Of a DNA stretch of 64,000 nucleotides, positions 1-64,000 are shown one piece after another. Under the pieces are notes generated by a model that made no database searches, was not told the DNA's origin, and saw nothing but the letters and a program-made list of their open reading frames with translations. The position numbers and the translations under genes were made by a program. How positions within the stretch are numbered: position 1 is the stretch's first letter; each line of letters opens with the position of its first letter. This DNA is from an uncultured Bacilli bacterium (GTDB lineage Bacteria > Bacillota_I > Bacilli_A > RF39 > UBA660), in the NCBI GenBank assembly GCA_949425635.1, contig CASPWD010000003.1:124001-188000 (forward strand). Reading direction: 5' to 3'.

Positions 1-56
1 AGTGGGAAAATCCCCTGTATGCGACAGGGAGTCAATGGTTCGAATCCATTTCAAAG
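1..56 (+). tRNA. partial tRNA-like gene cut by the window edge; anticodon uncertain
   Basis: Anticodon-type arm CCCTG-TATGCGA-CAGGG and T-arm AATGG-TTCGAAT-CCATT; 5' end missing; U33 appears to be A. Confidence 0.5.
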
Positions 57-102
57 GCAAGTCTAAAATATATAGGCAGAATTCACTATATAGAGATTAG
101 GC

Positions 103-141
103 AAAAAGATGCTGAGAGCTGCAGAAATCAAGCATCTTTTT
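103..141 (+). terminator. intrinsic terminator-like hairpin
   Basis: AAAAAGATGC ... GCATCTTTTT perfect 10 bp stem ending in a T run. Confidence 0.5.
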
Positions 142-145
142 AATA

Positions 146-219
146 TAGTCATTTAGTTTAGTAGGAAAAATTACTTTACTAATGTAAGGAGAGGTTGGTT
201 CGAATCCAACAATGGCTGT
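146..219 (+). tRNA. tRNA-like gene, degenerate anticodon arm (loop TTACTAA)
   Basis: Acceptor TAGTCAT/ATGGCTG with wobbles, T-arm GTTGG-TTCGAAT-CCAAC. Confidence 0.5.
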
Positions 220-231
220 AAATAAAAATAG

Positions 232-323
232 GGCATAGTGGCAGAGTTTGGTTTAATGCACCAGTCTTGAAAACTGGCAATCCAGAAATGGGTTCCTAGG
301 TTCAAATCCTAGCTATGTCGCCA
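232..323 (+). tRNA. tRNA-Ser(UGA)
   Basis: Acceptor GGCATAG/CTATGTC, anticodon arm CCAGT-CTTGAAA-ACTGG, long variable arm, T-arm CTAGG-TTCAAAT-CCTAG, encoded CCA. Confidence 0.9.
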
Positions 324-327
324 TAAC

Positions 328-394
328 AGGTTCAACTTGGTGGGAATAGCACTTCAAGAGCCTAAAGAAAGCCAATCCCACAGGATAATAACCT
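328..394 (+). ncRNA. possible structured RNA or tRNA-like element
   Basis: AGGTT/AACCT outer pairing and TGGGA/TCCCA inner pairing right after the tRNAs. Confidence 0.3.
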
Positions 395-461
395 ATCTAA
401 ATAACAAATATATGAGTAGTGGTTTAAAGAAAGTATATTTGTTACTTGGGTAAATAATTAT

Positions 462-496
462 AAATAAGTAGGTTTATTCCTACTTATTTTTATTTT
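462..496 (+). terminator. intrinsic terminator after the tRNA block
   Basis: AAATAAGTAGG-tttatt-CCTACTTATTTTTATTTT. Confidence 0.75.
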
Positions 497-505
497 CAAA
501 AATGC

Positions 506-534
506 TTGACATATTTTAAAACTTATAGTATAAT
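506..534 (+). promoter_or_regulatory. sigma70-type promoter, conserved-spacer family
   Basis: TTGACA-TATTTTAAAACTTATAG-TATAAT, 17 bp spacer. Confidence 0.85.
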
Positions 535-577
535 AGATATAAGAAGATGTTATAATATTTGTAGGAAGGTGTTATAA

Positions 578-1066
578 ATGGCAAATGAATTAATAATTAA
601 AAATATAAACAATATAGATATAGATTTATTATCAACAGAAGATTTAGTAGAATTAAAAGATTGTGTAGTAAATACTATAAATTTAAGTAAATTGAATGAG
701 GATATTGCGAAAGCATGTATGAATTTAAGTCAGGTAGGACCACCATCATTTATGGCAGATGTTGTATATATTGCAATGGACAATCAAAAAAGATTAGATA
801 TAATCTATATGCTAATGAATAATTTTAATTTATTTAAAAATGATGTTAAAAACTTCAAAAGAAATAAAAATGATTGTAATGATAATATAGAATATGTATA
901 TAGTTTTCTTGGTAGAACACAAAGTCTAATAAAATCAATTATAGATTTTGGAGATTTCAAAAAGAATGAATATGAAGAAAATCAAAAGCAAGTAAAATTA
1001 AATGCAGAAAGAGTTGAAAAATTACAAAAAGAACAACAGAAAAGATTAAAGAAAGGAGATAATTAA
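578..1066 (+). CDS. hypothetical protein
   Basis: ORF preceded by aggaagg RBS downstream of promoter. Confidence 0.8.
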   Translation: MANELIIKNINNIDIDLLSTEDLVELKDCVVNTINLSKLNEDIAKACMNLSQVGPPSFMADVVYIAMDNQKRLDIIYMLMNNFNLFKNDVKNFKRNKNDCNDNIEYVYSFLGRTQSLIKSIIDFGDFKKNEYEENQKQVKLNAERVEKLQKEQQKRLKKGDN

Positions 1067-1194
1067 TGGAACCTGATTTACAACATATTAATTATGAGTA
1101 TCAAGAAAGACAGAGAAAGAAAAATGTAAAAGAATATCAAGATAGATTTTTTAAAAATCTAAGTAAAAGAAGCAATAAAAAGAAAAGGAAGTGA
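1066..1194 (+). CDS. small basic hypothetical protein (MEPDLQHINYEYQERQRKKN...)
   Basis: 42-codon ORF with RBS gaaaggag, overlapping its neighbours by a few bases. Confidence 0.5.
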   Translation: MEPDLQHINYEYQERQRKKNVKEYQDRFFKNLSKRSNKKKRK

Positions 1195-1199
1195 TTAAA

Positions 1200-1601
1200 A
1201 TGATTATAAGAACAAGTTTTAGTGATAATGATTATACAGAAGATTTAAAGAACTATTGGGATAGATTTTGGTTTAAAAATTATTATAGTGCTTCCGATAA
1301 ATATAAATATTTAGATGATTATGATAGTTTATTAAAATATAGAGAACTCTATATTGAAGCACATGATTTATTAGATAAAGTATTTTTAGATAAAGATAAA
1401 TTAACTAATGCAGATATTGAAAAGTTTATTGAAGTTATTAGAAAAAGTATATTAGCATATATAGAAAAAGAACATTTAGATAGTATTAAATATTTAACTA
1501 CATCTCTTTCAATAGATATAGTTGATGGAGTAGAAGATAAATGTGAAAATGGAGAAGTTATTTACTACTTTTTAGAAACTAAGCAAATGGTTATATTATA
1601 G
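1200..1601 (+). CDS. hypothetical protein
   Basis: ORF; ATG at 1200 preferred over 1191. Confidence 0.7.
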   Translation: MIIRTSFSDNDYTEDLKNYWDRFWFKNYYSASDKYKYLDDYDSLLKYRELYIEAHDLLDKVFLDKDKLTNADIEKFIEVIRKSILAYIEKEHLDSIKYLTTSLSIDIVDGVEDKCENGEVIYYFLETKQMVIL

Positions 1602-1613
1602 GAGGAACAAAAC

Positions 1614-1952
1614 ATGGCATATTATGATGGTATTTCAGATATAATTAAAAATTATATAGATATAGGAAGTTATGAAAACTTAAAATATAGTAGAACTAAT
1701 CTAAACAAAATAATAAAATGGACATCATCAAAGTATAATGAATTTACAAAAGATGAAGTAATCCAAGATTTAGTTGCTAGGATAAATTTATATGCAAGTG
1801 TTATTTGGAGATATAGATGTGGTTCCTATGCAGAAGGAAATCATAATAGAGGTAAATCTTATGTATTATATATAAAGGATTATGATAATATTTTTATAAT
1901 ATGTATATATGAACCAAAAAATATAAAAGTATATAAGTTGGAGGTAGATTAA
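1614..1952 (+). CDS. hypothetical protein
   Basis: ORF with aggagg RBS. Confidence 0.75.
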   Translation: MAYYDGISDIIKNYIDIGSYENLKYSRTNLNKIIKWTSSKYNEFTKDEVIQDLVARINLYASVIWRYRCGSYAEGNHNRGKSYVLYIKDYDNIFIICIYEPKNIKVYKLEVD

Positions 1953-1953
1953 T

Positions 1954-2169
1954 ATGAAATTACCAAAATATAGAAAAGAACAAATAAAAAAATTAGGTAA
2001 GCATGCAGAGATAGTACATAAATTATATTGGGAACTTAAAGATTATTTAATTGATGATTTAGAGTTAGATATTAACTTTGTTATAGATAATATAAATGGA
2101 TTAGTAAATTGTGATATGAATTCAGATGATTTTATAAAATTTTTAAAAGAAGAAATGGAGGGTAGATAA
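1954..2169 (+). CDS. hypothetical protein
   Basis: ORF with ggagg RBS, tightly packed. Confidence 0.7.
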   Translation: MKLPKYRKEQIKKLGKHAEIVHKLYWELKDYLIDDLELDINFVIDNINGLVNCDMNSDDFIKFLKEEMEGR

Positions 2170-2170
2170 T

Positions 2171-2476
2171 ATGTTAGAACAAGAAAGAAAAGAAGAAATG
2201 TTAAATTATTTTAATGAAACCATATTTGAACCAGCAATACAATATGGTACAGAAAATAATATACCTGAAATGTCACAAGGTGCAAGATATACTAGAATGA
2301 GAATGCAACAAAGAAACCCAGAAGGAATATTACATTATTTCTGGAGTGCTATAGTTAGTACAGAAAAAAGTATCTCATTTTCAAAATTACTAAAAAGACA
2401 TAATGTGGTAAGGTTTGAAGATATAATAGATGATGTAAGAGATAGATTTGGTAATGGTTATATTGATAGTGTATGA
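2171..2476 (+). CDS. hypothetical protein
   Basis: ORF with ggaggg RBS. Confidence 0.7.
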   Translation: MLEQERKEEMLNYFNETIFEPAIQYGTENNIPEMSQGARYTRMRMQQRNPEGILHYFWSAIVSTEKSISFSKLLKRHNVVRFEDIIDDVRDRFGNGYIDSV

Positions 2477-2510
2477 TATTATCAGGGTACTTCATTAGTA
2501 ACATATTTAG

Positions 2511-2526
2511 TAAAATATTAATGAGG
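2511..2526 (+). promoter_or_regulatory. recurrent TAAAATATTAATGAGG element (candidate late promoter)
   Basis: One of 8 near-identical intergenic copies. Confidence 0.6.
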
Positions 2527-2537
2527 TGAAATATTAT

Positions 2538-3419
2538 ATGAAAAAGTATCATTTTGTTTATATCACAAGAAGGATTGGAACACCTTATTATTACTATGGT
2601 GTTCATAGTACAAATAACATAAATGATGGTTATATTGGTTCTGGGTATCATTTTTTAAATGCAGTTAGAAAGTATGGGAAAGAAAGTTTTAGTAGAGAAA
2701 TCATAAAATTTTTTGAAAGTCATGATGAAGCTTTGAAATTTGAAAATGAAATCATAACCAAAGAAGTTCTAGAAGATGAATATTGTTATAATATTCAACA
2801 TGGTGGAAAAGGTTCAAAAGATGAACATACTCTATCAACAAAAGAAAAAATGTCTTTAAGTGCAAAAGAAAGAAAAATACCACAAGAAACAAGAAATAAG
2901 TTAAAAGAATCTATGAAAAGAAAAATAGAGTTATATGGATATTATCACAGTGAAGAAACCAGAAAAAGAATATCAGAAACATTGAAGAGTAAAGATATGG
3001 GTAAGTATAATAAAGGAAGAATACAAACAGAAAGTGAAAGAAATAAAAGAAGTATATCTTTAAAATTGGCATACAAGGAGGGAAGGCATAAAAAATCTGA
3101 TTTATCAGGAGATAAAAATCCGATGTATGGTAAACATTTTACAGATAGTATGAAACAAAATTTATCAAATGCACAGAAAGAAAGATTTAGTAATGTACTG
3201 GAAAGAGAAAAAACATCTATATCTACTAAAAATGGCATGATAAAATCAGAAAAGTGGAATACATATAAAGCAGAGCTTAAATCTGGTATTAGAGATGGTT
3301 CTATGAAAGGTAAATCTAATCCAAATTTTGGTAAGAGTATGAAATTGGCTATGCACATAAGACATCATATAAAAAAAGGAATATTTAATAAGGAGTGTGA
3401 CTATTGTGTTATTCGGTGA
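2538..3419 (+). CDS. GIY-YIG homing endonuclease with NUMOD3-like repeats
   Basis: FVYITRRIGTPYYYYGVHSTNN...GYIGSG GIY-YIG-type N terminus; KSDLSGDKNPMYGKHF and KGKSNPNFGKSM NUMOD3-like motifs. Confidence 0.8.
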   Translation: MKKYHFVYITRRIGTPYYYYGVHSTNNINDGYIGSGYHFLNAVRKYGKESFSREIIKFFESHDEALKFENEIITKEVLEDEYCYNIQHGGKGSKDEHTLSTKEKMSLSAKERKIPQETRNKLKESMKRKIELYGYYHSEETRKRISETLKSKDMGKYNKGRIQTESERNKRSISLKLAYKEGRHKKSDLSGDKNPMYGKHFTDSMKQNLSNAQKERFSNVLEREKTSISTKNGMIKSEKWNTYKAELKSGIRDGSMKGKSNPNFGKSMKLAMHIRHHIKKGIFNKECDYCVIR

Positions 3420-5386
3420 TTATGAAAAAGAAGAAATTGAAAAATTAGAAAGAATTATAAAGGAACAGTCTGAGAAGTATTATACAGATGGTACACAAAC
3501 ATTGACAGATGTAGAGTTTGATAATTTGGTTGATAGACTAAGATTATTAAATCCTACTTCTAAAATATTGCAAGTTCCTCGGATGGGGTTACAAACAAAC
3601 AGGGCATAAAGTAAAACATAAGTATCAATTAGTAAAAAGTCTTGATAAATGTAGAACTTATGATGAAGTTCCTGAAAGATTTAAAAATGGGTTTGTATCT
3701 TTATCTCCTAAACTAGATGGTTTAACTGGTGTATTTTATTATGAAGGTGGTAAATTGATTAAAGCAGTTACAAGAGGTAATGGTCAAGAGGGAAAAGATA
3801 TTACAGATAAGGCGAGAATAATTGTAGGTAATGAAATAGAAGATAAGAATTTTACAGGTGGTGTAAGAGGAGAATTAGAAATATCTGTTGAAAACTGGGA
3901 AAAGGTTAAATATAAATATCCCGAAGCTAAAAATGCAAGAAATTTATGTGCTGGTTGGATAAACTCTAAAGATTATTCAATAGATGATATAAAATTAATT
4001 GATTTTATAACTTATAAAATAACAGGACAAGAAAGGGATATGAATAATATTGTTACAGATAGTGTATGTAGTAGAAGAAATCCAGCCAAAGAAGACATTA
4101 AAGATTGGTTGAAGTGGAATTTTAAGAATGTTATTGAAACTGTTACCACTATATTAGATAGAAAAGATAAATTTGAAGAATATATGAAAGATACATTTGA
4201 AAGTTTTAAATATACGATGGGATACGAATTAGATGGTGTTGTAATCTCAAATACAGAAGTTATATATCATGAAGATGCAAAATCATATATTTATGATGAG
4301 TGTGCTTTTAAATTTGCAGCAGAAGAAAAAGAAACTACAATAAATAATATTAAATGGGAATTATCAAGAACACAAAGATATATACCAGTATTAGAAATTG
4401 AGCCAATAGAATTGTCTGGTGCAGTAGTGCATAATGTAACTGGAAATAATGCTCAATATTTATTAGATAATGGTTTAGGTGTTGGTGCTACAATTTCTGT
4501 ATGCAGAAGTGGTGAGGTTATTCCAAAGCACATGGACACATTAGAAGCAGCAGATGTAGATTTACCAGAAAAATGCTCAATATGTGGACATACTTTAATT
4601 TGGGATGGTGTAGATTTAAAATGTGCATTTAAAGATTGTCCAAATATAGAATATAGTGATTTAAGACAATGGTGTGAAACAATAGGCGAAACAGATGGTA
4701 TGGCTTGGACACTTATGGAACAATATTTAGTAAAATTTAGAATCATGAGTATATCAGATTTATATTGTTTAGAAACTAAAGAAAAAATTGATAGCTGGGC
4801 TTACTTATCTAATTTAAGTATAACAGATAGAAAGGCTGTAGAATTTTTTGGAAAACTATATAATAATAAGGTAGATGTAGAAAAAGCTTTAATTGCTTTA
4901 AATATCCCAAGATTAGGTGATAAAACTGCAAAAGATTTAGCAAAAGAAACAAATACAGTAAAGCAGCTAATAAATGATATAAAAGGTTTAGGATATATAG
5001 ATAATATTCTAAGTGACAAGTTATTAAAAATTGTCAAAGAAGCTACAACTAAATCTATAATAGAAAATCAAACAACTAAATTAAAAAATATATTATATAT
5101 AGGAAATAGAATAAAGTATAAAGAAGTATCTAATAAAGAAATAATTAAAGTTGCTGTAACAGGTGCATTAAATACAATGAAAAGAAGTGCATTTGAAAAG
5201 TATATTGAAAGTTATGGATATGAACTATCAAGTGCTATAAAGTCTTGTAAGTATTTAATAACAAATACTCCAGATAGTGGTTCAAGCAAAAATAAAGATG
5301 CCCAAAAATATGGTGTTGAAATAATTACAGAACAAGCATTTTTAGATTTAATAGGTGGAAATACTAAAAATAATAGTTTATTTTAA
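3397..5386 (+). CDS. ligA: NAD-dependent DNA ligase, reading frame interrupted by a shift near 3580-3600
   Basis: LSPKLDGL adenylation motif, NARNLCAG, ELDGVVI, OB fold, C-x2-C...C-x4-C Zn finger, C-terminal BRCT-like VAVTGALNTMKRSAFEKYIES; two ORFs (3397..3609 and 3755..5386) in different frames. Confidence 0.88.
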
Positions 5387-5392
5387 AGAAGA

Positions 5393-5434
5393 GGGTTTTT
5401 ACTAAAAATAATTTAATAAATTTAGTAAAAACCC
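5393..5434 (+). terminator. terminator hairpin abutting the next promoter
   Basis: GGGTTTTTACTAAA ... TTTAGTAAAAACCC 14 bp perfect inverted repeat. Confidence 0.6.
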
Positions 5435-5466
5435 TTGACAAATTTTAAAACTTATAGTAATATAAT
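5435..5466 (+). promoter_or_regulatory. sigma70-type promoter, conserved-spacer family
   Basis: TTGACAaattttaaaacttatagTAATATAAT. Confidence 0.75.
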
Positions 5467-5493
5467 TACAGATATTAAAAAGGAGGTGTATCT

Positions 5494-8340
5494 ATGGCAG
5501 GTTTATATTCGATATTTGAAAGCAATGCTGACATAAAGAATTATATTTTAGGAATATCTAAATCAATGAATATTGAAAATTGTAAAGTATTAGTTAATAC
5601 TTACACATCATCTAAATATACAATAAATAGTTTAAAGCAGTATTGTAAAGAAAATGGAATACCTTATTTTGAAAGAGGTGAGTTTGATATATTCTCATTA
5701 GAAGAAATAGAATTTATCTATGAATGTTTAAACAGTAATAATGAGATAAAAGAGGTATTTGAAGAATTTAGAAATAAATATCCAAAAAGCCATATAGATT
5801 TAACAGAAAAAGAATTTGAAGAAAAGTTATTAAAATTAAACTTAATAGGAACAGGAAAGGAGATGGGCAACATGCGATATACAAATGATATAGTAGAGTA
5901 TGTAAAAGAATTAGGTAATAAATATACAATAGAAGAAAGTTTAGAAAAGATACAAAACAAATATACATATTTAGGAATGACAATGCCTAAACTAGAGGAA
6001 ATGTGTAATAAATATTTAATTAAATTCAAAAACAATTCAAGTATTTTTACAAATGAAGAGGCTAGAGAAATAGAAAGACTAATAAAAAGTTGTAGTGGGT
6101 TAAAAGAAGTATATAATATATTTATTGGTATGTTTCCTAATAAATGTGATTTAAAAACATTTATACAAGAGATTAGTAATTTAGATATGGTTAAAGCATT
6201 CAATACAAAAGAATCTATTGGTAAATTCTCATTTTTAGAAGAAATTTATATAGAAGAGTTATTAAAGGAAGATACAGATAATGCATCTATATTTGCTAAA
6301 TTTAATTTAGTGTTTCCAAATAAATATCCTTATATACAATTTATTACTAAACTAAATGATTTAAAAGTATCTAAAGCTCCAAAACCTAAAAGGGGAAGAG
6401 AAACTGACCCTATATCCATAAAATTAGAGGAATATTTAAGAACATTTAATGGGGATAAAACAATAAATGAATTATTAGAAATAGTAAATAGTAATGATGA
6501 ATTTAAAAATTACAATTATAAAGGATTACATAATTTTATACATAGAAAAGAAATACCATTTAAAAAAGAATCTGTAAGAGGTGGAAGAGCAAGTGCATTA
6601 ACTGATAATGATTGGGAACTAATTAAAAGTTATGTAGATAAAGGTTATACATCAGCAGAAATATTAGAAAAAGTTAGAAATAAAATAGATGTACTTAAAG
6701 ATATAACAATAGTAGCATTTAGACAAAGATTATCTAAAAAAGGTATTAAAACAAGTAGAGTATCAAAAGTTACAGATAATCAATCTAAGCTTATAAAACA
6801 ATCTATATATTCTAGCATATATGATGATGTTGCTAAAGCAGTAAATGGTAATACAATAAGAGAAGCATTAAGAATATTACAATCTAAATTTCCTGAATTA
6901 CAATCTAAAATGACTTATAACAACTTAATATATTTTGCAAAAAGTAGAAAATTAAATTACAGAACAGAAACAAAAGAAGAAATAGGTAATAGAATGGCTA
7001 ATTCAAGAAGTTATAAAAATACAACTAAATCTAATAAAGGAATAGCAGATGAAGTATATGAATTTGTAAAAACAATATGTAGTAACCATACAAAATCAGA
7101 ATGTATGGATATAGTAAACAAGAAATTTAATGTTTCCTATAATTCTACATATCTTGATACTTTAACAAACAGAAGAGGTAAATTAGAATTTAAGAAATAT
7201 AACCAATTTACAGATGAGATGAAAGAAAGTGTACTTGAATTATTAAAAAATTGTAAAACAAAAAGAGAAGTATATATTCAATTTTGTAAAAAATATCAAG
7301 GTGTATTTGGTGCAAATGTATTCTACAAACTTTTAAGAGATTTAGAGTTAAAAGAAAATGGAAAAATAATTATACATAAGACAGGTGATATACCTGAAGA
7401 ACTTGAAAATATTACTGAACAAAATGCAGATAATACAAAAATAATAGAAAGTGGCTTTACAGATGAGCAATTAACAGATATAGTAAAAGTAATAACAGAA
7501 GAATCAGAAGATAGATACCAACCCATTATAGATGAAGTTAATAATACATTTGAAAGAAAATGTAATCAAATGGGAATTTCTGGGGATACATATTCTCATC
7601 TTGATGAAATTATATATGCTTTAGAAGTATTAACTAATTATGCAAAAAACAAAAATAAATTAGTTAGATTAACAAACGACCATGAAGATATATTAGAGCA
7701 ATATAGAAGAGAAGTTGAACATGAAATTGAGTTACAACCATTTCAATCAACAGATACATATTGTCAAAATAAATTAAAAGCAATAGGAATGAGAAGAAGA
7801 GAAGTTAAATATACTAGAGATGACCTAAATTTAATGAGTATATTACTTAAAAATATAAATGATAATAGCGATGTGTATGATAAAACATTAGAATCATTAA
7901 AACATAGAAAGAAATTAAGAGAAAATTCTATTTTTATGCCATTAGTAGATACAGATATGATAGATAGACTTGATTGGTGTAAACAAGCACAATTAAATAA
8001 TAAAAGAGCATATACACCTATATTAAAAACAAATGCAAGAATAGATAGAATAAATAAAAGTAAAGCACAAGGAAGAGATTTTTGGACAGAGAAAGGACCT
8101 GTTACAGCTCCTGATGTAAAACAAGGTAATTCTAAAGATGTACATAGAATATCAACATATAGAGTTAAAGCAGAGTTTTTATCATTAAAGGGTAATCCCT
8201 TTGTAAATAAATATTATGATGTTAAAGCAACAAGTGAAGATGCAGCAAAAGAAAAAGGTGTAGAGTATTTTGATTTAATAAGTGCAAATAATGATAATGC
8301 AATATATCAAATTTTAGATATTACTAGACTAAATAGATAA
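5494..8340 (+). CDS. large protein with tandem degenerate helical (HTH-like) modules
   Basis: Repeated pattern E-x-(L/I/V)-(I/L)-K-x-C/N...E(V/I)(Y/F)...F...(F/Y)P... along the protein. Confidence 0.75.
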   Translation: MAGLYSIFESNADIKNYILGISKSMNIENCKVLVNTYTSSKYTINSLKQYCKENGIPYFERGEFDIFSLEEIEFIYECLNSNNEIKEVFEEFRNKYPKSHIDLTEKEFEEKLLKLNLIGTGKEMGNMRYTNDIVEYVKELGNKYTIEESLEKIQNKYTYLGMTMPKLEEMCNKYLIKFKNNSSIFTNEEAREIERLIKSCSGLKEVYNIFIGMFPNKCDLKTFIQEISNLDMVKAFNTKESIGKFSFLEEIYIEELLKEDTDNASIFAKFNLVFPNKYPYIQFITKLNDLKVSKAPKPKRGRETDPISIKLEEYLRTFNGDKTINELLEIVNSNDEFKNYNYKGLHNFIHRKEIPFKKESVRGGRASALTDNDWELIKSYVDKGYTSAEILEKVRNKIDVLKDITIVAFRQRLSKKGIKTSRVSKVTDNQSKLIKQSIYSSIYDDVAKAVNGNTIREALRILQSKFPELQSKMTYNNLIYFAKSRKLNYRTETKEEIGNRMANSRSYKNTTKSNKGIADEVYEFVKTICSNHTKSECMDIVNKKFNVSYNSTYLDTLTNRRGKLEFKKYNQFTDEMKESVLELLKNCKTKREVYIQFCKKYQGVFGANVFYKLLRDLELKENGKIIIHKTGDIPEELENITEQNADNTKIIESGFTDEQLTDIVKVITEESEDRYQPIIDEVNNTFERKCNQMGISGDTYSHLDEIIYALEVLTNYAKNKNKLVRLTNDHEDILEQYRREVEHEIELQPFQSTDTYCQNKLKAIGMRRREVKYTRDDLNLMSILLKNINDNSDVYDKTLESLKHRKKLRENSIFMPLVDTDMIDRLDWCKQAQLNNKRAYTPILKTNARIDRINKSKAQGRDFWTEKGPVTAPDVKQGNSKDVHRISTYRVKAEFLSLKGNPFVNKYYDVKATSEDAAKEKGVEYFDLISANNDNAIYQILDITRLNR

Positions 8341-8351
8341 GATGTTATTAA

Positions 8352-8385
8352 TGTTGACAGAGTTGTTTTAAAAATTCTGTCAACA
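8352..8385 (+). terminator. hairpin, possible terminator or attenuator
   Basis: TGTTGACAGA ... TTCTGTCAACA. Confidence 0.45.
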
Positions 8386-8411
8386 AAATTTAATTTGGAG
8401 GTAGATGTTAA

Positions 8412-9218
8412 ATGGAAAACAGAAAGACAATTAAATGGATTGTATTAGGTATAATTTTAATAGTTGCAGTAATAGTATTATTTAATTCATTTAAAACAAT
8501 TCCAACAGGATGTGTTGGTGTAAAGACCCAATTTGGGAAAGTACAGAACGATGTATTACAAGAAGGACTAAATGGTAAAATACCATTTATAGAAAAAATT
8601 GTATTAGTAGATTGCAAAACAAAGAAAATAGATGCTACATCTGAAAGTAGCACCAAAGATTTACAAACAGTATCAGTAACAATAGCATTAAATTATAATG
8701 TAAGAAAAGACACAGCAAATAAATTATATAGAGAGGTTGGTACAGACTTTGAAAATATAGTTATAAATCCTGCTATATTAGAGAGTGTTAAGAGTGTAAT
8801 GGCACAATATACAGCAGAAGAGTTAATAACAAAAAGAGCAGAAGTATCTTCAATGATTAGAGAATCATTAACAAATAAAATAGATAGTAGAGGAATTACT
8901 ATAACAGAATTTAATACAACAAATATAGATTTTAGTGATGCTTTTAACGCAGCAATAGAAGCAAAAGCAGTTAAACAACAAGAGGTAGTAACTGCACAAG
9001 CAGAATTAGAAAAACAAAAAATTCAAAATGAAAAGGAAATAAGTATTGCAGAAAAAGATGCAAAAGTAATGGAACTACAAAATAATCAAATAACAGATAA
9101 GACATTACAATTAAAAGAATTAGAAATTAAACAAAAAATGATTGAAAAATGGAATGGACAATTCCCTACTACTATGATGGGTGAGAATACTTCAGCTTTA
9201 TTCAATATAAGTAAATAG
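8412..9218 (+). CDS. SPFH/prohibitin-like membrane protein
   Basis: N-terminal TM helix then IPTGCVGVKTQFGKV, ILESVKSVMAQYTAEELITKRAEVSSMIRESL, Ala/Glu/Gln-rich coiled coil EAKAVKQQEVVTAQAELEKQKI. Confidence 0.88.
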   Translation: MENRKTIKWIVLGIILIVAVIVLFNSFKTIPTGCVGVKTQFGKVQNDVLQEGLNGKIPFIEKIVLVDCKTKKIDATSESSTKDLQTVSVTIALNYNVRKDTANKLYREVGTDFENIVINPAILESVKSVMAQYTAEELITKRAEVSSMIRESLTNKIDSRGITITEFNTTNIDFSDAFNAAIEAKAVKQQEVVTAQAELEKQKIQNEKEISIAEKDAKVMELQNNQITDKTLQLKELEIKQKMIEKWNGQFPTTMMGENTSALFNISK

Positions 9219-9229
9219 AGGTGATATAA

Positions 9230-10033
9230 ATGGCAAAAGTTAGTTTTAAAGATATAGAACATGTTCTACCAGATAATATGATGTGGTTGGAAGACAGAAC
9301 AATATTATTAACTAAAGCAGGTTCAGTTATATATGGAACAAATGTAGAAACATCTGATACTGATTATAAGGGTGTATGTATTCCACCAAAAGAATATTAT
9401 TTAGGATTAAAATCTATAAATGAATATAATAAGTCTGGTGGTAAAAATTTTGGAGAACATAATACAAAAGAAGATATTGATATAGTAATATGCCATATAA
9501 ATAAATTTGTTAGAGACGCTATGCAAGGTGTACCAAATAATATTGATATACTATTTTGTAGAGATGAAGATATAATTCATATAGATGATTTTGGAAAAGA
9601 GTTAAGAAGTATAAGAAAAGAATTTTTATCTAAGGAAATATATAAAAAGTTTTGTGGATTTGCAATGTCACAAAGGTATAAACTAGATATAAAGAAGCAA
9701 AATGGAACTGGCAGACAAGATTTAGTTGAAAAATTTGGTTATGATACTAAATTTGCTTATCATGCTATAAGATTACTATATTGTGCAAAACAAATATTAT
9801 TAACACATGATTATTGTTCTTACAGACCAGAAGAAGAGAGAAAATTATTATTAGATATAAGAGCAGGAAAATATACATTAGAAGAAATATTTGATATGTT
9901 TGACAGATTAGATAAAGAGATACACCAATACTATGATGAAAGTACATTACAAAAGACACCAGATTATCATAAAATAAATAAATGGTTGATAGATATAAAT
10001 GAGAAAGCTTTAAATTATGATTTTACAATATAG
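9230..10033 (+). CDS. RlaP-like predicted nucleotidyltransferase (polymerase beta superfamily)
   Basis: TKAGSVIYGTNVETSDTDYKGVCIPP (GS...SDxDYKG) and DIDIVICHINKFV. Confidence 0.8.
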   Translation: MAKVSFKDIEHVLPDNMMWLEDRTILLTKAGSVIYGTNVETSDTDYKGVCIPPKEYYLGLKSINEYNKSGGKNFGEHNTKEDIDIVICHINKFVRDAMQGVPNNIDILFCRDEDIIHIDDFGKELRSIRKEFLSKEIYKKFCGFAMSQRYKLDIKKQNGTGRQDLVEKFGYDTKFAYHAIRLLYCAKQILLTHDYCSYRPEEERKLLLDIRAGKYTLEEIFDMFDRLDKEIHQYYDESTLQKTPDYHKINKWLIDINEKALNYDFTI

Positions 10034-10071
10034 TTCTTCTTTATCAGGTTTCCCTAGAAACTATTTTAGAT

Positions 10072-10124
10072 AGACAGTTGATATAAGTTTATAAGTATAA
10101 ATTTCAACTGTCTTAAATTTTTTA
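10072..10124 (+). terminator. intrinsic terminator
   Basis: AGACAGTTGA ... TTCAACTGTCTTaaatttttt. Confidence 0.65.
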
Positions 10125-10143
10125 ATAAATTTTGAAAAAACCC

Positions 10144-10172
10144 TTGACATATTTTAAAACTTATAGTATAAT
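10144..10172 (+). promoter_or_regulatory. sigma70-type promoter, conserved-spacer family
   Basis: TTGACATATTTTAAAACTTATAGTATAAT. Confidence 0.85.
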
Positions 10173-10215
10173 ATAGGTATAATAAGTAAATAATAGTTTT
10201 AAGGAGGAGTATATA

Positions 10216-11004
10216 ATGTCAAATTCAAAGATAAAAACATTAAGTGATAGAATGAAAGATTATGAATCTGTATCAGATGTTAAACTTACAAAAAGAACAC
10301 CTGTTATAGTAAGAATAGATGGTAAAGCATTCCACACATTTACAAGAGGTTTAGATAAACCATTTGATGAAATACTATCACAAGTAATGCAATATGTTTG
10401 TGAAAATCTTATATTGAGTGTTCAAGGGTGCAAGTTAGCATATACACAGTCTGATGAGATAAGTTTATTATTAACAGACTGGGATAAATTAACTACTGAT
10501 AGTTATTTTGATTATAGATTACAAAAGGTATGTTCAGTAATAGCATCAGCAGCAACAATGTATTTTAATAAGTTTGTAACACAAAAGGTATTAGCTTGGT
10601 CTGGTTATGCAAATTCAGATGAACCAGAGAATTTAGACTTATTTAATAAATGGCAAAAGAAAATGGGTATAGCAATGTTTGATGCAAGAGCATTTAATAT
10701 ACCAAAGGAAGATGTATGTAATTACTTTTTATGGAGGCAACAAGATGCATCAAGAAACTCAATACAATCACTAGGACAATCAAAGTTTAGTCAAAAACAA
10801 CTTGATAAGAAAAATACAAGTGATATACAAGATATGTTAATGGAAAAGTACAATATAAATTGGAATAATTTAGAAACTAAATGGAAAAGAGGATTTTGTG
10901 TATATAGAAAAGATGAGGGAATATTCTGTGATACAGAAATACCATTATTTAATAAAGATAGAGATTTTATAGATAAATTTTTATTAGTACCAGAAGAAGA
11001 GTAG
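10216..11004 (+). CDS. tRNA-His guanylyltransferase-like (Thg1/TLP) 3'-5' polymerase family
   Basis: VIVRIDGKAFHTFTRGLDKPFDE and AYTQSDEISLLL motifs. Confidence 0.92.
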   Translation: MSNSKIKTLSDRMKDYESVSDVKLTKRTPVIVRIDGKAFHTFTRGLDKPFDEILSQVMQYVCENLILSVQGCKLAYTQSDEISLLLTDWDKLTTDSYFDYRLQKVCSVIASAATMYFNKFVTQKVLAWSGYANSDEPENLDLFNKWQKKMGIAMFDARAFNIPKEDVCNYFLWRQQDASRNSIQSLGQSKFSQKQLDKKNTSDIQDMLMEKYNINWNNLETKWKRGFCVYRKDEGIFCDTEIPLFNKDRDFIDKFLLVPEEE

Positions 11005-11028
11005 TGGGCTTAACCCACCAAATTATAT

Positions 11029-11104
11029 GCTTCATTAGCCAAGTTGGTTAAGGCAACAGATTGCAAATCTGTGACCATTGGTTCGAATCCAATATGAAGC
11101 TCCA
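11029..11104 (+). tRNA. tRNA-Cys(GCA)
   Basis: Acceptor GCTTCAT/ATGAAGC, anticodon arm ACAGA-TTGCAAA-TCTGT, T-arm ATTGG-TTCGAAT-CCAAT, CCA encoded. Confidence 0.93.
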
Positions 11105-11113
11105 ACCCTATAT

Positions 11114-11188
11114 AGGAGTGTAGTGTTAATGGTAGCACAGCAGTCTCCAAAACTGTTTGTCTGGGTTCAAATCCTAGCACTCCTGCCA
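11114..11188 (+). tRNA. tRNA-Trp(CCA)
   Basis: Acceptor AGGAGTG/CACTCCT, anticodon loop CTCCAAA, T-arm CTGGG-TTCAAAT-CCTAG, CCA encoded. Confidence 0.9.
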
Positions 11189-11223
11189 AATATATAAGAT
11201 TATAATATAAGAAGGTGAGGTTT

Positions 11224-12120
11224 ATGATAGAGTGGAAAACAATCGAAAACAACCAAGATTATGAAGTATCTAATATGAGTATAGTTAGAGAAAAATCAAC
11301 AGGTAAATATTTAAAACATTATACTTTATCTACATCGGGAGGTTCTAGAACAAAAGTATATTTGAGAACAGGTACTCGAAAAGGTTTTAGATTAATAGAC
11401 CTTGCTAATTTAGTTGCAGAATATTTTGTAGATAATAAAGATGGTTTAGATGTTGTTGATTTTAAAGATGGTGATTCTTCTAATTGTTTAGCATCTAACT
11501 TATATTATAGAAATAAAATTACAGATAGAGGTTACTTTCATAAAGTATATGAAAGTAAAACAGACGAAGAATATATAAAGGAAGCAATAGCAGATTATAG
11601 AAAAAAGTATCCTAATGATTATTTTATGGAAGATAAAGATTTGGAAATTGAATATCAAATGAGAATGTTAGATAATAGAAATAAAGGTTTTGCAAGAACA
11701 ATGCACTTGTTTGACCATGCAAAAATAATACATAATCAAAATTCAAGTAAAATAGAAGAATATATAGATGATACATATAGTAATACTACTGTAGATATAA
11801 TAAATGATGAATTTATACTTAATGAGATAGATAAAATAGAAAATAATTCTAGAATAGTACAAAAGTTAATATATCATTTGAATAATACACTTACAACAAG
11901 AGAATCTTTTGTATTAAAGTACAGGTATGGTCTATTACCAGATATATATTATAAAGATATACCAAAAATAAAAGATGGAACAAGTTTAAATAATGCACCA
12001 TATACATTAGAAGATACAGGAAGGCAACTAGGTGTAACAAAAGAAAGAATAAGACAAATAGAAGCAAGGGCATTTAGGAAATTAAGACACCCATCAAGAT
12101 TAGGAGGTAGCTATGAGTAA
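11224..12120 (+). CDS. chimera: NUMOD4/HNH-like N terminus and sigma-70 region 4 C terminus
   Basis: [32 protein letters not shown]...[12 protein letters not shown]...[21 protein letters not shown] terminus [15 protein letters not shown]...[33 protein letters not shown]. Confidence 0.85.
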
Positions 12121-12295
12121 TTTTATATGTAATAAGTGCAGAACTTGTAGTAAATTTCCATTTTGTAATGTAACTGAAAGTAAGGATGGAAATTGTGGAG
12201 ATTATATACAAAGAGATAGATATAAGTTTATTAAGAATAGATTGAAAAGCATAGATTATGATACATATTTAAAGGAGTTGTGTAGATATGAGTAA
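12113..12295 (+). CDS. small Cys-rich protein
   Basis: [13 protein letters not shown]. Confidence 0.65.
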
Positions 12296-13193
12296 TAAAG
12301 CACAATTTAATAAAAATTTAAAAATAGATTATAATTTACCTATAATAAGTATTCCAAGTAATAAGACAATACCATTTTTAAAGTGGTATTGTGAAGATAT
12401 TTCAAATACTAGATTAAGTGATATTCCAAAAGTATTTGAAGAAGGATATATAACTATTTCTAATATACCTTGTGAATTTATAAATAATTGTAAAAGTGAA
12501 TTTATAAAGAAGATGGCTAAGGAATGCAAAACAACATATAGAGTAATTGAAGAAGAATTAGAACGTGATGTATATTCAGTTATGTTAAATGATATAGTTA
12601 TAAGTTACAAGTTTATAGATAATCTTCCAAACATAACTATATTTTCAAGTATAACAGAACAGCAAATAATAAATATTCCATTGCAGAAATATAGAGATGT
12701 TGATTATAAGTTGTTATCATCTTTGGGAGATATTAGTGGGATTGGCAATACAATTATTATAGAAAATGCTTCATGTGCAATAGATGGAGAACATGAGTTC
12801 CAAAATTCAATGATGATGATATATACAGGTTTATTTATTAGTGCAATGTGGTATATGACTTTATATAAAAATAAATATAGATATGAACAACAGTTGTCTA
12901 AAGAAGAAGTAAAAGATACTATTTTAAATAGAAAAAGACCTAAAAAAGTATCAAATACTAAGATTATTACAACAAGTTTTTATGATTTATCTAAAGCACC
13001 TCAATCAAAAGTACAAACTATGATTAAAAGAAGGGAAGGATTTGAATATTCTCATCAATTTGATGTTAAAGGGCATTATAGACATTACAAAGATGGTAAA
13101 ATTGTATTTATTGAAAGTTATGTAAAGGCAAAGGATAAGCCAAAATTACAAAGGAATATAATATTAAATCCAGAAGAAAAAGGAGGAAAATAA
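12288..13193 (+). CDS. hypothetical protein
   Basis: 301 aa ORF with RBS. Confidence 0.75.
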   Translation: MSNKAQFNKNLKIDYNLPIISIPSNKTIPFLKWYCEDISNTRLSDIPKVFEEGYITISNIPCEFINNCKSEFIKKMAKECKTTYRVIEEELERDVYSVMLNDIVISYKFIDNLPNITIFSSITEQQIINIPLQKYRDVDYKLLSSLGDISGIGNTIIIENASCAIDGEHEFQNSMMMIYTGLFISAMWYMTLYKNKYRYEQQLSKEEVKDTILNRKRPKKVSNTKIITTSFYDLSKAPQSKVQTMIKRREGFEYSHQFDVKGHYRHYKDGKIVFIESYVKAKDKPKLQRNIILNPEEKGGK

Positions 13194-13194
13194 G

Positions 13195-13365
13195 ATGAAT
13201 AGAGTATTAGGAATAATTATATGTATTATAATATTTATAATAGGAAATGGAATATTATATAAATATAAAGACGATGTTGCTGCAGGTATGGAAGATTTTG
13301 CTGGAATATCTGCAATAGTGATAAGTATTATAGGAATTTTAGCATGTATAGGAGGCAGTTTTTAA
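13195..13365 (+). CDS. small two-helix membrane protein
   Basis: MNRVLGIIICIIIFIIGNGILYKYKDDVAAGMEDFAGISAIVISIIGILACIGGSF. Confidence 0.6.
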   Translation: MNRVLGIIICIIIFIIGNGILYKYKDDVAAGMEDFAGISAIVISIIGILACIGGSF

Positions 13366-13976
13366 TGATAAAGTTTAAATTAGAGGGTAAATGTTATAAT
13401 GTAAAAGATATTGAAATAAATTCAGGGGTAACTGTTTTAACAGGACCTAATGGTAGTGGAAAGACTTATGCTTGTACCCAAATTTGTGATTATTTAGATG
13501 AGCAGAAAAAGAAATATATAAATGTAAATGTGTATGAAGAAGGAAAACATAAAGCAGATAGTTTTACATTATCAGGTGATATGCAGTCATTAGCAAAACA
13601 TATAGTAAGTTCTGAGGGGCAAAGAGTATTTGATACACTTGTAGATATAAATGTTCCAAAGATAGGTGATTATGTAAGACAATTAGTTGATGGTAATATT
13701 AAAGAAGGATATATTTTAATTGATGGTTGTGATAGTGGTGTTAGTATAGATTTAATGCTTACTTATAGGTCATTATTCAGGTTGATATTAGATGATTGTA
13801 AAGAAAAAAATATTGATATACATATTATAATAACTTCTAATAGTTATGAATTAGTATATGATTATGATTGTATTTGGATACCAACGATGGGACATTATAA
13901 ACGAGGTGGAGAAGCAGATGGTTACAATTTGTGGAGAAAGATGTATGAAGATGTTTATAAGGATAGAAATAAATAA
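13365..13976 (+). CDS. P-loop ATPase (ABC/AAA-like)
   Basis: GVTVLTGPNGSGKTYACTQI Walker A; GYILIDGCDSG Walker B-like. Confidence 0.75.
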   Translation: MIKFKLEGKCYNVKDIEINSGVTVLTGPNGSGKTYACTQICDYLDEQKKKYINVNVYEEGKHKADSFTLSGDMQSLAKHIVSSEGQRVFDTLVDINVPKIGDYVRQLVDGNIKEGYILIDGCDSGVSIDLMLTYRSLFRLILDDCKEKNIDIHIIITSNSYELVYDYDCIWIPTMGHYKRGGEADGYNLWRKMYEDVYKDRNK

Positions 13977-13978
13977 AG

Positions 13979-14209
13979 GTGATGATAATGAAGATACCAA
14001 AAAGAATACTAGATTTGATTACAGAGATAGAGGAAATAGGAAGTAAATTAACATTATTGGAAAGTGAGTTATATTCATGGTTAGATAATAGTAATATAGA
14101 TACAGAGTTATTTGATTCTAATAAAGAAATATGTATTGACCATGATTTAGATGCACTATTTCATAGTAATAATGGAACTGATTTAATAGAAGATTTAAAA
14201 AAGTTATAA
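13979..14209 (+). CDS. hypothetical protein
   Basis: ORF with aaggtgatgat RBS. Confidence 0.6.
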   Translation: MMIMKIPKRILDLITEIEEIGSKLTLLESELYSWLDNSNIDTELFDSNKEICIDHDLDALFHSNNGTDLIEDLKKL

Positions 14210-14215
14210 AAATAC

Positions 14216-14244
14216 TTGACATATTTTAAAACTTATTATATAAT
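14216..14244 (+). promoter_or_regulatory. sigma70-type promoter, conserved-spacer family
   Basis: TTGACATATTTTAAAACTTATTATATAAT. Confidence 0.8.
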
Positions 14245-14273
14245 AAACAAAAACAGAGAGGTAGGAAATTTTA

Positions 14274-16729
14274 TGAGAAATTTAGTGGTTTTAAGGGGAT
14301 GCCCAGGTTCAGGTAAATCAACCTGGATAAAAGAAAATGGTTTAGAGCAATATACAATAAGCCCAGATAATATAAGAATGATGGCATCTGCACCAATATT
14401 GACAGAAAATGGAACAGATGCAACTATATCACAAGAAAATGAATCTTATATATGGTCATTATTATATGAATTATTAGAGAAAAGAATGAAAAATGGAGAT
14501 TTTACTATAATAGATGCAACACATAGCCGTTCAACAGATTTTAGTAGATATAATTCATTATGTGAATCATATAGATATAGAAAGTATGTAGTATCATTTA
14601 CAGATGTACCAAAAGAAGTATGTATAGAAAGAAATCATCAAAGAAATGCCTATAAAAGAGTTCCTGATGAAGTAATTGATAAAATGTATGCAAGATTTGA
14701 AACTCAAGAAAAGACAAGTGGTTGGGTAGATATTCCTAGAGATAAGTTTTGGGAAACATTTAGTAATAAAGAATTTGATTTTAATGAGTATAAAAGAATA
14801 CATATTATAGGAGATATTCATGGTTGTTTTAACCCATTAAAAGAATATATACTAAAACAAACATATACAGAATATCAAGAAGAAGTAAATTCTCAAAATT
14901 TACATCAATTTTTAAATGATGAAGATGCTTATATATTTGTAGGGGACTATTTAGATAGAGGACTACAAAATAAGGAAGTATTAGAATTTATTATTAGTAT
15001 ATGTCAAAAAAGTAATGTACTTTTATTAGAAGGAAATCATGAAAGATTTATTTGGTATTGGGCAAATGAACTGGATAGCGAGATTAAAAGTAAAGAATTT
15101 ATGAACTTTACATTACCACAAATTAAATCAATAGACCCATCAAGTATGAGAAAGTTTTATAGAAAACTAGGACAAATGGCTTATATAAACTTTAAAGGAC
15201 AAACATATTTTGTATGTCATGGGGGATTGAATACTATCCCAAATAATTTACCTTTAATATCAACAAGTCAAATGATACATGGTGTTGGAGCTTTCAAATT
15301 CCCTATTGACGAATCATATACAGAAAACATGAAAAATAAATCAATAATACAAATACACGGACATAGATATATTGCACCAGAAAAACCAATGAGAGATTTA
15401 CCTTTATCATTCTCATTAGAGGATGGTGTTGAATTTGGTGGAAATCTAAAAGTAGCAGAATTAACAAATAAGGGTATATTTTTCCATAGTATAAAAAATG
15501 ACTTATATAGGGATACATCTTGGGAAGAACACCAACAAATAGTAAATACACAAGAAATAAATATAGAAAATATTGTAGATAGATTAAGAAATAATAGAAA
15601 TATAAGAGAAAGTGTATTAGAAGGTGGAATATCATCATTCAACTTTACACGTAAAGCATTTGAAAAAGATAAATGGGATAAGGAAACTGTTAAAGCAAGA
15701 GGTTTATTTATAGATACTGTAAATAATAAAATAGTAGCAAGAGGTTATGAAAAGTTCTTTAATATAAACGAACAAGAATCATGTAGATTATTTAATTTAA
15801 AGAGATTATTTGATACAGATGAAGAAGTTGTTGCTTATAAAAAATATAATGGTTTCTTGGGCATTTTAAGTTATTATAATGATAATTTACAATTTCATAG
15901 TAAATCTTCAAATTGTGGAGAATATGCAATGTATTTTAAAAATTTATTTTATAATACATTTACAGAAGAACAAATAGACAATATTACAGTATTTCTAAAA
16001 AATAATAATATGTCAATGACATTTGAAGTTATAGATTTAGAAAATGACCCTCATATTATAGATGAAAAAGAAAGTAGAGTTGTCTTATTAGATATAATTC
16101 ATAATAAAGTAGATTTTGAGAAGATACCTTATGATGGATTAATGCAAATTGCTAAATCGTTAAAATTAAAAGATACAGATTATAAGCAAGTATATATTAA
16201 ATTTGATACATATAGGCAATTAACTGAATTTTATGAACAACATAAAAATCAAAATGAATTAATAGACACAGATATAGAAGGCGTTGTAATTGAATGTGGA
16301 ACATTTATGACAAAGCTTAAATTTAGTTATTATTCTTTTTGGAAGTCTATGAGGACTGTTTATGAAATGACTATGAATGGTAAAAATGTAGAATTAAGAA
16401 AACTATATAATGCAACTGCGAATTATTTTTATAAATTTATTAAAGATAAATATGATGATAAATGTGTTGAGTATATGAAAATATTAGATAATATAAATAA
16501 TGATTTTGTAAAATTATCTGATTTAAAACAATGTGAACTAGCAGAAGATGGTGAAAGTATAATTATGCAAAAACAAATAAAAACTAGAACAGAAACAGGT
16601 TATACTTGTGAAAATATAAAAGAAAATATTAATATTGGTAAAGAAAATATCAGTAAGATAGTTGAACTAAGGAAAAAAGATAATATTATTTCATTAAGAA
16701 ATGAATATTATGCAAATGGAGGAGTATAA
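14274..16729 (+). CDS. fused polynucleotide kinase - metallophosphatase - RNA ligase (Pnkp-like)
   Basis: Kinase VVLRGCPGSGKSTW; phosphatase GDIHGC, GDYLDRG, GNHERF; ligase KYNGFLG nucleotidyl-Lys motif, TFEVIDLEN, IEGVVIE, TKLKFSYYSFWK. Confidence 0.92.
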
Positions 16730-16902
16730 TGTTACTAATTAGAAGAATTGGAAATAAAAATAGGTTAGCAATACCTCAGGATGTAATGGAACAAATGAAT
16801 CTAAAAGAAGGAGATGCCATTAATATTGATATACAAAATATTAATGGTAATCCTACCATTTTAATTAGAAAAGGAGTAATATATGGAGAATATAAGTCTT
16901 AA
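16729..16902 (+). CDS. SpoVT/AbrB-fold small protein
   Basis: MLLIRRIGNKNRLAIPQDVMEQMNLKEGDAINIDI. Confidence 0.7.
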   Translation: MLLIRRIGNKNRLAIPQDVMEQMNLKEGDAINIDIQNINGNPTILIRKGVIYGEYKS

Positions 16903-17110
16903 AGATTATTTTATAAATTTATTGTGTAATATTATAATCATCTTATTATTACTAGCTTTTATAATAATATCAATACCTACATTTATTTTAATTGTTATAT
17001 GTCATATAATGGCTCTTATTGGTAAATTCCTGAATAATAGATATATAGATTTAGCTGATGCAATTAGTACATTTATTAATTTACTGAAAGGAGATTGTGT
17101 AGATGAGTAG
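16883..17110 (+). CDS. small membrane protein
   Basis: Long hydrophobic segments. Confidence 0.6.
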   Translation: MENISLKDYFINLLCNIIIILLLLAFIIISIPTFILIVICHIMALIGKFLNNRYIDLADAISTFINLLKGDCVDE

Positions 17111-17303
17111 TGATTGGTTAGATAGAATTGTAAAATGTCCTAATTGTAAAAATGATGTTAGGGATGGTGATAGAATATGGTTAGATGGAGAATGTTTATG
17201 CCCAGATTGTTATCAGCATAAAAGAAATAAATATGATGACTTAAAAAGGCAAGGGTACAATGAAGCATTAAGGAATAATAAAAGATATTTGGAGGAAGAC
17301 TAG
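17103..17303 (+). CDS. small zinc-ribbon protein
   Basis: CPNCKNDV...CLCPDC. Confidence 0.7.
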   Translation: MSSDWLDRIVKCPNCKNDVRDGDRIWLDGECLCPDCYQHKRNKYDDLKRQGYNEALRNNKRYLEED

Positions 17304-17305
17304 AT

Positions 17306-17776
17306 ATGTTTTTAAGAAAGGATATAGTAAAGGTTAAAACTGGTAATGTAGTAGTACCTTTTTGTAAAGATTGTAATTCTCAAGAAATAGAAACAATACA
17401 AATTTGTAAAAAATGTGGTTCACATAATATTACTGCTGATTGGATGGATGATAGAAGTATAAAACAAGAATATGCAGAAAAGGAAGTACATATTTATAAA
17501 TGTGATTGTTGTGGTAAAGAGTTTGATGGGTTTAAAACAGATAAATTTATTAGTTATTCAGAAGGTGAATTTATTTGTGGTAAGTATGATTATAATGAAG
17601 ATTATGATTATGAGTATCCTGAAAATTGGAATTTAGAAGATGACCTATGTAATAATTGTAAACAAAAGTTAGTTGATGAACTTAATTATGAAGTTAGCAA
17701 AATAATTAATATTAAGCATATCGATGAAACATACAAAAGAATTTTAAAAGGGGATGATTATATTGAAAGAAAATGA
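17306..17776 (+). CDS. protein with multiple CxxC pairs
   Basis: CKDC, CKKCG, CDCCG, CNNC. Confidence 0.7.
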   Translation: MFLRKDIVKVKTGNVVVPFCKDCNSQEIETIQICKKCGSHNITADWMDDRSIKQEYAEKEVHIYKCDCCGKEFDGFKTDKFISYSEGEFICGKYDYNEDYDYEYPENWNLEDDLCNNCKQKLVDELNYEVSKIINIKHIDETYKRILKGDDYIERK

Positions 17777-17868
17777 ACAATGTAAAACTTGCTTGAATTA
17801 TGAATATTGTATTATGAGAAAAGATAAAGAATTTTGTTTAGAATATAACCCAGAGGAGGTAGATTAAT
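17762..17868 (+). CDS. tiny Cys-rich protein
   Basis: TTG-start MKENEQCKTCLNYEYCIMRKDKEFCLEYNPEEVD with RBS. Confidence 0.45.
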
Positions 17869-18270
17869 ATGAGTTTTGCATATCCAGGAATAACACATTG
17901 TGCAAAATGTCATACATCATTAGATATGAATGAACATTATTATTGTAAATCATGCCAAGAAGAGGAAGATAGAGAAAGAGAAAGATTTGAGCAAGAAAAG
18001 AAAGAAAAAGAATTAAAAAATCAAATTAAAGGAGAAATGGTAGATATTATGAAAGAATTTTCAAGTGTAATGGCTGAGAGTAAATCTATATCTACTGAAG
18101 AATCTAATCAATTTGCAACTCAAACAAATATAGAACCAAATAAACCTAAAAATACTACATATAATGATTGGTATCAAGATATAGGTTATAAAATAATATC
18201 TTTATATAATGCAGGGTATAAAAATATTAGAATAAATTTTACAGAAGAGGAAAGTGATGATAATGAATAA
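17869..18270 (+). CDS. zinc-ribbon plus coiled-coil protein
   Basis: CAKCH...CKSC. Confidence 0.7.
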   Translation: MSFAYPGITHCAKCHTSLDMNEHYYCKSCQEEEDRERERFEQEKKEKELKNQIKGEMVDIMKEFSSVMAESKSISTEESNQFATQTNIEPNKPKNTTYNDWYQDIGYKIISLYNAGYKNIRINFTEEESDDNE

Positions 18271-18436
18271 TATTTTTAAAGTAGTTATAATCTGTTTAAT
18301 GATAATTATAATATATACATCATTGGCTGTTACAAATTCAAATCCATTCATATTATTATTTGGATTTGTAATGGGTTATATTATAGGATATTTAATTGCA
18401 GTATATGTAAATAAGAAAGATGAGGATAAAGACTAA
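18254..18436 (+). CDS. small membrane protein
   Basis: Two hydrophobic helices. Confidence 0.55.
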   Translation: MMIMNNIFKVVIICLMIIIIYTSLAVTNSNPFILLFGFVMGYIIGYLIAVYVNKKDEDKD

Positions 18437-18544
18437 TGAAATGGTATGAATTACTATTATTAATATTATTGTTATCTCCTGCACCAATAGGATATATGCT
18501 AATACTTATATATGAAATAAAAAGAAGAAAGGAAGATGAGAAAC

Positions 18545-18988
18545 TTGAAAGAGAGATTATTAGACGATTTAAAGGAAGCAATGAGAAATAAGGATATAAT
18601 AGTTAAGAATACAATACAAAGTGTTAGAGCTTCCGTATTACAAGAAGAAAAAGATATACAAAAAGAATTAAATGATGTTGATATTGAGAATATTATAATG
18701 AAAGAAAAGAAGAAAAGACAAGATGCATTAGAACAATTTAAGAAAGCAAATAGAGAAGACCTTATAATGCAAACAGAAAGAGAAATACAAGTATTAGAAG
18801 GTTATTTACCAGAACAAATATCAATAGAAGATTTAGAAATAGAAGTTGCAAAAATAATAAATCAAGTAGATGCCCATTCAATAAAAGATATGGGTATTGT
18901 AATGAGAGCAGCAAAAGAACAATTTGGAAATCAGGTTGATGGGAAAGAGTTAAGTGAAATGGTAAAAAGAAAGTTAGGTGAATTATAA
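18545..18988 (+). CDS. YqeY (GatB/YqeY domain) family protein
   Basis: LKERLLDDLKEAMRNKDIIVKNTIQSVRASVLQEEKD...GYLPEQIS...DMGIVMRAAKEQFGNQVDGKELSEMVKRKL. Confidence 0.88.
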   Translation: MKERLLDDLKEAMRNKDIIVKNTIQSVRASVLQEEKDIQKELNDVDIENIIMKEKKKRQDALEQFKKANREDLIMQTEREIQVLEGYLPEQISIEDLEIEVAKIINQVDAHSIKDMGIVMRAAKEQFGNQVDGKELSEMVKRKLGEL

Positions 18989-19434
18989 TGAAAGTCGAAT
19001 TAGATTTAAGTACAGAGCAATTAAATGAATTAGATAAGGGTTTAGCAAATTTAATTGAAACATTATCTGATGAGCAGAAAACAGAAATAGTAAAAAGTTA
19101 CTTAAATGATAAAATGGATAAAGGTTTTTATAGAGAAGTTAGTGGTTGGAGTCACAATTCATATACTGAATTAACAGAGTTTGGTAAAAAAGTAATAGAT
19201 GGGTTAAAAGAAAAAGTTTCTGAAAATATAACTAATGATTTATTACAGAATAAGGTACTTGTTGAAAAAATAGAAGATGTATCTAATTATGTAGAAGAAC
19301 ATATATCTGAAATTGTTGTAAAATCATTAGTAACTTATATATCTACAAATTTATTTTATAATAGATTTGATGTGAATAATCAAATACAAGAAACTACAAA
19401 TAGATTATTGAATGAAAGAGGTATAAATAGATGA
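18988..19434 (+). CDS. hypothetical protein
   Basis: ORF overlapping the upstream stop. Confidence 0.7.
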   Translation: MKVELDLSTEQLNELDKGLANLIETLSDEQKTEIVKSYLNDKMDKGFYREVSGWSHNSYTELTEFGKKVIDGLKEKVSENITNDLLQNKVLVEKIEDVSNYVEEHISEIVVKSLVTYISTNLFYNRFDVNNQIQETTNRLLNERGINR

Positions 19435-19637
19435 TAAAAGAAACTAGATATAAACCTAAATGTTATGTTGAAAGAACACCTTATTGTGATGATTGTGATA
19501 TACCATTAAATAGAGATAGTTTTGTTTTAACAACAAATCCTATACAATTAGTTTATAAATGTCCTAAATGTAATAGAGAATATTGTTATACAGAAAATGA
19601 GGTAGGAGGTTATTGGGAATGGCAGAACTTGACCTAA
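19431..19637 (+). CDS. small zinc-ribbon protein
   Basis: YCDDCDIP...YKCPKCNREYC. Confidence 0.65.
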   Translation: MIKETRYKPKCYVERTPYCDDCDIPLNRDSFVLTTNPIQLVYKCPKCNREYCYTENEVGGYWEWQNLT

Positions 19638-20536
19638 AAGATTTAGAAAAGATAATGTTGAGAGAAAGGCAAAAATATACATCAGAATATTTTAAGGAAT
19701 TAGCTAAAAAGTCATATAATGATGATAGGGAATATCCAGAAAACTTTTCAAATTGGTATCCTCATATTAAAGATTTTGGTAAATTTAGTCATGCAGAAGT
19801 TATATCAAATCAGATATTTACATTTGAAGAAACAGAAATAATGCAAGAAACAGATGATATAGATAAGGTTGATTGGAATAAAATAAATAAGATATTAAAA
19901 CCTACATTTGAAAAGATGGAAAGAAATAAATTATATAATATTAAAAATGGATGCTTTTCTAATAAGTTTGATTTTAGTACCTGTATAACTAATGAGCAAA
20001 ATTTAGCAAAACAACTATGGAATATAAACTATGCATCTTGTATGTATAGTACAGGTGGTTATACAGAATTAGTTGTTAGAGAGTTAATACCATATAACAA
20101 CCATAATACATTAACAATATATAATGGTATGCCTTTAAGAACAGAGATTAGAGTTTTCTATAATATGGAAACAAAGAAGATAGAATATATTAAAGACTAT
20201 TGGGATTATTTTTATTGTGCAGATAATTTAAGTAATAAAAATGATAGAATAATATTTGATGTTTTTCATAATCAATTACACAGCAATACTATAAAAGCAG
20301 ATGTACACTTTGTTGAATATAATGATGTTGCTGATATAATATTTGATTGGATAGATACATTAGAATTTGATGATAAATTAAAAGGTATTTGGAGTATTGA
20401 TTTCATGTATGTAAAAGAAACTAATGAAATCTACTTAATAGATATGGCTAGAGGTTTTCGTTCTGCATATTGGGATTTTAATAAATTATCTAAAGAAACA
20501 CAAGAAAAATTAAGGGAGGAATCAAATAGTGACTAA
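19613..20536 (+). CDS. hypothetical protein, possible ATP-grasp/D123-like fold
   Basis: LVVRELIPY...LRTEIRVFYN...IWSIDFMYVKETNEIYLIDMARG resembles the ATP-grasp C-terminal half. Confidence 0.55.
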   Translation: MGMAELDLKDLEKIMLRERQKYTSEYFKELAKKSYNDDREYPENFSNWYPHIKDFGKFSHAEVISNQIFTFEETEIMQETDDIDKVDWNKINKILKPTFEKMERNKLYNIKNGCFSNKFDFSTCITNEQNLAKQLWNINYASCMYSTGGYTELVVRELIPYNNHNTLTIYNGMPLRTEIRVFYNMETKKIEYIKDYWDYFYCADNLSNKNDRIIFDVFHNQLHSNTIKADVHFVEYNDVADIIFDWIDTLEFDDKLKGIWSIDFMYVKETNEIYLIDMARGFRSAYWDFNKLSKETQEKLREESNSD

Positions 20537-20798
20537 ATATAGAATTGGTAATAAGTATAAAATAGGTGATAAATTTTATAAACTAAATAAAACAACGAAA
20601 GAAATTGAAGAAATACAAATAAAAGATATACAATATGTATTTAGTAAAAAGATTTCTTCAAAATTAAATTATACAGAAGAAGAAATAGAAGAATTAATTG
20701 ATAAAGGTGTAATAACAGATGATAAAGATGATATTAAAAATAAAGCGATAGCAGATTTAGAAAAGAGGTTTGGTATTAAATTGCAAGAAATTAAATAG
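20529..20798 (+). CDS. hypothetical protein
   Basis: ORF. Confidence 0.65.
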   Translation: MTKYRIGNKYKIGDKFYKLNKTTKEIEEIQIKDIQYVFSKKISSKLNYTEEEIEELIDKGVITDDKDDIKNKAIADLEKRFGIKLQEIK

Positions 20799-20809
20799 GA
20801 GGTTTTATT

Positions 20810-21016
20810 ATGATTAAAATAATACATAAAATAAACCCAGATGCATTTGAAAAAGAAGTAAACTCATTTATAGAAGCAAATAATATTAATGTAATAAGTG
20901 TACAATATAGTACAGAATTACATCATTTAAGAAGTGTTAATGGATTTTCAAATGTAACGAATACAGAGTGTGTTACTGAACATTATGCAATGATAGTTTA
21001 TGATAAAATAAATTAA
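20810..21016 (+). CDS. hypothetical protein
   Basis: ORF with aggagg RBS; MIKIIHKINPDAFEKEVNSFIEANN. Confidence 0.65.
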   Translation: MIKIIHKINPDAFEKEVNSFIEANNINVISVQYSTELHHLRSVNGFSNVTNTECVTEHYAMIVYDKIN

Positions 21017-21036
21017 ATGAAAGAAGGTGAATTATA

Positions 21037-21258
21037 ATGAGTAGCAAAATATGGTTAAAATTGGATGATGTATTAGAAATGGAAGATACAAGTCCTAATC
21101 AAAAAATATGGTGTTTAACAGAAGATGGAACTATTGATTTTTTAACAACAGTATCTGAAATATGTAATGTTGTTAAAGAAAATGGTAAAGATAAAGTAAA
21201 TGCAGATATTTTATATGGTTTAGTTTCTGAAAGTAAAAGTGAACAGGAGGTAAAATAA
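21037..21258 (+). CDS. hypothetical protein
   Basis: ORF. Confidence 0.65.
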   Translation: MSSKIWLKLDDVLEMEDTSPNQKIWCLTEDGTIDFLTTVSEICNVVKENGKDKVNADILYGLVSESKSEQEVK

Positions 21259-21259
21259 T

Positions 21260-21739
21260 ATGGGTATGTTTGATGAAATGAGTAAAACAGTTACAGATAG
21301 AATAATAAAAGAATGTCCATTTTGCAAAAAGATTTTAGTTCCAGACATAGAAGAAGCAACTCTTTGGCAAACAAAATCATTTAAAAATTTGTTATATATT
21401 ATAGATTTAAAAGATATTAATAAAGATGTATTTGAAATGCATCATATTTGTCCAAATTGTAATAAATATATGAGTGTTAATATAGATATGATAAGTGGAG
21501 ATATTAATATATTCGATAGCAACTATAATTTTTCTGTTTGTAGTAAGTTTATTGATATGAGTTTAAGAGATGATTGGAAAAATGTACAATTATCTAAATT
21601 TGAATTAAAGAATAATACTACTTCTTTTAATCTTAAAAATTGGTTAGAATCTAATAATGTTGGGTATAATAAAATAGAAGGCAATTTATCAAAGGATTTC
21701 TATATTATACCTAAAGAAGTCTTGGAAGATTTTACATAA
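21260..21739 (+). CDS. hypothetical protein with zinc-ribbon
   Basis: CPFCKK...CPNCNK. Confidence 0.7.
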   Translation: MGMFDEMSKTVTDRIIKECPFCKKILVPDIEEATLWQTKSFKNLLYIIDLKDINKDVFEMHHICPNCNKYMSVNIDMISGDINIFDSNYNFSVCSKFIDMSLRDDWKNVQLSKFELKNNTTSFNLKNWLESNNVGYNKIEGNLSKDFYIIPKEVLEDFT

Positions 21740-21758
21740 ACACTTGACAAATAAATAC

Positions 21759-21787
21759 TTGACATAATTGCAAAATTATTGTATAAT
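21759..21787 (+). promoter_or_regulatory. sigma70-type promoter with a second upstream TTGACA at 21744
   Basis: TTGACA-17-TATAAT. Confidence 0.75.
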
Positions 21788-21828
21788 ATAGTTAGGAAAA
21801 ATAGACTTATAAGGAGGTGTAATGTAAA

Positions 21829-22344
21829 ATGGCAAGAAAAGCTGGAAGACCAAAGAAAGGTGAAATAGTTAAACCAGATGACCAATATTCAAATGCAAGA
21901 ACTAAAGTAGCTCACTTTGTAAGAAGAAGTGGAATAGTAAAGAAATGTGTTGTCTGTGGAAATCCAGGAGCAATTCTTCATAATAGAGAAAATCCATATA
22001 TGATAGCATTTATTTGTGATGAATGTAGAAAAGACCCTGAAAAAGAAAAGAAGGCTGAAAGTTTAAGATTTGATATTAGAAATAAAGTACCAAAAAGAGG
22101 TACACATATATTAAGAACAAGTTCAAATGAATATATTACAAAAACAGTTGAAAATTATTTAAAAGATACATTACCTATTAGGGAGTATTGTAGAAAGATT
22201 GGAATATCAAATAAACAATTTCATTCTGTTGTTGATAGATATAAAGAATTATATCCAGACCAACCTATTGATGCATTTATTAAAAGTCATAGGGACACAA
22301 TACACAGACACAGAATTAAAGAAAGTAAATCAGTAGATGTATAA
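21829..22344 (+). CDS. zinc-finger protein, possible DNA binding
   Basis: CVVCGNPG...FICDEC; basic N terminus. Confidence 0.7.
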   Translation: MARKAGRPKKGEIVKPDDQYSNARTKVAHFVRRSGIVKKCVVCGNPGAILHNRENPYMIAFICDECRKDPEKEKKAESLRFDIRNKVPKRGTHILRTSSNEYITKTVENYLKDTLPIREYCRKIGISNKQFHSVVDRYKELYPDQPIDAFIKSHRDTIHRHRIKESKSVDV

Positions 22345-22352
22345 TTTAAGAT

Positions 22353-22394
22353 AAAAATTGCATGATAAAAATATTATGCAATTTTTTATTTTAC
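22353..22394 (+). terminator. intrinsic terminator
   Basis: AAAAATTGCAT ... ATGCAATTTTTT. Confidence 0.7.
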
Positions 22395-22396
22395 TA

Positions 22397-22425
22397 TTGA
22401 CAGATAAAAATATCTATGATAAAAT
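22397..22425 (+). promoter_or_regulatory. sigma70-type promoter, different spacer
   Basis: TTGACA-17-TAAAAT. Confidence 0.6.
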
Positions 22426-22485
22426 AGCACCATAGTAAAAATACCATATATTATGGTAAAAATATTTAAGGGGAGGAATACTATT

Positions 22486-23301
22486 ATGGAAAATAGTAAA
22501 TTTTTAATAATTAGACCAAATGAGTTTAATTTTGATATTGAAGGTTATAATTATACAAAGGTGTTGGGATTAAAATGTTTTTGTGGAAATAAACAAAAAT
22601 TAGTTAGACGACAACCAACAACTTGGGCATCATTAGCAAGAGAAGTTATTAACTCATTTAGCTATGAGATTGAACAAGCAACTGAAAATAATTGGGAGGC
22701 ATTCGAAACAAAATTTAATATAGCATTAGGAAATATGATATTAAGCTGGGGAGGTAAAACAAATACAAGTTTTTCAGAGAAACTATTTACGGAACCAATT
22801 CATATAAGAAGTAATGTGTATAAAAATAACCAGAATAGTATGTTAGAGATATTTAGAACACCTATGGGAGAACCAAAATATATAACAGCAGTATATAGTG
22901 GTGAGGTTGTATGGGTATTAAATGCTTTGATAACTGCATTAGAAGATTATGATGTTAGTATTGAGATAGAATATATACACAGAGAGGATTTAGCAAGGGA
23001 ACTTAATATAGAGGAAGAAACAGAAAAACAATTAAGCATAGATGATATATCTAGTACAAACAAGAATACACCAGAAACAGACGAAGATATAGAAGAGATA
23101 CAAGGTAATGCTACAATATATATAAGTCTTTTAAAATTAAAATTGGATGATATGTATAGACAGTATGGAATACCAGATGAAGAATATAATAAAATGAAAA
23201 GTTGGTTAGACCATATTGCAATATCAATATTAGACATGAAGGCTACTATAAGTCTGATAACAGATTTATCTTCTAAAATGAATGAAAAGTTAGGTAATTA
23301 G
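22486..23301 (+). CDS. hypothetical protein
   Basis: ORF; ATG after ggggagg RBS. Confidence 0.75.
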   Translation: MENSKFLIIRPNEFNFDIEGYNYTKVLGLKCFCGNKQKLVRRQPTTWASLAREVINSFSYEIEQATENNWEAFETKFNIALGNMILSWGGKTNTSFSEKLFTEPIHIRSNVYKNNQNSMLEIFRTPMGEPKYITAVYSGEVVWVLNALITALEDYDVSIEIEYIHREDLARELNIEEETEKQLSIDDISSTNKNTPETDEDIEEIQGNATIYISLLKLKLDDMYRQYGIPDEEYNKMKSWLDHIAISILDMKATISLITDLSSKMNEKLGN

Positions 23302-23319
23302 TTGAATATACAAAATTGG

Positions 23320-23335
23320 TAAAATATTAATGAGG
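23320..23335 (+). promoter_or_regulatory. recurrent TAAAATATTAATGAGG element
   Basis: Exact copy. Confidence 0.6.
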
Positions 23336-23384
23336 AAATGTAAAACCTCATTAATATTTTTTATTATGTAAAGGAGAGTGTAGA

Positions 23385-26210
23385 ATGGCATCAGTTACAA
23401 CACCAACAATAAATAAAATAATTAGATTGAATAATTATGATTTGCTAGGAACTAAATGTAATAAGTATAATATGTATATGTGCCTAGATACACTACAACT
23501 ATGGTATGATGAATCTGATTCAAAAAGAACATTATATGGATATGTTGGAGTAGATACAGTTAATGATTTACAAAATAATATAATACCAGAAATGGGTATT
23601 ACATATTATTGTTGGGAGAGTAATTCATTGTGGCTATGGATGAATAGGTGGATTTGTATATATTCTGATAATAAGTATCCAAGTGCATACAGAACAGACC
23701 ATGATTTCATAGAAGAAGTATATTTAGATGACCAAAATCCGACAATAGTAGATAATAATGGATTACTACGAGATGGTTCAGTAGTAATAAGAGATGCAAA
23801 CAGAATAATCAAAGGTAGATTATATGTAAGTGATAAACATGATAATCTTGTGCTATCTTCTTATTTAGGTGGAGGGGTAAGAATACTTCCAAATGGTTCT
23901 TTTTCATCTGAAGGTGAGTTATATATAGATGACCAATCTACTGCATATATAAGAGGAGAATGGAATGTACTAAATAATGAAATATTTGTAGATTATAATG
24001 AACGACCTTCATTAGATAATAATCCATATAAGACAGATGCACATAGATATAAAGTATGGCATGAAGGAAATTTACAATTAGAAAATTTACAATTATCTGG
24101 AGAAGCAATATATAATAAACTTGTGCAAGGACAAGCAGATGGTACACTACCAGCTACATTTAATTTTAATGTAGATAAATTAGATGGATTACATGCTACA
24201 GATTTTGCACTAAAATCACATGTTCATAAAGCAGCAGATATATCAGATTTTAGTACAGTTGCTAAATCAAATGCTTTACAAGAAATGATTGATAAATTAA
24301 CTAATATGGAATATAAAGGTGCAAAGATAATATGGTCAGCATCTAAAAAGAAATTTACATTGAGTACAGATAATTTTATATTAGCATTTACAGGAGGAGC
24401 AACAGGACAAGGAACAGTTATCAATAATACAAATACAACAATACCTTTAACAATAGACCCAGATAAGCATAAGCATAAAGATATAACAGATAGATTAGAT
24501 GCATTAGAAGGAGCTGCAGGTAAAGATTTATCAAATTACTACAATAAGAAAGAAACAGAAGATTTATTAAATGATATGTTTACAACATCTCCAACTCCAG
24601 GAAAAGCATTACTTGTAGATAGTGATAAGAATTTGCCAGGAAATGCTTTAACAGCAAGTGATTTAGACCACGATACTAAACTTAAATTAGAAGGAGATAT
24701 TACTGGAGAAGTTTTATTCGGTTATGATAAATTATCTTTAACAATGTCAACAGATGCTTCTAATATAGTATCAGATACACCAACTTCAGGAAAAGCATTG
24801 AAATTAGATACAGATGGAAATTTACCAACAACTGCTTATAATGCAAAAGAATTAGACCATGAGATTGCATTTGAAATAACAGGTGCAGTAAAAGGAAATG
24901 CAAAATTAGATACATCTAAAAATAGTTTTAAAATAACAACTACACTTGACGGTTCTGCAGCAGTATTAACTCCTAGTGATATTGGTGTTAAAATACCAAG
25001 TTTAGTAAACGGAATAGTTCCAGAATCTCAATTACCAGAAGGATTGACAAAAGCAGTAAGGATAATGGGAAATTGGGATGGTGGAGGAGCTCCATCAGCA
25101 ACACCTAAAGAATCACAGGCATGGTTAGTTACAACAGCAAATACTTTTGGTGGAAAGAATTATAAAGTAGGAGATTGGATTTATTATTATAATTCGAGTT
25201 GGAATAGAGCTGATTTAGGTGTAAGTGTAAAATCTGTAAATGGTAAGTCAGGAGAAAGTATTACATTAACACCTGCAGATGTAAAAGCAATATCAGAAGA
25301 TTATATAGATTATACAATAGGTGCAGATATTCCACAAAATAAAATAGTAGTTACAGATAAAGTAGGACATATTGCAGGAGCAACAGTTGATAAATTAACA
25401 AAAGAATTTACAGTAGGAAGTACTGATGGAGATGTTTCAATAAATGCAACAAAAAGTACAAATCTAAAAACAGATGGTACAAAGAATTTTGATTTGACTA
25501 TGGAATTTACACAAGATGGTTATGATAACATAGCAACTAAATTAAGAAGAGATATAAAAAACAATAATTCAAATGTAGCATTTAGAAAGAATTTGAACTT
25601 TGTTGACTTTGCTATAGCAGATGATAGTGGAACGAATACAGTTACAATTAAACCTGATTATACTAAAGTTGATGAAATATTATATTTTAATGGAACGCTT
25701 ACAGATGATTTTAAGAAAAGATTAACTAATAACTATTATAATAAAAATGACAGACCTTTTTATATAGCATATAGAGATGCTAACAATAGAATACAATTAG
25801 TTGGAATAAATGGAAGTATTGCAGACGCAGCAGATAATACAACTATTTCTATACCAACAGGAGAATATTCAACAACATTAGAAAATAGTAAAGTAGTTAC
25901 TAAAACAGCAGTAGCAAGTGTAACTTTTGACGGAACAGGTAATATATCTAATTTTGCTATTACTAGAAGTACAGGAACAGAAGCCTTACCTATTTCTGGG
26001 GGAACAATGACAGGAACAATTACTTCAAGAGCATTAACACCATCTGCAAATAATACTTATGCAATAGGAACATCTGCTGCAAGATATAGTACTGGATATT
26101 TTACAACTACAAATACAACAAATCTGACTGTAAATGGTAGAAAAGTATTTATACAGAGTAGTACACCATCAGGAGCAGCAAATGGTGATATATGGATAGT
26201 AACAAAGTAG
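23385..26210 (+). CDS. tail fibre / baseplate-type structural protein
   Basis: Long protein with YRVWHEGNLQ-type and SALTPSANNTYAIGTSAARYSTGYF / GDIWIVTK fibre motifs. Confidence 0.75.
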   Translation: MASVTTPTINKIIRLNNYDLLGTKCNKYNMYMCLDTLQLWYDESDSKRTLYGYVGVDTVNDLQNNIIPEMGITYYCWESNSLWLWMNRWICIYSDNKYPSAYRTDHDFIEEVYLDDQNPTIVDNNGLLRDGSVVIRDANRIIKGRLYVSDKHDNLVLSSYLGGGVRILPNGSFSSEGELYIDDQSTAYIRGEWNVLNNEIFVDYNERPSLDNNPYKTDAHRYKVWHEGNLQLENLQLSGEAIYNKLVQGQADGTLPATFNFNVDKLDGLHATDFALKSHVHKAADISDFSTVAKSNALQEMIDKLTNMEYKGAKIIWSASKKKFTLSTDNFILAFTGGATGQGTVINNTNTTIPLTIDPDKHKHKDITDRLDALEGAAGKDLSNYYNKKETEDLLNDMFTTSPTPGKALLVDSDKNLPGNALTASDLDHDTKLKLEGDITGEVLFGYDKLSLTMSTDASNIVSDTPTSGKALKLDTDGNLPTTAYNAKELDHEIAFEITGAVKGNAKLDTSKNSFKITTTLDGSAAVLTPSDIGVKIPSLVNGIVPESQLPEGLTKAVRIMGNWDGGGAPSATPKESQAWLVTTANTFGGKNYKVGDWIYYYNSSWNRADLGVSVKSVNGKSGESITLTPADVKAISEDYIDYTIGADIPQNKIVVTDKVGHIAGATVDKLTKEFTVGSTDGDVSINATKSTNLKTDGTKNFDLTMEFTQDGYDNIATKLRRDIKNNNSNVAFRKNLNFVDFAIADDSGTNTVTIKPDYTKVDEILYFNGTLTDDFKKRLTNNYYNKNDRPFYIAYRDANNRIQLVGINGSIADAADNTTISIPTGEYSTTLENSKVVTKTAVASVTFDGTGNISNFAITRSTGTEALPISGGTMTGTITSRALTPSANNTYAIGTSAARYSTGYFTTTNTTNLTVNGRKVFIQSSTPSGAANGDIWIVTK

Positions 26211-26222
26211 GAGGTAGATAAT

Positions 26223-26975
26223 ATGGCTTTAGAAGAGGTAACAAGTTTTGGAGCAACAGGTTATACACATTATCGTAATCATGCGTCTACAACTACTTAT
26301 GATGTATCAAGTATATTAAGAATTAGAAACGGACCAGGAACTGGGTATGCTAAAGTAGGACGACACCAACCATCTGATTGGTGGTGGGTTGCTGAAAACT
26401 ATGGTGGATGGTGTAGAGAGCCTAGTGCAAATAGGTGGACATCAAATGCTTTTATGTCTAATCCTAATCCAGCACAACCATCTCCAGGAGAATTTAGAGT
26501 AAATTCATTTAAAGTAACAGCAACTAGAAGTGCTGCAAATGATAAAACTTTATCTGTAAAGTATGAGTGGTGGTGGAACAATGTAGGTGATACAACAGAA
26601 ACTTATTATCATTGGAGAGTATATTGTTATGCAGCTAAAAATGGTGGGGAAGCACAATATAATATTCACGGAGATGCTCAAAATATAGGCAGAGATGGAA
26701 GTGGATATTTTACAGAAACATGGACTATGCAGGAAACATCAGGAAATACTACATTACATTTTGGTAACTATGGTGTATGGTACACTAGCTGGGGTGGTTA
26801 TTGGAATCCTGGAGGTGGTGTAGGAAATGGATTTACATTTAATATACCAAAATATCAACCAAGCCCAGTAAAACAATTAGTAAATGGTACTTGGGAAACC
26901 ATAGGATTAAAAAGTGGAAATGGACAAGATATAACAGTAAAACAATACAATGGCTCAAGTTGGATAGATTTATAG
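26223..26975 (+). CDS. SH3b-domain tail-associated protein
   Basis: SSILRIRNGPGTGYAKVGRHQPSDWWWVAENYGGWCR. Confidence 0.7.
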   Translation: MALEEVTSFGATGYTHYRNHASTTTYDVSSILRIRNGPGTGYAKVGRHQPSDWWWVAENYGGWCREPSANRWTSNAFMSNPNPAQPSPGEFRVNSFKVTATRSAANDKTLSVKYEWWWNNVGDTTETYYHWRVYCYAAKNGGEAQYNIHGDAQNIGRDGSGYFTETWTMQETSGNTTLHFGNYGVWYTSWGGYWNPGGGVGNGFTFNIPKYQPSPVKQLVNGTWETIGLKSGNGQDITVKQYNGSSWIDL

Positions 26976-26981
26976 AATATG

Positions 26982-27014
26982 AAAAAGACTACAAATAATG
27001 TAGTCTTTATTTTT
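26982..27014 (+). terminator. intrinsic terminator
   Basis: AAAGACTAC ... GTAGTCTTTattttt. Confidence 0.7.
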
Positions 27015-27016
27015 GG

Positions 27017-27031
27017 TAAAATATTAATGAG
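27017..27031 (+). promoter_or_regulatory. recurrent TAAAATATTAATGAG element
   Basis: Copy just downstream of a terminator. Confidence 0.6.
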
Positions 27032-27063
27032 TAATAAGTATTATAGAAAGGAGATTATATATA

Positions 27064-29261
27064 TGGCAGATGTTTGGTGTGATAATGGTTGGCATACTGG
27101 TGGAGCACCTAGAAGAAAAGTATCTGGAACTTTAAGTGCTAATTATTCAGGTTTAACCATAAGTGCTTCTTTCAGTGGAAATCAAGTATTAACTGCATCA
27201 GGTCACTCTTCAATGTCAGATACAGTAAGACTTTACATAGATGGTAACCAGGTTGGCAGTACAACAGTTGCAATGGTTGGTGGTGGAATATCTATGTCAG
27301 GTTCTTTAAATGTAGGTGCTGGAAATCATACAATTTCAGTAACTATGGAATGTCCTGATATTACAAATGGAAGACATTGTTCTGCCAATCTAAGAGGACC
27401 TGTAACTATTGGCTCTTTAACATTATATGTACCAGACCCATATTCTCCTCCTGCCTATGATATATGGAGTGCTACTCAAATAGTAAAAGTAGATAGAGAT
27501 AAAGTAGATGTAAACTATAAGATAAATGGTGGTACTAATGGACTTGGTTGGGTAATAGCAAGAGTAGATGGTGTAAGAGATTTTGGTTTTGGAAATGGTA
27601 AGGGAGATTCTTTATGGGGTAGTTTCTATCCAACTTGGGGTGATGGGTTTAGACATGGAAGTTCTTATAATGTTAGGATAAGGTTTAGTGATGGTCATGC
27701 AGAATATCAAACAGGACATAAAACATTTTATACATATCAAGAACCTACTATAACAGGTGTATCTGCAAATCCTACTGCTGTAAATGCACAAAATCAAACA
27801 ATAACATTTACACAATCAGGAATTAATGATAGAGCTTGGGCAGCACTAGAACAACAATTCTACACATTAGCACATTGTTCATATAGTGGTGTAAATATAG
27901 GAAATGCTTGGACACAAGTAGGAACAGCAGGTAATAATTCTACATTTACTTTAAGTGGAGCAAATTTAAGAGGATTTGTACCAAAAGCTTATGATAATCA
28001 AATAATAACAATGCATGTTAAAAGAAGAAATAACTCAGCAAATTGGGAAAGTGCAGAAAAGACTTGCACCTTTAAAGTAATATATAAACCATTAAAAGGT
28101 GTAACTTGTGGTAATCTTTCATATAGAAAAAATAACTCAAGTGGAAGTGGAATAGGTAAAGACGATTTAGTAATAAATGATACCAGTTTGACAGGAATAT
28201 ATTTAAGTTGGGTATATGATACAACAACAGCAGATGCTGGTTATACACAAGGATATAGAATAAGATTATATAATCAAGCAGGAACAGTAGTAAAAACATA
28301 TTATACAACAAGTAAGAGTTTTGTAATACCAAAAGCAGATATACCAAAAATGCAACATACTAAAGTAGATATAACACCTTATTTTGGAAATGACCAAGCT
28401 CAATTAGCAAATCCAGCTTATGCAAGTAATTATTGGTATTTCACATCTCCTACTCAATGTGATTTTGTTGTAATGGCTGCTAGATTAGCAAAACCATCAA
28501 TAACATATCCAATAGAAGGTTCTGATTGGATAAATACAAAATTTAGAGTATGTTTTCAATTACCAGCAGACCCAGATAAAGGTTCTGAATTAGAAACATA
28601 TCATTATGATGATATAGAAATAGAAGTAAATAATAAAGTATTCAGATTAACATCTGACCCAGCAGGTAAGACAGCAACAGGTACACAAGCAGCATCTATA
28701 TCAAGTGCATTAGCAAGTAATTTAACATATCAAAGGAAAATGATATTTGCACCATTTAAAGCATCAGGGTTTCCTATTGCAACAACATATAGATTGAGAG
28801 TAAGAGTTAAAAAGAAATATACAGGTGATAAAAATAATTGGAGTGAATGGAGTAATGTTAGAACATTTACAATAACACCAGCATCATTTACACCAGTTAG
28901 AGGAGATATAATATATGCAACACATTATAATAATTCTAAAGCATTAATAAATAGAGTAAGGAATACTTATGGTGTAGTATGGAATAATCAACCAAATAAT
29001 GTAGTAAGAGGAACAACTATATTAAGAACACAATACCCTTATGCTAATTGGTATGATAGAATAGTAGCAACAAAGAAACAGGTAAATGATTATGGTTCAT
29101 TTGATAATAATGATGTTAAGTTTGACCATACAAACAATATAGTAGAGAACTTTTCTCAATATATAGAATATGTAACAGCAGACAGCAATGAAGCTAAAAG
29201 TGATGGAAGTGGTAGAAATTATATGAGGATAGTTTATGATAGATGTAATAGATTAATTTAG
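27064..29261 (+). CDS. tail protein with Ig/Fn3-like repeats
   Basis: beta-rich modules; ATG after gaaaggag RBS rather than 26979. Confidence 0.65.
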
Positions 29262-29273
29262 GAGGTTATTGAG

Positions 29274-29714
29274 ATGATGCCATTTTGTAAAAGGAATATA
29301 AATCTATCAAAGGGAAATATAACTCAAGAAATATTATATTCTACTGGTGCTGCACCTGCACAAGAGGGAAGTATATTTGTATTAGATAAACCTATGATTG
29401 ATTATGATTTTATAAGATTTGATTGGTTAGCAGCAGTAGTAGGGGATATATCAAAATCAATAAATGTATCAACTTGGTATAACCCTAGTTGGCATAGTAA
29501 TTCTTTATGGCAAGATAATGAGGTAGTATTAAATGTAACACAGTTAAGAAGTAATTATGTATATTTTGCTTGTATTCAAGGAAAATGGAATGATGAAAAA
29601 GGAAAAACAATAACTATATTATTTAATAGAAGAAAAAGAGAAGGACAAGAAATAACAGATGAGGACTTAAATCTAAATAAAATACATGCTGTTTATGGAT
29701 ATAAAGTTTTATAG
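29274..29714 (+). CDS. MMPFCK-starting tail-associated protein
   Basis: N-terminal MMPFCK; similar to part of 61610 ORF. Confidence 0.6.
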   Translation: MMPFCKRNINLSKGNITQEILYSTGAAPAQEGSIFVLDKPMIDYDFIRFDWLAAVVGDISKSINVSTWYNPSWHSNSLWQDNEVVLNVTQLRSNYVYFACIQGKWNDEKGKTITILFNRRKREGQEITDEDLNLNKIHAVYGYKVL

Positions 29715-29746
29715 ATACAGCAAGTCAGAGGAGGATTATAATAACT

Positions 29747-30199
29747 ATGATACCATTTTGTAAGATAGGTGATAGCAATTCTTATGAAGAAATAGTAAAA
29801 GAGTGGACAGAAGTTGATTCTAATGGTAAAGATTTAATTGAAAAACAAAGAGCTAGAAAATATGATAATGGAGATTTAATTATAAATTGTAAATGGAATG
29901 GGTGGATTACAACAGATATGGTAACTAATGTGGGGTATAGAAGTATGTCAATAGGATTCAAGAATTTTATAGTACCCTTTAAAAGTGATATAGATGTATT
30001 TGATAGACCACAAATATTTTGGAATATATATAATTTTGATTATAATCCATCATCTGATTTAACATATATAACACAATACTTACCACAATTTAGAAGTACA
30101 CCAGAAAATCCAGGAAGAGTTGTAGTACAAAGAAATGGTCCTTTAAGCGAATATGTAAGTTGTGCCATCGGATATATGGCAATAGGAAAATGGAAATAA
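29747..30199 (+). CDS. MIPFCK-starting tail-associated protein
   Basis: N-terminal MIPFCK. Confidence 0.6.
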   Translation: MIPFCKIGDSNSYEEIVKEWTEVDSNGKDLIEKQRARKYDNGDLIINCKWNGWITTDMVTNVGYRSMSIGFKNFIVPFKSDIDVFDRPQIFWNIYNFDYNPSSDLTYITQYLPQFRSTPENPGRVVVQRNGPLSEYVSCAIGYMAIGKWK

Positions 30200-30215
30200 G
30201 GAGGAATATATAATT

Positions 30216-30680
30216 ATGATACCAAATTGTAAAAACAATAATTTAGAAGAAAAATATAATAAGTTAATTGACGATTTATATTATAAACCAAATGACTATT
30301 TGATTTCAGATAGTTATTTTGTTTCAGGATATGTTACATCTTTGAGAAAGTCAATACATATATTTATTGTTGTAGATAAAAGTATGTATAATATAAATAA
30401 TATAATTATAGAAAAATTTGGTGGAAGTATTAGACATTCTTTAGGTGGTTATATATTTGAAACTGCATACGGAGGTGCTAATCATTCTATTCTAAAAGAA
30501 TCTACATTTTCAGATTATACTGCACATAAAATGAATAATCATACAATACTTGCAAAGTTTAATTTCATTTCTGAAATACCAGTGTACTATGCAAATGGTT
30601 CTCAAGTAACTAATTCTGCAATAACAAATAATTATTTAATAGGAACAGTAATAGAAGATTTAAAAATAAGATTTGAATAA
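30216..30680 (+). CDS. MIPNCK-starting tail-associated protein
   Basis: N-terminal MIPNCK. Confidence 0.6.
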   Translation: MIPNCKNNNLEEKYNKLIDDLYYKPNDYLISDSYFVSGYVTSLRKSIHIFIVVDKSMYNINNIIIEKFGGSIRHSLGGYIFETAYGGANHSILKESTFSDYTAHKMNNHTILAKFNFISEIPVYYANGSQVTNSAITNNYLIGTVIEDLKIRFE

Positions 30681-30705
30681 GGGCAAATAAGCCCTTATTT
30701 ATTTT
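30675..30705 (+). terminator. intrinsic terminator
   Basis: AATAAGGGCaaataaGCCCTTATTtatttt. Confidence 0.75.
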
Positions 30706-30707
30706 GG

Positions 30708-30723
30708 TAAAATATTAATGAGG
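30708..30723 (+). promoter_or_regulatory. recurrent TAAAATATTAATGAGG element
   Basis: Exact copy. Confidence 0.6.
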
Positions 30724-30767
30724 TAATAAAATACATAGATTGTATATAAATTAAAGGAGGTAATCAA

Positions 30768-33323
30768 ATGGCAAAGAACCCAGTATCATATTATGATGGA
30801 GAAAATATAACTTGTTTTCCATCATCAAATGCTAAAGATTTTGGTAAATTACATACAGAATTTAATGAAGCAAGATTTGTAACCAGAGTTGCAAAAAAGA
30901 ATTTCTGTATTAAAAATCCAAGTTTTGTATTGAGTGCTGAAAATGATATAAAAACAAATAAAACTGTATTACAAATATCAGAAGGCGAGGCATCTATTAA
31001 TGGTATGGATATTATAGCATCAGTACCAATTCAAATAGACCCTCCAGCAGAGGCAGGTAAATGGTATGTTGCTTTTAAATTAGGAAGAGATAATCTAGGA
31101 AGAGATTTTACAGTTGGAAAATATAAATTAAAAGGAAATGTACTAGGAGATTTAACAGTAGGTGTACAAAAAACATTTGAAGGAATGTATTTAACTTATT
31201 ATAATGAAAGATTAGATGAGGGAAATGAAGACCCAGATATGCTTTATTTAGGTAGTATAGAATGGGATGGTAATGATTTTACAAATATAGAGGAAGACCC
31301 TCAAAAGTATTCCAGAATAGAAGCAGAAGATGTTGGATGTTATATAAAAGACCCAAAACATGCTGATGTTTATTATATGGATTTACAAAGTTGGTTATAT
31401 AAAGTTCCAGACTGGTATTTCTCTAAAGAAGGGGATGTTTGTTATGGTGAAATCAATGTAGTTCCAGGAAGAGGAGCACATCCATCTCCATATCAAGACC
31501 CAATGCCTGGATTTATATTAAGAGCTTATGATAAGAATACTACTAAAATGGTGTTAAAAGCATCATCATTAGAAAATGCTACATTAATGAGATATGGTGA
31601 TATAAATAATGATGGTGAGATAAATGACGCTGACTTAGCATTATTGACTGATTTTGTAAATGGTGTAAAAACACCAACACCATTAGAAAAAGAACTAGCC
31701 TGTGTTAGTGGAAATAGACAAGGTGATTTAACAGAAAAAGATATAGAATTATTAAGAAATTATGTACAAGGTTCTAGACCAGATTTAGTAAAAGGCGAGA
31801 AGAAATTAGTAGGAAAAACTGGAGTTATATATGGTATAGGTGATGTAACAGAAGCAATCGAAATATATGCATCAAATTCTAAAGTAGAAATTGATATGAA
31901 CCATGCTCAAATATATTCTAATTTTCAAGATGATATATTCCATATTCATAACCCAGAAGGTATATGTATTGAATCAGGTAGTGGGGATATTAAGTTAGAA
32001 GCATATAATGATGTTTATATGAAAAGATTTGATAGTAATGCTCCAACATTAAGATTAACAGGTAATGTTTTAAGAATGACAGACCCTAATACACCAGACT
32101 TAAAACATGAGTGGGAATTGATAAAAGATGGTACAAATCAAAAGGCACATACAACAACAGGAAAAACAATACAAGAATATGACCTAAATAATAAATTCTA
32201 TAATATACTTGCAAATGATACAATTAGGATGAATGTATATCCTCAATTCTATATGCAAAATGCAAGGAATAGATGTATAGGTACATTGTATTTTGGACCT
32301 GATGATGGAAATGATGATAATTATTTTAAAAGAAATGAAATACAATTAGACAGTAATCAAGATGATAATGTAGATTTAAAACTAACAGATAGGACAATTT
32401 TCCTAAGAGATGAGAATGGTGGTAGTACAAATAGTTATATTAAAGTTGGTGGAACTAATGGTAATAATGGTGTAACAGCTTATTCTAATGGAAATATGGA
32501 ATTGAAGAATACAACAGGAATATCTGAAATTAAGTTTACAGGAAATAGTGCAGCAAATACAGCAAGAATATGGCATGAACATAATAATAACATATTACAC
32601 ATTGATACAAACCTTCATATAAAAAATAATATAACAGCAGATGGAGATGGATATTTTAATGGTGGAGATGTTTATATCAAAAATCAGGGTGGAACATCAA
32701 ACCTATATTTCACAGATGGTACTAAAACATATAAAATCTATCATTTGAATAATGAAGATAAATTACACATAAATACAAACTTAAATATGGATAACAATAA
32801 TATAGAAAATGTAAACAATATCTATGCTAATACAAGTATAAATGTAGGACCAAAAGGCTCTGACAACAAGTATCCAATAACACTAGATAAAAATGGTAAT
32901 ATAGATGCAAAAGGAGATATAACAGGAAAGAGAGTTTTTGGTGCTGTTTATAATGACTATGGTGAAATATTTAGAAAAGATAAGGATGAAATTATTGAAT
33001 ATGGGGATATAGTTTGTTTAAGAGAAGATGGATTAGTACACAAAGTAGAAACACAAGAAGATTTATTTAATCTAATTGGAATATGTTCAAATACAATAGG
33101 TATGTGTTTAGGTGGTGCAGAATTAGAAGAAGATGAAAAATGCCCAGTTGGTATAGTAGGTAAGATATGGGTTAAAACAGATGATATGGATTTAAAGCCA
33201 GGAGACCATGTAAGAGCTACAAGTAATGGAACAGTAGTAAAGAATAAAGAAAAGGCATTTGAAAAGTTTGGTATAGTAATGCAAAAATATGAAAATGGAA
33301 AAGTTTTAATATTTGTTAAATAA
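30768..33323 (+). CDS. tail fibre with internal dockerin-like domain and Peptidase_G2-like C terminus
   Basis: YGDINNDGEINDADLALLTDFVNG...RQGDLTEKDIELLRNYVQG; C terminus VFGAVYNDYGEIFRKD...GDHVRATSNGTV. Confidence 0.7.
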   Translation: MAKNPVSYYDGENITCFPSSNAKDFGKLHTEFNEARFVTRVAKKNFCIKNPSFVLSAENDIKTNKTVLQISEGEASINGMDIIASVPIQIDPPAEAGKWYVAFKLGRDNLGRDFTVGKYKLKGNVLGDLTVGVQKTFEGMYLTYYNERLDEGNEDPDMLYLGSIEWDGNDFTNIEEDPQKYSRIEAEDVGCYIKDPKHADVYYMDLQSWLYKVPDWYFSKEGDVCYGEINVVPGRGAHPSPYQDPMPGFILRAYDKNTTKMVLKASSLENATLMRYGDINNDGEINDADLALLTDFVNGVKTPTPLEKELACVSGNRQGDLTEKDIELLRNYVQGSRPDLVKGEKKLVGKTGVIYGIGDVTEAIEIYASNSKVEIDMNHAQIYSNFQDDIFHIHNPEGICIESGSGDIKLEAYNDVYMKRFDSNAPTLRLTGNVLRMTDPNTPDLKHEWELIKDGTNQKAHTTTGKTIQEYDLNNKFYNILANDTIRMNVYPQFYMQNARNRCIGTLYFGPDDGNDDNYFKRNEIQLDSNQDDNVDLKLTDRTIFLRDENGGSTNSYIKVGGTNGNNGVTAYSNGNMELKNTTGISEIKFTGNSAANTARIWHEHNNNILHIDTNLHIKNNITADGDGYFNGGDVYIKNQGGTSNLYFTDGTKTYKIYHLNNEDKLHINTNLNMDNNNIENVNNIYANTSINVGPKGSDNKYPITLDKNGNIDAKGDITGKRVFGAVYNDYGEIFRKDKDEIIEYGDIVCLREDGLVHKVETQEDLFNLIGICSNTIGMCLGGAELEEDEKCPVGIVGKIWVKTDDMDLKPGDHVRATSNGTVVKNKEKAFEKFGIVMQKYENGKVLIFVK

Positions 33324-33334
33324 GAGGTAATATT

Positions 33335-33577
33335 ATGAATAGTATAAAGAAATGGTTAAATAGAGAAGTTACTTGGGGAATACTAATTAAACTAATAATA
33401 TGTATAAATATAATTGTATTAGGATTTTGTATTGTATTAGCTAAATCATCTGACTTAAAAGATATGGAAAGACAAAAATATATTAAAAATCTTGAGTACA
33501 GAGTTGGTGTGCAATCAAAATTATTAGACTATTTTTATACCGAAATAATAAATAACAAGATAGTAGATAATAAATAA
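33335..33577 (+). CDS. small membrane protein
   Basis: Single TM helix then coiled coil. Confidence 0.6.
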   Translation: MNSIKKWLNREVTWGILIKLIICINIIVLGFCIVLAKSSDLKDMERQKYIKNLEYRVGVQSKLLDYFYTEIINNKIVDNK

Positions 33578-33586
33578 TAGATAATA

Positions 33587-33656
33587 AGTAGTGGGACAGC
33601 AGTTGACTGTTTCCAAGTAATCACCCCCTGATATAAATACTTGGATTACCACTACT
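33587..33656 (+). ncRNA. structured intergenic RNA candidate (multi-stem)
   Basis: AGTAGTGG/CCACTACT closing helix with inner ACAG/CTGT and CCAAGTA/TACTTGG stems. Confidence 0.45.
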
Positions 33657-33671
33657 TTTAGTATAGAGGTA

Positions 33672-34172
33672 ATGTATATGAGTGATAATAAATCTGTTAG
33701 AAAAAGATTAGAAAAGATTTATGGTAGGATATGTATGATAGAAGAAGCAGGAATAAGATATATACCAATAGAGAAAAGAAAAACTATTAGAGGGTATAGA
33801 AGAGAACAGGATGAGATAACATATCACCATATAAAAGAAAAACATTTAGGAGGAAAAGCAACAATAGAGAATGGAGCATTGATAAAAAGATATAATCATG
33901 ATTGGTTACATTCATTACCAGATGAACAAAAAGAAGCTGTAAATAAAGAATTAATACATTTTAAATTAAAGATGTTGAATACATCAGAAGATGGTATAAT
34001 AGAAATAGATATTGCAAATATACCATTAGAATTTAATTTAGATGATTGTATTATAATACCTGTATATGATAATCAAAAGAAACCTAAATTTAACAGGGCA
34101 AAAGTTAAAAGAGAATTTAAAAGAAAAGTAGACGAGTATTATAATGAATTAGAGGATGAGGAAGAAAGATAA
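33672..34172 (+). CDS. HNH-like protein
   Basis: EITYHHIKEKHLGGKATIENGALIKRYNHDWLH. Confidence 0.65.
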   Translation: MYMSDNKSVRKRLEKIYGRICMIEEAGIRYIPIEKRKTIRGYRREQDEITYHHIKEKHLGGKATIENGALIKRYNHDWLHSLPDEQKEAVNKELIHFKLKMLNTSEDGIIEIDIANIPLEFNLDDCIIIPVYDNQKKPKFNRAKVKREFKRKVDEYYNELEDEEER

Positions 34173-34177
34173 TCAGG

Positions 34178-34203
34178 AATTACCAGAATTGATTTCTAGG
34201 GAA
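34178..34203 (+). repeat. intergenic repeat copy 1
   Basis: aattaccagaattgatttctaggga, same as 45088-45112. Confidence 0.7.
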
Positions 34204-34246
34204 TTTAATTGTAAAAGTATATAAAGTTATATCTTGGAGGATTATA

Positions 34247-34474
34247 ATGGAAAATAATACACAGATAATTGTTAATGAAATATTATCTAAATTAAAAGAT
34301 AGTGCCACTAATATAAAATATGATACAACAATGTCAGAAGAACATAAATTAGAAAGAATGAATGTATTATTAGACGTAATGCACTATACACAAAATATAA
34401 GAGAATATAGTCAGCTAATATTAGAACATGAGAGAAAGAAAAGAAGGATAAAAGAAAGGGGAAAGAAAGTATAA
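34247..34474 (+). CDS. hypothetical protein
   Basis: ORF with ggagg RBS. Confidence 0.65.
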   Translation: MENNTQIIVNEILSKLKDSATNIKYDTTMSEEHKLERMNVLLDVMHYTQNIREYSQLILEHERKKRRIKERGKKV

Positions 34475-35046
34475 TGTTATTTAATGAAGTATTAGTCAAT
34501 AGAATAAATAAAGAAGATTTTCCTGATAATACAAATAGTATTGTAATACCTTTAGACCCAAATTCAGAGTTGGCATATAATACAATTCATTTTTTTAAAA
34601 AAGACCATAGAGATGAAGGAGATATAAGACATAATATATTGAAAGTATATCAGTTATATTTAGATACACCCTTATTTGATAGTAGTATTATATTAGATAG
34701 AATAAATATATGTATAAAAGATGCTTGGAAAAATTATAATGATATAGGAAATAATATATGGTCACCTAGTTATAAAATTGGAAGTACATTAGATATAGCA
34801 ATAGTAGAATATGAAAAGTTAAAAATGATATATAGTCAAAATGAAGTAGATGATGATTATTTAAGAAGTTACAAATTAGACTATAAGGAAACTTTAAAAG
34901 AGTATATAGGTAGTGCTATCTTTGAATTGGAATCTAAAACAGTAATAATTGAAATGAAATATACAAAGAAACCAGCAGAAAATAAATTTATAAAAGATAT
35001 AAAAAATAAATTTTATGGAGAATATAATATAGATGTTGAAAGTTAG
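34474..35046 (+). CDS. hypothetical protein
   Basis: ORF. Confidence 0.7.
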   Translation: MLFNEVLVNRINKEDFPDNTNSIVIPLDPNSELAYNTIHFFKKDHRDEGDIRHNILKVYQLYLDTPLFDSSIILDRINICIKDAWKNYNDIGNNIWSPSYKIGSTLDIAIVEYEKLKMIYSQNEVDDDYLRSYKLDYKETLKEYIGSAIFELESKTVIIEMKYTKKPAENKFIKDIKNKFYGEYNIDVES

Positions 35047-35054
35047 AATGTTGA

Positions 35055-35090
35055 TATAGATAGGTTATAAAGCCTATCTATAATTTTTTA
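35055..35090 (+). terminator. intrinsic terminator
   Basis: TATAGATAGG ... CCTATCTATAatttttt. Confidence 0.75.
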
Positions 35091-35110
35091 AATAAATTTT
35101 GAAAAAACCC

Positions 35111-35139
35111 TTGACATATTTTAAAACTTATAGTATAAT
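35111..35139 (+). promoter_or_regulatory. sigma70-type promoter, conserved-spacer family
   Basis: TTGACATATTTTAAAACTTATAGTATAAT. Confidence 0.85.
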
Positions 35140-35185
35140 CACATCATAGTAAGGAAATAATAATTTTGAAAAGGAGAGGTTCAAA

Positions 35186-35710
35186 ATGGACTATGTAAAG
35201 GAATGGAAAGAAAAAGAAGTAAAGTCAATATTAGAAGGTGCTGATGAATACAAAGATAAACTAAAACAGTTAGAAGAAGTAGAAAAACAAGCTGGTTATG
35301 ATTTAGATAAAGCAAAGATAGAATATAAAGAAAGAACAGGAGAAATTGCAGAATTGAAAAGATTAACACCAGTAGTTAAAGGATATGAGGATGAGGAATT
35401 AAATAGATTATATAAGATAAGAGAAAATGCAAAAGATGATTATTGGAAATATAGATATAGTAATGCACTATATAGAGATTACGCTTGGAGTAAAGATTTG
35501 GAAGAAAGAGCAAGAAAACTAGTAGATAAGCATTTTAATACATTACAAGCAAAAGTTGAAAAGAAAATAGGAACTATAATTAAAATAACATCTTTAGGAG
35601 GAGACGATTATAGATTTGAAGGGACAGAAGGAAATTGTAAAGTGGAAGTAATATTAGCAGGTGGATATAATATTCAAAGATTACACACAAGATGGATAAT
35701 AAAGAAATAG
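35186..35710 (+). CDS. hypothetical coiled-coil protein
   Basis: ORF with RBS. Confidence 0.7.
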   Translation: MDYVKEWKEKEVKSILEGADEYKDKLKQLEEVEKQAGYDLDKAKIEYKERTGEIAELKRLTPVVKGYEDEELNRLYKIRENAKDDYWKYRYSNALYRDYAWSKDLEERARKLVDKHFNTLQAKVEKKIGTIIKITSLGGDDYRFEGTEGNCKVEVILAGGYNIQRLHTRWIIKK

Positions 35711-35997
35711 GGAGAGGAAATACTATGTATATATTAAAAGGTTATAAGGACAATATATCAAAACAAGATACTACAAGTGCAAAAGTAGAATTATTTAATT
35801 ATGTTAGACAGTTAGAACAAAAAGGATGGATAGATGATATGATGGAGGGTGGGGTTATCTCACCTGATATTAGCACAATATTTTATTATAATAGAATGCC
35901 TTATGTAGGACAATTAGCTCAATTTAGAGCAAATGCAAGAGAACAATACAGAAAAACATGTGAAAATTTAAAGAAAGATTTTATTGAAGTTAAGTAA
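35692..35997 (+). CDS. hypothetical protein
   Basis: ORF; ATG near 35725 also possible. Confidence 0.6.
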   Translation: MDNKEIGRGNTMYILKGYKDNISKQDTTSAKVELFNYVRQLEQKGWIDDMMEGGVISPDISTIFYYNRMPYVGQLAQFRANAREQYRKTCENLKKDFIEVK

Positions 35998-36017
35998 AAA
36001 GAGGTAGGAGTATTATT

Positions 36018-36569
36018 ATGGAAAATCAAACTATATTAAACAATAAACTAATAGCTGATTTAGATGCAGTTATTAAAGAAGGAATACAAATATTAAATGA
36101 AAGAACAGGAACAAAAATAAATAGTTATAGAGTAATAGGAGATAAAATAGAATTAGTAATAGATGAAGTTAATTCAATGGATGAAAAACATACAGTATTA
36201 AAAGATAGATTAGGTATAAAAGAAGAAACAAATTCTGTAACTAATAATACAATAGATAAGTTTAAATACAGATTAGATACGATATTAAAAGATGACTTTA
36301 GAGATTATACAATTAAATTTAGAGCATTAGATAATACAGGAGATATAATATTCATACATTTAGAAGTAAATATACCGACTATACCTTATCCTGTTAAAGT
36401 TAATTTTAAACTATATGAAGATGGATTTATTGATATGGGTTATATGCTATTTGGTGCAGAAGGAATAGATGAAAAATGGACTGCAACATCAATAGATAGC
36501 CAAAGATTTATAGAAGTTTTAAAAAGTATTAAGGCTTATTATCTATCAAAGAATGAACTATCAGAATAG
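36018..36569 (+). CDS. hypothetical protein
   Basis: ORF. Confidence 0.7.
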   Translation: MENQTILNNKLIADLDAVIKEGIQILNERTGTKINSYRVIGDKIELVIDEVNSMDEKHTVLKDRLGIKEETNSVTNNTIDKFKYRLDTILKDDFRDYTIKFRALDNTGDIIFIHLEVNIPTIPYPVKVNFKLYEDGFIDMGYMLFGAEGIDEKWTATSIDSQRFIEVLKSIKAYYLSKNELSE

Positions 36570-36576
36570 GTTATTG

Positions 36577-36592
36577 TAAAATATTAATGATG
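36577..36592 (+). promoter_or_regulatory. recurrent TAAAATATTAATGATG element
   Basis: One mismatch to the 16-mer. Confidence 0.55.
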
Positions 36593-36620
36593 ATATAAAA
36601 ATATAATGAGGTGAATTATA

Positions 36621-37370
36621 ATGTTTAAAAAAGATAATAGAATAAATTTAGTAGAAGCTACAAAAAGAGCTATATTAGAAAGTGAAACACCTGAACATAT
36701 TGCAAAAGAATTTTCAGCAGGTGTAAGGAAATTAGATGATATTGTTTCTGCTTGTAAGAAAATAGATGTAAGACAAACAATGATAGAAAGAACACCAGAT
36801 GGAAGTTGGCATATAATGACAACAGATAGAAAAGACTTATGTACTATAAGAGGAGATTATTTTACAGATAGTGAAATAGAAGATTTAAGAGATGATGGAT
36901 ATATCTATGAAAGAGATTTAGAAGAAAGTAATAAATTAGAAGAAAGTAATTCAATAGAATATTTTAAACAATTTAGTGATATTATAAATAAGTATTTACC
37001 TGAAGAAGGACAGGGAGATACAATGGCTAGTCAAATAGTAACAGCAGTAAATAAGTTAATATATAGATACTTTAATGATGGAGATTACTTTGATAATGTT
37101 ATTTCATACTTTGATTCTTATGAAGACCAATCTAGCTATGCAAACTGGTTAGATAAGTATTGCCCTGAAACATCAAGAATATTATATACTATAAAGGGTA
37201 TGGGAAATAGTAAAGATTACGAAGCATTATTAAAAGCACTAGCAGATATATGTTTTGATGAACAATTATTAGAAGAATATTCAAAGAAAAGTGCAGAAGG
37301 CGACATTTATGATTGCGATGGTAAATACCAAGTAGAAGAATATTATGAAGATGATGAAGATGAATATTAG
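36621..37370 (+). CDS. hypothetical acidic protein with LEESN repeats
   Basis: RDLEESNKLEESNSIEYF. Confidence 0.7.
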   Translation: MFKKDNRINLVEATKRAILESETPEHIAKEFSAGVRKLDDIVSACKKIDVRQTMIERTPDGSWHIMTTDRKDLCTIRGDYFTDSEIEDLRDDGYIYERDLEESNKLEESNSIEYFKQFSDIINKYLPEEGQGDTMASQIVTAVNKLIYRYFNDGDYFDNVISYFDSYEDQSSYANWLDKYCPETSRILYTIKGMGNSKDYEALLKALADICFDEQLLEEYSKKSAEGDIYDCDGKYQVEEYYEDDEDEY

Positions 37371-37467
37371 GATATAATTCAAATGATGTTAATATATGAG
37401 AGGTAGGTTATACCTCTCATCTTTAGTTATTGGGGGTAAATTTTTTAAATAAATTTTGAAAAAACCC

Positions 37468-37496
37468 TTGACATATTTTAAAACTTATTATAATAT
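37468..37496 (+). promoter_or_regulatory. sigma70-type promoter, conserved-spacer family
   Basis: TTGACATATTTTAAAACTTATTATAATAT. Confidence 0.75.
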
Positions 37497-37531
37497 AATA
37501 ACATACTTAAAGAAAAGGAGGATTTGTAAGT

Positions 37532-37855
37532 ATGAAAAAAGTAAGAGGTAGGAAAGAGAATTTAGGTAAAAGGATTGATGAACTTCTATCATTAAAGAAT
37601 AAAGCAAAATATGAATCATCAAGATATACAGAAATGTATGTTGAAGATGTAGTTAAAGAAGCACAATCAACAATTACTAAACTTCAAGATAAATTAAACA
37701 TATTACAATCTAGTAATAAAGATACTAATGAAAAAGAAATAATTAGAGTTGTAGATGATATGTTTAATATATTAACCAGAGAACATCCTAGTTTAATTCA
37801 AGTTGAAAATGATTATACTTTTTGGAATGATTTGAACAAAAAGTTCAATGATTAG
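37532..37855 (+). CDS. hypothetical protein
   Basis: ORF with aggagg RBS. Confidence 0.65.
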   Translation: MKKVRGRKENLGKRIDELLSLKNKAKYESSRYTEMYVEDVVKEAQSTITKLQDKLNILQSSNKDTNEKEIIRVVDDMFNILTREHPSLIQVENDYTFWNDLNKKFND

Positions 37856-38636
37856 AAAGGAATGTATTATGAAAAAGAAAAAATCAACAAATAAATTTAA
37901 GGCAAAGAAAGGAAAACACCTGAAAAGAAGAAGCTCTGATATATTTAAAACAAAAAGAAATATACCTTATAATGTAATTTTAAAGGTATTATTTATAATA
38001 GCATTATGTATAATAATTTATAATATGATAACAACTAAAGACGATTTAAAAGAAATCAATAATAGACTAAATGATGTAATAACAGTAATAGATAAAACAC
38101 AGACAGAACAAAATACATTAACAGATAAACAAATACAGTTAGAAGAAAATATGAAAATATTAGAAACATCTAAAGCAGAAAAGAAAGCTGAGGAAGAAAG
38201 AATTGCAAAAGAGAAGGCAGAAGCTGAAGAAAAAGCAAAGCAAGAAGCAATTAAATTAGCACAAGCAAAAACACAAGTAACTTCAAGAGGTGGAACTACA
38301 TCAAGAAGTAGTTCAACAGTAACATATTCATTAAACGAATATCAATCTTATGCAAGAGATTTATGTTTAAATACTTATGGATGGACTGAAAATGATTTTC
38401 AATGTTTAGTTAAGTTATGGAATAGAGAATCAGGATGGAATCCAAATGCACATAATAAATCATCAGGAGCTCATGGTATTCCACAATCACTACCAGCATC
38501 TAAAATGGCTAGTGAGGGTGCAGATTATTATACAAATGGAAAGACACAGATAAGATGGGGATTAAAATATATCAAAGGTAGATATGGTTCACCATCTAAT
38601 GCTTGGGCTCACTCTCAACAGAAAGGATGGTATTAG
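37848..38636 (+). CDS. membrane-anchored lytic transglycosylase-like protein
   Basis: TM helix VILKVLFIIALCIIIYNMI, coiled coil, C-terminal FQCLVKLWNRESGWNPNAHNKSSGAHGIPQSLP...QIRWGLKYIKGRYGSPSNAWAH. Confidence 0.85.
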   Translation: MIRKECIMKKKKSTNKFKAKKGKHLKRRSSDIFKTKRNIPYNVILKVLFIIALCIIIYNMITTKDDLKEINNRLNDVITVIDKTQTEQNTLTDKQIQLEENMKILETSKAEKKAEEERIAKEKAEAEEKAKQEAIKLAQAKTQVTSRGGTTSRSSSTVTYSLNEYQSYARDLCLNTYGWTENDFQCLVKLWNRESGWNPNAHNKSSGAHGIPQSLPASKMASEGADYYTNGKTQIRWGLKYIKGRYGSPSNAWAHSQQKGWY

Positions 38637-38639
38637 TTT

Positions 38640-38810
38640 ATGGAAGATGAAGAGGAATATTTTTGTAATAGATGTTGTCGACCAATAACAGAATATGAAT
38701 ATTATGATAATGTAGATGGTTATTGCCCAGAGTGTTATGAGGAAGTATGTTTAGATGATGAAGATTGGACGGATAATACTTACTTGGAAGATGAGGAAGA
38801 TGAATATTAA
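38640..38810 (+). CDS. small acidic zinc-ribbon protein
   Basis: MEDEEEYFCNRCCRPITEYEYYDNVDGYCPECYEEVCLDDEDWTDNTYLEDEEDEY, 57 codons including stop. Confidence 0.6.
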   Translation: MEDEEEYFCNRCCRPITEYEYYDNVDGYCPECYEEVCLDDEDWTDNTYLEDEEDEY

Positions 38811-38813
38811 AAT

Positions 38814-38845
38814 AAAAGAGTAGTTATATACTACTCTTTTTTGTT
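38814..38845 (+). terminator. intrinsic terminator
   Basis: AAAAGAGTAG ttatata CTACTCTTTTTT. Confidence 0.75.
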
Positions 38846-38980
38846 ATAAAGATGTTATATATTATGTATGATATATTTTATTTTCTTTTCATATATCATA
38901 TTCATCTTCATTTTATGTATCACTCATAAGATACATTTGTTTTATTTTTTATTTGTCAAAGTACGAATACAGAGATTTTG

Positions 38981-39016
38981 AAAAAGAACCCACTAACTTA
39001 GGCAGGGTTCTTTTTC
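38981..39016 (+). terminator. intrinsic terminator
   Basis: AAAAAGAACCC ... GGGTTCTTTTT. Confidence 0.75.
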
Positions 39017-39047
39017 TATGGGTATCTAAAATCTAATACCAAAATAG

Positions 39048-39063
39048 TAAAATATTAATGAGG
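39048..39063 (+). promoter_or_regulatory. recurrent TAAAATATTAATGAGG element
   Basis: Exact copy upstream of the portal operon. Confidence 0.65.
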
Positions 39064-39113
39064 GTAAAGCCCTTGAATAATTTTAAAATTAGAGAGGTAG
39101 GAGGAAGATATCC

Positions 39114-39587
39114 ATGAAACAATTAACAAAACAAGACATTTTAAATAAACTTTATGAAATTGCAGAAAAAGAAAAATTAGATTTTACAAGAGAGGTTCAA
39201 AAAACTATTAGAAATGAAGTAGTACCTATGGAGGTTATAAAGATATTAAATAAGTATGATAAATCTTTTTTACCAATATATGATACATATAATGCTGTAT
39301 ATCTAAAAAGATTTAATAACCCATTATATAGGAATTTAAGAAACCCATATATAGATGTAAAGGAAGCAGCAATAGCATTAAGCTCATTAGTTACTAAAAT
39401 GCTAATAAGTATAAGTAAAATGCCAAAAGAAGATATATCAATATTTTCTACTGTAATGAACATTTCAGGAATAAATCTAGCAATAACAAATTATGCAATT
39501 TATGGAAAAGAAGATGAAATTATGGAACAACATAGACAAGTAAGAGAGTTATTGGAATTGTTATTTTTAGAAGATAAGGAGGATTAG
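39114..39587 (+). CDS. hypothetical protein adjacent to portal
   Basis: ORF with gaggtaggagg RBS. Confidence 0.7.
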   Translation: MKQLTKQDILNKLYEIAEKEKLDFTREVQKTIRNEVVPMEVIKILNKYDKSFLPIYDTYNAVYLKRFNNPLYRNLRNPYIDVKEAAIALSSLVTKMLISISKMPKEDISIFSTVMNISGINLAITNYAIYGKEDEIMEQHRQVRELLELLFLEDKED

Positions 39588-39588
39588 A

Positions 39589-41478
39589 ATGGGTTTTAGA
39601 GATAGAATAAAAAAGTTGACAGAAGATACATTTAAAGTAAGAATAATACCTAAACAAACTCCTAGAGATAGTATGGCAATAACATCTGAAAAAAATTCAT
39701 TACCTAACCAAGTTGATGAAGCAATAGATAGTGGAAAAAGAATTGACCTATCAGGTTTGAGAGATTTGATGACATTAAAGACAGATAGAAATGAACAATA
39801 TAAAGCATACGAGGAGATGGTTGCAGATGGTAGAATAGGTGCTGCAGTTGAAATGTATGCTAATGATACAGTACAACAAAGTGCTGATGGAAGTGTTATT
39901 TGGGTTGAAAGTGATGATAAAGATGTAGCAGCCTATGGTAATAAGCTTATAGAAGACTTAAACATAGACCAGAATTTATGGAGCTGGGCATATTGCTTAT
40001 GGTTATATGGAGATGTTTATCTTGAATTATTTGAGAATACATCAACTTTAGGAAATAAACCAACATTATTAACAGAACCAATTAATCATAATGCTAATTT
40101 CCAGAAACAATTAGAAATAGAAGGTGCATATCTTGAAAGGTATATAGAGAAAGTACCAAATCCAGCAGATTTATATGACTTACAATTCAAAGGCAAAACA
40201 AGTGGGTATGTAAGGTCAAGAGAACCATTAGTAGCCACATACAAAAATAGAATAAATACCTATAATGTTACATCATCAACTGAAAAGATAGATATAATGT
40301 CTCCTATGAAGTTTGTACATATATGTTTATCTCCTAATATAACACGATACCCTGAAAAATTTAGTATAGTACAAGATACAGATAAGGTAAAAGATAAAAA
40401 TGGAAATATAACATCAAGTAATGAACAAGTACATGAAAATTCAACATATACAGTTTTAAGAGGACAATCAATGCTAGAAAATGTATATGGACCTTATCAA
40501 GCATTAAAACTAAAAGAAGATAGTATATTATTAGAAAGAATAACAAAGGCTTCTATTACAAGAATTATACAAATAGAATTAGGTGATATGCCTGAAAGTC
40601 AAAAAGATAGAGTATTAAGAGATTTAAAAGAACAAATAGAGCAACAACTTCAAATGAATAAAATATCAGGAGATGTAAATAGTAGAGCAAGTGCTAATCC
40701 AACAGAGAATATAATATATACAACTACTAAAAATGGTAAAGGTGTAATTAATACAGTAAATATTGGTGGAGAAGCAGATTTAGGAAATATGGAAGATATT
40801 ACCCAATCTGAAAATAAATTATATGGTTCTCTACAAGCAAATAAAGCAGCTTTAGGTGCAGATATGGATGGTACAGGTTTAAGTAATGGTGGTTCACTAA
40901 CTGAATTAAATGCTATATATGCTAAAAGAATAACAAGAGGACAAAATGCAATAATATCAGGTATAACTACACTTATAAATATATTTGCATTAAGAGAAGG
41001 GTTATCAGAAACTCATGTAAACAATTTCACTGTTAGAATGGTTAAACCAGTTACATCTGAAGATACAAGAAGAGATGAATTATTATCTAATAAAATTAGA
41101 AATGTTGGAGATTTATTAAATCTTATTAGTGATAAAGATATGGTTGATACATTACCTAGATTAAGAATTATTGCACAGTTGATGGTAGATTACTTATCAC
41201 AACAAGAAATTGCTGACATACTAAATGAAATTATAGAACAAAAAGAAACAGAAGTTGATGAAGAAGAAACAGATACAGAAGGAACTTTTGATAGTATATC
41301 TACAAGTGGTGGTGGAATGTCAGGACCAAAACCAATGGGAAATGAAAAAGGACCAGATTTGGATAGTGGATTAGGTGAACCTAATATGCCAGATTTAGAT
41401 AATAGTGAATCAGACGTTAGTGCAGGTTCAAGTGATGAAATAGACTTATCAAGTATAGAAGGAGAAGACTTATTATAA
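39589..41478 (+). CDS. portal protein
   Basis: EEMVADGRIGAAVEMYANDTVQ...WAYCLWLYGDVYLELFEN...ITRGQNAIISGITTLINIFALREGL; acidic Gly-rich tail. Confidence 0.82.
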   Translation: MGFRDRIKKLTEDTFKVRIIPKQTPRDSMAITSEKNSLPNQVDEAIDSGKRIDLSGLRDLMTLKTDRNEQYKAYEEMVADGRIGAAVEMYANDTVQQSADGSVIWVESDDKDVAAYGNKLIEDLNIDQNLWSWAYCLWLYGDVYLELFENTSTLGNKPTLLTEPINHNANFQKQLEIEGAYLERYIEKVPNPADLYDLQFKGKTSGYVRSREPLVATYKNRINTYNVTSSTEKIDIMSPMKFVHICLSPNITRYPEKFSIVQDTDKVKDKNGNITSSNEQVHENSTYTVLRGQSMLENVYGPYQALKLKEDSILLERITKASITRIIQIELGDMPESQKDRVLRDLKEQIEQQLQMNKISGDVNSRASANPTENIIYTTTKNGKGVINTVNIGGEADLGNMEDITQSENKLYGSLQANKAALGADMDGTGLSNGGSLTELNAIYAKRITRGQNAIISGITTLINIFALREGLSETHVNNFTVRMVKPVTSEDTRRDELLSNKIRNVGDLLNLISDKDMVDTLPRLRIIAQLMVDYLSQQEIADILNEIIEQKETEVDEEETDTEGTFDSISTSGGGMSGPKPMGNEKGPDLDSGLGEPNMPDLDNSESDVSAGSSDEIDLSSIEGEDLL

Positions 41479-41496
41479 TAAGGAGGTGGTGTAGTA

Positions 41497-41919
41497 TTGA
41501 AATTAAACATTATACAAGAATGTGATAGTGGTTTTACTCAACCATCAGCAGTTAGTAATATAAGAAAAGATGTATTTAAGAAAAAAGTTGAGGAAGCCTC
41601 TATTGATAAAAATTCTAAAGATGCAGGTATTCAATTTAGAGATTTAGTTGAAAAAACACAAGATGAAATAAATGACTATATAGATATATCTGGGTGGGAT
41701 AATATTCCTAATAAAGTAAGAATAGCTTTAAAGAAATTTCAAAATGAATTTGATAGAGTTATAAATGAATATAGTACACCACCTAGAGAAATACCTCTAT
41801 ATAAATTGTGGAAAATGCTAACAGATGAGGAACAAGATAAATTACTACAATTAGTTGAAAATTTAAGCCATTTACTAGATGATGGATTTATAGTTAAGAA
41901 TGAAAGAAAAAGAATTTAA
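41497..41919 (+). CDS. hypothetical protein
   Basis: ORF following portal. Confidence 0.65.
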   Translation: MKLNIIQECDSGFTQPSAVSNIRKDVFKKKVEEASIDKNSKDAGIQFRDLVEKTQDEINDYIDISGWDNIPNKVRIALKKFQNEFDRVINEYSTPPREIPLYKLWKMLTDEEQDKLLQLVENLSHLLDDGFIVKNERKRI

Positions 41920-41937
41920 TAAATTTTAAAAAAATAC

Positions 41938-41966
41938 TTGACATATTTTAAAACTTATAATATACT
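41938..41966 (+). promoter_or_regulatory. sigma70-type promoter, conserved-spacer family
   Basis: TTGACATATTTTAAAACTTATAATATACT. Confidence 0.7.
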
Positions 41967-42002
41967 CTTTAAAGAGTTAAAAATTTGAAAGGGGCTTTTA
42001 AA

Positions 42003-42395
42003 ATGGATAATTTAATTGAAATTGTAAATCCAGATGAAGAAGATTTCTATAATGGAAGATTATTTATAGTAAGTGTATGGCGTGGTGCTGGTTATGCACT
42101 AAATCAATTTGAAGTGTATGGTAACGATGATATTGAAAAGATATTAGAAAAAGTTGTTGCTTATGCAGAAGATAATTGTAGTGAGATATTACTAGACCCA
42201 GATGAGGTATATGAAAGTATCTCTATGGATTTTGAAGAAGAATTTAATGAATATATAAAAGAAAATCCAAATGAGAATGAGGATACATTTATTGCTGATT
42301 ATTTTGAATATATGTATATTGATGGAACTATGGAAGGTGCAAGTCAACCATATTACATTAGGACAGAAAATTTAAGAATAAAGGAAATTAAATAA
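42003..42395 (+). CDS. hypothetical acidic protein
   Basis: ORF with gaaagggg RBS; ATG at 42003. Confidence 0.7.
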   Translation: MDNLIEIVNPDEEDFYNGRLFIVSVWRGAGYALNQFEVYGNDDIEKILEKVVAYAEDNCSEILLDPDEVYESISMDFEEEFNEYIKENPNENEDTFIADYFEYMYIDGTMEGASQPYYIRTENLRIKEIK

Positions 42396-42415
42396 GAAAG
42401 GGGATATTTAAAATT

Positions 42416-44776
42416 ATGAAAACAATTAGAGAAATAATTGATTTAATGGAAGCAGCTGAAGATTATAGTGATTTATATTCTGCTGCAAATGAAATTAAAG
42501 ATTCATCTTTAAGAGAGGAGGTTTCAAGTGCAATAGCAGAGTACAAAGAATTAGATACACCAGTTGATGAGGCTTATTCTTGTGTAACTTCTGATTTACT
42601 AGACTTTTATATGTATGAAGATAATATAGAAAATTTAACAGAAAGTAAATCAAAGAAAACAGAAGGAATTGATGACAAAGTATATGAAGTTGCAGATAAA
42701 GTAGCAGAAAAAATTAAAGGTACTGGTTCTGAAAGAGTTAGCATGGAAGAATTAGATGAAATAGTTTCAGATACATGTAAAGAATTAGGTGTAAAAGAAT
42801 ATGATGATTTAGATGCAGACATAAGAGGTATTTTGGCATATAAAGGCTTAGATACAGATTTTGAAACAGGTGAAATTATAGTAGTAACAGAAAATAAAAA
42901 AGTAACTGAAAAAAGAAAACTATCTCCAGAAGATGAAGCACATTTCAACGATGAAATAGATAAAATAGCAAGACAAGAAATTGAAGATAAATTTAAAAAT
43001 GATAAGAAAAAACCAGATGAGGAGGTTGAAAAAGAAATGGATAAAATAACAGAGGGAAAAGACTTTAATACATCTGATATTTGTAAATGGGTAAAAGAAT
43101 CAATTAAAGATTTAGTACAATCTGATGAAGGTTGTTGTGAATATAAATTAGACGATGACTTATCAATATTCTGTGGTTGGTCAGATGGTTATGACCCAGA
43201 AGATAAGGATGGAATACACTCTAAAGAAAATCAATCATGGTGCTTAAATATTGGTATTAAATGTAATCATGAATATATGAAAACAGATTTTGATTGGTTA
43301 AATGCACCATATAATGAAGAAACTGGGGAAGTGTGGGATACTAATATGACATTAGATAAAGATGGAATTGATGAAACAGATGCTCAATGGTTAATTGAAC
43401 AATATAAAGAAATTAGAGAAGCACTTGATAAAGGTGAAATTATTTTAGAAAACAAAGAGAAGAAAACAGAAGCAAGAGAAGAAGTAAGTTTTCCAGAAAT
43501 TATAGAAATGATGGAAACTGCTGAAGATTATGCTGACTTATACAGTGCTTGTAGTTATATTAAAAATGAGAACATAAGAGTAGATGCCGAAATTTTAATA
43601 GGGGAATGTGAAGATGATGGGGATGATGTTGAAACTGCTTACTCTATTGTAACATCTGACATATTAGACCCATATTATAGTACAGAGAATGTACCTAGTC
43701 TAGTTGCAGTTGAAAGTAAGAAAGTAACTGAAAGTAATGGAATTGATAATTCAGACGAAGAGGATTTAGCTACTATGTTATATGCAGAGGCAATGGATTA
43801 TGCTTCATTTGATAGAGATGGTAAATGTACTGATTATGAAATACAAGATTTAGAAGAAGTACAAGATTGGTATGATAGCTCTGTAACAGAAGAAACATAT
43901 AACAAAGTTGTAGGTATAGTAAAAAATGTTATTGATAATATAAAATTCTATAATGATAGCGAAGGTACAGGAACATATATAGAATTAAATGATAATCATA
44001 CACTTTGGGAAGTAGAAGCACCAAAAGAAGTAAGTAATGATGGAAGTTTTGATATGGTTTACTCTGATATTGTAAATGAAGCAGCAAATAAATTTCAAGA
44101 AGAAACAGATACTAAACTATTTTTAGTAGGTAGAATGGGAAGACATGCTTGTGTTGAAAATAATTTTACAAATGCTTCAAGATATAATGAATTACAAGAA
44201 GTGCAAGAAAAACTTGAAAAAGAGGTTATAGAAAAGGCAAATGCTTATCTAAATGGAAACTTAGAAGAAGGTAAGAAAGTAACAGAAAGTGCTGGTAATT
44301 ATTCCAATATTCTAAAATTTGCACAAGAATTACAAGGTGCATTAAGAAATAATGGTTATAATGCAACATTTGAGGATGTTGGCGACGATGAGCAAATTGC
44401 TGCAACAGTAGAAAAAGATGGTGTAGAATTAGGAATTGGTATTTATTTAGGTGTAGAAGATGGTATGGGTGCTTATGGTTATGAAGAAGATACAATAGGT
44501 TTAGGTGGAGATTGTATGGGTGAAACTATATATCCATTATATGTAAAAGGTTGGGATTATGAAACAGGAACACCTTCTGGAAGCCCTATTGAAGGAAGAG
44601 AAGTATATGCTATGTTTAATGAAATAGATAAAACATCTGTTGAAGAAGTAGTAAGTATTGTAAACAAAACATTTGATGAAAGAGGACAACATGATAATGA
44701 GAAAAATTTACAAGTTAAAAAAGATACTCCTAATAAAGAATTTTATAATTCAGACACAACAGAATTCATTGATTAG
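42416..44776 (+). CDS. large acidic multi-domain protein with ENKKVTE-type linkers and internal duplication
   Basis: EIIDLMEAAEDYSDLYSAANEIK / EIIEMMETAEDYADLYSACSYIK duplicated; KVTES linkers. Confidence 0.8.
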   Translation: MKTIREIIDLMEAAEDYSDLYSAANEIKDSSLREEVSSAIAEYKELDTPVDEAYSCVTSDLLDFYMYEDNIENLTESKSKKTEGIDDKVYEVADKVAEKIKGTGSERVSMEELDEIVSDTCKELGVKEYDDLDADIRGILAYKGLDTDFETGEIIVVTENKKVTEKRKLSPEDEAHFNDEIDKIARQEIEDKFKNDKKKPDEEVEKEMDKITEGKDFNTSDICKWVKESIKDLVQSDEGCCEYKLDDDLSIFCGWSDGYDPEDKDGIHSKENQSWCLNIGIKCNHEYMKTDFDWLNAPYNEETGEVWDTNMTLDKDGIDETDAQWLIEQYKEIREALDKGEIILENKEKKTEAREEVSFPEIIEMMETAEDYADLYSACSYIKNENIRVDAEILIGECEDDGDDVETAYSIVTSDILDPYYSTENVPSLVAVESKKVTESNGIDNSDEEDLATMLYAEAMDYASFDRDGKCTDYEIQDLEEVQDWYDSSVTEETYNKVVGIVKNVIDNIKFYNDSEGTGTYIELNDNHTLWEVEAPKEVSNDGSFDMVYSDIVNEAANKFQEETDTKLFLVGRMGRHACVENNFTNASRYNELQEVQEKLEKEVIEKANAYLNGNLEEGKKVTESAGNYSNILKFAQELQGALRNNGYNATFEDVGDDEQIAATVEKDGVELGIGIYLGVEDGMGAYGYEEDTIGLGGDCMGETIYPLYVKGWDYETGTPSGSPIEGREVYAMFNEIDKTSVEEVVSIVNKTFDERGQHDNEKNLQVKKDTPNKEFYNSDTTEFID

Positions 44777-44795
44777 AATATAGGGGGTATTTAAC

Positions 44796-45089
44796 ATGGC
44801 AAAGCAAATAATAGAAGTAAAACCTAGAATAAGATTATTGCTGAACGATGTTGAGAATAAAGTCAGAAAAGCAAAAAATAGTAATGATTATTTATTAGTA
44901 AAGTTTGGTAGAAAAGGCGAGTTCATGAGAGTGGACTTCGCCAAAGACCAAACTTATGGATTTAGTCATAATTTATATAATATGGAATTTATGACAAGAT
45001 TGGGAATTATGGTTAGACAATATAAAGTATCAAATGTATTTAAGATTGCTGACTTTATATTTGATTGGGTTAATAGATTAAATAGATAA
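44796..45089 (+). CDS. hypothetical protein
   Basis: ORF with aggggg RBS. Confidence 0.7.
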   Translation: MAKQIIEVKPRIRLLLNDVENKVRKAKNSNDYLLVKFGRKGEFMRVDFAKDQTYGFSHNLYNMEFMTRLGIMVRQYKVSNVFKIADFIFDWVNRLNR

Positions 45090-45112
45090 TTACCAGAATT
45101 GATTTCTAGGGA
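45088..45112 (+). repeat. intergenic repeat copy 2
   Basis: aattaccagaattgatttctaggga, same as 34178-34203. Confidence 0.7.
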
Positions 45113-45157
45113 TTTTAATATACATAGGTAACAAATTATATAAGGAGGGACTTTAAA

Positions 45158-46687
45158 TTGGAAGAAAAAGAATTTAGAGTTAAAGATGTAATAAATCTAA
45201 CACTTGATAGAATGAAACAAGAAGGTGTATATTTTGCAACTAAAGATGACCAAGGATATGCAAGTGGAAAAGATTTATATAAATTAGATAAAGAAGGACT
45301 TATAGAAGAAAAAACTATTGATAGGATAGTAGAAGAGGTTATTTCTTATATGGGTGATGGTGCTGCATACCTAATAGATGCTGTAAACCAATGGATAGAA
45401 GATGGAATTGTAGAAGGAAAAATTGGTTATGTAGATAATCTAAATATGGATTTTGATGATAATGCAATTATTGAAGGAAATTTAGATATATATAATGCAG
45501 TAATAGACCATGATTTAAAAACAGATGTAGAGCCTAAAGAAGAGGAAATTTCAAAAGAAGCAGAAGAAGTAAAACCAGAAAAGAAAAAGAAAGCAGAGAA
45601 AAAAGATATATGTTATGAAGATGCCTATGATGTAGAAGGTAAAAGATATAAAGTAACAGAAGGTAATGAATATAATACAGAGGAAGAGATTAAATCAAGG
45701 CTAAAAGAAATAAATAAACAACTTTCTTATATCAAAAGAAGAGATAATGTATCTCTTTCAATAGGTTCAGAACAGGAACAAGCAGACCTATATGCTGAGA
45801 GAAATAAATTAAATGGAAAATTAAGAAAGATTAGAAATAAAAAAGTTGATATAGCCAATATGTCAAGTGAAGAGCAAGAATCATTTAAAGCTAAACTTAA
45901 AGAATTAAATTTATGGGATGGAACAGAAGAAAACCTTCCTAGTGCAATTCAAATATATAGAGCATATCACATGAACGAAAGTAAAAAAGTTGTAGAAGCT
46001 GTTTCTAAAAGTAGTCTAAAAGATGATTTAACAAAAAAGATAATCTCTTATATGGTAAGTGAAGGATTTGAAGAAGATGAGGCAGAAGATTATTTTATTG
46101 TAGAAACTAGGGAAAGTGAAAGTGGAGATTTAGTTGCAGAAGTAAGAGCAGAATTAGATTTTGATGGTTGTATGCAATTAGCAGAAATACTTGACCCTGT
46201 TGTTAGAAAGTATGATAAAGAAGCATATTTTGATGTGATTACAAATGGAATAATCCAAGCAGTAATTGAAATTGAAGCTGTAGGAAAAATATCTGAAAAT
46301 TTTAAGAAAGCCCCTAAAGTTAAATCTAATAAAAAATCTCTAACTGAGGGGGCTAGAGAAAGATTAGATGAAAGAAATGAACAAAGTGCTGGTATTATTG
46401 AAAAAGCATTACAAGGTATAACAGACCAAACAAGTGAACAAGAAAGTGGAATAATAAATAAAACAAGTGAGTTATTTAACTCTTTATCTGATAGGGGTTA
46501 CGATGTACAAGTAAGTTTTGATAATGGGGAAAGCACAAGCTCTATTTCAATAGGTCAACAAGGTGCAAATGTACTAATTACAATTACAGATGCAGAACAA
46601 CCATTAAGAGCTTTTGCAAGTGGTAATTTTGAGATAAATGATGATAGTATAAAAATGATAAAAAGCATTATGGAAGTTTTAAAATAA
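45158..46687 (+). CDS. large acidic multi-domain protein
   Basis: MNESKKVVEAVSK linker; acidic/charged. Confidence 0.75.
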   Translation: MEEKEFRVKDVINLTLDRMKQEGVYFATKDDQGYASGKDLYKLDKEGLIEEKTIDRIVEEVISYMGDGAAYLIDAVNQWIEDGIVEGKIGYVDNLNMDFDDNAIIEGNLDIYNAVIDHDLKTDVEPKEEEISKEAEEVKPEKKKKAEKKDICYEDAYDVEGKRYKVTEGNEYNTEEEIKSRLKEINKQLSYIKRRDNVSLSIGSEQEQADLYAERNKLNGKLRKIRNKKVDIANMSSEEQESFKAKLKELNLWDGTEENLPSAIQIYRAYHMNESKKVVEAVSKSSLKDDLTKKIISYMVSEGFEEDEAEDYFIVETRESESGDLVAEVRAELDFDGCMQLAEILDPVVRKYDKEAYFDVITNGIIQAVIEIEAVGKISENFKKAPKVKSNKKSLTEGARERLDERNEQSAGIIEKALQGITDQTSEQESGIINKTSELFNSLSDRGYDVQVSFDNGESTSSISIGQQGANVLITITDAEQPLRAFASGNFEINDDSIKMIKSIMEVLK

Positions 46688-46701
46688 ATTTTCAAAAATA
46701 C

Positions 46702-46730
46702 TTGACATATTTTAAAACTTATAGTAATAT
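46702..46730 (+). promoter_or_regulatory. sigma70-type promoter, conserved-spacer family
   Basis: TTGACATATTTTAAAACTTATAGTAATAT. Confidence 0.75.
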
Positions 46731-46763
46731 ACTATTACAGTAAATAATTTGGAGGTATCAATT

Positions 46764-48113
46764 ATGAATATTGAAACAGACATAAATAAAATACATTTTC
46801 CATTATCAGAAGAAGACCAAATGACATACTATTATAAAACAGCAATGCTAGGACAGTCTATTCCTTTTGAAGTTTATAAAATAGGAAATAAGTATTTTGA
46901 TGTATATGGAACAGAATTAGATAAAGATGGAAATAATTTAATAGAAAAGAAAACAGAGGCTAAAATAACAGATTATATATCAGAAGAAGAATTAGATACA
47001 GCAATTAAAAATAACCCAATATTAAACTTATATAAAGGTTATGAAGTTTTAGATGATATGTTTATACAAATGAATGGAAATATGAGTAACCCTATTTATA
47101 AAATATACAAAGATGAGGATAATAATAAATTTATGGCTTATGTATCTAATAAATCTCAAGAAAAATTAGGAGATGAGTTCTTCTTATGTGAAGGAAAAAG
47201 TTTAACAGAAGATACAAATACTACAAGTATTCCTGTAATAAATAAGATTATAGATGAATTTGAAAAACTATACAAAGAAACAGGTATCAATAAAGAAGAT
47301 TTAGTAGATAATGGAGAAATCTATTATATGAATGGGAATATGGGTACTGATGGTGATTGGGAAACAAATGGACATATATCTTATTTTATGTCTTTCTATA
47401 AAAGTACAGAAAGAGGATTTGCTAAAATAGCAGTAGATGTTTCAGGTAATATGTATGGTTGTTATTATTTGGAAGAAGGTAATGGTAAACCAAATAAAAT
47501 AGAAGAGGTAAAAATATCCAATGAAAGTGAAATGTTAGAAGTTGCAGCACTTTTATTTGAACAAACAGATGAAATGAGTTTATACAACGAACCAATAAAT
47601 AAAATAGATTTAGATGCTAATATACAATCCCTAGAATATAGTTGGTTGTTAGGTGAAAATGATGAAGACTGGGATGACTACTATAATTATGAACATGAAG
47701 AAGATGAAGATGAAAATGACTGGGATGAAGAAGATGAATATTATGAGAGTTTTCATAAAAAACTACAAGAGGATAAGAATGATAATATAAATAAAGACGG
47801 CAGTATATTTGATGATGGGGATAGAGAAGTCTTTAATAAATTAAAAAATCAAAAAGAAGAAAAAACAGTAAAAGACCTAATTCAAGATAGAATAGGGGAA
47901 GATATTACAGTAGGTGAATTAAATACAATTCTACAAAGTATATTTGGAAAATATGATGATATATTTTTACTACACAATGATTTATATAATGCAAGTACAG
48001 ATGAATTACAAGATTTAGTTATATGGGACGACGATGATATGTACACAATAACATTTAGTGTAGTTAATATAGAAGAAGGTATTATCGAAATTACAGATGT
48101 TAATGTAGAGTAG
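46764..48113 (+). CDS. large acidic protein
   Basis: ATG after ttggagg RBS; ECEGKSLTED-like linker (FLCEGKSLTEDTN). Confidence 0.75.
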   Translation: MNIETDINKIHFPLSEEDQMTYYYKTAMLGQSIPFEVYKIGNKYFDVYGTELDKDGNNLIEKKTEAKITDYISEEELDTAIKNNPILNLYKGYEVLDDMFIQMNGNMSNPIYKIYKDEDNNKFMAYVSNKSQEKLGDEFFLCEGKSLTEDTNTTSIPVINKIIDEFEKLYKETGINKEDLVDNGEIYYMNGNMGTDGDWETNGHISYFMSFYKSTERGFAKIAVDVSGNMYGCYYLEEGNGKPNKIEEVKISNESEMLEVAALLFEQTDEMSLYNEPINKIDLDANIQSLEYSWLLGENDEDWDDYYNYEHEEDEDENDWDEEDEYYESFHKKLQEDKNDNINKDGSIFDDGDREVFNKLKNQKEEKTVKDLIQDRIGEDITVGELNTILQSIFGKYDDIFLLHNDLYNASTDELQDLVIWDDDDMYTITFSVVNIEEGIIEITDVNVE

Positions 48114-48144
48114 AAAATAAATACAATAAGTTTTGAAAAATCCC

Positions 48145-48173
48145 TTGACATATTTTAAAACTTATTGTATTAT
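48145..48173 (+). promoter_or_regulatory. sigma70-type promoter, conserved-spacer family
   Basis: TTGACATATTTTAAAACTTATTGTATTAT. Confidence 0.75.
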
Positions 48174-48193
48174 TCATATATAGGAGGTATAAA

Positions 48194-50998
48194 ATGAAAT
48201 ATTTAGATAGAAAACCTAGTGAATATATTGCAGATTTCAAGGACTTTTGCAAGGATTGGAATTTAGATGAAAATGATGACAATTCTATTGAGAAATACAT
48301 AAATGAATTTACTAAATGGCATATTATGTTTAAAGGAATTGGTTATGTACAAATGGAAGCAATGGAATTAGAAGATGTATTACTTAGCAAAGAAAGATAT
48401 TCTTTAGAGGAAGATAAAAACAAAGAGGAGAATAATGAAGAAACATTAGACGAGATATTAGAAAGAGCAATATCTGAGGAAAAAGATGCAATAAATACCT
48501 ATGATGACATACTAGAAAAAGTTGATAATAAAGGTTTAGAAGATATGATTAAGGAAATTAAATCTGATGAGGAAGAACATCAAAAACTTTTAGAACATTA
48601 TTTAGAAACTGGAGAAGCATTAGCTGATGATGAATTAGATAAACTAGAAAAAGAGAAGAAAACAGAAAATAAAAAACTAATTGAAAGCCATTTAGATGAT
48701 TATTCATCTGAAAAAAGATACCAAGTAACTTATATATCTAAAGATGGGGAAGAAGATAAAGTAACCTATAAACCTACAAAGAATACTAATATTGCAGGTG
48801 TACAAAAAGAATTAGGTAATAAATATAAAGATTTCTTCAAACTAAAAGATATACAAGAAATAGAAGGAGAGGTTGAGAATATGAAAAACGAAGATTTAGA
48901 TTTATTAGATAGCGAGGAACTTATTGAAAAAGATACATTAACAGAAGCAACAAGTTTATCTGCTGGGGATGATAATAATACTGTAATTGTTAATAAAAAT
49001 CAATATGGATATAATACTATTGCAATAATTATAGATGATACTAATAAAAGATTTCAATTAGTAACAGGGCAATCACTACCTACTGGGAAATATAGAAAAG
49101 CTTCAAAGAAAGCAATTAGACAAAAGGCAGAAGATTTAAAAACACAAGGATATGAGGAAATTAAAGGTGCAAATAGTTTAACAGAAAATAAAGAGGAAGC
49201 TGTTACAACTCAAAAAGGTACATTTGAAAAAGAAGAGTTAGATGCAATGGAACAAGAGATGAAAGACGCTTTTAAAGATTACTGGAATAGTAGAATAAGT
49301 TTAGAAGATTTAGAAGCAGTTAAGGAGAAATTAGGAAAATATCTAACAAATGCACAGATAACAAATTGCCAAACAGAAGCAAGTTTAGAAGATAAAAAGG
49401 TAACTGAAAGTAAATCACCTTTATTTAGATTTAAAAATGGTGAAATAAATAGAGGAGAATTTGATGAAATTGCAGATAAAGAATCTCCTGAATATAAATT
49501 TATGAACCACATGATTGACTGGGCAGAATATGATAAGTTAGCAGACCATAATTCAGCAGATTATAAATATTTAAACAATGAGATTAATTTTGGTGAATAT
49601 GCTAAATTAAATGAAAATGTTGAAAATAAAACAGAAGCATTTAGTGATAGTGAAGAAAGAGATTTTGTAAGATATGGTAATTGTATAGCAAAACAAGACT
49701 ATGCAGATAGAGATGTAGTAGGTTATATATTTTTTGAAAATGAAGAAGATTATGAAAAAGGTATAACAGGTGATTATCAAGAATTTTCAAAACCATTTGA
49801 AAGAGAAGATATTATAAATCACATGAAAGATATATTTAGTAGTAATAATGAAGAAGAAATATATTATTTACAAGATAGAATACTTGATTATGAAAAACAT
49901 GGAATTGGGACTAAAAAAGAATATGAAAAGAATTTAGATAGATTACAACAACTACAAAGTGGAGATATGTCCGAGAATAAGAAAATAACAGAAGATACTA
50001 AAAGAGATGATGTTACTGAATATGTTATATCTTTTGAAGATATGAATGATGATGAATATTTTGAAGATAAAGAAGAAGCAGATAAAAGATTTGAGGAACT
50101 AAAATCAAATAAAGAATTAAATAAAGTTCATCAATATTATAGAAAAGATTGGAATTGGGATGAGGAATCTGAATCATATATAGAAGGGTATGTAGAAGTA
50201 TTTTATACAAATGGTGACCTTGTAGAAGAAAGTTTTGAGGATGAATTAGCAGATGCAAAAGCAGATAGTATAGAAAAAGGTTTATATACTGAAAGTGATG
50301 AAAGAGGATATTTACACATTGAATTTACAGATGGTAGTAATCCATATATAAAATTTGTAGATAATAAAAAAGAATTAGATGCAGAAATTAAAAAATGGTC
50401 TAAAGAATTTAATATTGAAACTGTAAAAGATATGGGAAGTAAATTATTTGTAAAAGCAACACCTAAAAGAAAAGAACCAGATTTATTTGACCTTGACGAA
50501 TTAGATGAAAGTGAAAAACTTATAGAAGGTGCTTCAAACTTTGAGGAATTAAAAAATCAAATCATAGATGCCTATCATAGTGTATTACCTAATTGTGGTT
50601 GTACAGTAGAAAAAGGAGCATTAGGAAAAGATACATTCTTTGTAACATTCTACTTAGCAAAAGATAATAGTGAATTTCCAAATAAAATAGCACAAAATGA
50701 TTTATTCAATATATCTTTCTTTATAACACCAGATACTAGAGATATAAATTTAGACGAACAATTACCAGAAACATTTAATTTAGAAGTAAATGGTAATACT
50801 ATTTTGACTAAACCAGATAATCAATATATGGCTTATGGAAGTGTAAGAGTACCTTTAAGAAAGGTATCAGGTTCACCAGATAAGATAGTACAAACAATTA
50901 CTAAATATGCTCAAAAAACTAAAGAAGTATTGGAAAAATTGGTAAATGATGATAAGATACCAGAAGATAGAAAAGAATTAGTTATAAGTAAATTATAA
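48194..50998 (+). CDS. large acidic multi-domain protein with ferritin/rubrerythrin-like helical domain
   Basis: ILERAISEEKDAINTYDDILEKVDNKGLEDMIKEIKSDEEEHQKLLEHYL; many KK(V/I/L)TE linkers. Confidence 0.78.
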   Translation: MKYLDRKPSEYIADFKDFCKDWNLDENDDNSIEKYINEFTKWHIMFKGIGYVQMEAMELEDVLLSKERYSLEEDKNKEENNEETLDEILERAISEEKDAINTYDDILEKVDNKGLEDMIKEIKSDEEEHQKLLEHYLETGEALADDELDKLEKEKKTENKKLIESHLDDYSSEKRYQVTYISKDGEEDKVTYKPTKNTNIAGVQKELGNKYKDFFKLKDIQEIEGEVENMKNEDLDLLDSEELIEKDTLTEATSLSAGDDNNTVIVNKNQYGYNTIAIIIDDTNKRFQLVTGQSLPTGKYRKASKKAIRQKAEDLKTQGYEEIKGANSLTENKEEAVTTQKGTFEKEELDAMEQEMKDAFKDYWNSRISLEDLEAVKEKLGKYLTNAQITNCQTEASLEDKKVTESKSPLFRFKNGEINRGEFDEIADKESPEYKFMNHMIDWAEYDKLADHNSADYKYLNNEINFGEYAKLNENVENKTEAFSDSEERDFVRYGNCIAKQDYADRDVVGYIFFENEEDYEKGITGDYQEFSKPFEREDIINHMKDIFSSNNEEEIYYLQDRILDYEKHGIGTKKEYEKNLDRLQQLQSGDMSENKKITEDTKRDDVTEYVISFEDMNDDEYFEDKEEADKRFEELKSNKELNKVHQYYRKDWNWDEESESYIEGYVEVFYTNGDLVEESFEDELADAKADSIEKGLYTESDERGYLHIEFTDGSNPYIKFVDNKKELDAEIKKWSKEFNIETVKDMGSKLFVKATPKRKEPDLFDLDELDESEKLIEGASNFEELKNQIIDAYHSVLPNCGCTVEKGALGKDTFFVTFYLAKDNSEFPNKIAQNDLFNISFFITPDTRDINLDEQLPETFNLEVNGNTILTKPDNQYMAYGSVRVPLRKVSGSPDKIVQTITKYAQKTKEVLEKLVNDDKIPEDRKELVISKL

Positions 50999-51014
50999 TA
51001 AAATATTAATGAGG
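50999..51014 (+). promoter_or_regulatory. recurrent TAAAATATTAATGAGG element
   Basis: Exact copy. Confidence 0.6.
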
Positions 51015-51046
51015 GGCTGGATAATAGTATTTACCCAGCCTATTTT
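51015..51046 (+). terminator. hairpin directly after the late motif
   Basis: GGCTGG ... CCAGCCtatttt. Confidence 0.45.
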
Positions 51047-51064
51047 AATAAAGGAGGCATTACA

Positions 51065-54000
51065 TTGAATAGGTTAAATGAGGCATTAGAAGTGCATGAT
51101 GATTTAAATCCAGTATTATGGGATGATATGGAATTAAAAGATGATGTTAAATCAAAATTATTAGAAATTGCAAATACTTTTATTGAAGGATTAGATTTTC
51201 CTATAAATGTCGCTGACATAAGATTTTTAGGCTCAAATGCAAGTTATAATTATAATGAACATTCTGATATAGATTTACATATTATAACTAATTTTGATTT
51301 AATTTATGTGGATAAAGATATATTACAACAATTATATAATGCAAGTAAGAATAGTTTTAATAATAATCACGATATAACTATAAAAGGTATCCCAGTTGAA
51401 CTTTATATTGAAGATATGAATAGTATGAATGCTACAAATGGTTCTTATAGTTTATTAAATGACGAGTGGATAAAGGTTCCAGAGCCAATCAATTATGATA
51501 TACCAGATTACTCTGAGGATTTACAGGAAATGATTAATGAAGTGGAAGAGGTATTATTATCTACCGATAAAGAAGAAGTTGAAGAATTGATAAATAGAAT
51601 TTATTTAGGTAGAAAAGATGGTTTGGCAGAAGATGGAGAAGCAAGTATAGGAAATCTTGTATTCAAAGAATTAAGAAATATGGATTTAATTGAGAAATTA
51701 AAAAATAGATTTAATGAACTAGAAAGTGTAGAGTTGACACTTGAAAATAAATTAGAAGAAGATTTAGAAGATACTCAAGAGAACAGTGATTTGATAACAC
51801 AAAAAGAAATTGAGTATAGAGAGTATATAGATACTCATATTGAAAATGTCAAAAAGGCTTATGATAGGATAGTAAAACAATATGCAGAAGATTATTTAAC
51901 TGCAAATCAAATAAAGCAACTAGAGGATAATCTAAGTAAACATGATGAAGATAAAAATATACCTTCTATATTTGACACATATAGAAGAAATCACTACCCA
52001 ATAAATGATGAAGAGAAAGAAGCAGCAGAAGAAGATTATGACATTGCATGGCATTATCATAAGACACACAATCCACATCATTGGGAATATTGGTTGAATA
52101 GTGCTGAGGAATTTGCACAAGATATAGATGAAGATGCAATGAAATTAGCATATTTTGAAATGTTATGTGATTGGTTGTCTTTTGGGTTTAGAAAAGAAGA
52201 AACATCTGCAACTGGAGAATCAACTGAATTTAAAGTATGGTATGGTGAGGCAAAAAAGAATATAAAAATACACCCACAATTACAGAATTGGTTTAATAAA
52301 ATTGTTGAAGATATTATGAGTTTTATTGATGAAAATAAAGACACACTATACACAGAAAATAAAAAACACTTGACAAAAGTTGAAAGTTGTAGTATAATTA
52401 ATGAGGAAAATGTAGATGTTAATAATAGAAAGGTAGGTGAAAATGAAATGACAGAGGTAGATAAACAAAAAGAATTAAAAAGAATGCAAGAATGGGTAAA
52501 TACAATACTTGAGGGAAGAAAATTAGAAGAAAGCTCAATGAGCAAAGTTGCAGAATATATATCACATTATCAAGTTGGATTTATAACTGCATTTAGACAA
52601 GGAAATACTAAATCAACAAATCAAGATAGAAACCATGATTTAAAACTTGATATTATACAAGACTTAAATAAAACTAAATTATCCTATATAAAAGTTGATG
52701 GCACTTATCCAGAAACTAAACTTGATAAAGATGGAAATCCTATTGATGGAGAGTTTATACAAATATTTGAAGAAACTTTTGCAATAATAAATGACCAATA
52801 TGATTCAAATGATTTTATTAAGATAATGTCTAATCTATGTGGAAAGTATGACCAAGATAGTGTTTTAATAGTATTCCCACCAACAAATAGCCAAAAGAAA
52901 ATTGAAGATAATGTAACTGCAGCAGAGTATAATAAAGATGGTAAACAAGTTGCAACATATAAAGGATTTACTGTTAGTGTATATGATAAATATAAAGATA
53001 AGAATACAGATATTGAAGAATACTATACAAAAGTTGGAAATAAGAAATTAAGTTTCACAAATAGACAAGAAGTATCTGAAAGTATTGATAAAGAACCCAA
53101 ATTCGATATATATACTTATAGACTAAAGAAACAAGGTAATTTAGGTGGTATGTTAGAAGCACAAAGAAAACATTATTTTGTTGAAGCTTTATTAAAAGAG
53201 TATAGTAAGGAGAAATTACAAGAAATGAATTATACAGAATACAAAGAAAAAGAAGATTTTACTTATGACTTTGAAGTAGAAGTACCATTAAAACTAACAC
53301 AAGAAAGTGATTTAGATACTATCGAAGATAAACAAGGTAATGATATAGAAATGGATATTGATTATGATAGCTTATATGATTCTTTTGTAGATGCAGAAGA
53401 GATAATAAAAGAACTATTCAATGATGAAGACTATTTAAAAGAAATCTTCCCAAATGTAGGAAGAGGAAGGGTATATCCAGAATTAGTTTATATTGAAGAA
53501 GATAGTATGAAATTAAATATAGGATTTAGTGATGTAGTTGACCCTGTAGAAAAAGGAAATGACATACATTTAGATGAGAAAGAAATTAAATCTCAAATCA
53601 AAGACCTTGTAGAATCTGTTATAGATAATATAGGTTATATAGATGCTAAGCAATCTTATGAAGAATATTCTGGTTATACAGATGAAGATGGTGACCCAAT
53701 ATACGATACAGAATATTCAGATGAAAGTATATTATTTAGAATAGAATTAAATGGGGAAATAAAGATACAATCATTAGTAACTAAAGTAACAGAGAATAAG
53801 AAATTAGAAGAATCTAATTTAAGTAGAATATTTAATCATTATAAGAATGACCCATTTATAGTAATTAGTGCTGAAAGAACACCAGAAAAAGATGAAACAG
53901 AAGAACAAGCAAAGCAAAAAAATAAAAAAAATACACTATCATTAAAGAATGATATTAGAAGTGCAGGATTTGGTTATATTCCAGTTGACGGTGGCTGGAA

Positions 54001-54823
54001 AGAAGATGGTATTGTATCAACTGAAGCATCATTCTTTATCCCAAAGCCAAGTGGTATAGATTATAGTGATTTCTTTGATTGGGGAATTGAAATGTGTAAG
54101 AAATATGGACAGTATGCAGTTTTAATTAGTAATGGAGAAGGGAATATTGCTTACTATACACAAGAAGGAAATGTAGATATGGAGTTTAAAGGTGGTATTT
54201 CATTTAATAAAAATACAATAGACAAAAATATAGATGACGATGGTGGTGTTGGTGGATTTACATCATTGAATAAGAAAAACCCAAATAAAAACTTCCAATT
54301 ACAACAATTAAAGATAGATAAAAATATTATAAATAATCTAGCAAAAGAAAATGCTAAATGTGATGTATTAAAACTATATGCAGATGAGTTTAAAACATTT
54401 ACAGAAGAAGATATACAAACTCTTATAAATACTCTTTATAATAGTAAATTAGATTTAAGCAAGGATAGTGGAAATGCTGAGTTGGATGACTGTAAGTTAT
54501 CATATAGTAAAACAAATGATGGTATTCAAATTTCTTTGAGAGAAAGCAAAGATTTAATTAGATATAAAAATTATTCTCAAAAAGACTATATGTTTAATAA
54601 AAGCTATTCTAATAAAATTAAAATAGAGGAGAATGATACAAACTTTGATATATTATCTAAATATAAAAATGCCGATTATGGATTTATACAAGATAGAGAT
54701 TTAGAATTTATTGTAGAAACATTATATGGAAAAGGAACAAAACTTAATGAAGGTATAAATGATTATGGTGATTTAAAGTTAGAATATAAGCTTGGTAAGA
54801 TAATAAGTTTAGAGCAAAAATAA
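51065..54823 (+). CDS. 1252 aa multi-domain protein: nucleotidyltransferase, DUF5662-like, and duplicated C-terminal domains
   Basis: FLGSNASYNYNEHSDIDLHII (GS...SDIDL); HKTHNPHHWEYWL; SSMSKVAEYISHYQVGFITAFRQGNTK / SNLSRIFNHYKNDPFIVISAERTPEK paralogous segments. Confidence 0.78.
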   Translation: MNRLNEALEVHDDLNPVLWDDMELKDDVKSKLLEIANTFIEGLDFPINVADIRFLGSNASYNYNEHSDIDLHIITNFDLIYVDKDILQQLYNASKNSFNNNHDITIKGIPVELYIEDMNSMNATNGSYSLLNDEWIKVPEPINYDIPDYSEDLQEMINEVEEVLLSTDKEEVEELINRIYLGRKDGLAEDGEASIGNLVFKELRNMDLIEKLKNRFNELESVELTLENKLEEDLEDTQENSDLITQKEIEYREYIDTHIENVKKAYDRIVKQYAEDYLTANQIKQLEDNLSKHDEDKNIPSIFDTYRRNHYPINDEEKEAAEEDYDIAWHYHKTHNPHHWEYWLNSAEEFAQDIDEDAMKLAYFEMLCDWLSFGFRKEETSATGESTEFKVWYGEAKKNIKIHPQLQNWFNKIVEDIMSFIDENKDTLYTENKKHLTKVESCSIINEENVDVNNRKVGENEMTEVDKQKELKRMQEWVNTILEGRKLEESSMSKVAEYISHYQVGFITAFRQGNTKSTNQDRNHDLKLDIIQDLNKTKLSYIKVDGTYPETKLDKDGNPIDGEFIQIFEETFAIINDQYDSNDFIKIMSNLCGKYDQDSVLIVFPPTNSQKKIEDNVTAAEYNKDGKQVATYKGFTVSVYDKYKDKNTDIEEYYTKVGNKKLSFTNRQEVSESIDKEPKFDIYTYRLKKQGNLGGMLEAQRKHYFVEALLKEYSKEKLQEMNYTEYKEKEDFTYDFEVEVPLKLTQESDLDTIEDKQGNDIEMDIDYDSLYDSFVDAEEIIKELFNDEDYLKEIFPNVGRGRVYPELVYIEEDSMKLNIGFSDVVDPVEKGNDIHLDEKEIKSQIKDLVESVIDNIGYIDAKQSYEEYSGYTDEDGDPIYDTEYSDESILFRIELNGEIKIQSLVTKVTENKKLEESNLSRIFNHYKNDPFIVISAERTPEKDETEEQAKQKNKKNTLSLKNDIRSAGFGYIPVDGGWKEDGIVSTEASFFIPKPSGIDYSDFFDWGIEMCKKYGQYAVLISNGEGNIAYYTQEGNVDMEFKGGISFNKNTIDKNIDDDGGVGGFTSLNKKNPNKNFQLQQLKIDKNIINNLAKENAKCDVLKLYADEFKTFTEEDIQTLINTLYNSKLDLSKDSGNAELDDCKLSYSKTNDGIQISLRESKDLIRYKNYSQKDYMFNKSYSNKIKIEENDTNFDILSKYKNADYGFIQDRDLEFIVETLYGKGTKLNEGINDYGDLKLEYKLGKIISLEQK
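52370..52398 (+). promoter_or_regulatory. promoter-like sequence inside the 51065 ORF
   Basis: TTGACA-17-TATAAT followed by taatgagg and an RBS/ATG at ~52446. Confidence 0.5.
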
Positions 54824-54849
54824 AAGAGAAGATTAAATCTTCTCTTTTA
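54822..54849. terminator. bidirectional terminator between convergent genes
   Basis: AAAAGAGAAGAT taa ATCTTCTCTTTT. Confidence 0.8.
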
Positions 54850-54850
54850 T

Positions 54851-55258
54851 TTATCCTACTAATTTAATTTTAACATTTCCTTTTACAACTTTTTCTGTTA
54901 AATATTTTTTATATGTTTCTTCTGAATTATCTTCAATAAATCTTTCTTTGTCAAATTCTTTCTTTGTGTATGGTCTTGTTAAGACTGCGTCTACACATTT
55001 ACCATTAAGTTCATCTATATCTTGATAATTCATTCCTTCATATAATACTTTTTTACCACTATCAATTATTTCATTATTTAGGTCTATTTTGTTCATTAAT
55101 TCTGCATATTCAATAAGTGCTTCATTATTAGGATTACTTTCTAATATTTGTTTTAACATATCTCTTATTTGAATATTCTCATAACTTGCATTATCTACCT
55201 TTTCAAATTCTTTTGATACATCTACCTTTGATGCATCTATTTCTACTTTCTTTGCCAT
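54851..55258 (-). CDS. hypothetical protein (MAKKVEIDASKVDVSKEF...)
   Basis: - strand ORF with own RBS (ggaggttgctaattATG on - strand) and promoter. Confidence 0.8.
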   Translation of the reverse strand: MAKKVEIDASKVDVSKEFEKVDNASYENIQIRDMLKQILESNPNNEALIEYAELMNKIDLNNEIIDSGKKVLYEGMNYQDIDELNGKCVDAVLTRPYTKKEFDKERFIEDNSEETYKKYLTEKVVKGNVKIKLVG

Positions 55259-55292
55259 AATTAGCAACCTCCTTATTATTTAATTTATAATT

Positions 55293-55321
55293 ATAATACT
55301 ATAAGTTTTAAAATATGTCAA
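55293..55321 (-). promoter_or_regulatory. sigma70-type promoter, conserved-spacer family, - strand
   Basis: reverse complement of TTGACATATTTTAAAACTTATAGTATTAT. Confidence 0.8.
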
Positions 55322-55335
55322 GTATTTTTAGAAAT

Positions 55336-55764
55336 TTATTTTAAGTTTTCTAACCAACTTTTTGCATATTTTTTACCTATACTCTTACCCATTACATAAG
55401 CATAAGGTAAGAGTATATTGTGTCTATAATTTAAAACATCTTGTGAGCATTTAACACTACTAATTATATCTGTATTACAAGGATGATATATTGATAATGT
55501 TCCAAAATTCATTATTTTATATTCAAATTCTGTATTATTTAAAATTGGGTTTAATATATTTTCTAGTTCCTTTTTAAGTGCTTTGAATTGTTCATTATCA
55601 TTTAATTTATTAACATCTGCAATTCTTTTATATTCACTTAAATTATAATTTACTTTAAATTCTAATAAAGCAATTTCATTTAATATAAATATTATTGCAT
55701 CCTTTTGTTTTTCGATTTCATTTAGTTTTTCTTTTTCATTTTCATCCAATTTTATAAATTCCAT
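55336..55764 (-). CDS. hypothetical protein
   Basis: - strand ORF with aaaggagata RBS. Confidence 0.8.
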   Translation of the reverse strand: MEFIKLDENEKEKLNEIEKQKDAIIFILNEIALLEFKVNYNLSEYKRIADVNKLNDNEQFKALKKELENILNPILNNTEFEYKIMNFGTLSIYHPCNTDIISSVKCSQDVLNYRHNILLPYAYVMGKSIGKKYAKSWLENLK

Positions 55765-55809
55765 AATAAATATCTCCTTTAAAAACTATTATTTACTTAC
55801 TATGCCTAT

Positions 55810-55838
55810 ATTATACTATAAGTTTTAAAATATGTCAA
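55810..55838 (-). promoter_or_regulatory. sigma70-type promoter, conserved-spacer family, - strand
   Basis: reverse complement of TTGACATATTTTAAAACTTATAGTATAAT. Confidence 0.85.
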
Positions 55839-55883
55839 GTATTTTTTAAAATTTTATAAACCTTATTTATTATTATGTCTTTG

Positions 55884-55899
55884 TAAAATATTAATGAGG
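55884..55899 (+). promoter_or_regulatory. recurrent TAAAATATTAATGAGG element
   Basis: Exact copy. Confidence 0.65.
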
Positions 55900-55928
55900 A
55901 GATTGTTATCCAGAAAGGAGATTTAAGT

Positions 55929-56114
55929 ATGTTTGTATATCTAAATGATGGCAGAAAAGTAAATATGATGTGGGTTATGTCATATTACCAAGATAAAAAT
56001 ATAGTTATCTATGATATGATAAAAGGTCAGACATTAAAGATAGAGGAAGTTTTTAAAACAGAAGACGAAGCAAAAGCAAGAGTAGTTGAACTGGATGGTA
56101 ACTATGTAATTTAA
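55929..56114 (+). CDS. hypothetical protein
   Basis: ORF with aaaggag RBS. Confidence 0.65.
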   Translation: MFVYLNDGRKVNMMWVMSYYQDKNIVIYDMIKGQTLKIEEVFKTEDEAKARVVELDGNYVI

Positions 56115-56127
56115 GGAGGAAATAGAT

Positions 56128-56631
56128 ATGTCAATAAAATATAAAAAAGTAAATCCATCTGAATTTATAGATATTGGTGATATACTTATGGTTTCTCCTA
56201 AAAATCAGAGGGTAACAAAAGCTATTAGAGATAGACATGGAATAAATGAAAGACTTGTTGTAGGTGTTGTTACTAAATCTGATAATACTACTCCTATGCC
56301 TATATTAGTTGATGGTGGTTTATCAAAATCTACTGAAAGAGTTACTATACATGGTGGTAATAGTAAAATAAGTATAATACCATTAATAGGAGGAAGCTCT
56401 GAATCTAACCCTAGAGAATTTGTTGAAATTGAAACAAATGGAATTGAAACTGTTGGAATTGACGATAAAAGAGTAGCGATAGGAGATAAGCTGACTATAA
56501 GTAGATTTACAGCAGGAAAAGCAGAAAGAAGAAAAATATCTAATACAAATCCATCAGGTGGAAGAAGTATAGGAAAAGTAATAAATAAAATAGACAAAGA
56601 GCATGTAAATGTTCTTTTGAATATAGAGTAA
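56128..56631 (+). CDS. hypothetical structural protein (beta-rich)
   Basis: MVSPKNQRVTKAIRDRHGINERLVVGVVTKSDN; capsid/fibre-associated style. Confidence 0.65.
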   Translation: MSIKYKKVNPSEFIDIGDILMVSPKNQRVTKAIRDRHGINERLVVGVVTKSDNTTPMPILVDGGLSKSTERVTIHGGNSKISIIPLIGGSSESNPREFVEIETNGIETVGIDDKRVAIGDKLTISRFTAGKAERRKISNTNPSGGRSIGKVINKIDKEHVNVLLNIE

Positions 56632-56648
56632 AGGAGGAATTATATAAG

Positions 56649-57896
56649 ATGGCAACAAGTGAAAATATAGATGCAAGATTGCAGAGAGTAGAATCTTCTG
56701 TTTCAAGTTTAAACTCTAATTTAAACAAGTCAAAAACAGATATATCAAAAAATAAAACAAACATAGAACAAAATAAAACAGATATAGATACTTTAAAATC
56801 AGATGTTTCTAAAAATGCAAATGATATATCTATAATGAAAGTTGACCAAACAAATACAAATGCTGATGTTAGACTACTAAAAACTAATGTATCTAATATA
56901 AATGAAGATATAGTTGATTTAGCAAATCACGTTGACTATGTAGATGAAAAACATGATAATCTTGAAAAGAAGCATACAGAAGAAATCACAGTTGTAAATG
57001 ATGAAATTGTTAATATCTATAAAGGAATTACAAAAATTGAAGATACAGTAAATGAAATAAAAAATAATGGTGTGCCAAACAGACCACCATACCCAAATTG
57101 GGGTTGTGGATGTATGCCACCACAACCACCAGAAGAACCTGAGGAACCTGTATTACCTGAAAATGCTACAATACTAGATAAATTAGTTGCAGATTATTTA
57201 AAAGAACAGATAGGTAATGTATTATGTACTATAATACCAAGACATGATATTTCTTCAAATTGGACATTAAATGACCCAGTTTTGACAATGGGAGAATATG
57301 GTGTTGAAGATGATACTCATAGAATTAAAAGAGGTGATGGTACTTCTAAATGGTCAGAACTACCTTATGAAACATTTGGTATTGAGAGTATAGTTGCTGA
57401 TAAAGCATCTGATATTAGATACGATAATTCAGAAAGTGGATTACAAAAGTTTAATGTACAAGATGTATTAGATTTCTTAATTAAAACAGATGAAGAATTT
57501 GCTAAAAAATTTGATAAGAAAGAAGATATATCAAATCGTAAAGATGATTTATCTAATACAGATAATGTAAATAGTAATTCATATCCTACAACAAAAGCAG
57601 TTGTAGATTATGTAAGAGATGTTGTAAATGATTTACCAAGTGTTGACCCAGATGACCCAAATCATACAGGAAATTGCTTACCAGAAGTTGAGGATACAAC
57701 AAAAGATTATACATTACAAAATATTCAAGGTGAAACTAAATGGGTTGAAAATGCAAGTGGTTCTATACAGGATATCGCTGCATTACAACAAAAGATAGAT
57801 GACCAACAAATAGAAATAAATACATTAAAATCAGACCTACAAGCATTACAAAACAGGTTTGATAGTTTAATAGATTTGAATGAGGAGGAATTTTAG
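56649..57896 (+). CDS. coiled-coil tail/head fibre
   Basis: Heptad N terminus ENIDARLQRVESSVSSLNSNLNKSK; RHDISSNWTLNDPVLTMGEYGVEDDTHRIKRGDGTSKWSELPY fibre motif. Confidence 0.75.
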   Translation: MATSENIDARLQRVESSVSSLNSNLNKSKTDISKNKTNIEQNKTDIDTLKSDVSKNANDISIMKVDQTNTNADVRLLKTNVSNINEDIVDLANHVDYVDEKHDNLEKKHTEEITVVNDEIVNIYKGITKIEDTVNEIKNNGVPNRPPYPNWGCGCMPPQPPEEPEEPVLPENATILDKLVADYLKEQIGNVLCTIIPRHDISSNWTLNDPVLTMGEYGVEDDTHRIKRGDGTSKWSELPYETFGIESIVADKASDIRYDNSESGLQKFNVQDVLDFLIKTDEEFAKKFDKKEDISNRKDDLSNTDNVNSNSYPTTKAVVDYVRDVVNDLPSVDPDDPNHTGNCLPEVEDTTKDYTLQNIQGETKWVENASGSIQDIAALQQKIDDQQIEINTLKSDLQALQNRFDSLIDLNEEEF

Positions 57897-57898
57897 AG

Positions 57899-59353
57899 AT
57901 GGCTAATGGATTATTAGAAAAGAAAAATTTGGAAGATATCGCAGCTGCGATTCGTGTAAAAAATGGAAAAACAGAAGTAAAGTACAAGCCAAGTCAAATG
58001 GCAGATGCTATTATGGAAATAAAAACAGGTGGTAGTATAATTGTTTCAAATGAGGTAAGTGAGGTACACATAGTAGACGGTAAAACTACAATAAATGTAC
58101 CCAAGACTGAAAAAGAACCAGAGGTAGGAGATTATATTGTAGCACAAACTAGGAATGGTAACGATTATGATGCTGCAGTATTTAGGATAGATGCTGTTGA
58201 TAAAGATACAGATGCTGATAATTATATATGTTCAGTAACAGTAAGTGATACACTTGATGTTATTGGTGTAGATTCAAGTGATGCAACAGCATTAGCAACA
58301 GATATTATGAAAGGTAAAACTGCTTATGTAAATAATGAAAAAGTAACTGGTACTTTAGAAGCTTTAGTAGGAAAAGATTTAAAAGTTAAGTCTGTAACTA
58401 AAGGGATTGGAGATGCTGGTCCTGGTGGTTCTACTGTTACTTATAGCGACATTAATGTAACTTTTACAAATGATTTAACAGCATCTCAAGTAATTAATTC
58501 TACAACAAGAACAATAGAAACATCTATTGATTACAGTGATATAGCAACAGCAATAGACTTAAAAGCAGGAGACATTGTTACAGGAAAAACAGTATTAGGT
58601 ATTGCAGGTGCTGGTGGTGCTGCAGGTGGTATTGATACAACTGATGCAAATGCAACAGCAGATAATATTGAAAGCGGAAAAACAGCTTATGTAAATGGAG
58701 CTAAAATAACTGGTACTCTTTCTTTATTAAGTGGAAAAGTTGCTTCTGATAATGCAAGTGCTGTAATAAATGATGCTAAAGATGGATTAACAGTTGAATT
58801 AGGAAAAACAACTAAATCAATACTAGCAGCAAATTCAGCATTAAAATCAGATATATCATTTACAGATATAAATACTGCTTTAACAGCAGGAGGTATTGGT
58901 GTAAATGCAACTGATATTGCTCAAGGTAAAACTATTTTAGGTGTTGCAGGTACATTTACAAGTGATGCTAATGCTGTAGCTGCAAATATGGTAAAAGATA
59001 AAACAGCTTATGTAAATGGTGTTAAAGTTACAGGTACAATGAAAGAAGTAACAGGAACAACTGGTAAACTTATAAATAAAACAACAACTGAAACTGACAA
59101 ATTAGTATTTACACCAGAAAATAATGGTTATGTTGAAACTTCATCTGAATTACACATTTTAAATACAGATTTAGTAACAACTTTAGGATTAACAGCAAAT
59201 AAAATAGCAAAAGGAACAACTATTTTAGGTGTTGAAGGAACATTTGAAGCAACAACAGAAAAAGAAGATAAAATTACAGAATTAACAAATAAAGTTGCTG
59301 AATTACAAGCAATTATAGACGGATACGAAGACTTAAATGAGGTACAATTCTAG
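57899..59353 (+). CDS. tail fibre with repeated GKTAYVNGxKVTGT modules
   Basis: SDATALATDIMKGKTAYVNNEKVTGTL; DANATADNIESGKTAYVNGAKITGTL; DANAVAANMVKDKTAYVNGVKVTGTM. Confidence 0.78.
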   Translation: MANGLLEKKNLEDIAAAIRVKNGKTEVKYKPSQMADAIMEIKTGGSIIVSNEVSEVHIVDGKTTINVPKTEKEPEVGDYIVAQTRNGNDYDAAVFRIDAVDKDTDADNYICSVTVSDTLDVIGVDSSDATALATDIMKGKTAYVNNEKVTGTLEALVGKDLKVKSVTKGIGDAGPGGSTVTYSDINVTFTNDLTASQVINSTTRTIETSIDYSDIATAIDLKAGDIVTGKTVLGIAGAGGAAGGIDTTDANATADNIESGKTAYVNGAKITGTLSLLSGKVASDNASAVINDAKDGLTVELGKTTKSILAANSALKSDISFTDINTALTAGGIGVNATDIAQGKTILGVAGTFTSDANAVAANMVKDKTAYVNGVKVTGTMKEVTGTTGKLINKTTTETDKLVFTPENNGYVETSSELHILNTDLVTTLGLTANKIAKGTTILGVEGTFEATTEKEDKITELTNKVAELQAIIDGYEDLNEVQF

Positions 59354-59374
59354 TAAAGAAGGAGTTAATAGATT

Positions 59375-59914
59375 ATGGCAAATGGAATAGTAGAAAAGGC
59401 ATCATTGCAACAAGTTGCAGATGCTATTCGTATTAAAAACGAATTAACAACTAAATATAAACCAGCAGAAATGCCTCAAGCCATAAAAGATATAGCATTA
59501 GGGGTTGATACCTCTGATGCTACTGCTGGTGAACATAATATGTCAAAAGGAAAAACTGCTTATGCTAAAGGTGAAAAGATAACAGGTACATTAGAAGATA
59601 CAGTAGCTGAATACCCTACAACTAAACCATCTGAAACGACTTATACAAAAAATATAGTAAATGTTGATTTAAGTGATTATTCTAATAATATTAAAATGAC
59701 CTATGTACCAGATGAGACCATAGGAAAAGATGGGGTAATATTAAGACCTAATATTACTTTAAAACAACCACATACAACAGTAACAGGATTGGAAAATTTA
59801 AGAGCAGAAAATGTCAAGAAAGGTGTTAGTATTGCTGGTATATCAGGAACTTATGACGTTGACTTGACGGAAATAAAAACTTTGACAGGTAATATATTAG
59901 GAGAGGAGGCATAA
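59375..59914 (+). CDS. paralogous tail fibre protein
   Basis: MANGIVEKASLQQVADAIRIKN matches MANGLLEKKNLEDIAAAIRVKN of the previous ORF. Confidence 0.75.
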   Translation: MANGIVEKASLQQVADAIRIKNELTTKYKPAEMPQAIKDIALGVDTSDATAGEHNMSKGKTAYAKGEKITGTLEDTVAEYPTTKPSETTYTKNIVNVDLSDYSNNIKMTYVPDETIGKDGVILRPNITLKQPHTTVTGLENLRAENVKKGVSIAGISGTYDVDLTEIKTLTGNILGEEA

Positions 59915-59918
59915 TAAA

Positions 59919-61610
59919 TTGGAAGAAATTGAAAATATAAAGAATGAACTAAATGAAATAAAAACAGCAAGAGATAGTATTAAAACTGCATTAGAAAACG
60001 AAGGTGAAACAGTTACAAATGATATTAGAACTTATGCAGATACAATACCTAATGTAAATAAAGTAAAAACAGTAAATAGTGTAGAAGCAGATGAAAATAA
60101 AAATGTTCAATTAGATGCTTCTAAAATCAATGTAGATGATACAGCAGAAACTAAACAAACTGTAAAAGAAGTATCTGATAAAATAATAGATACAGATAAG
60201 GCAACAATATCATTTTATGTGAATGATACAGCAGATAATATTAATATAAGTTTATTTGGAAAAACAGTTAGTAATAATAATTATAATATTGATACAAATA
60301 ATCCTAAAAATGGTGGTGCTAATTCATTTCTAAGAAATTACGATAAATCTATTATGTTTCGAAAAATAAATAATTCTAATGGTAGAATAGATTTATCAGT
60401 AGCATCTGAAAATGTAATATTTGACCCTCAAGAAAGTGGTATAACAAGTACAAAAATTGCACCAGCAATTAGAGAATTAAAGGGTAAGATAGATGCAATA
60501 TCAGTACCAGATTATTCTGTTATAGAAACAACAGTAACAGAAGGATATTCAAAAACATATTCATTAACCAAAGACGGAGTAGAAGTAGGAGTTAAGATAA
60601 ATATTCCAAAAGATTTAGTTGTCAATAAGGGTAATGTAAAAGTAGTAGCAACAGCAGGTACACCTTATGAGGGAGCAGTAGTGGGAGATAAATATTTAGA
60701 TATTGAACTAAATGACCCAACACAAGACCATATCTATATACCAGTTAAAGAATTAGTTGATGTATATACTGCTGGTGATGGTATTGAAATAAGTGCAGAT
60801 AATGTAATCAAATCAAAGAATAGTAATCTTATAAATGGTAGTGCAGAAGGAAGTATAAGAAGTAAAAATTCTGCACCTGAAACAAGTACTTATGAATTAG
60901 GAACCACAGCTACTGCATTAGGAAATTCTACAAAGGCAAGCGGACCTAATTCCTTATCTGAGGGTAGTTTTTCGGAATCTAGCGGTCCTAGCTCACACGC
61001 TGAAGGTAGCTGGACAAAATCAAATGGTTCTAGTTCACATGCTGAAGGGACAAATACTATAGCATCTTGTAACAATTCGCATGTTCAGGGTAGATATAAT
61101 GTTGAAGATACTAATGAAAAATATGCCCATATAGTTGGTAATGGTGACGAGAGTAATAGAAGTAATGCACATACTATTGCTTGGGATGGAACAGGTTGGT
61201 TTCAAGGAAATGTAAAAGTAGGTGGAACAGGACAAGACGATACGAATGCTAAGAACTTAGCAACAGAAGAATATGTAGATGATAAATATAATGCTTTATC
61301 TGTTATTGAAATAGTAAGTGCAGATAAAGAACCAGGATATACTTTTTCATTTGGAAAATTATGTGATAGTGTAATGGTATTCTTAAATGGTGAAAAACTA
61401 ATAGCTCAAAAATCTAGTTCGCAAACAATAGAAGAATATTCTTATATAGAAAATAAAACAGATAACAAGATTACTTCTATTACATTTACAAATGATTTTA
61501 CTATTACAACAGGAGATAGAATAGAAGCAATTTTAATAAATCCTTCTGAAATATCAACTGCAAGTGAAATATCAACTTCAGGTGAAATTTCTAATGGTGG
61601 TGAGGAATAA
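59919..61610 (+). CDS. tail fibre with SHAEG (trimeric adhesin head-like) repeats
   Basis: SLSEGSFSESSGPSSHAEGSWTKSNGSSSHAEGTNTIASCNNSHVQG. Confidence 0.78.
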   Translation: MEEIENIKNELNEIKTARDSIKTALENEGETVTNDIRTYADTIPNVNKVKTVNSVEADENKNVQLDASKINVDDTAETKQTVKEVSDKIIDTDKATISFYVNDTADNINISLFGKTVSNNNYNIDTNNPKNGGANSFLRNYDKSIMFRKINNSNGRIDLSVASENVIFDPQESGITSTKIAPAIRELKGKIDAISVPDYSVIETTVTEGYSKTYSLTKDGVEVGVKINIPKDLVVNKGNVKVVATAGTPYEGAVVGDKYLDIELNDPTQDHIYIPVKELVDVYTAGDGIEISADNVIKSKNSNLINGSAEGSIRSKNSAPETSTYELGTTATALGNSTKASGPNSLSEGSFSESSGPSSHAEGSWTKSNGSSSHAEGTNTIASCNNSHVQGRYNVEDTNEKYAHIVGNGDESNRSNAHTIAWDGTGWFQGNVKVGGTGQDDTNAKNLATEEYVDDKYNALSVIEIVSADKEPGYTFSFGKLCDSVMVFLNGEKLIAQKSSSQTIEEYSYIENKTDNKITSITFTNDFTITTGDRIEAILINPSEISTASEISTSGEISNGGEE

Positions 61611-62500
61611 TGATACCATACCATAAAAAAAAGCATTTAGAAGATTTTTATACAGATAAATTTATGGAACATACATTATTATTTGAAGGTACAGTAAATG
61701 TACCTTCAAGACAATCTGGTCAAATAGCAACAGTAGAACTTCTAGATGATATATCAAATTATGATTATTTACTTGTTGAAAGAACTTATAGTGAAGTTTG
61801 TCAAATGCAACCAATAAGAAAAAGAGATGATGGTTTAGATACTTGTAGATTTTATTTTACAACAGTATCTGATTGGGGTGTTGAAAATGTTAATATGTAC
61901 TCTTTATGGATTCAAAGAGGAGGTACAAATAAGATAGCTATATTATTTAATACATCAACTGTAATTCAAACAGATGGAAATATTAATATAGATTTAAACT
62001 ATACATTACAACCCATAACTAAGGTAGTAGGAGTTAAACTTACAGAAAGAACATATACAGAAAGAGTATTAAAACAAACTATGTTAGACTTTGCATACCC
62101 TATTGGAACATATTATGAAACTTCAAATGCAGATTTTGACCCAAATATCGAATTAGGGGGTACTTGGGTAGAAGATACTAAAGGTTTAACAACAGTAGGT
62201 GCTTATAAAGCAACAGAAGCTGACCCAGGTTCAAGTAGAACATATTTACACTCAGGAAGTATTTACGGAGAAAGTAATCATATTTTATCAATAGATGAAT
62301 TGCCTAGACATAGATTTGGTGTTGGAAGTAGAGCTAGTGGAGAACAAAATGCTATAGCAGCTTCAGGAAATATGATAGGTAGAGAATTTTTAGGTTCATC
62401 AATTTATAATAGTTATTACACGGAATTTTTGGGTAGTGACCAAGCTCATAATAACGTGCAACCATCAATAGGTGTAATTAGATGGCACAGAATTGCATAG
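61610..62500 (+). CDS. MIPYHK-starting receptor-binding/collar-like protein
   Basis: PIGTYYETSNADFDPNIELGGTWVEDTKGLTTVG...IGVIRWHRIA. Confidence 0.72.
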   Translation: MIPYHKKKHLEDFYTDKFMEHTLLFEGTVNVPSRQSGQIATVELLDDISNYDYLLVERTYSEVCQMQPIRKRDDGLDTCRFYFTTVSDWGVENVNMYSLWIQRGGTNKIAILFNTSTVIQTDGNINIDLNYTLQPITKVVGVKLTERTYTERVLKQTMLDFAYPIGTYYETSNADFDPNIELGGTWVEDTKGLTTVGAYKATEADPGSSRTYLHSGSIYGESNHILSIDELPRHRFGVGSRASGEQNAIAASGNMIGREFLGSSIYNSYYTEFLGSDQAHNNVQPSIGVIRWHRIA

Positions 62501-62511
62501 GGAGGTATATT

Positions 62512-63045
62512 ATGATACCAAATTGTAAGAAAATTATAAATGATAGTTTGAAAAAAGAATTATTAGACGTATTCTATCCAATAGGTTCATATTATGAATC
62601 ATCTGACCCTGATTTCAATCCAAATAGTAGTTGGGGAGGGGTCTGGGTAGAGGACAGTAAAGGCAGAACTACAATAGGTGCTGGGGAATGTGATGATGAA
62701 GAAGCAAGAATATATACATTAGGGCAAAAGATAGGCTCATCAACACAATGGCTTACAAGCACAAATCAAATACCAGAACATGACCACTATATAAATATAC
62801 AAGCAGATAAAGGATATCATAAACATGGGATAGCCACAAATAATGGTCAACAAAATTTAGATTGGGGTTATTTATTTAAGTATGAAGGTACTGCTGCTTA
62901 TAATTCTGGTTCAATATCAGATACAAGTGGTGCTCATACTCACCAAGTAACTGGATATACTGATAAAACTGGTGCAAAAGACACAGTTGGGTTTAGTATA
63001 ATACAATCTAGTATTGTAGTCAAAAGATGGCATAGAATATCTTAG
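62512..63045 (+). CDS. MIPNCK-starting collar-like tail protein
   Basis: PIGSYYESSDPDFNPNSSWGGVWVEDSKGRTTIGAG...IVVKRWHRIS. Confidence 0.75.
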   Translation: MIPNCKKIINDSLKKELLDVFYPIGSYYESSDPDFNPNSSWGGVWVEDSKGRTTIGAGECDDEEARIYTLGQKIGSSTQWLTSTNQIPEHDHYINIQADKGYHKHGIATNNGQQNLDWGYLFKYEGTAAYNSGSISDTSGAHTHQVTGYTDKTGAKDTVGFSIIQSSIVVKRWHRIS

Positions 63046-63057
63046 GAGGAATGTATA

Positions 63058-63509
63058 ATGATACCTAATTGCAAAAAGAAAGAAGATAATTTTTTAAATA
63101 AATATTATCCTATTGGAAGTATCTATATGAATATAAATCCTGTAGACCCAAATAAAATTTGGGGGGGGTATGGGAAAGGATTGAAGATGTCTTTCTAATA
63201 GGATGTAGTGAAACATATAATGCAGGTATTATAGGTGGTACAGAAACACATAGCCATCACTATAAAGTTGCAAGTATAGTAACTAAGATGACGGCTGTAG
63301 ATGCAAGAGCAGTTGACTATAATACAGATACTGTGAAGGGCAGAACAGTTTTAAAACAAAATCAAGCATTTAATACAAATAGTAACTTAGGAGATGGTTC
63401 TGCATGGAATTATGGTGATGCAACATTTTATATTTCAGATGGTAAAACTGGAACTACTTCAAATATGCCACCACATTTACCTGTTTATATATGGAAAAGA
63501 ATAAAATAA
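63058..63509 (+). CDS. MIPNCK-starting collar-like tail protein, frame broken at a G8 tract
   Basis: MIPNCKKKEDNFLNKYYPIGSIYMNINPVDPNKIWGG then, in another frame, GGVWERIEDVFLIG...HLPVYIWKRIK. Confidence 0.75.
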
Positions 63510-63528
63510 ATAGTGAAGGAGGTATTCA

Positions 63529-64000
63529 ATGATACCTAATTGTAAGCAAGAAAAAGAAAATAACGATATAAATAAAAATATGTATATGATAACAGAACAA
63601 ATGATGACTATTTCAGAAGATGTACTTTCTGATTATCCTAATGAAGTTGCATATTTACAAAAATTAGCAAATGATGTTTTAAATGCATCTGATTATAGTG
63701 ACTATCCAATAGTATTTATGACAAATGTAAATACACCAAGTTCACCAGTTGCAGCTATAATTTCAAAATATGTAAAAAGAAATAGATTATTAGAAATATC
63801 TAGTATATTACCTGCAGAAGCAAAAATAGACCTTTATCAATCTGCAAAGACACAAAATGTCTATATTTTAGGCTCTACTGTTGAAATAAGATTAGATGCT
63901 AATGATAAAGTAAAAAGTTCATTACTAAAAGAAACTAATAATTTAATAGGTACAGTAAACTTACCATTTTTAAGTACAGAGTTTAATGGTAATGGAGATA
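63529..64000 (+). CDS. MIPNCK-starting protein, truncated by window end
   Basis: MIPNCKQEKENNDINKN... open to 64000. Confidence 0.7.
   Translation, partial: MIPNCKQEKENNDINKNMYMITEQMMTISEDVLSDYPNEVAYLQKLANDVLNASDYSDYPIVFMTNVNTPSSPVAAIISKYVKRNRLLEISSILPAEAKIDLYQSAKTQNVYILGSTVEIRLDANDKVKSSLLKETNNLIGTVNLPFLSTEFNGNGD

Follow-up and report, generated by a model that had tools for sequence, protein, structure and literature searches.

The locus described here raises the question of why a phage would keep three distinct RNA end-processing enzymes around two tRNA genes within about 7.5 kb, and whether these enzymes serve a common purpose. Repair of tRNA is the best-known answer of phages to host anticodon nucleases, and in phage T4 it is carried out by two proteins, with a phosphatase of the HAD type. 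Jumbo phages carry tRNAs, Rnl1, kinases, phosphatases, RlaP and, sporadically, Thg1; in a few of them the phosphatase is of the calcineurin type, and the set has been interpreted as RNA repair directed against host effectors that cleave tRNA (Iyer et al., 2021; PMC7824862). The first-pass annotation of the window (the whole stretch of 64,000 nucleotides that was analyzed) had recognized such a gene set, and all three enzymes and both tRNAs are borne out by Pfam, phrog and Rfam scores.

Composition of the island

The window is part of contig C3, which is 220,052 bp in length and is probably a circularly closed jumbo phage, because its ends share a 61-bp direct repeat. The features of the jumbo-phage RNA-repair arsenal (a genome of >200 kb with a ligase, RlaP and tRNAs, Thg1 being optional) are all found in C3. 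The relevant features of the window are as follows.

1 to 58, + strand: end of tRNA-Ala(tgc), whose gene lies at C3:123988-124058 (contig-wide ARAGORN)
146 to 219, + strand: tRNA-like gene with an irregular anticodon (two bases called) and no encoded CCA (ARAGORN; Rfam RF00005, 41.2 bits; sequence)
232 to 323, + strand: tRNA-Ser(tga) (ARAGORN and Rfam)
8352 to 8385, + strand: terminator-like hairpin ahead of the SPFH gene (terminator scan)
8412 to 9218, + strand: SPFH/Band-7 protein, possible scaffold (PF01145, 120 bits)
9230 to 10033, + strand: RlaP nucleotidyltransferase (NTase), 267 aa (PF10127, phrog_388; invariant residues; AlphaFold2 and Foldseek)
10073 to 10113, + strand: hairpin with a T-rich tract behind it, 3' of RlaP, a candidate terminator that the scan tool did not call (folding of 10034-10140)
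10144 to 10172, + strand: promoter TTGACA-N17-TATAAT (12/12), exact copy of a 29-bp repeat (sequence match)
10216 to 11004, + strand: Thg1-like 3'-5' polymerase, 262 aa, with metal-site residues D35, D80 and E81 (PF04446, phrog_4717, 4kgk; alignment)
11029 to 11104, + strand: tRNA-Cys(gca) (ARAGORN; Rfam, 66.9 bits; sequence)
11114 to 11188, + strand: tRNA-Trp(cca) (ARAGORN; Rfam, 59.4 bits; sequence)
14216 to 14244, + strand: promoter TTGACA-N17-TATAAT (12/12), two mismatches to the 29-bp repeat (sequence match)
14273 to 16729, + strand: fused kinase, calcineurin-type phosphatase and Rnl1/Trl1-type RNA ligase, 818 aa (Pfam, phrog_8238, PDB profile, motif residues)

The three enzyme genes and the two tRNA genes between them all lie on the + strand. 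The island is broader than the three enzymes, and also includes the SPFH gene, a further RlaP-like NTase in fusion with a phosphoesterase (C3:121190), a "Swiss army knife" protein of the HAD type and a tRNA array, to which the truncated tRNA-Ala(tgc) belongs and which starts at C3:123300. Several related genes beyond the window edge, as well as the SPFH gene, had been missed in the first pass. The predicted structure of the NTase-phosphoesterase fusion is confident in its NTase half and not in its phosphoesterase half. The SPFH gene ends 11 bp upstream of RlaP and has a homologue with 53% identity in lineage L191; a role for it as a conserved partner of Thg1 is unsupported (4 of 44 lineages).

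Families and relatives of the three enzymes

Profile searches placed all three proteins in the expected families above curated cut-offs, and alignments confirmed that their catalytic motifs are intact. RlaP matches PF10127 at 64.4 bits (E = 1.7e-17; cut-off 23) and phrog_388 at 222 bits, and in the GS...(S)DxD metal site residues G31, S32, D43 and D45 are invariant. Its AlphaFold2 model (pLDDT 84.8) yielded Foldseek matches to NTases (E = 5.5e-5, TM about 0.4), and the modeled fold is that of a Pol-beta NTase; aminoglycoside NTases and HalB, the NTase of the Hailong system, are among the closest solved folds, with low TM-scores. RlaP was reportedly named in a 2016 survey of RNA repair; to our knowledge it has never been assayed, and no characterized activity was found in the literature, where nucleotide addition to damaged RNA is likewise a prediction (PMC7824862).

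The Thg1-like protein matches PF04446 at 108.5 bits (E = 3e-31; cut-off 29.2) and phrog_4717 at 279 bits. By profile score, its best solved relative is the Bacillus thuringiensis Thg1-like protein (BtTLP, 4kgk; E = 1.2e-61), with 212 bits as compared with 39 bits for human Thg1 (3otb). The BtTLP active-site carboxylates D30, D75 and E76 align with D35, D80 and E81 and are thus common to both proteins, whereas the protein described here is phage-borne and carries about 30 inserted residues. Thg1-like proteins of bacteria and archaea prefer 5'-truncated tRNA for repair in vitro (PMC6471195); no assigned role for a phage Thg1 was found in the literature. A second Thg1 protein of this phage (C3:95864-96712) has lost the catalytic aspartates, and its only matches in virus contigs were identical copies of the same phage.

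The third enzyme had been described as a single chain, which holds, while its start was corrected to the ATG at 14273; the longer TTG reading frame from 14216 contains the promoter. Its Pfam domains are AAA_33 (residues 3-143), Metallophos (175-368) and RNA_lig_T4_1 (474-687), with the P-loop, GDIHG/GDYLDRG/GNHE and KYNG motifs. The ligase domain matches PF09511 of the Rnl1 family at 114 bits and, in PDB profiles, tRNA ligases as well. The kinase and phosphatase domains, which are shared with the bacterial Pnkp-Hen1 system, match 4gp7 and 4j6o, two solved domains of Clostridium thermocellum Pnkp. In contrast to that system, the ligase domain is Rnl1/Trl1-like and not Pnkp-type, and the whole protein reaches only 104 bits against TIGR04075 (bacterial Pnkp; cut-off 750), with only residues 3-321 matched. 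The first pass had seen no Hen1 next to the ligase, and a scan of neighbor genes did not reveal one either; none is expected, because the ligase is not of the Pnkp type. Additional ligases, namely RtcB or an Rnl2-type enzyme (PF09414), were not found on C3. The protein resembles T4 Pnkp and Rnl1 in its predicted chemistry and its Rnl1-family ligase, but its phosphatase is of the Metallophos family (PF00149) rather than HAD-type and all predicted activities reside in one chain.

The same three-domain architecture occurs in the known phage family phrog_8238 ("RNA ligase"; Staphylococcus Twort ORF008, SPbetaL2, Fusobacterium Fnu1/FNU3 and Lactobacillus Lb338-1), which matches at 673 bits over residues 1-747, including all three domains and their motifs. 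Five aligned relatives are 32-42% identical to the protein, which has about 70 additional residues toward its C-terminus and different gene neighbors; in Fusobacterium phage FNU3, five tRNAs follow the fused gene. An alignment scan for the fused enzyme yielded 79 loci, and a single-sequence scan of bacterial genomes yielded none.

Transcription units and recurrence of the cluster

The Thg1-like gene and the ligase gene are each the first of a transcription unit, behind their own matches to the 29-bp promoter. Because of these separate promoters and the unrelated genes in between, the island is not a single operon, an arrangement also ruled out by the hairpin and T-rich tract after RlaP. A repair-specific promoter is likewise ruled out by the presence of about 30 copies of the 29-bp promoter across the phage.

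The cluster is conserved beyond this phage, as the earlier interpretation required: in three other lineages of large phages (L066, L073/L076 and L091/L093), RlaP, Thg1 and the fused gene all fall into a stretch of about 10 kb. In 20 of 44 lineages, Thg1 lies within 10 kb of an RlaP-type NTase, and in 10 of those 20 the gap is <1.5 kb, compared with 3.3 expected (P = 5e-4).

Probable repair of cut tRNAs and competing explanations

What is established for this island is the family of each enzyme, the integrity of the motifs, the matches to the promoter and the repeated occurrence of the cluster; together with the published proposal, these make repair of RNase-cut tRNAs during jumbo-phage infection the best explanation, and a probable one. 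The phosphatase domain of the fused protein would strip a 2',3'-cyclic or 3'-phosphate, the kinase domain would phosphorylate the 5'-OH, and the Rnl1/Trl1-type domain would ligate the break. Nucleotides lost from 3' ends might be restored by RlaP and those lost from 5' ends by the Thg1-like protein, with the opposite strand as template, while tRNAs beyond mending would be replaced by phage tRNAs. The chemistry proposed for the ligase chain and for Thg1 is that of characterized relatives; that tRNA is the in vivo substrate, and that host anti-phage RNases cause the damage, we infer. The counter-defense interpretation of the first pass is plausible but not new, because it matches the published jumbo-phage inference (PMC7824862), and its "layered" system is not supported as a single co-expressed unit, given the separate promoters. 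A PrrC-type anticodon nuclease as the specific opponent found no support in the co-binned genome, a candidate host, where no AAA_13 match exceeded the cut-off and a single one was sub-threshold.

It is quite unlikely that the genes serve maturation or homeostasis of the phage's own unusual tRNAs, at their 5' and 3' ends, and not the mending of nuclease damage. At least eight tRNAs are encoded by the phage, several of which lack CCA and have irregular arms (contig-wide ARAGORN, Rfam, sequence), tRNA-Cys and tRNA-Trp directly follow Thg1 with no + strand terminator called between, and members of the Thg1 family mature the 5' ends of eukaryotic tRNA-His (PMC6471195). Yet tRNA-His was not found in the phage by ARAGORN on the whole contig, intron-less tRNAs need no kinase-phosphatase-ligase for ordinary maturation, and only 42 of 158 fused-gene loci have a tRNA in their flanks (up to 10 kb on each side). 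Signaling by RlaP and the C3:121190 NTase, which would produce or clear the nucleotide messengers used in host immunity and leave only the ligase and Thg1 to act on RNA, is very unlikely: HalB and CdnE-type NTases are among the Foldseek matches and a phosphoesterase is fused to the second NTase, but these fold matches are weak (TM about 0.4-0.5 for HalB and 0.2 for CdnE), the closeness of the NTases to Thg1 and RNA ligases suits RNA work, and the distribution of RlaP in jumbo phages mirrors that of RNA ligases (PMC7824862).

Chance adjacency of useful genes that have no joint role is highly improbable, given that the three-gene cluster recurs and that the test of the gap between Thg1 and the NTase is independent of how common both genes are. 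This explanation draws on the separate transcription units, the frequency of RlaP in phages (1333 of 50,697 records), the wide separation of the three families in Bacillus phage G, and the proximity of the fused gene to Thg1 in whole contigs, which by itself fails to reach significance (Fisher P = 0.06). An extension of tRNA repair, which we consider unlikely, is that large phages combine a conserved pair of end-restoring enzymes, in which the Thg1-like protein acts on 5' ends and the RlaP-type NTase on 3' ends, with a healing-and-sealing ligase in a single chain and so rebuild tRNAs that lose nucleotides on either side of the cut, including acceptor-stem and wobble-excision damage beyond the reach of T4-type sealing alone, with the second Thg1 acting as a regulatory or RNA-binding subunit.

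Compared with the published jumbo-phage arsenal, C3 has the same components, although here they are packed into about 7.5 kb and a single protein unites kinase, phosphatase and ligase; C3 further adds the NTase-phosphoesterase fusion and a second Thg1 that lacks the catalytic motifs. The island is therefore a well-supported new example of a toolkit described before for giant phages, with a few unusual details. As a compact island that contains all of the predicted end-processing activities and recurs in large phages, it offers a defined gene set for reconstitution, and allows one to ask whether phages can reverse damage that includes nucleotide loss, beyond simple sealing.

The predicted repair enzymes and tRNAs

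The window covers positions 124001-188000 of contig CASPWD010000003.1 (C3), one of 29 in an assembly binned as a bacterium. C3 is 220,052 bp long, nearly all its genes run in the same direction, and an exact 61-bp direct repeat is common to both ends, consistent with a phage contig that closes into a circle and has ~219,990 bp of unique sequence. Several IMG/VR virus contigs contain stretches identical to C3. The relevant features are as follows.

Features of the repair-related stretch and its surroundings (unprefixed coordinates, window)
C3:95864-96712 (L006:15864-16712 in our comparison): second Thg1 homologue, intact ORF, 282 aa
C3:119595-120272: putative HAD-family protein with a "Swiss army knife RNA repair" domain (sub-threshold)
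C3:121190-122734 (L008:1190-2734): RlaP-like NTase + calcineurin-type phosphoesterase fusion, 514 aa (phrog_388, phrog_547)
C3:123300-124323 (ending at window 1-323): tRNA array, irregular members
8412-9218, + strand: SPFH gene, ending 11 bp before RlaP
9230-10033, + strand: RlaP
10216-11004, + strand: Thg1-like protein
11029-11188, + strand: tRNA-Cys and tRNA-Trp
14273-16729, + strand: fused kinase-phosphatase-ligase
506-534, 5435-5463, 10144-10172, 14216-14244, 35111-35139: 29-bp element copies, with ~25 other C3 sites

The first-pass annotation had named RlaP, a Thg1-like protein, a fused enzyme and two tRNAs, all of which proved real: each scores above its curated profile cut-off, and the three proteins have the expected catalytic motifs intact. 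RlaP keeps G31 S32 and D43 D45. A PDB sequence search with RlaP found no relative; its AlphaFold model (pLDDT 84.8) matched Pol-beta nucleotidyltransferases including ANT4', Tam41 and HalB (E 5.5e-5 to 1e-3, TM ~0.3-0.5), which supports predicted membership of that fold, not a substrate. Residues D35, D80 and E81 of the Thg1-like protein are counterparts of D30, D75 and E76 in the Bacillus thuringiensis Thg1-like protein (4kgk), which is crippled by D75A.

The fused enzyme retains K15/S16, D181/H183/D225/N255/H256/H316/H364, K524/G527, E669 and K681/K683. The solved structures nearest to its kinase and phosphatase domains are Pnkp domains 4gp7 and 4j6o, annotated "Metallophosphoesterase" and presumably from Clostridium thermocellum Pnkp, while its ligase domain is nearest to solved tRNA ligases (9qw7, 6n0v, 6n67) and PF09511. 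Against the full-length bacterial Pnkp model it scores 104 bits where 750 are required, with residues 3-321 alone matching; this agrees with the finding of no Hen1 among the neighbours scanned, also remarked for the ligase's surroundings in the first reading. By sequence it is assigned to the known phage family phrog_8238; at least 80% of it is covered by a place in 97 phage records, and an alignment search gave 80 loci in viruses and 79 in bacterial genomes, a large share of the latter from Lachnospiraceae and Bacillus.

In the second Thg1 homologue, RVKQ stands in place of RIDG and HNE in place of SDE, and nothing is left of the WRQQD region; with only one of the three active-site carboxylates remaining, the protein probably has no catalytic activity. 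Its homologues in virus contigs were only identical copies from the same phage. A LemA gene adjoins it, as one does active Thg1 in three other loci (L066, L207, L241).

Promoters and upstream extent

A perfect TTGACA-N17-TATAAT lies ~30-45 bp before the start of both Thg1 and the fused gene. Both belong to a repeated 29-bp promoter-like sequence, TTGACATATTTTAAAACTTATAGTATAAT, which has a conserved spacer and occurs ~30 times in C3 (0-1 expected per strand), in intergenic positions mostly 40-60 bp before ORFs. Since each of the two genes stands behind its own copy, the island seems to be divided into several transcription units that share a promoter type, not organised as one operon. RlaP is followed by a hairpin and a T-rich tract.

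Just upstream of the window lie the HAD protein, which is below threshold (24.9 bits for a shortened piece, cut-off 27.5), the NTase-phosphoesterase fusion, which is the phage's second RlaP-like NTase, and the tRNA array, so the repair-related stretch spans ~21 kb. Coverage of the fusion reaches 80% in none of the phage records; in locus L015 NTase and phosphoesterase are instead neighbouring separate genes. Irregular members of the array are a 73-nt "tRNA-Leu", one tRNA whose anticodon was called with 2 bases, another detected by Rfam alone (C3:123752-123823) and, near C3:123837, a degenerate tRNA-like stretch; CCA is missing from some.

Elsewhere in the window, 11215-12120 encodes a protein whose homing-endonuclease-like N-terminal part (phrog_959) is joined to sigma-70 region 4, possibly a phage sigma-like regulator. 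The 851-aa product of 30768-33323 carries Peptidase_G2 autocleavage and dockerin type I domains, an unusual make-up for a phage protein.

Recurrence and linkage in other phages

RlaP, Thg1 and the fused gene lie within ~10 kb in L066, L073/L076 and L091/L093, and are consecutive in L073/L076 (fused gene, RlaP, Thg1). In Fusobacterium phage Fnu1 and Bacillus phage G all three families are present, dispersed; in FNU3 five tRNAs follow the fused gene. Recurrence is shown here, as are families, motifs and promoter matches. A Clostridiaceae MAG contig (L191, CATLFA010000001.1, 10001-12306) has a window-like order of tRNAs, SPFH, homing-endonuclease-like gene and fused ligase, the last with a broken reading frame that is perhaps real, perhaps an assembly error. 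Another large-phage repair neighbourhood (L015/L016, 5.6-16.9 kb) holds tRNAs, a DUF2828/DUF7788 RNA-binding protein, an MVP-shoulder protein, Thg1, NTase, phosphoesterase, RNase_T and RNA ligase.

Among 44 Thg1 lineages (70% Thg1 identity, virus contigs of at least 40 kb), which are partly non-independent because some inherit one ancestral neighbourhood, an RlaP-type NTase lies within 10 kb of Thg1 in 20. Random placement of one NTase copy per contig predicts 8.5 (P 4e-5), an expectation rising to ~16 if both subfamilies spanned by the NTase profile were in every contig. A gap-length test is unaffected by gene prevalence: gaps were below 1.5 kb, a cut-off picked after the gaps were seen, in 10/20 (3.3 expected, P 5e-4) and, for the canonical subfamily only, in 7/11 (P 5e-4), and a Kolmogorov-Smirnov test over all gaps gave P 0.004. 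SPFH showed no enrichment near Thg1 (4/44 lineages). RlaP was reportedly named in a 2016 RNA-repair survey; neither linkage of Thg1 with RlaP nor a phage Thg1 lacking catalytic motifs was described in the literature searched, which did not include that survey, and no priority is claimed.

Relation to known phage RNA repair

The first-pass annotation proposed that the island counters host defence by repairing tRNAs cut by host RNases, a reading in which we infer every enzymatic activity, the tRNA substrate and the host nuclease. The observation is sound and the proposal plausible; this type of interpretation is already published, for a jumbo-phage arsenal with the same purpose (Iyer et al., 2021; PMC7824862). 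In that arsenal RlaP is the most prevalent NTase and is co-distributed with RNA ligases, Thg1 is sporadic, and calcineurin-type phosphatases occur in a few phages (PMC7824862). T4-type repair is established for tRNA-Lys cut by PrrC, and nuclease-escaping phage tRNAs have been proposed (PMC10264068). The island is a further example of an already known repair arsenal, with some unusual details.
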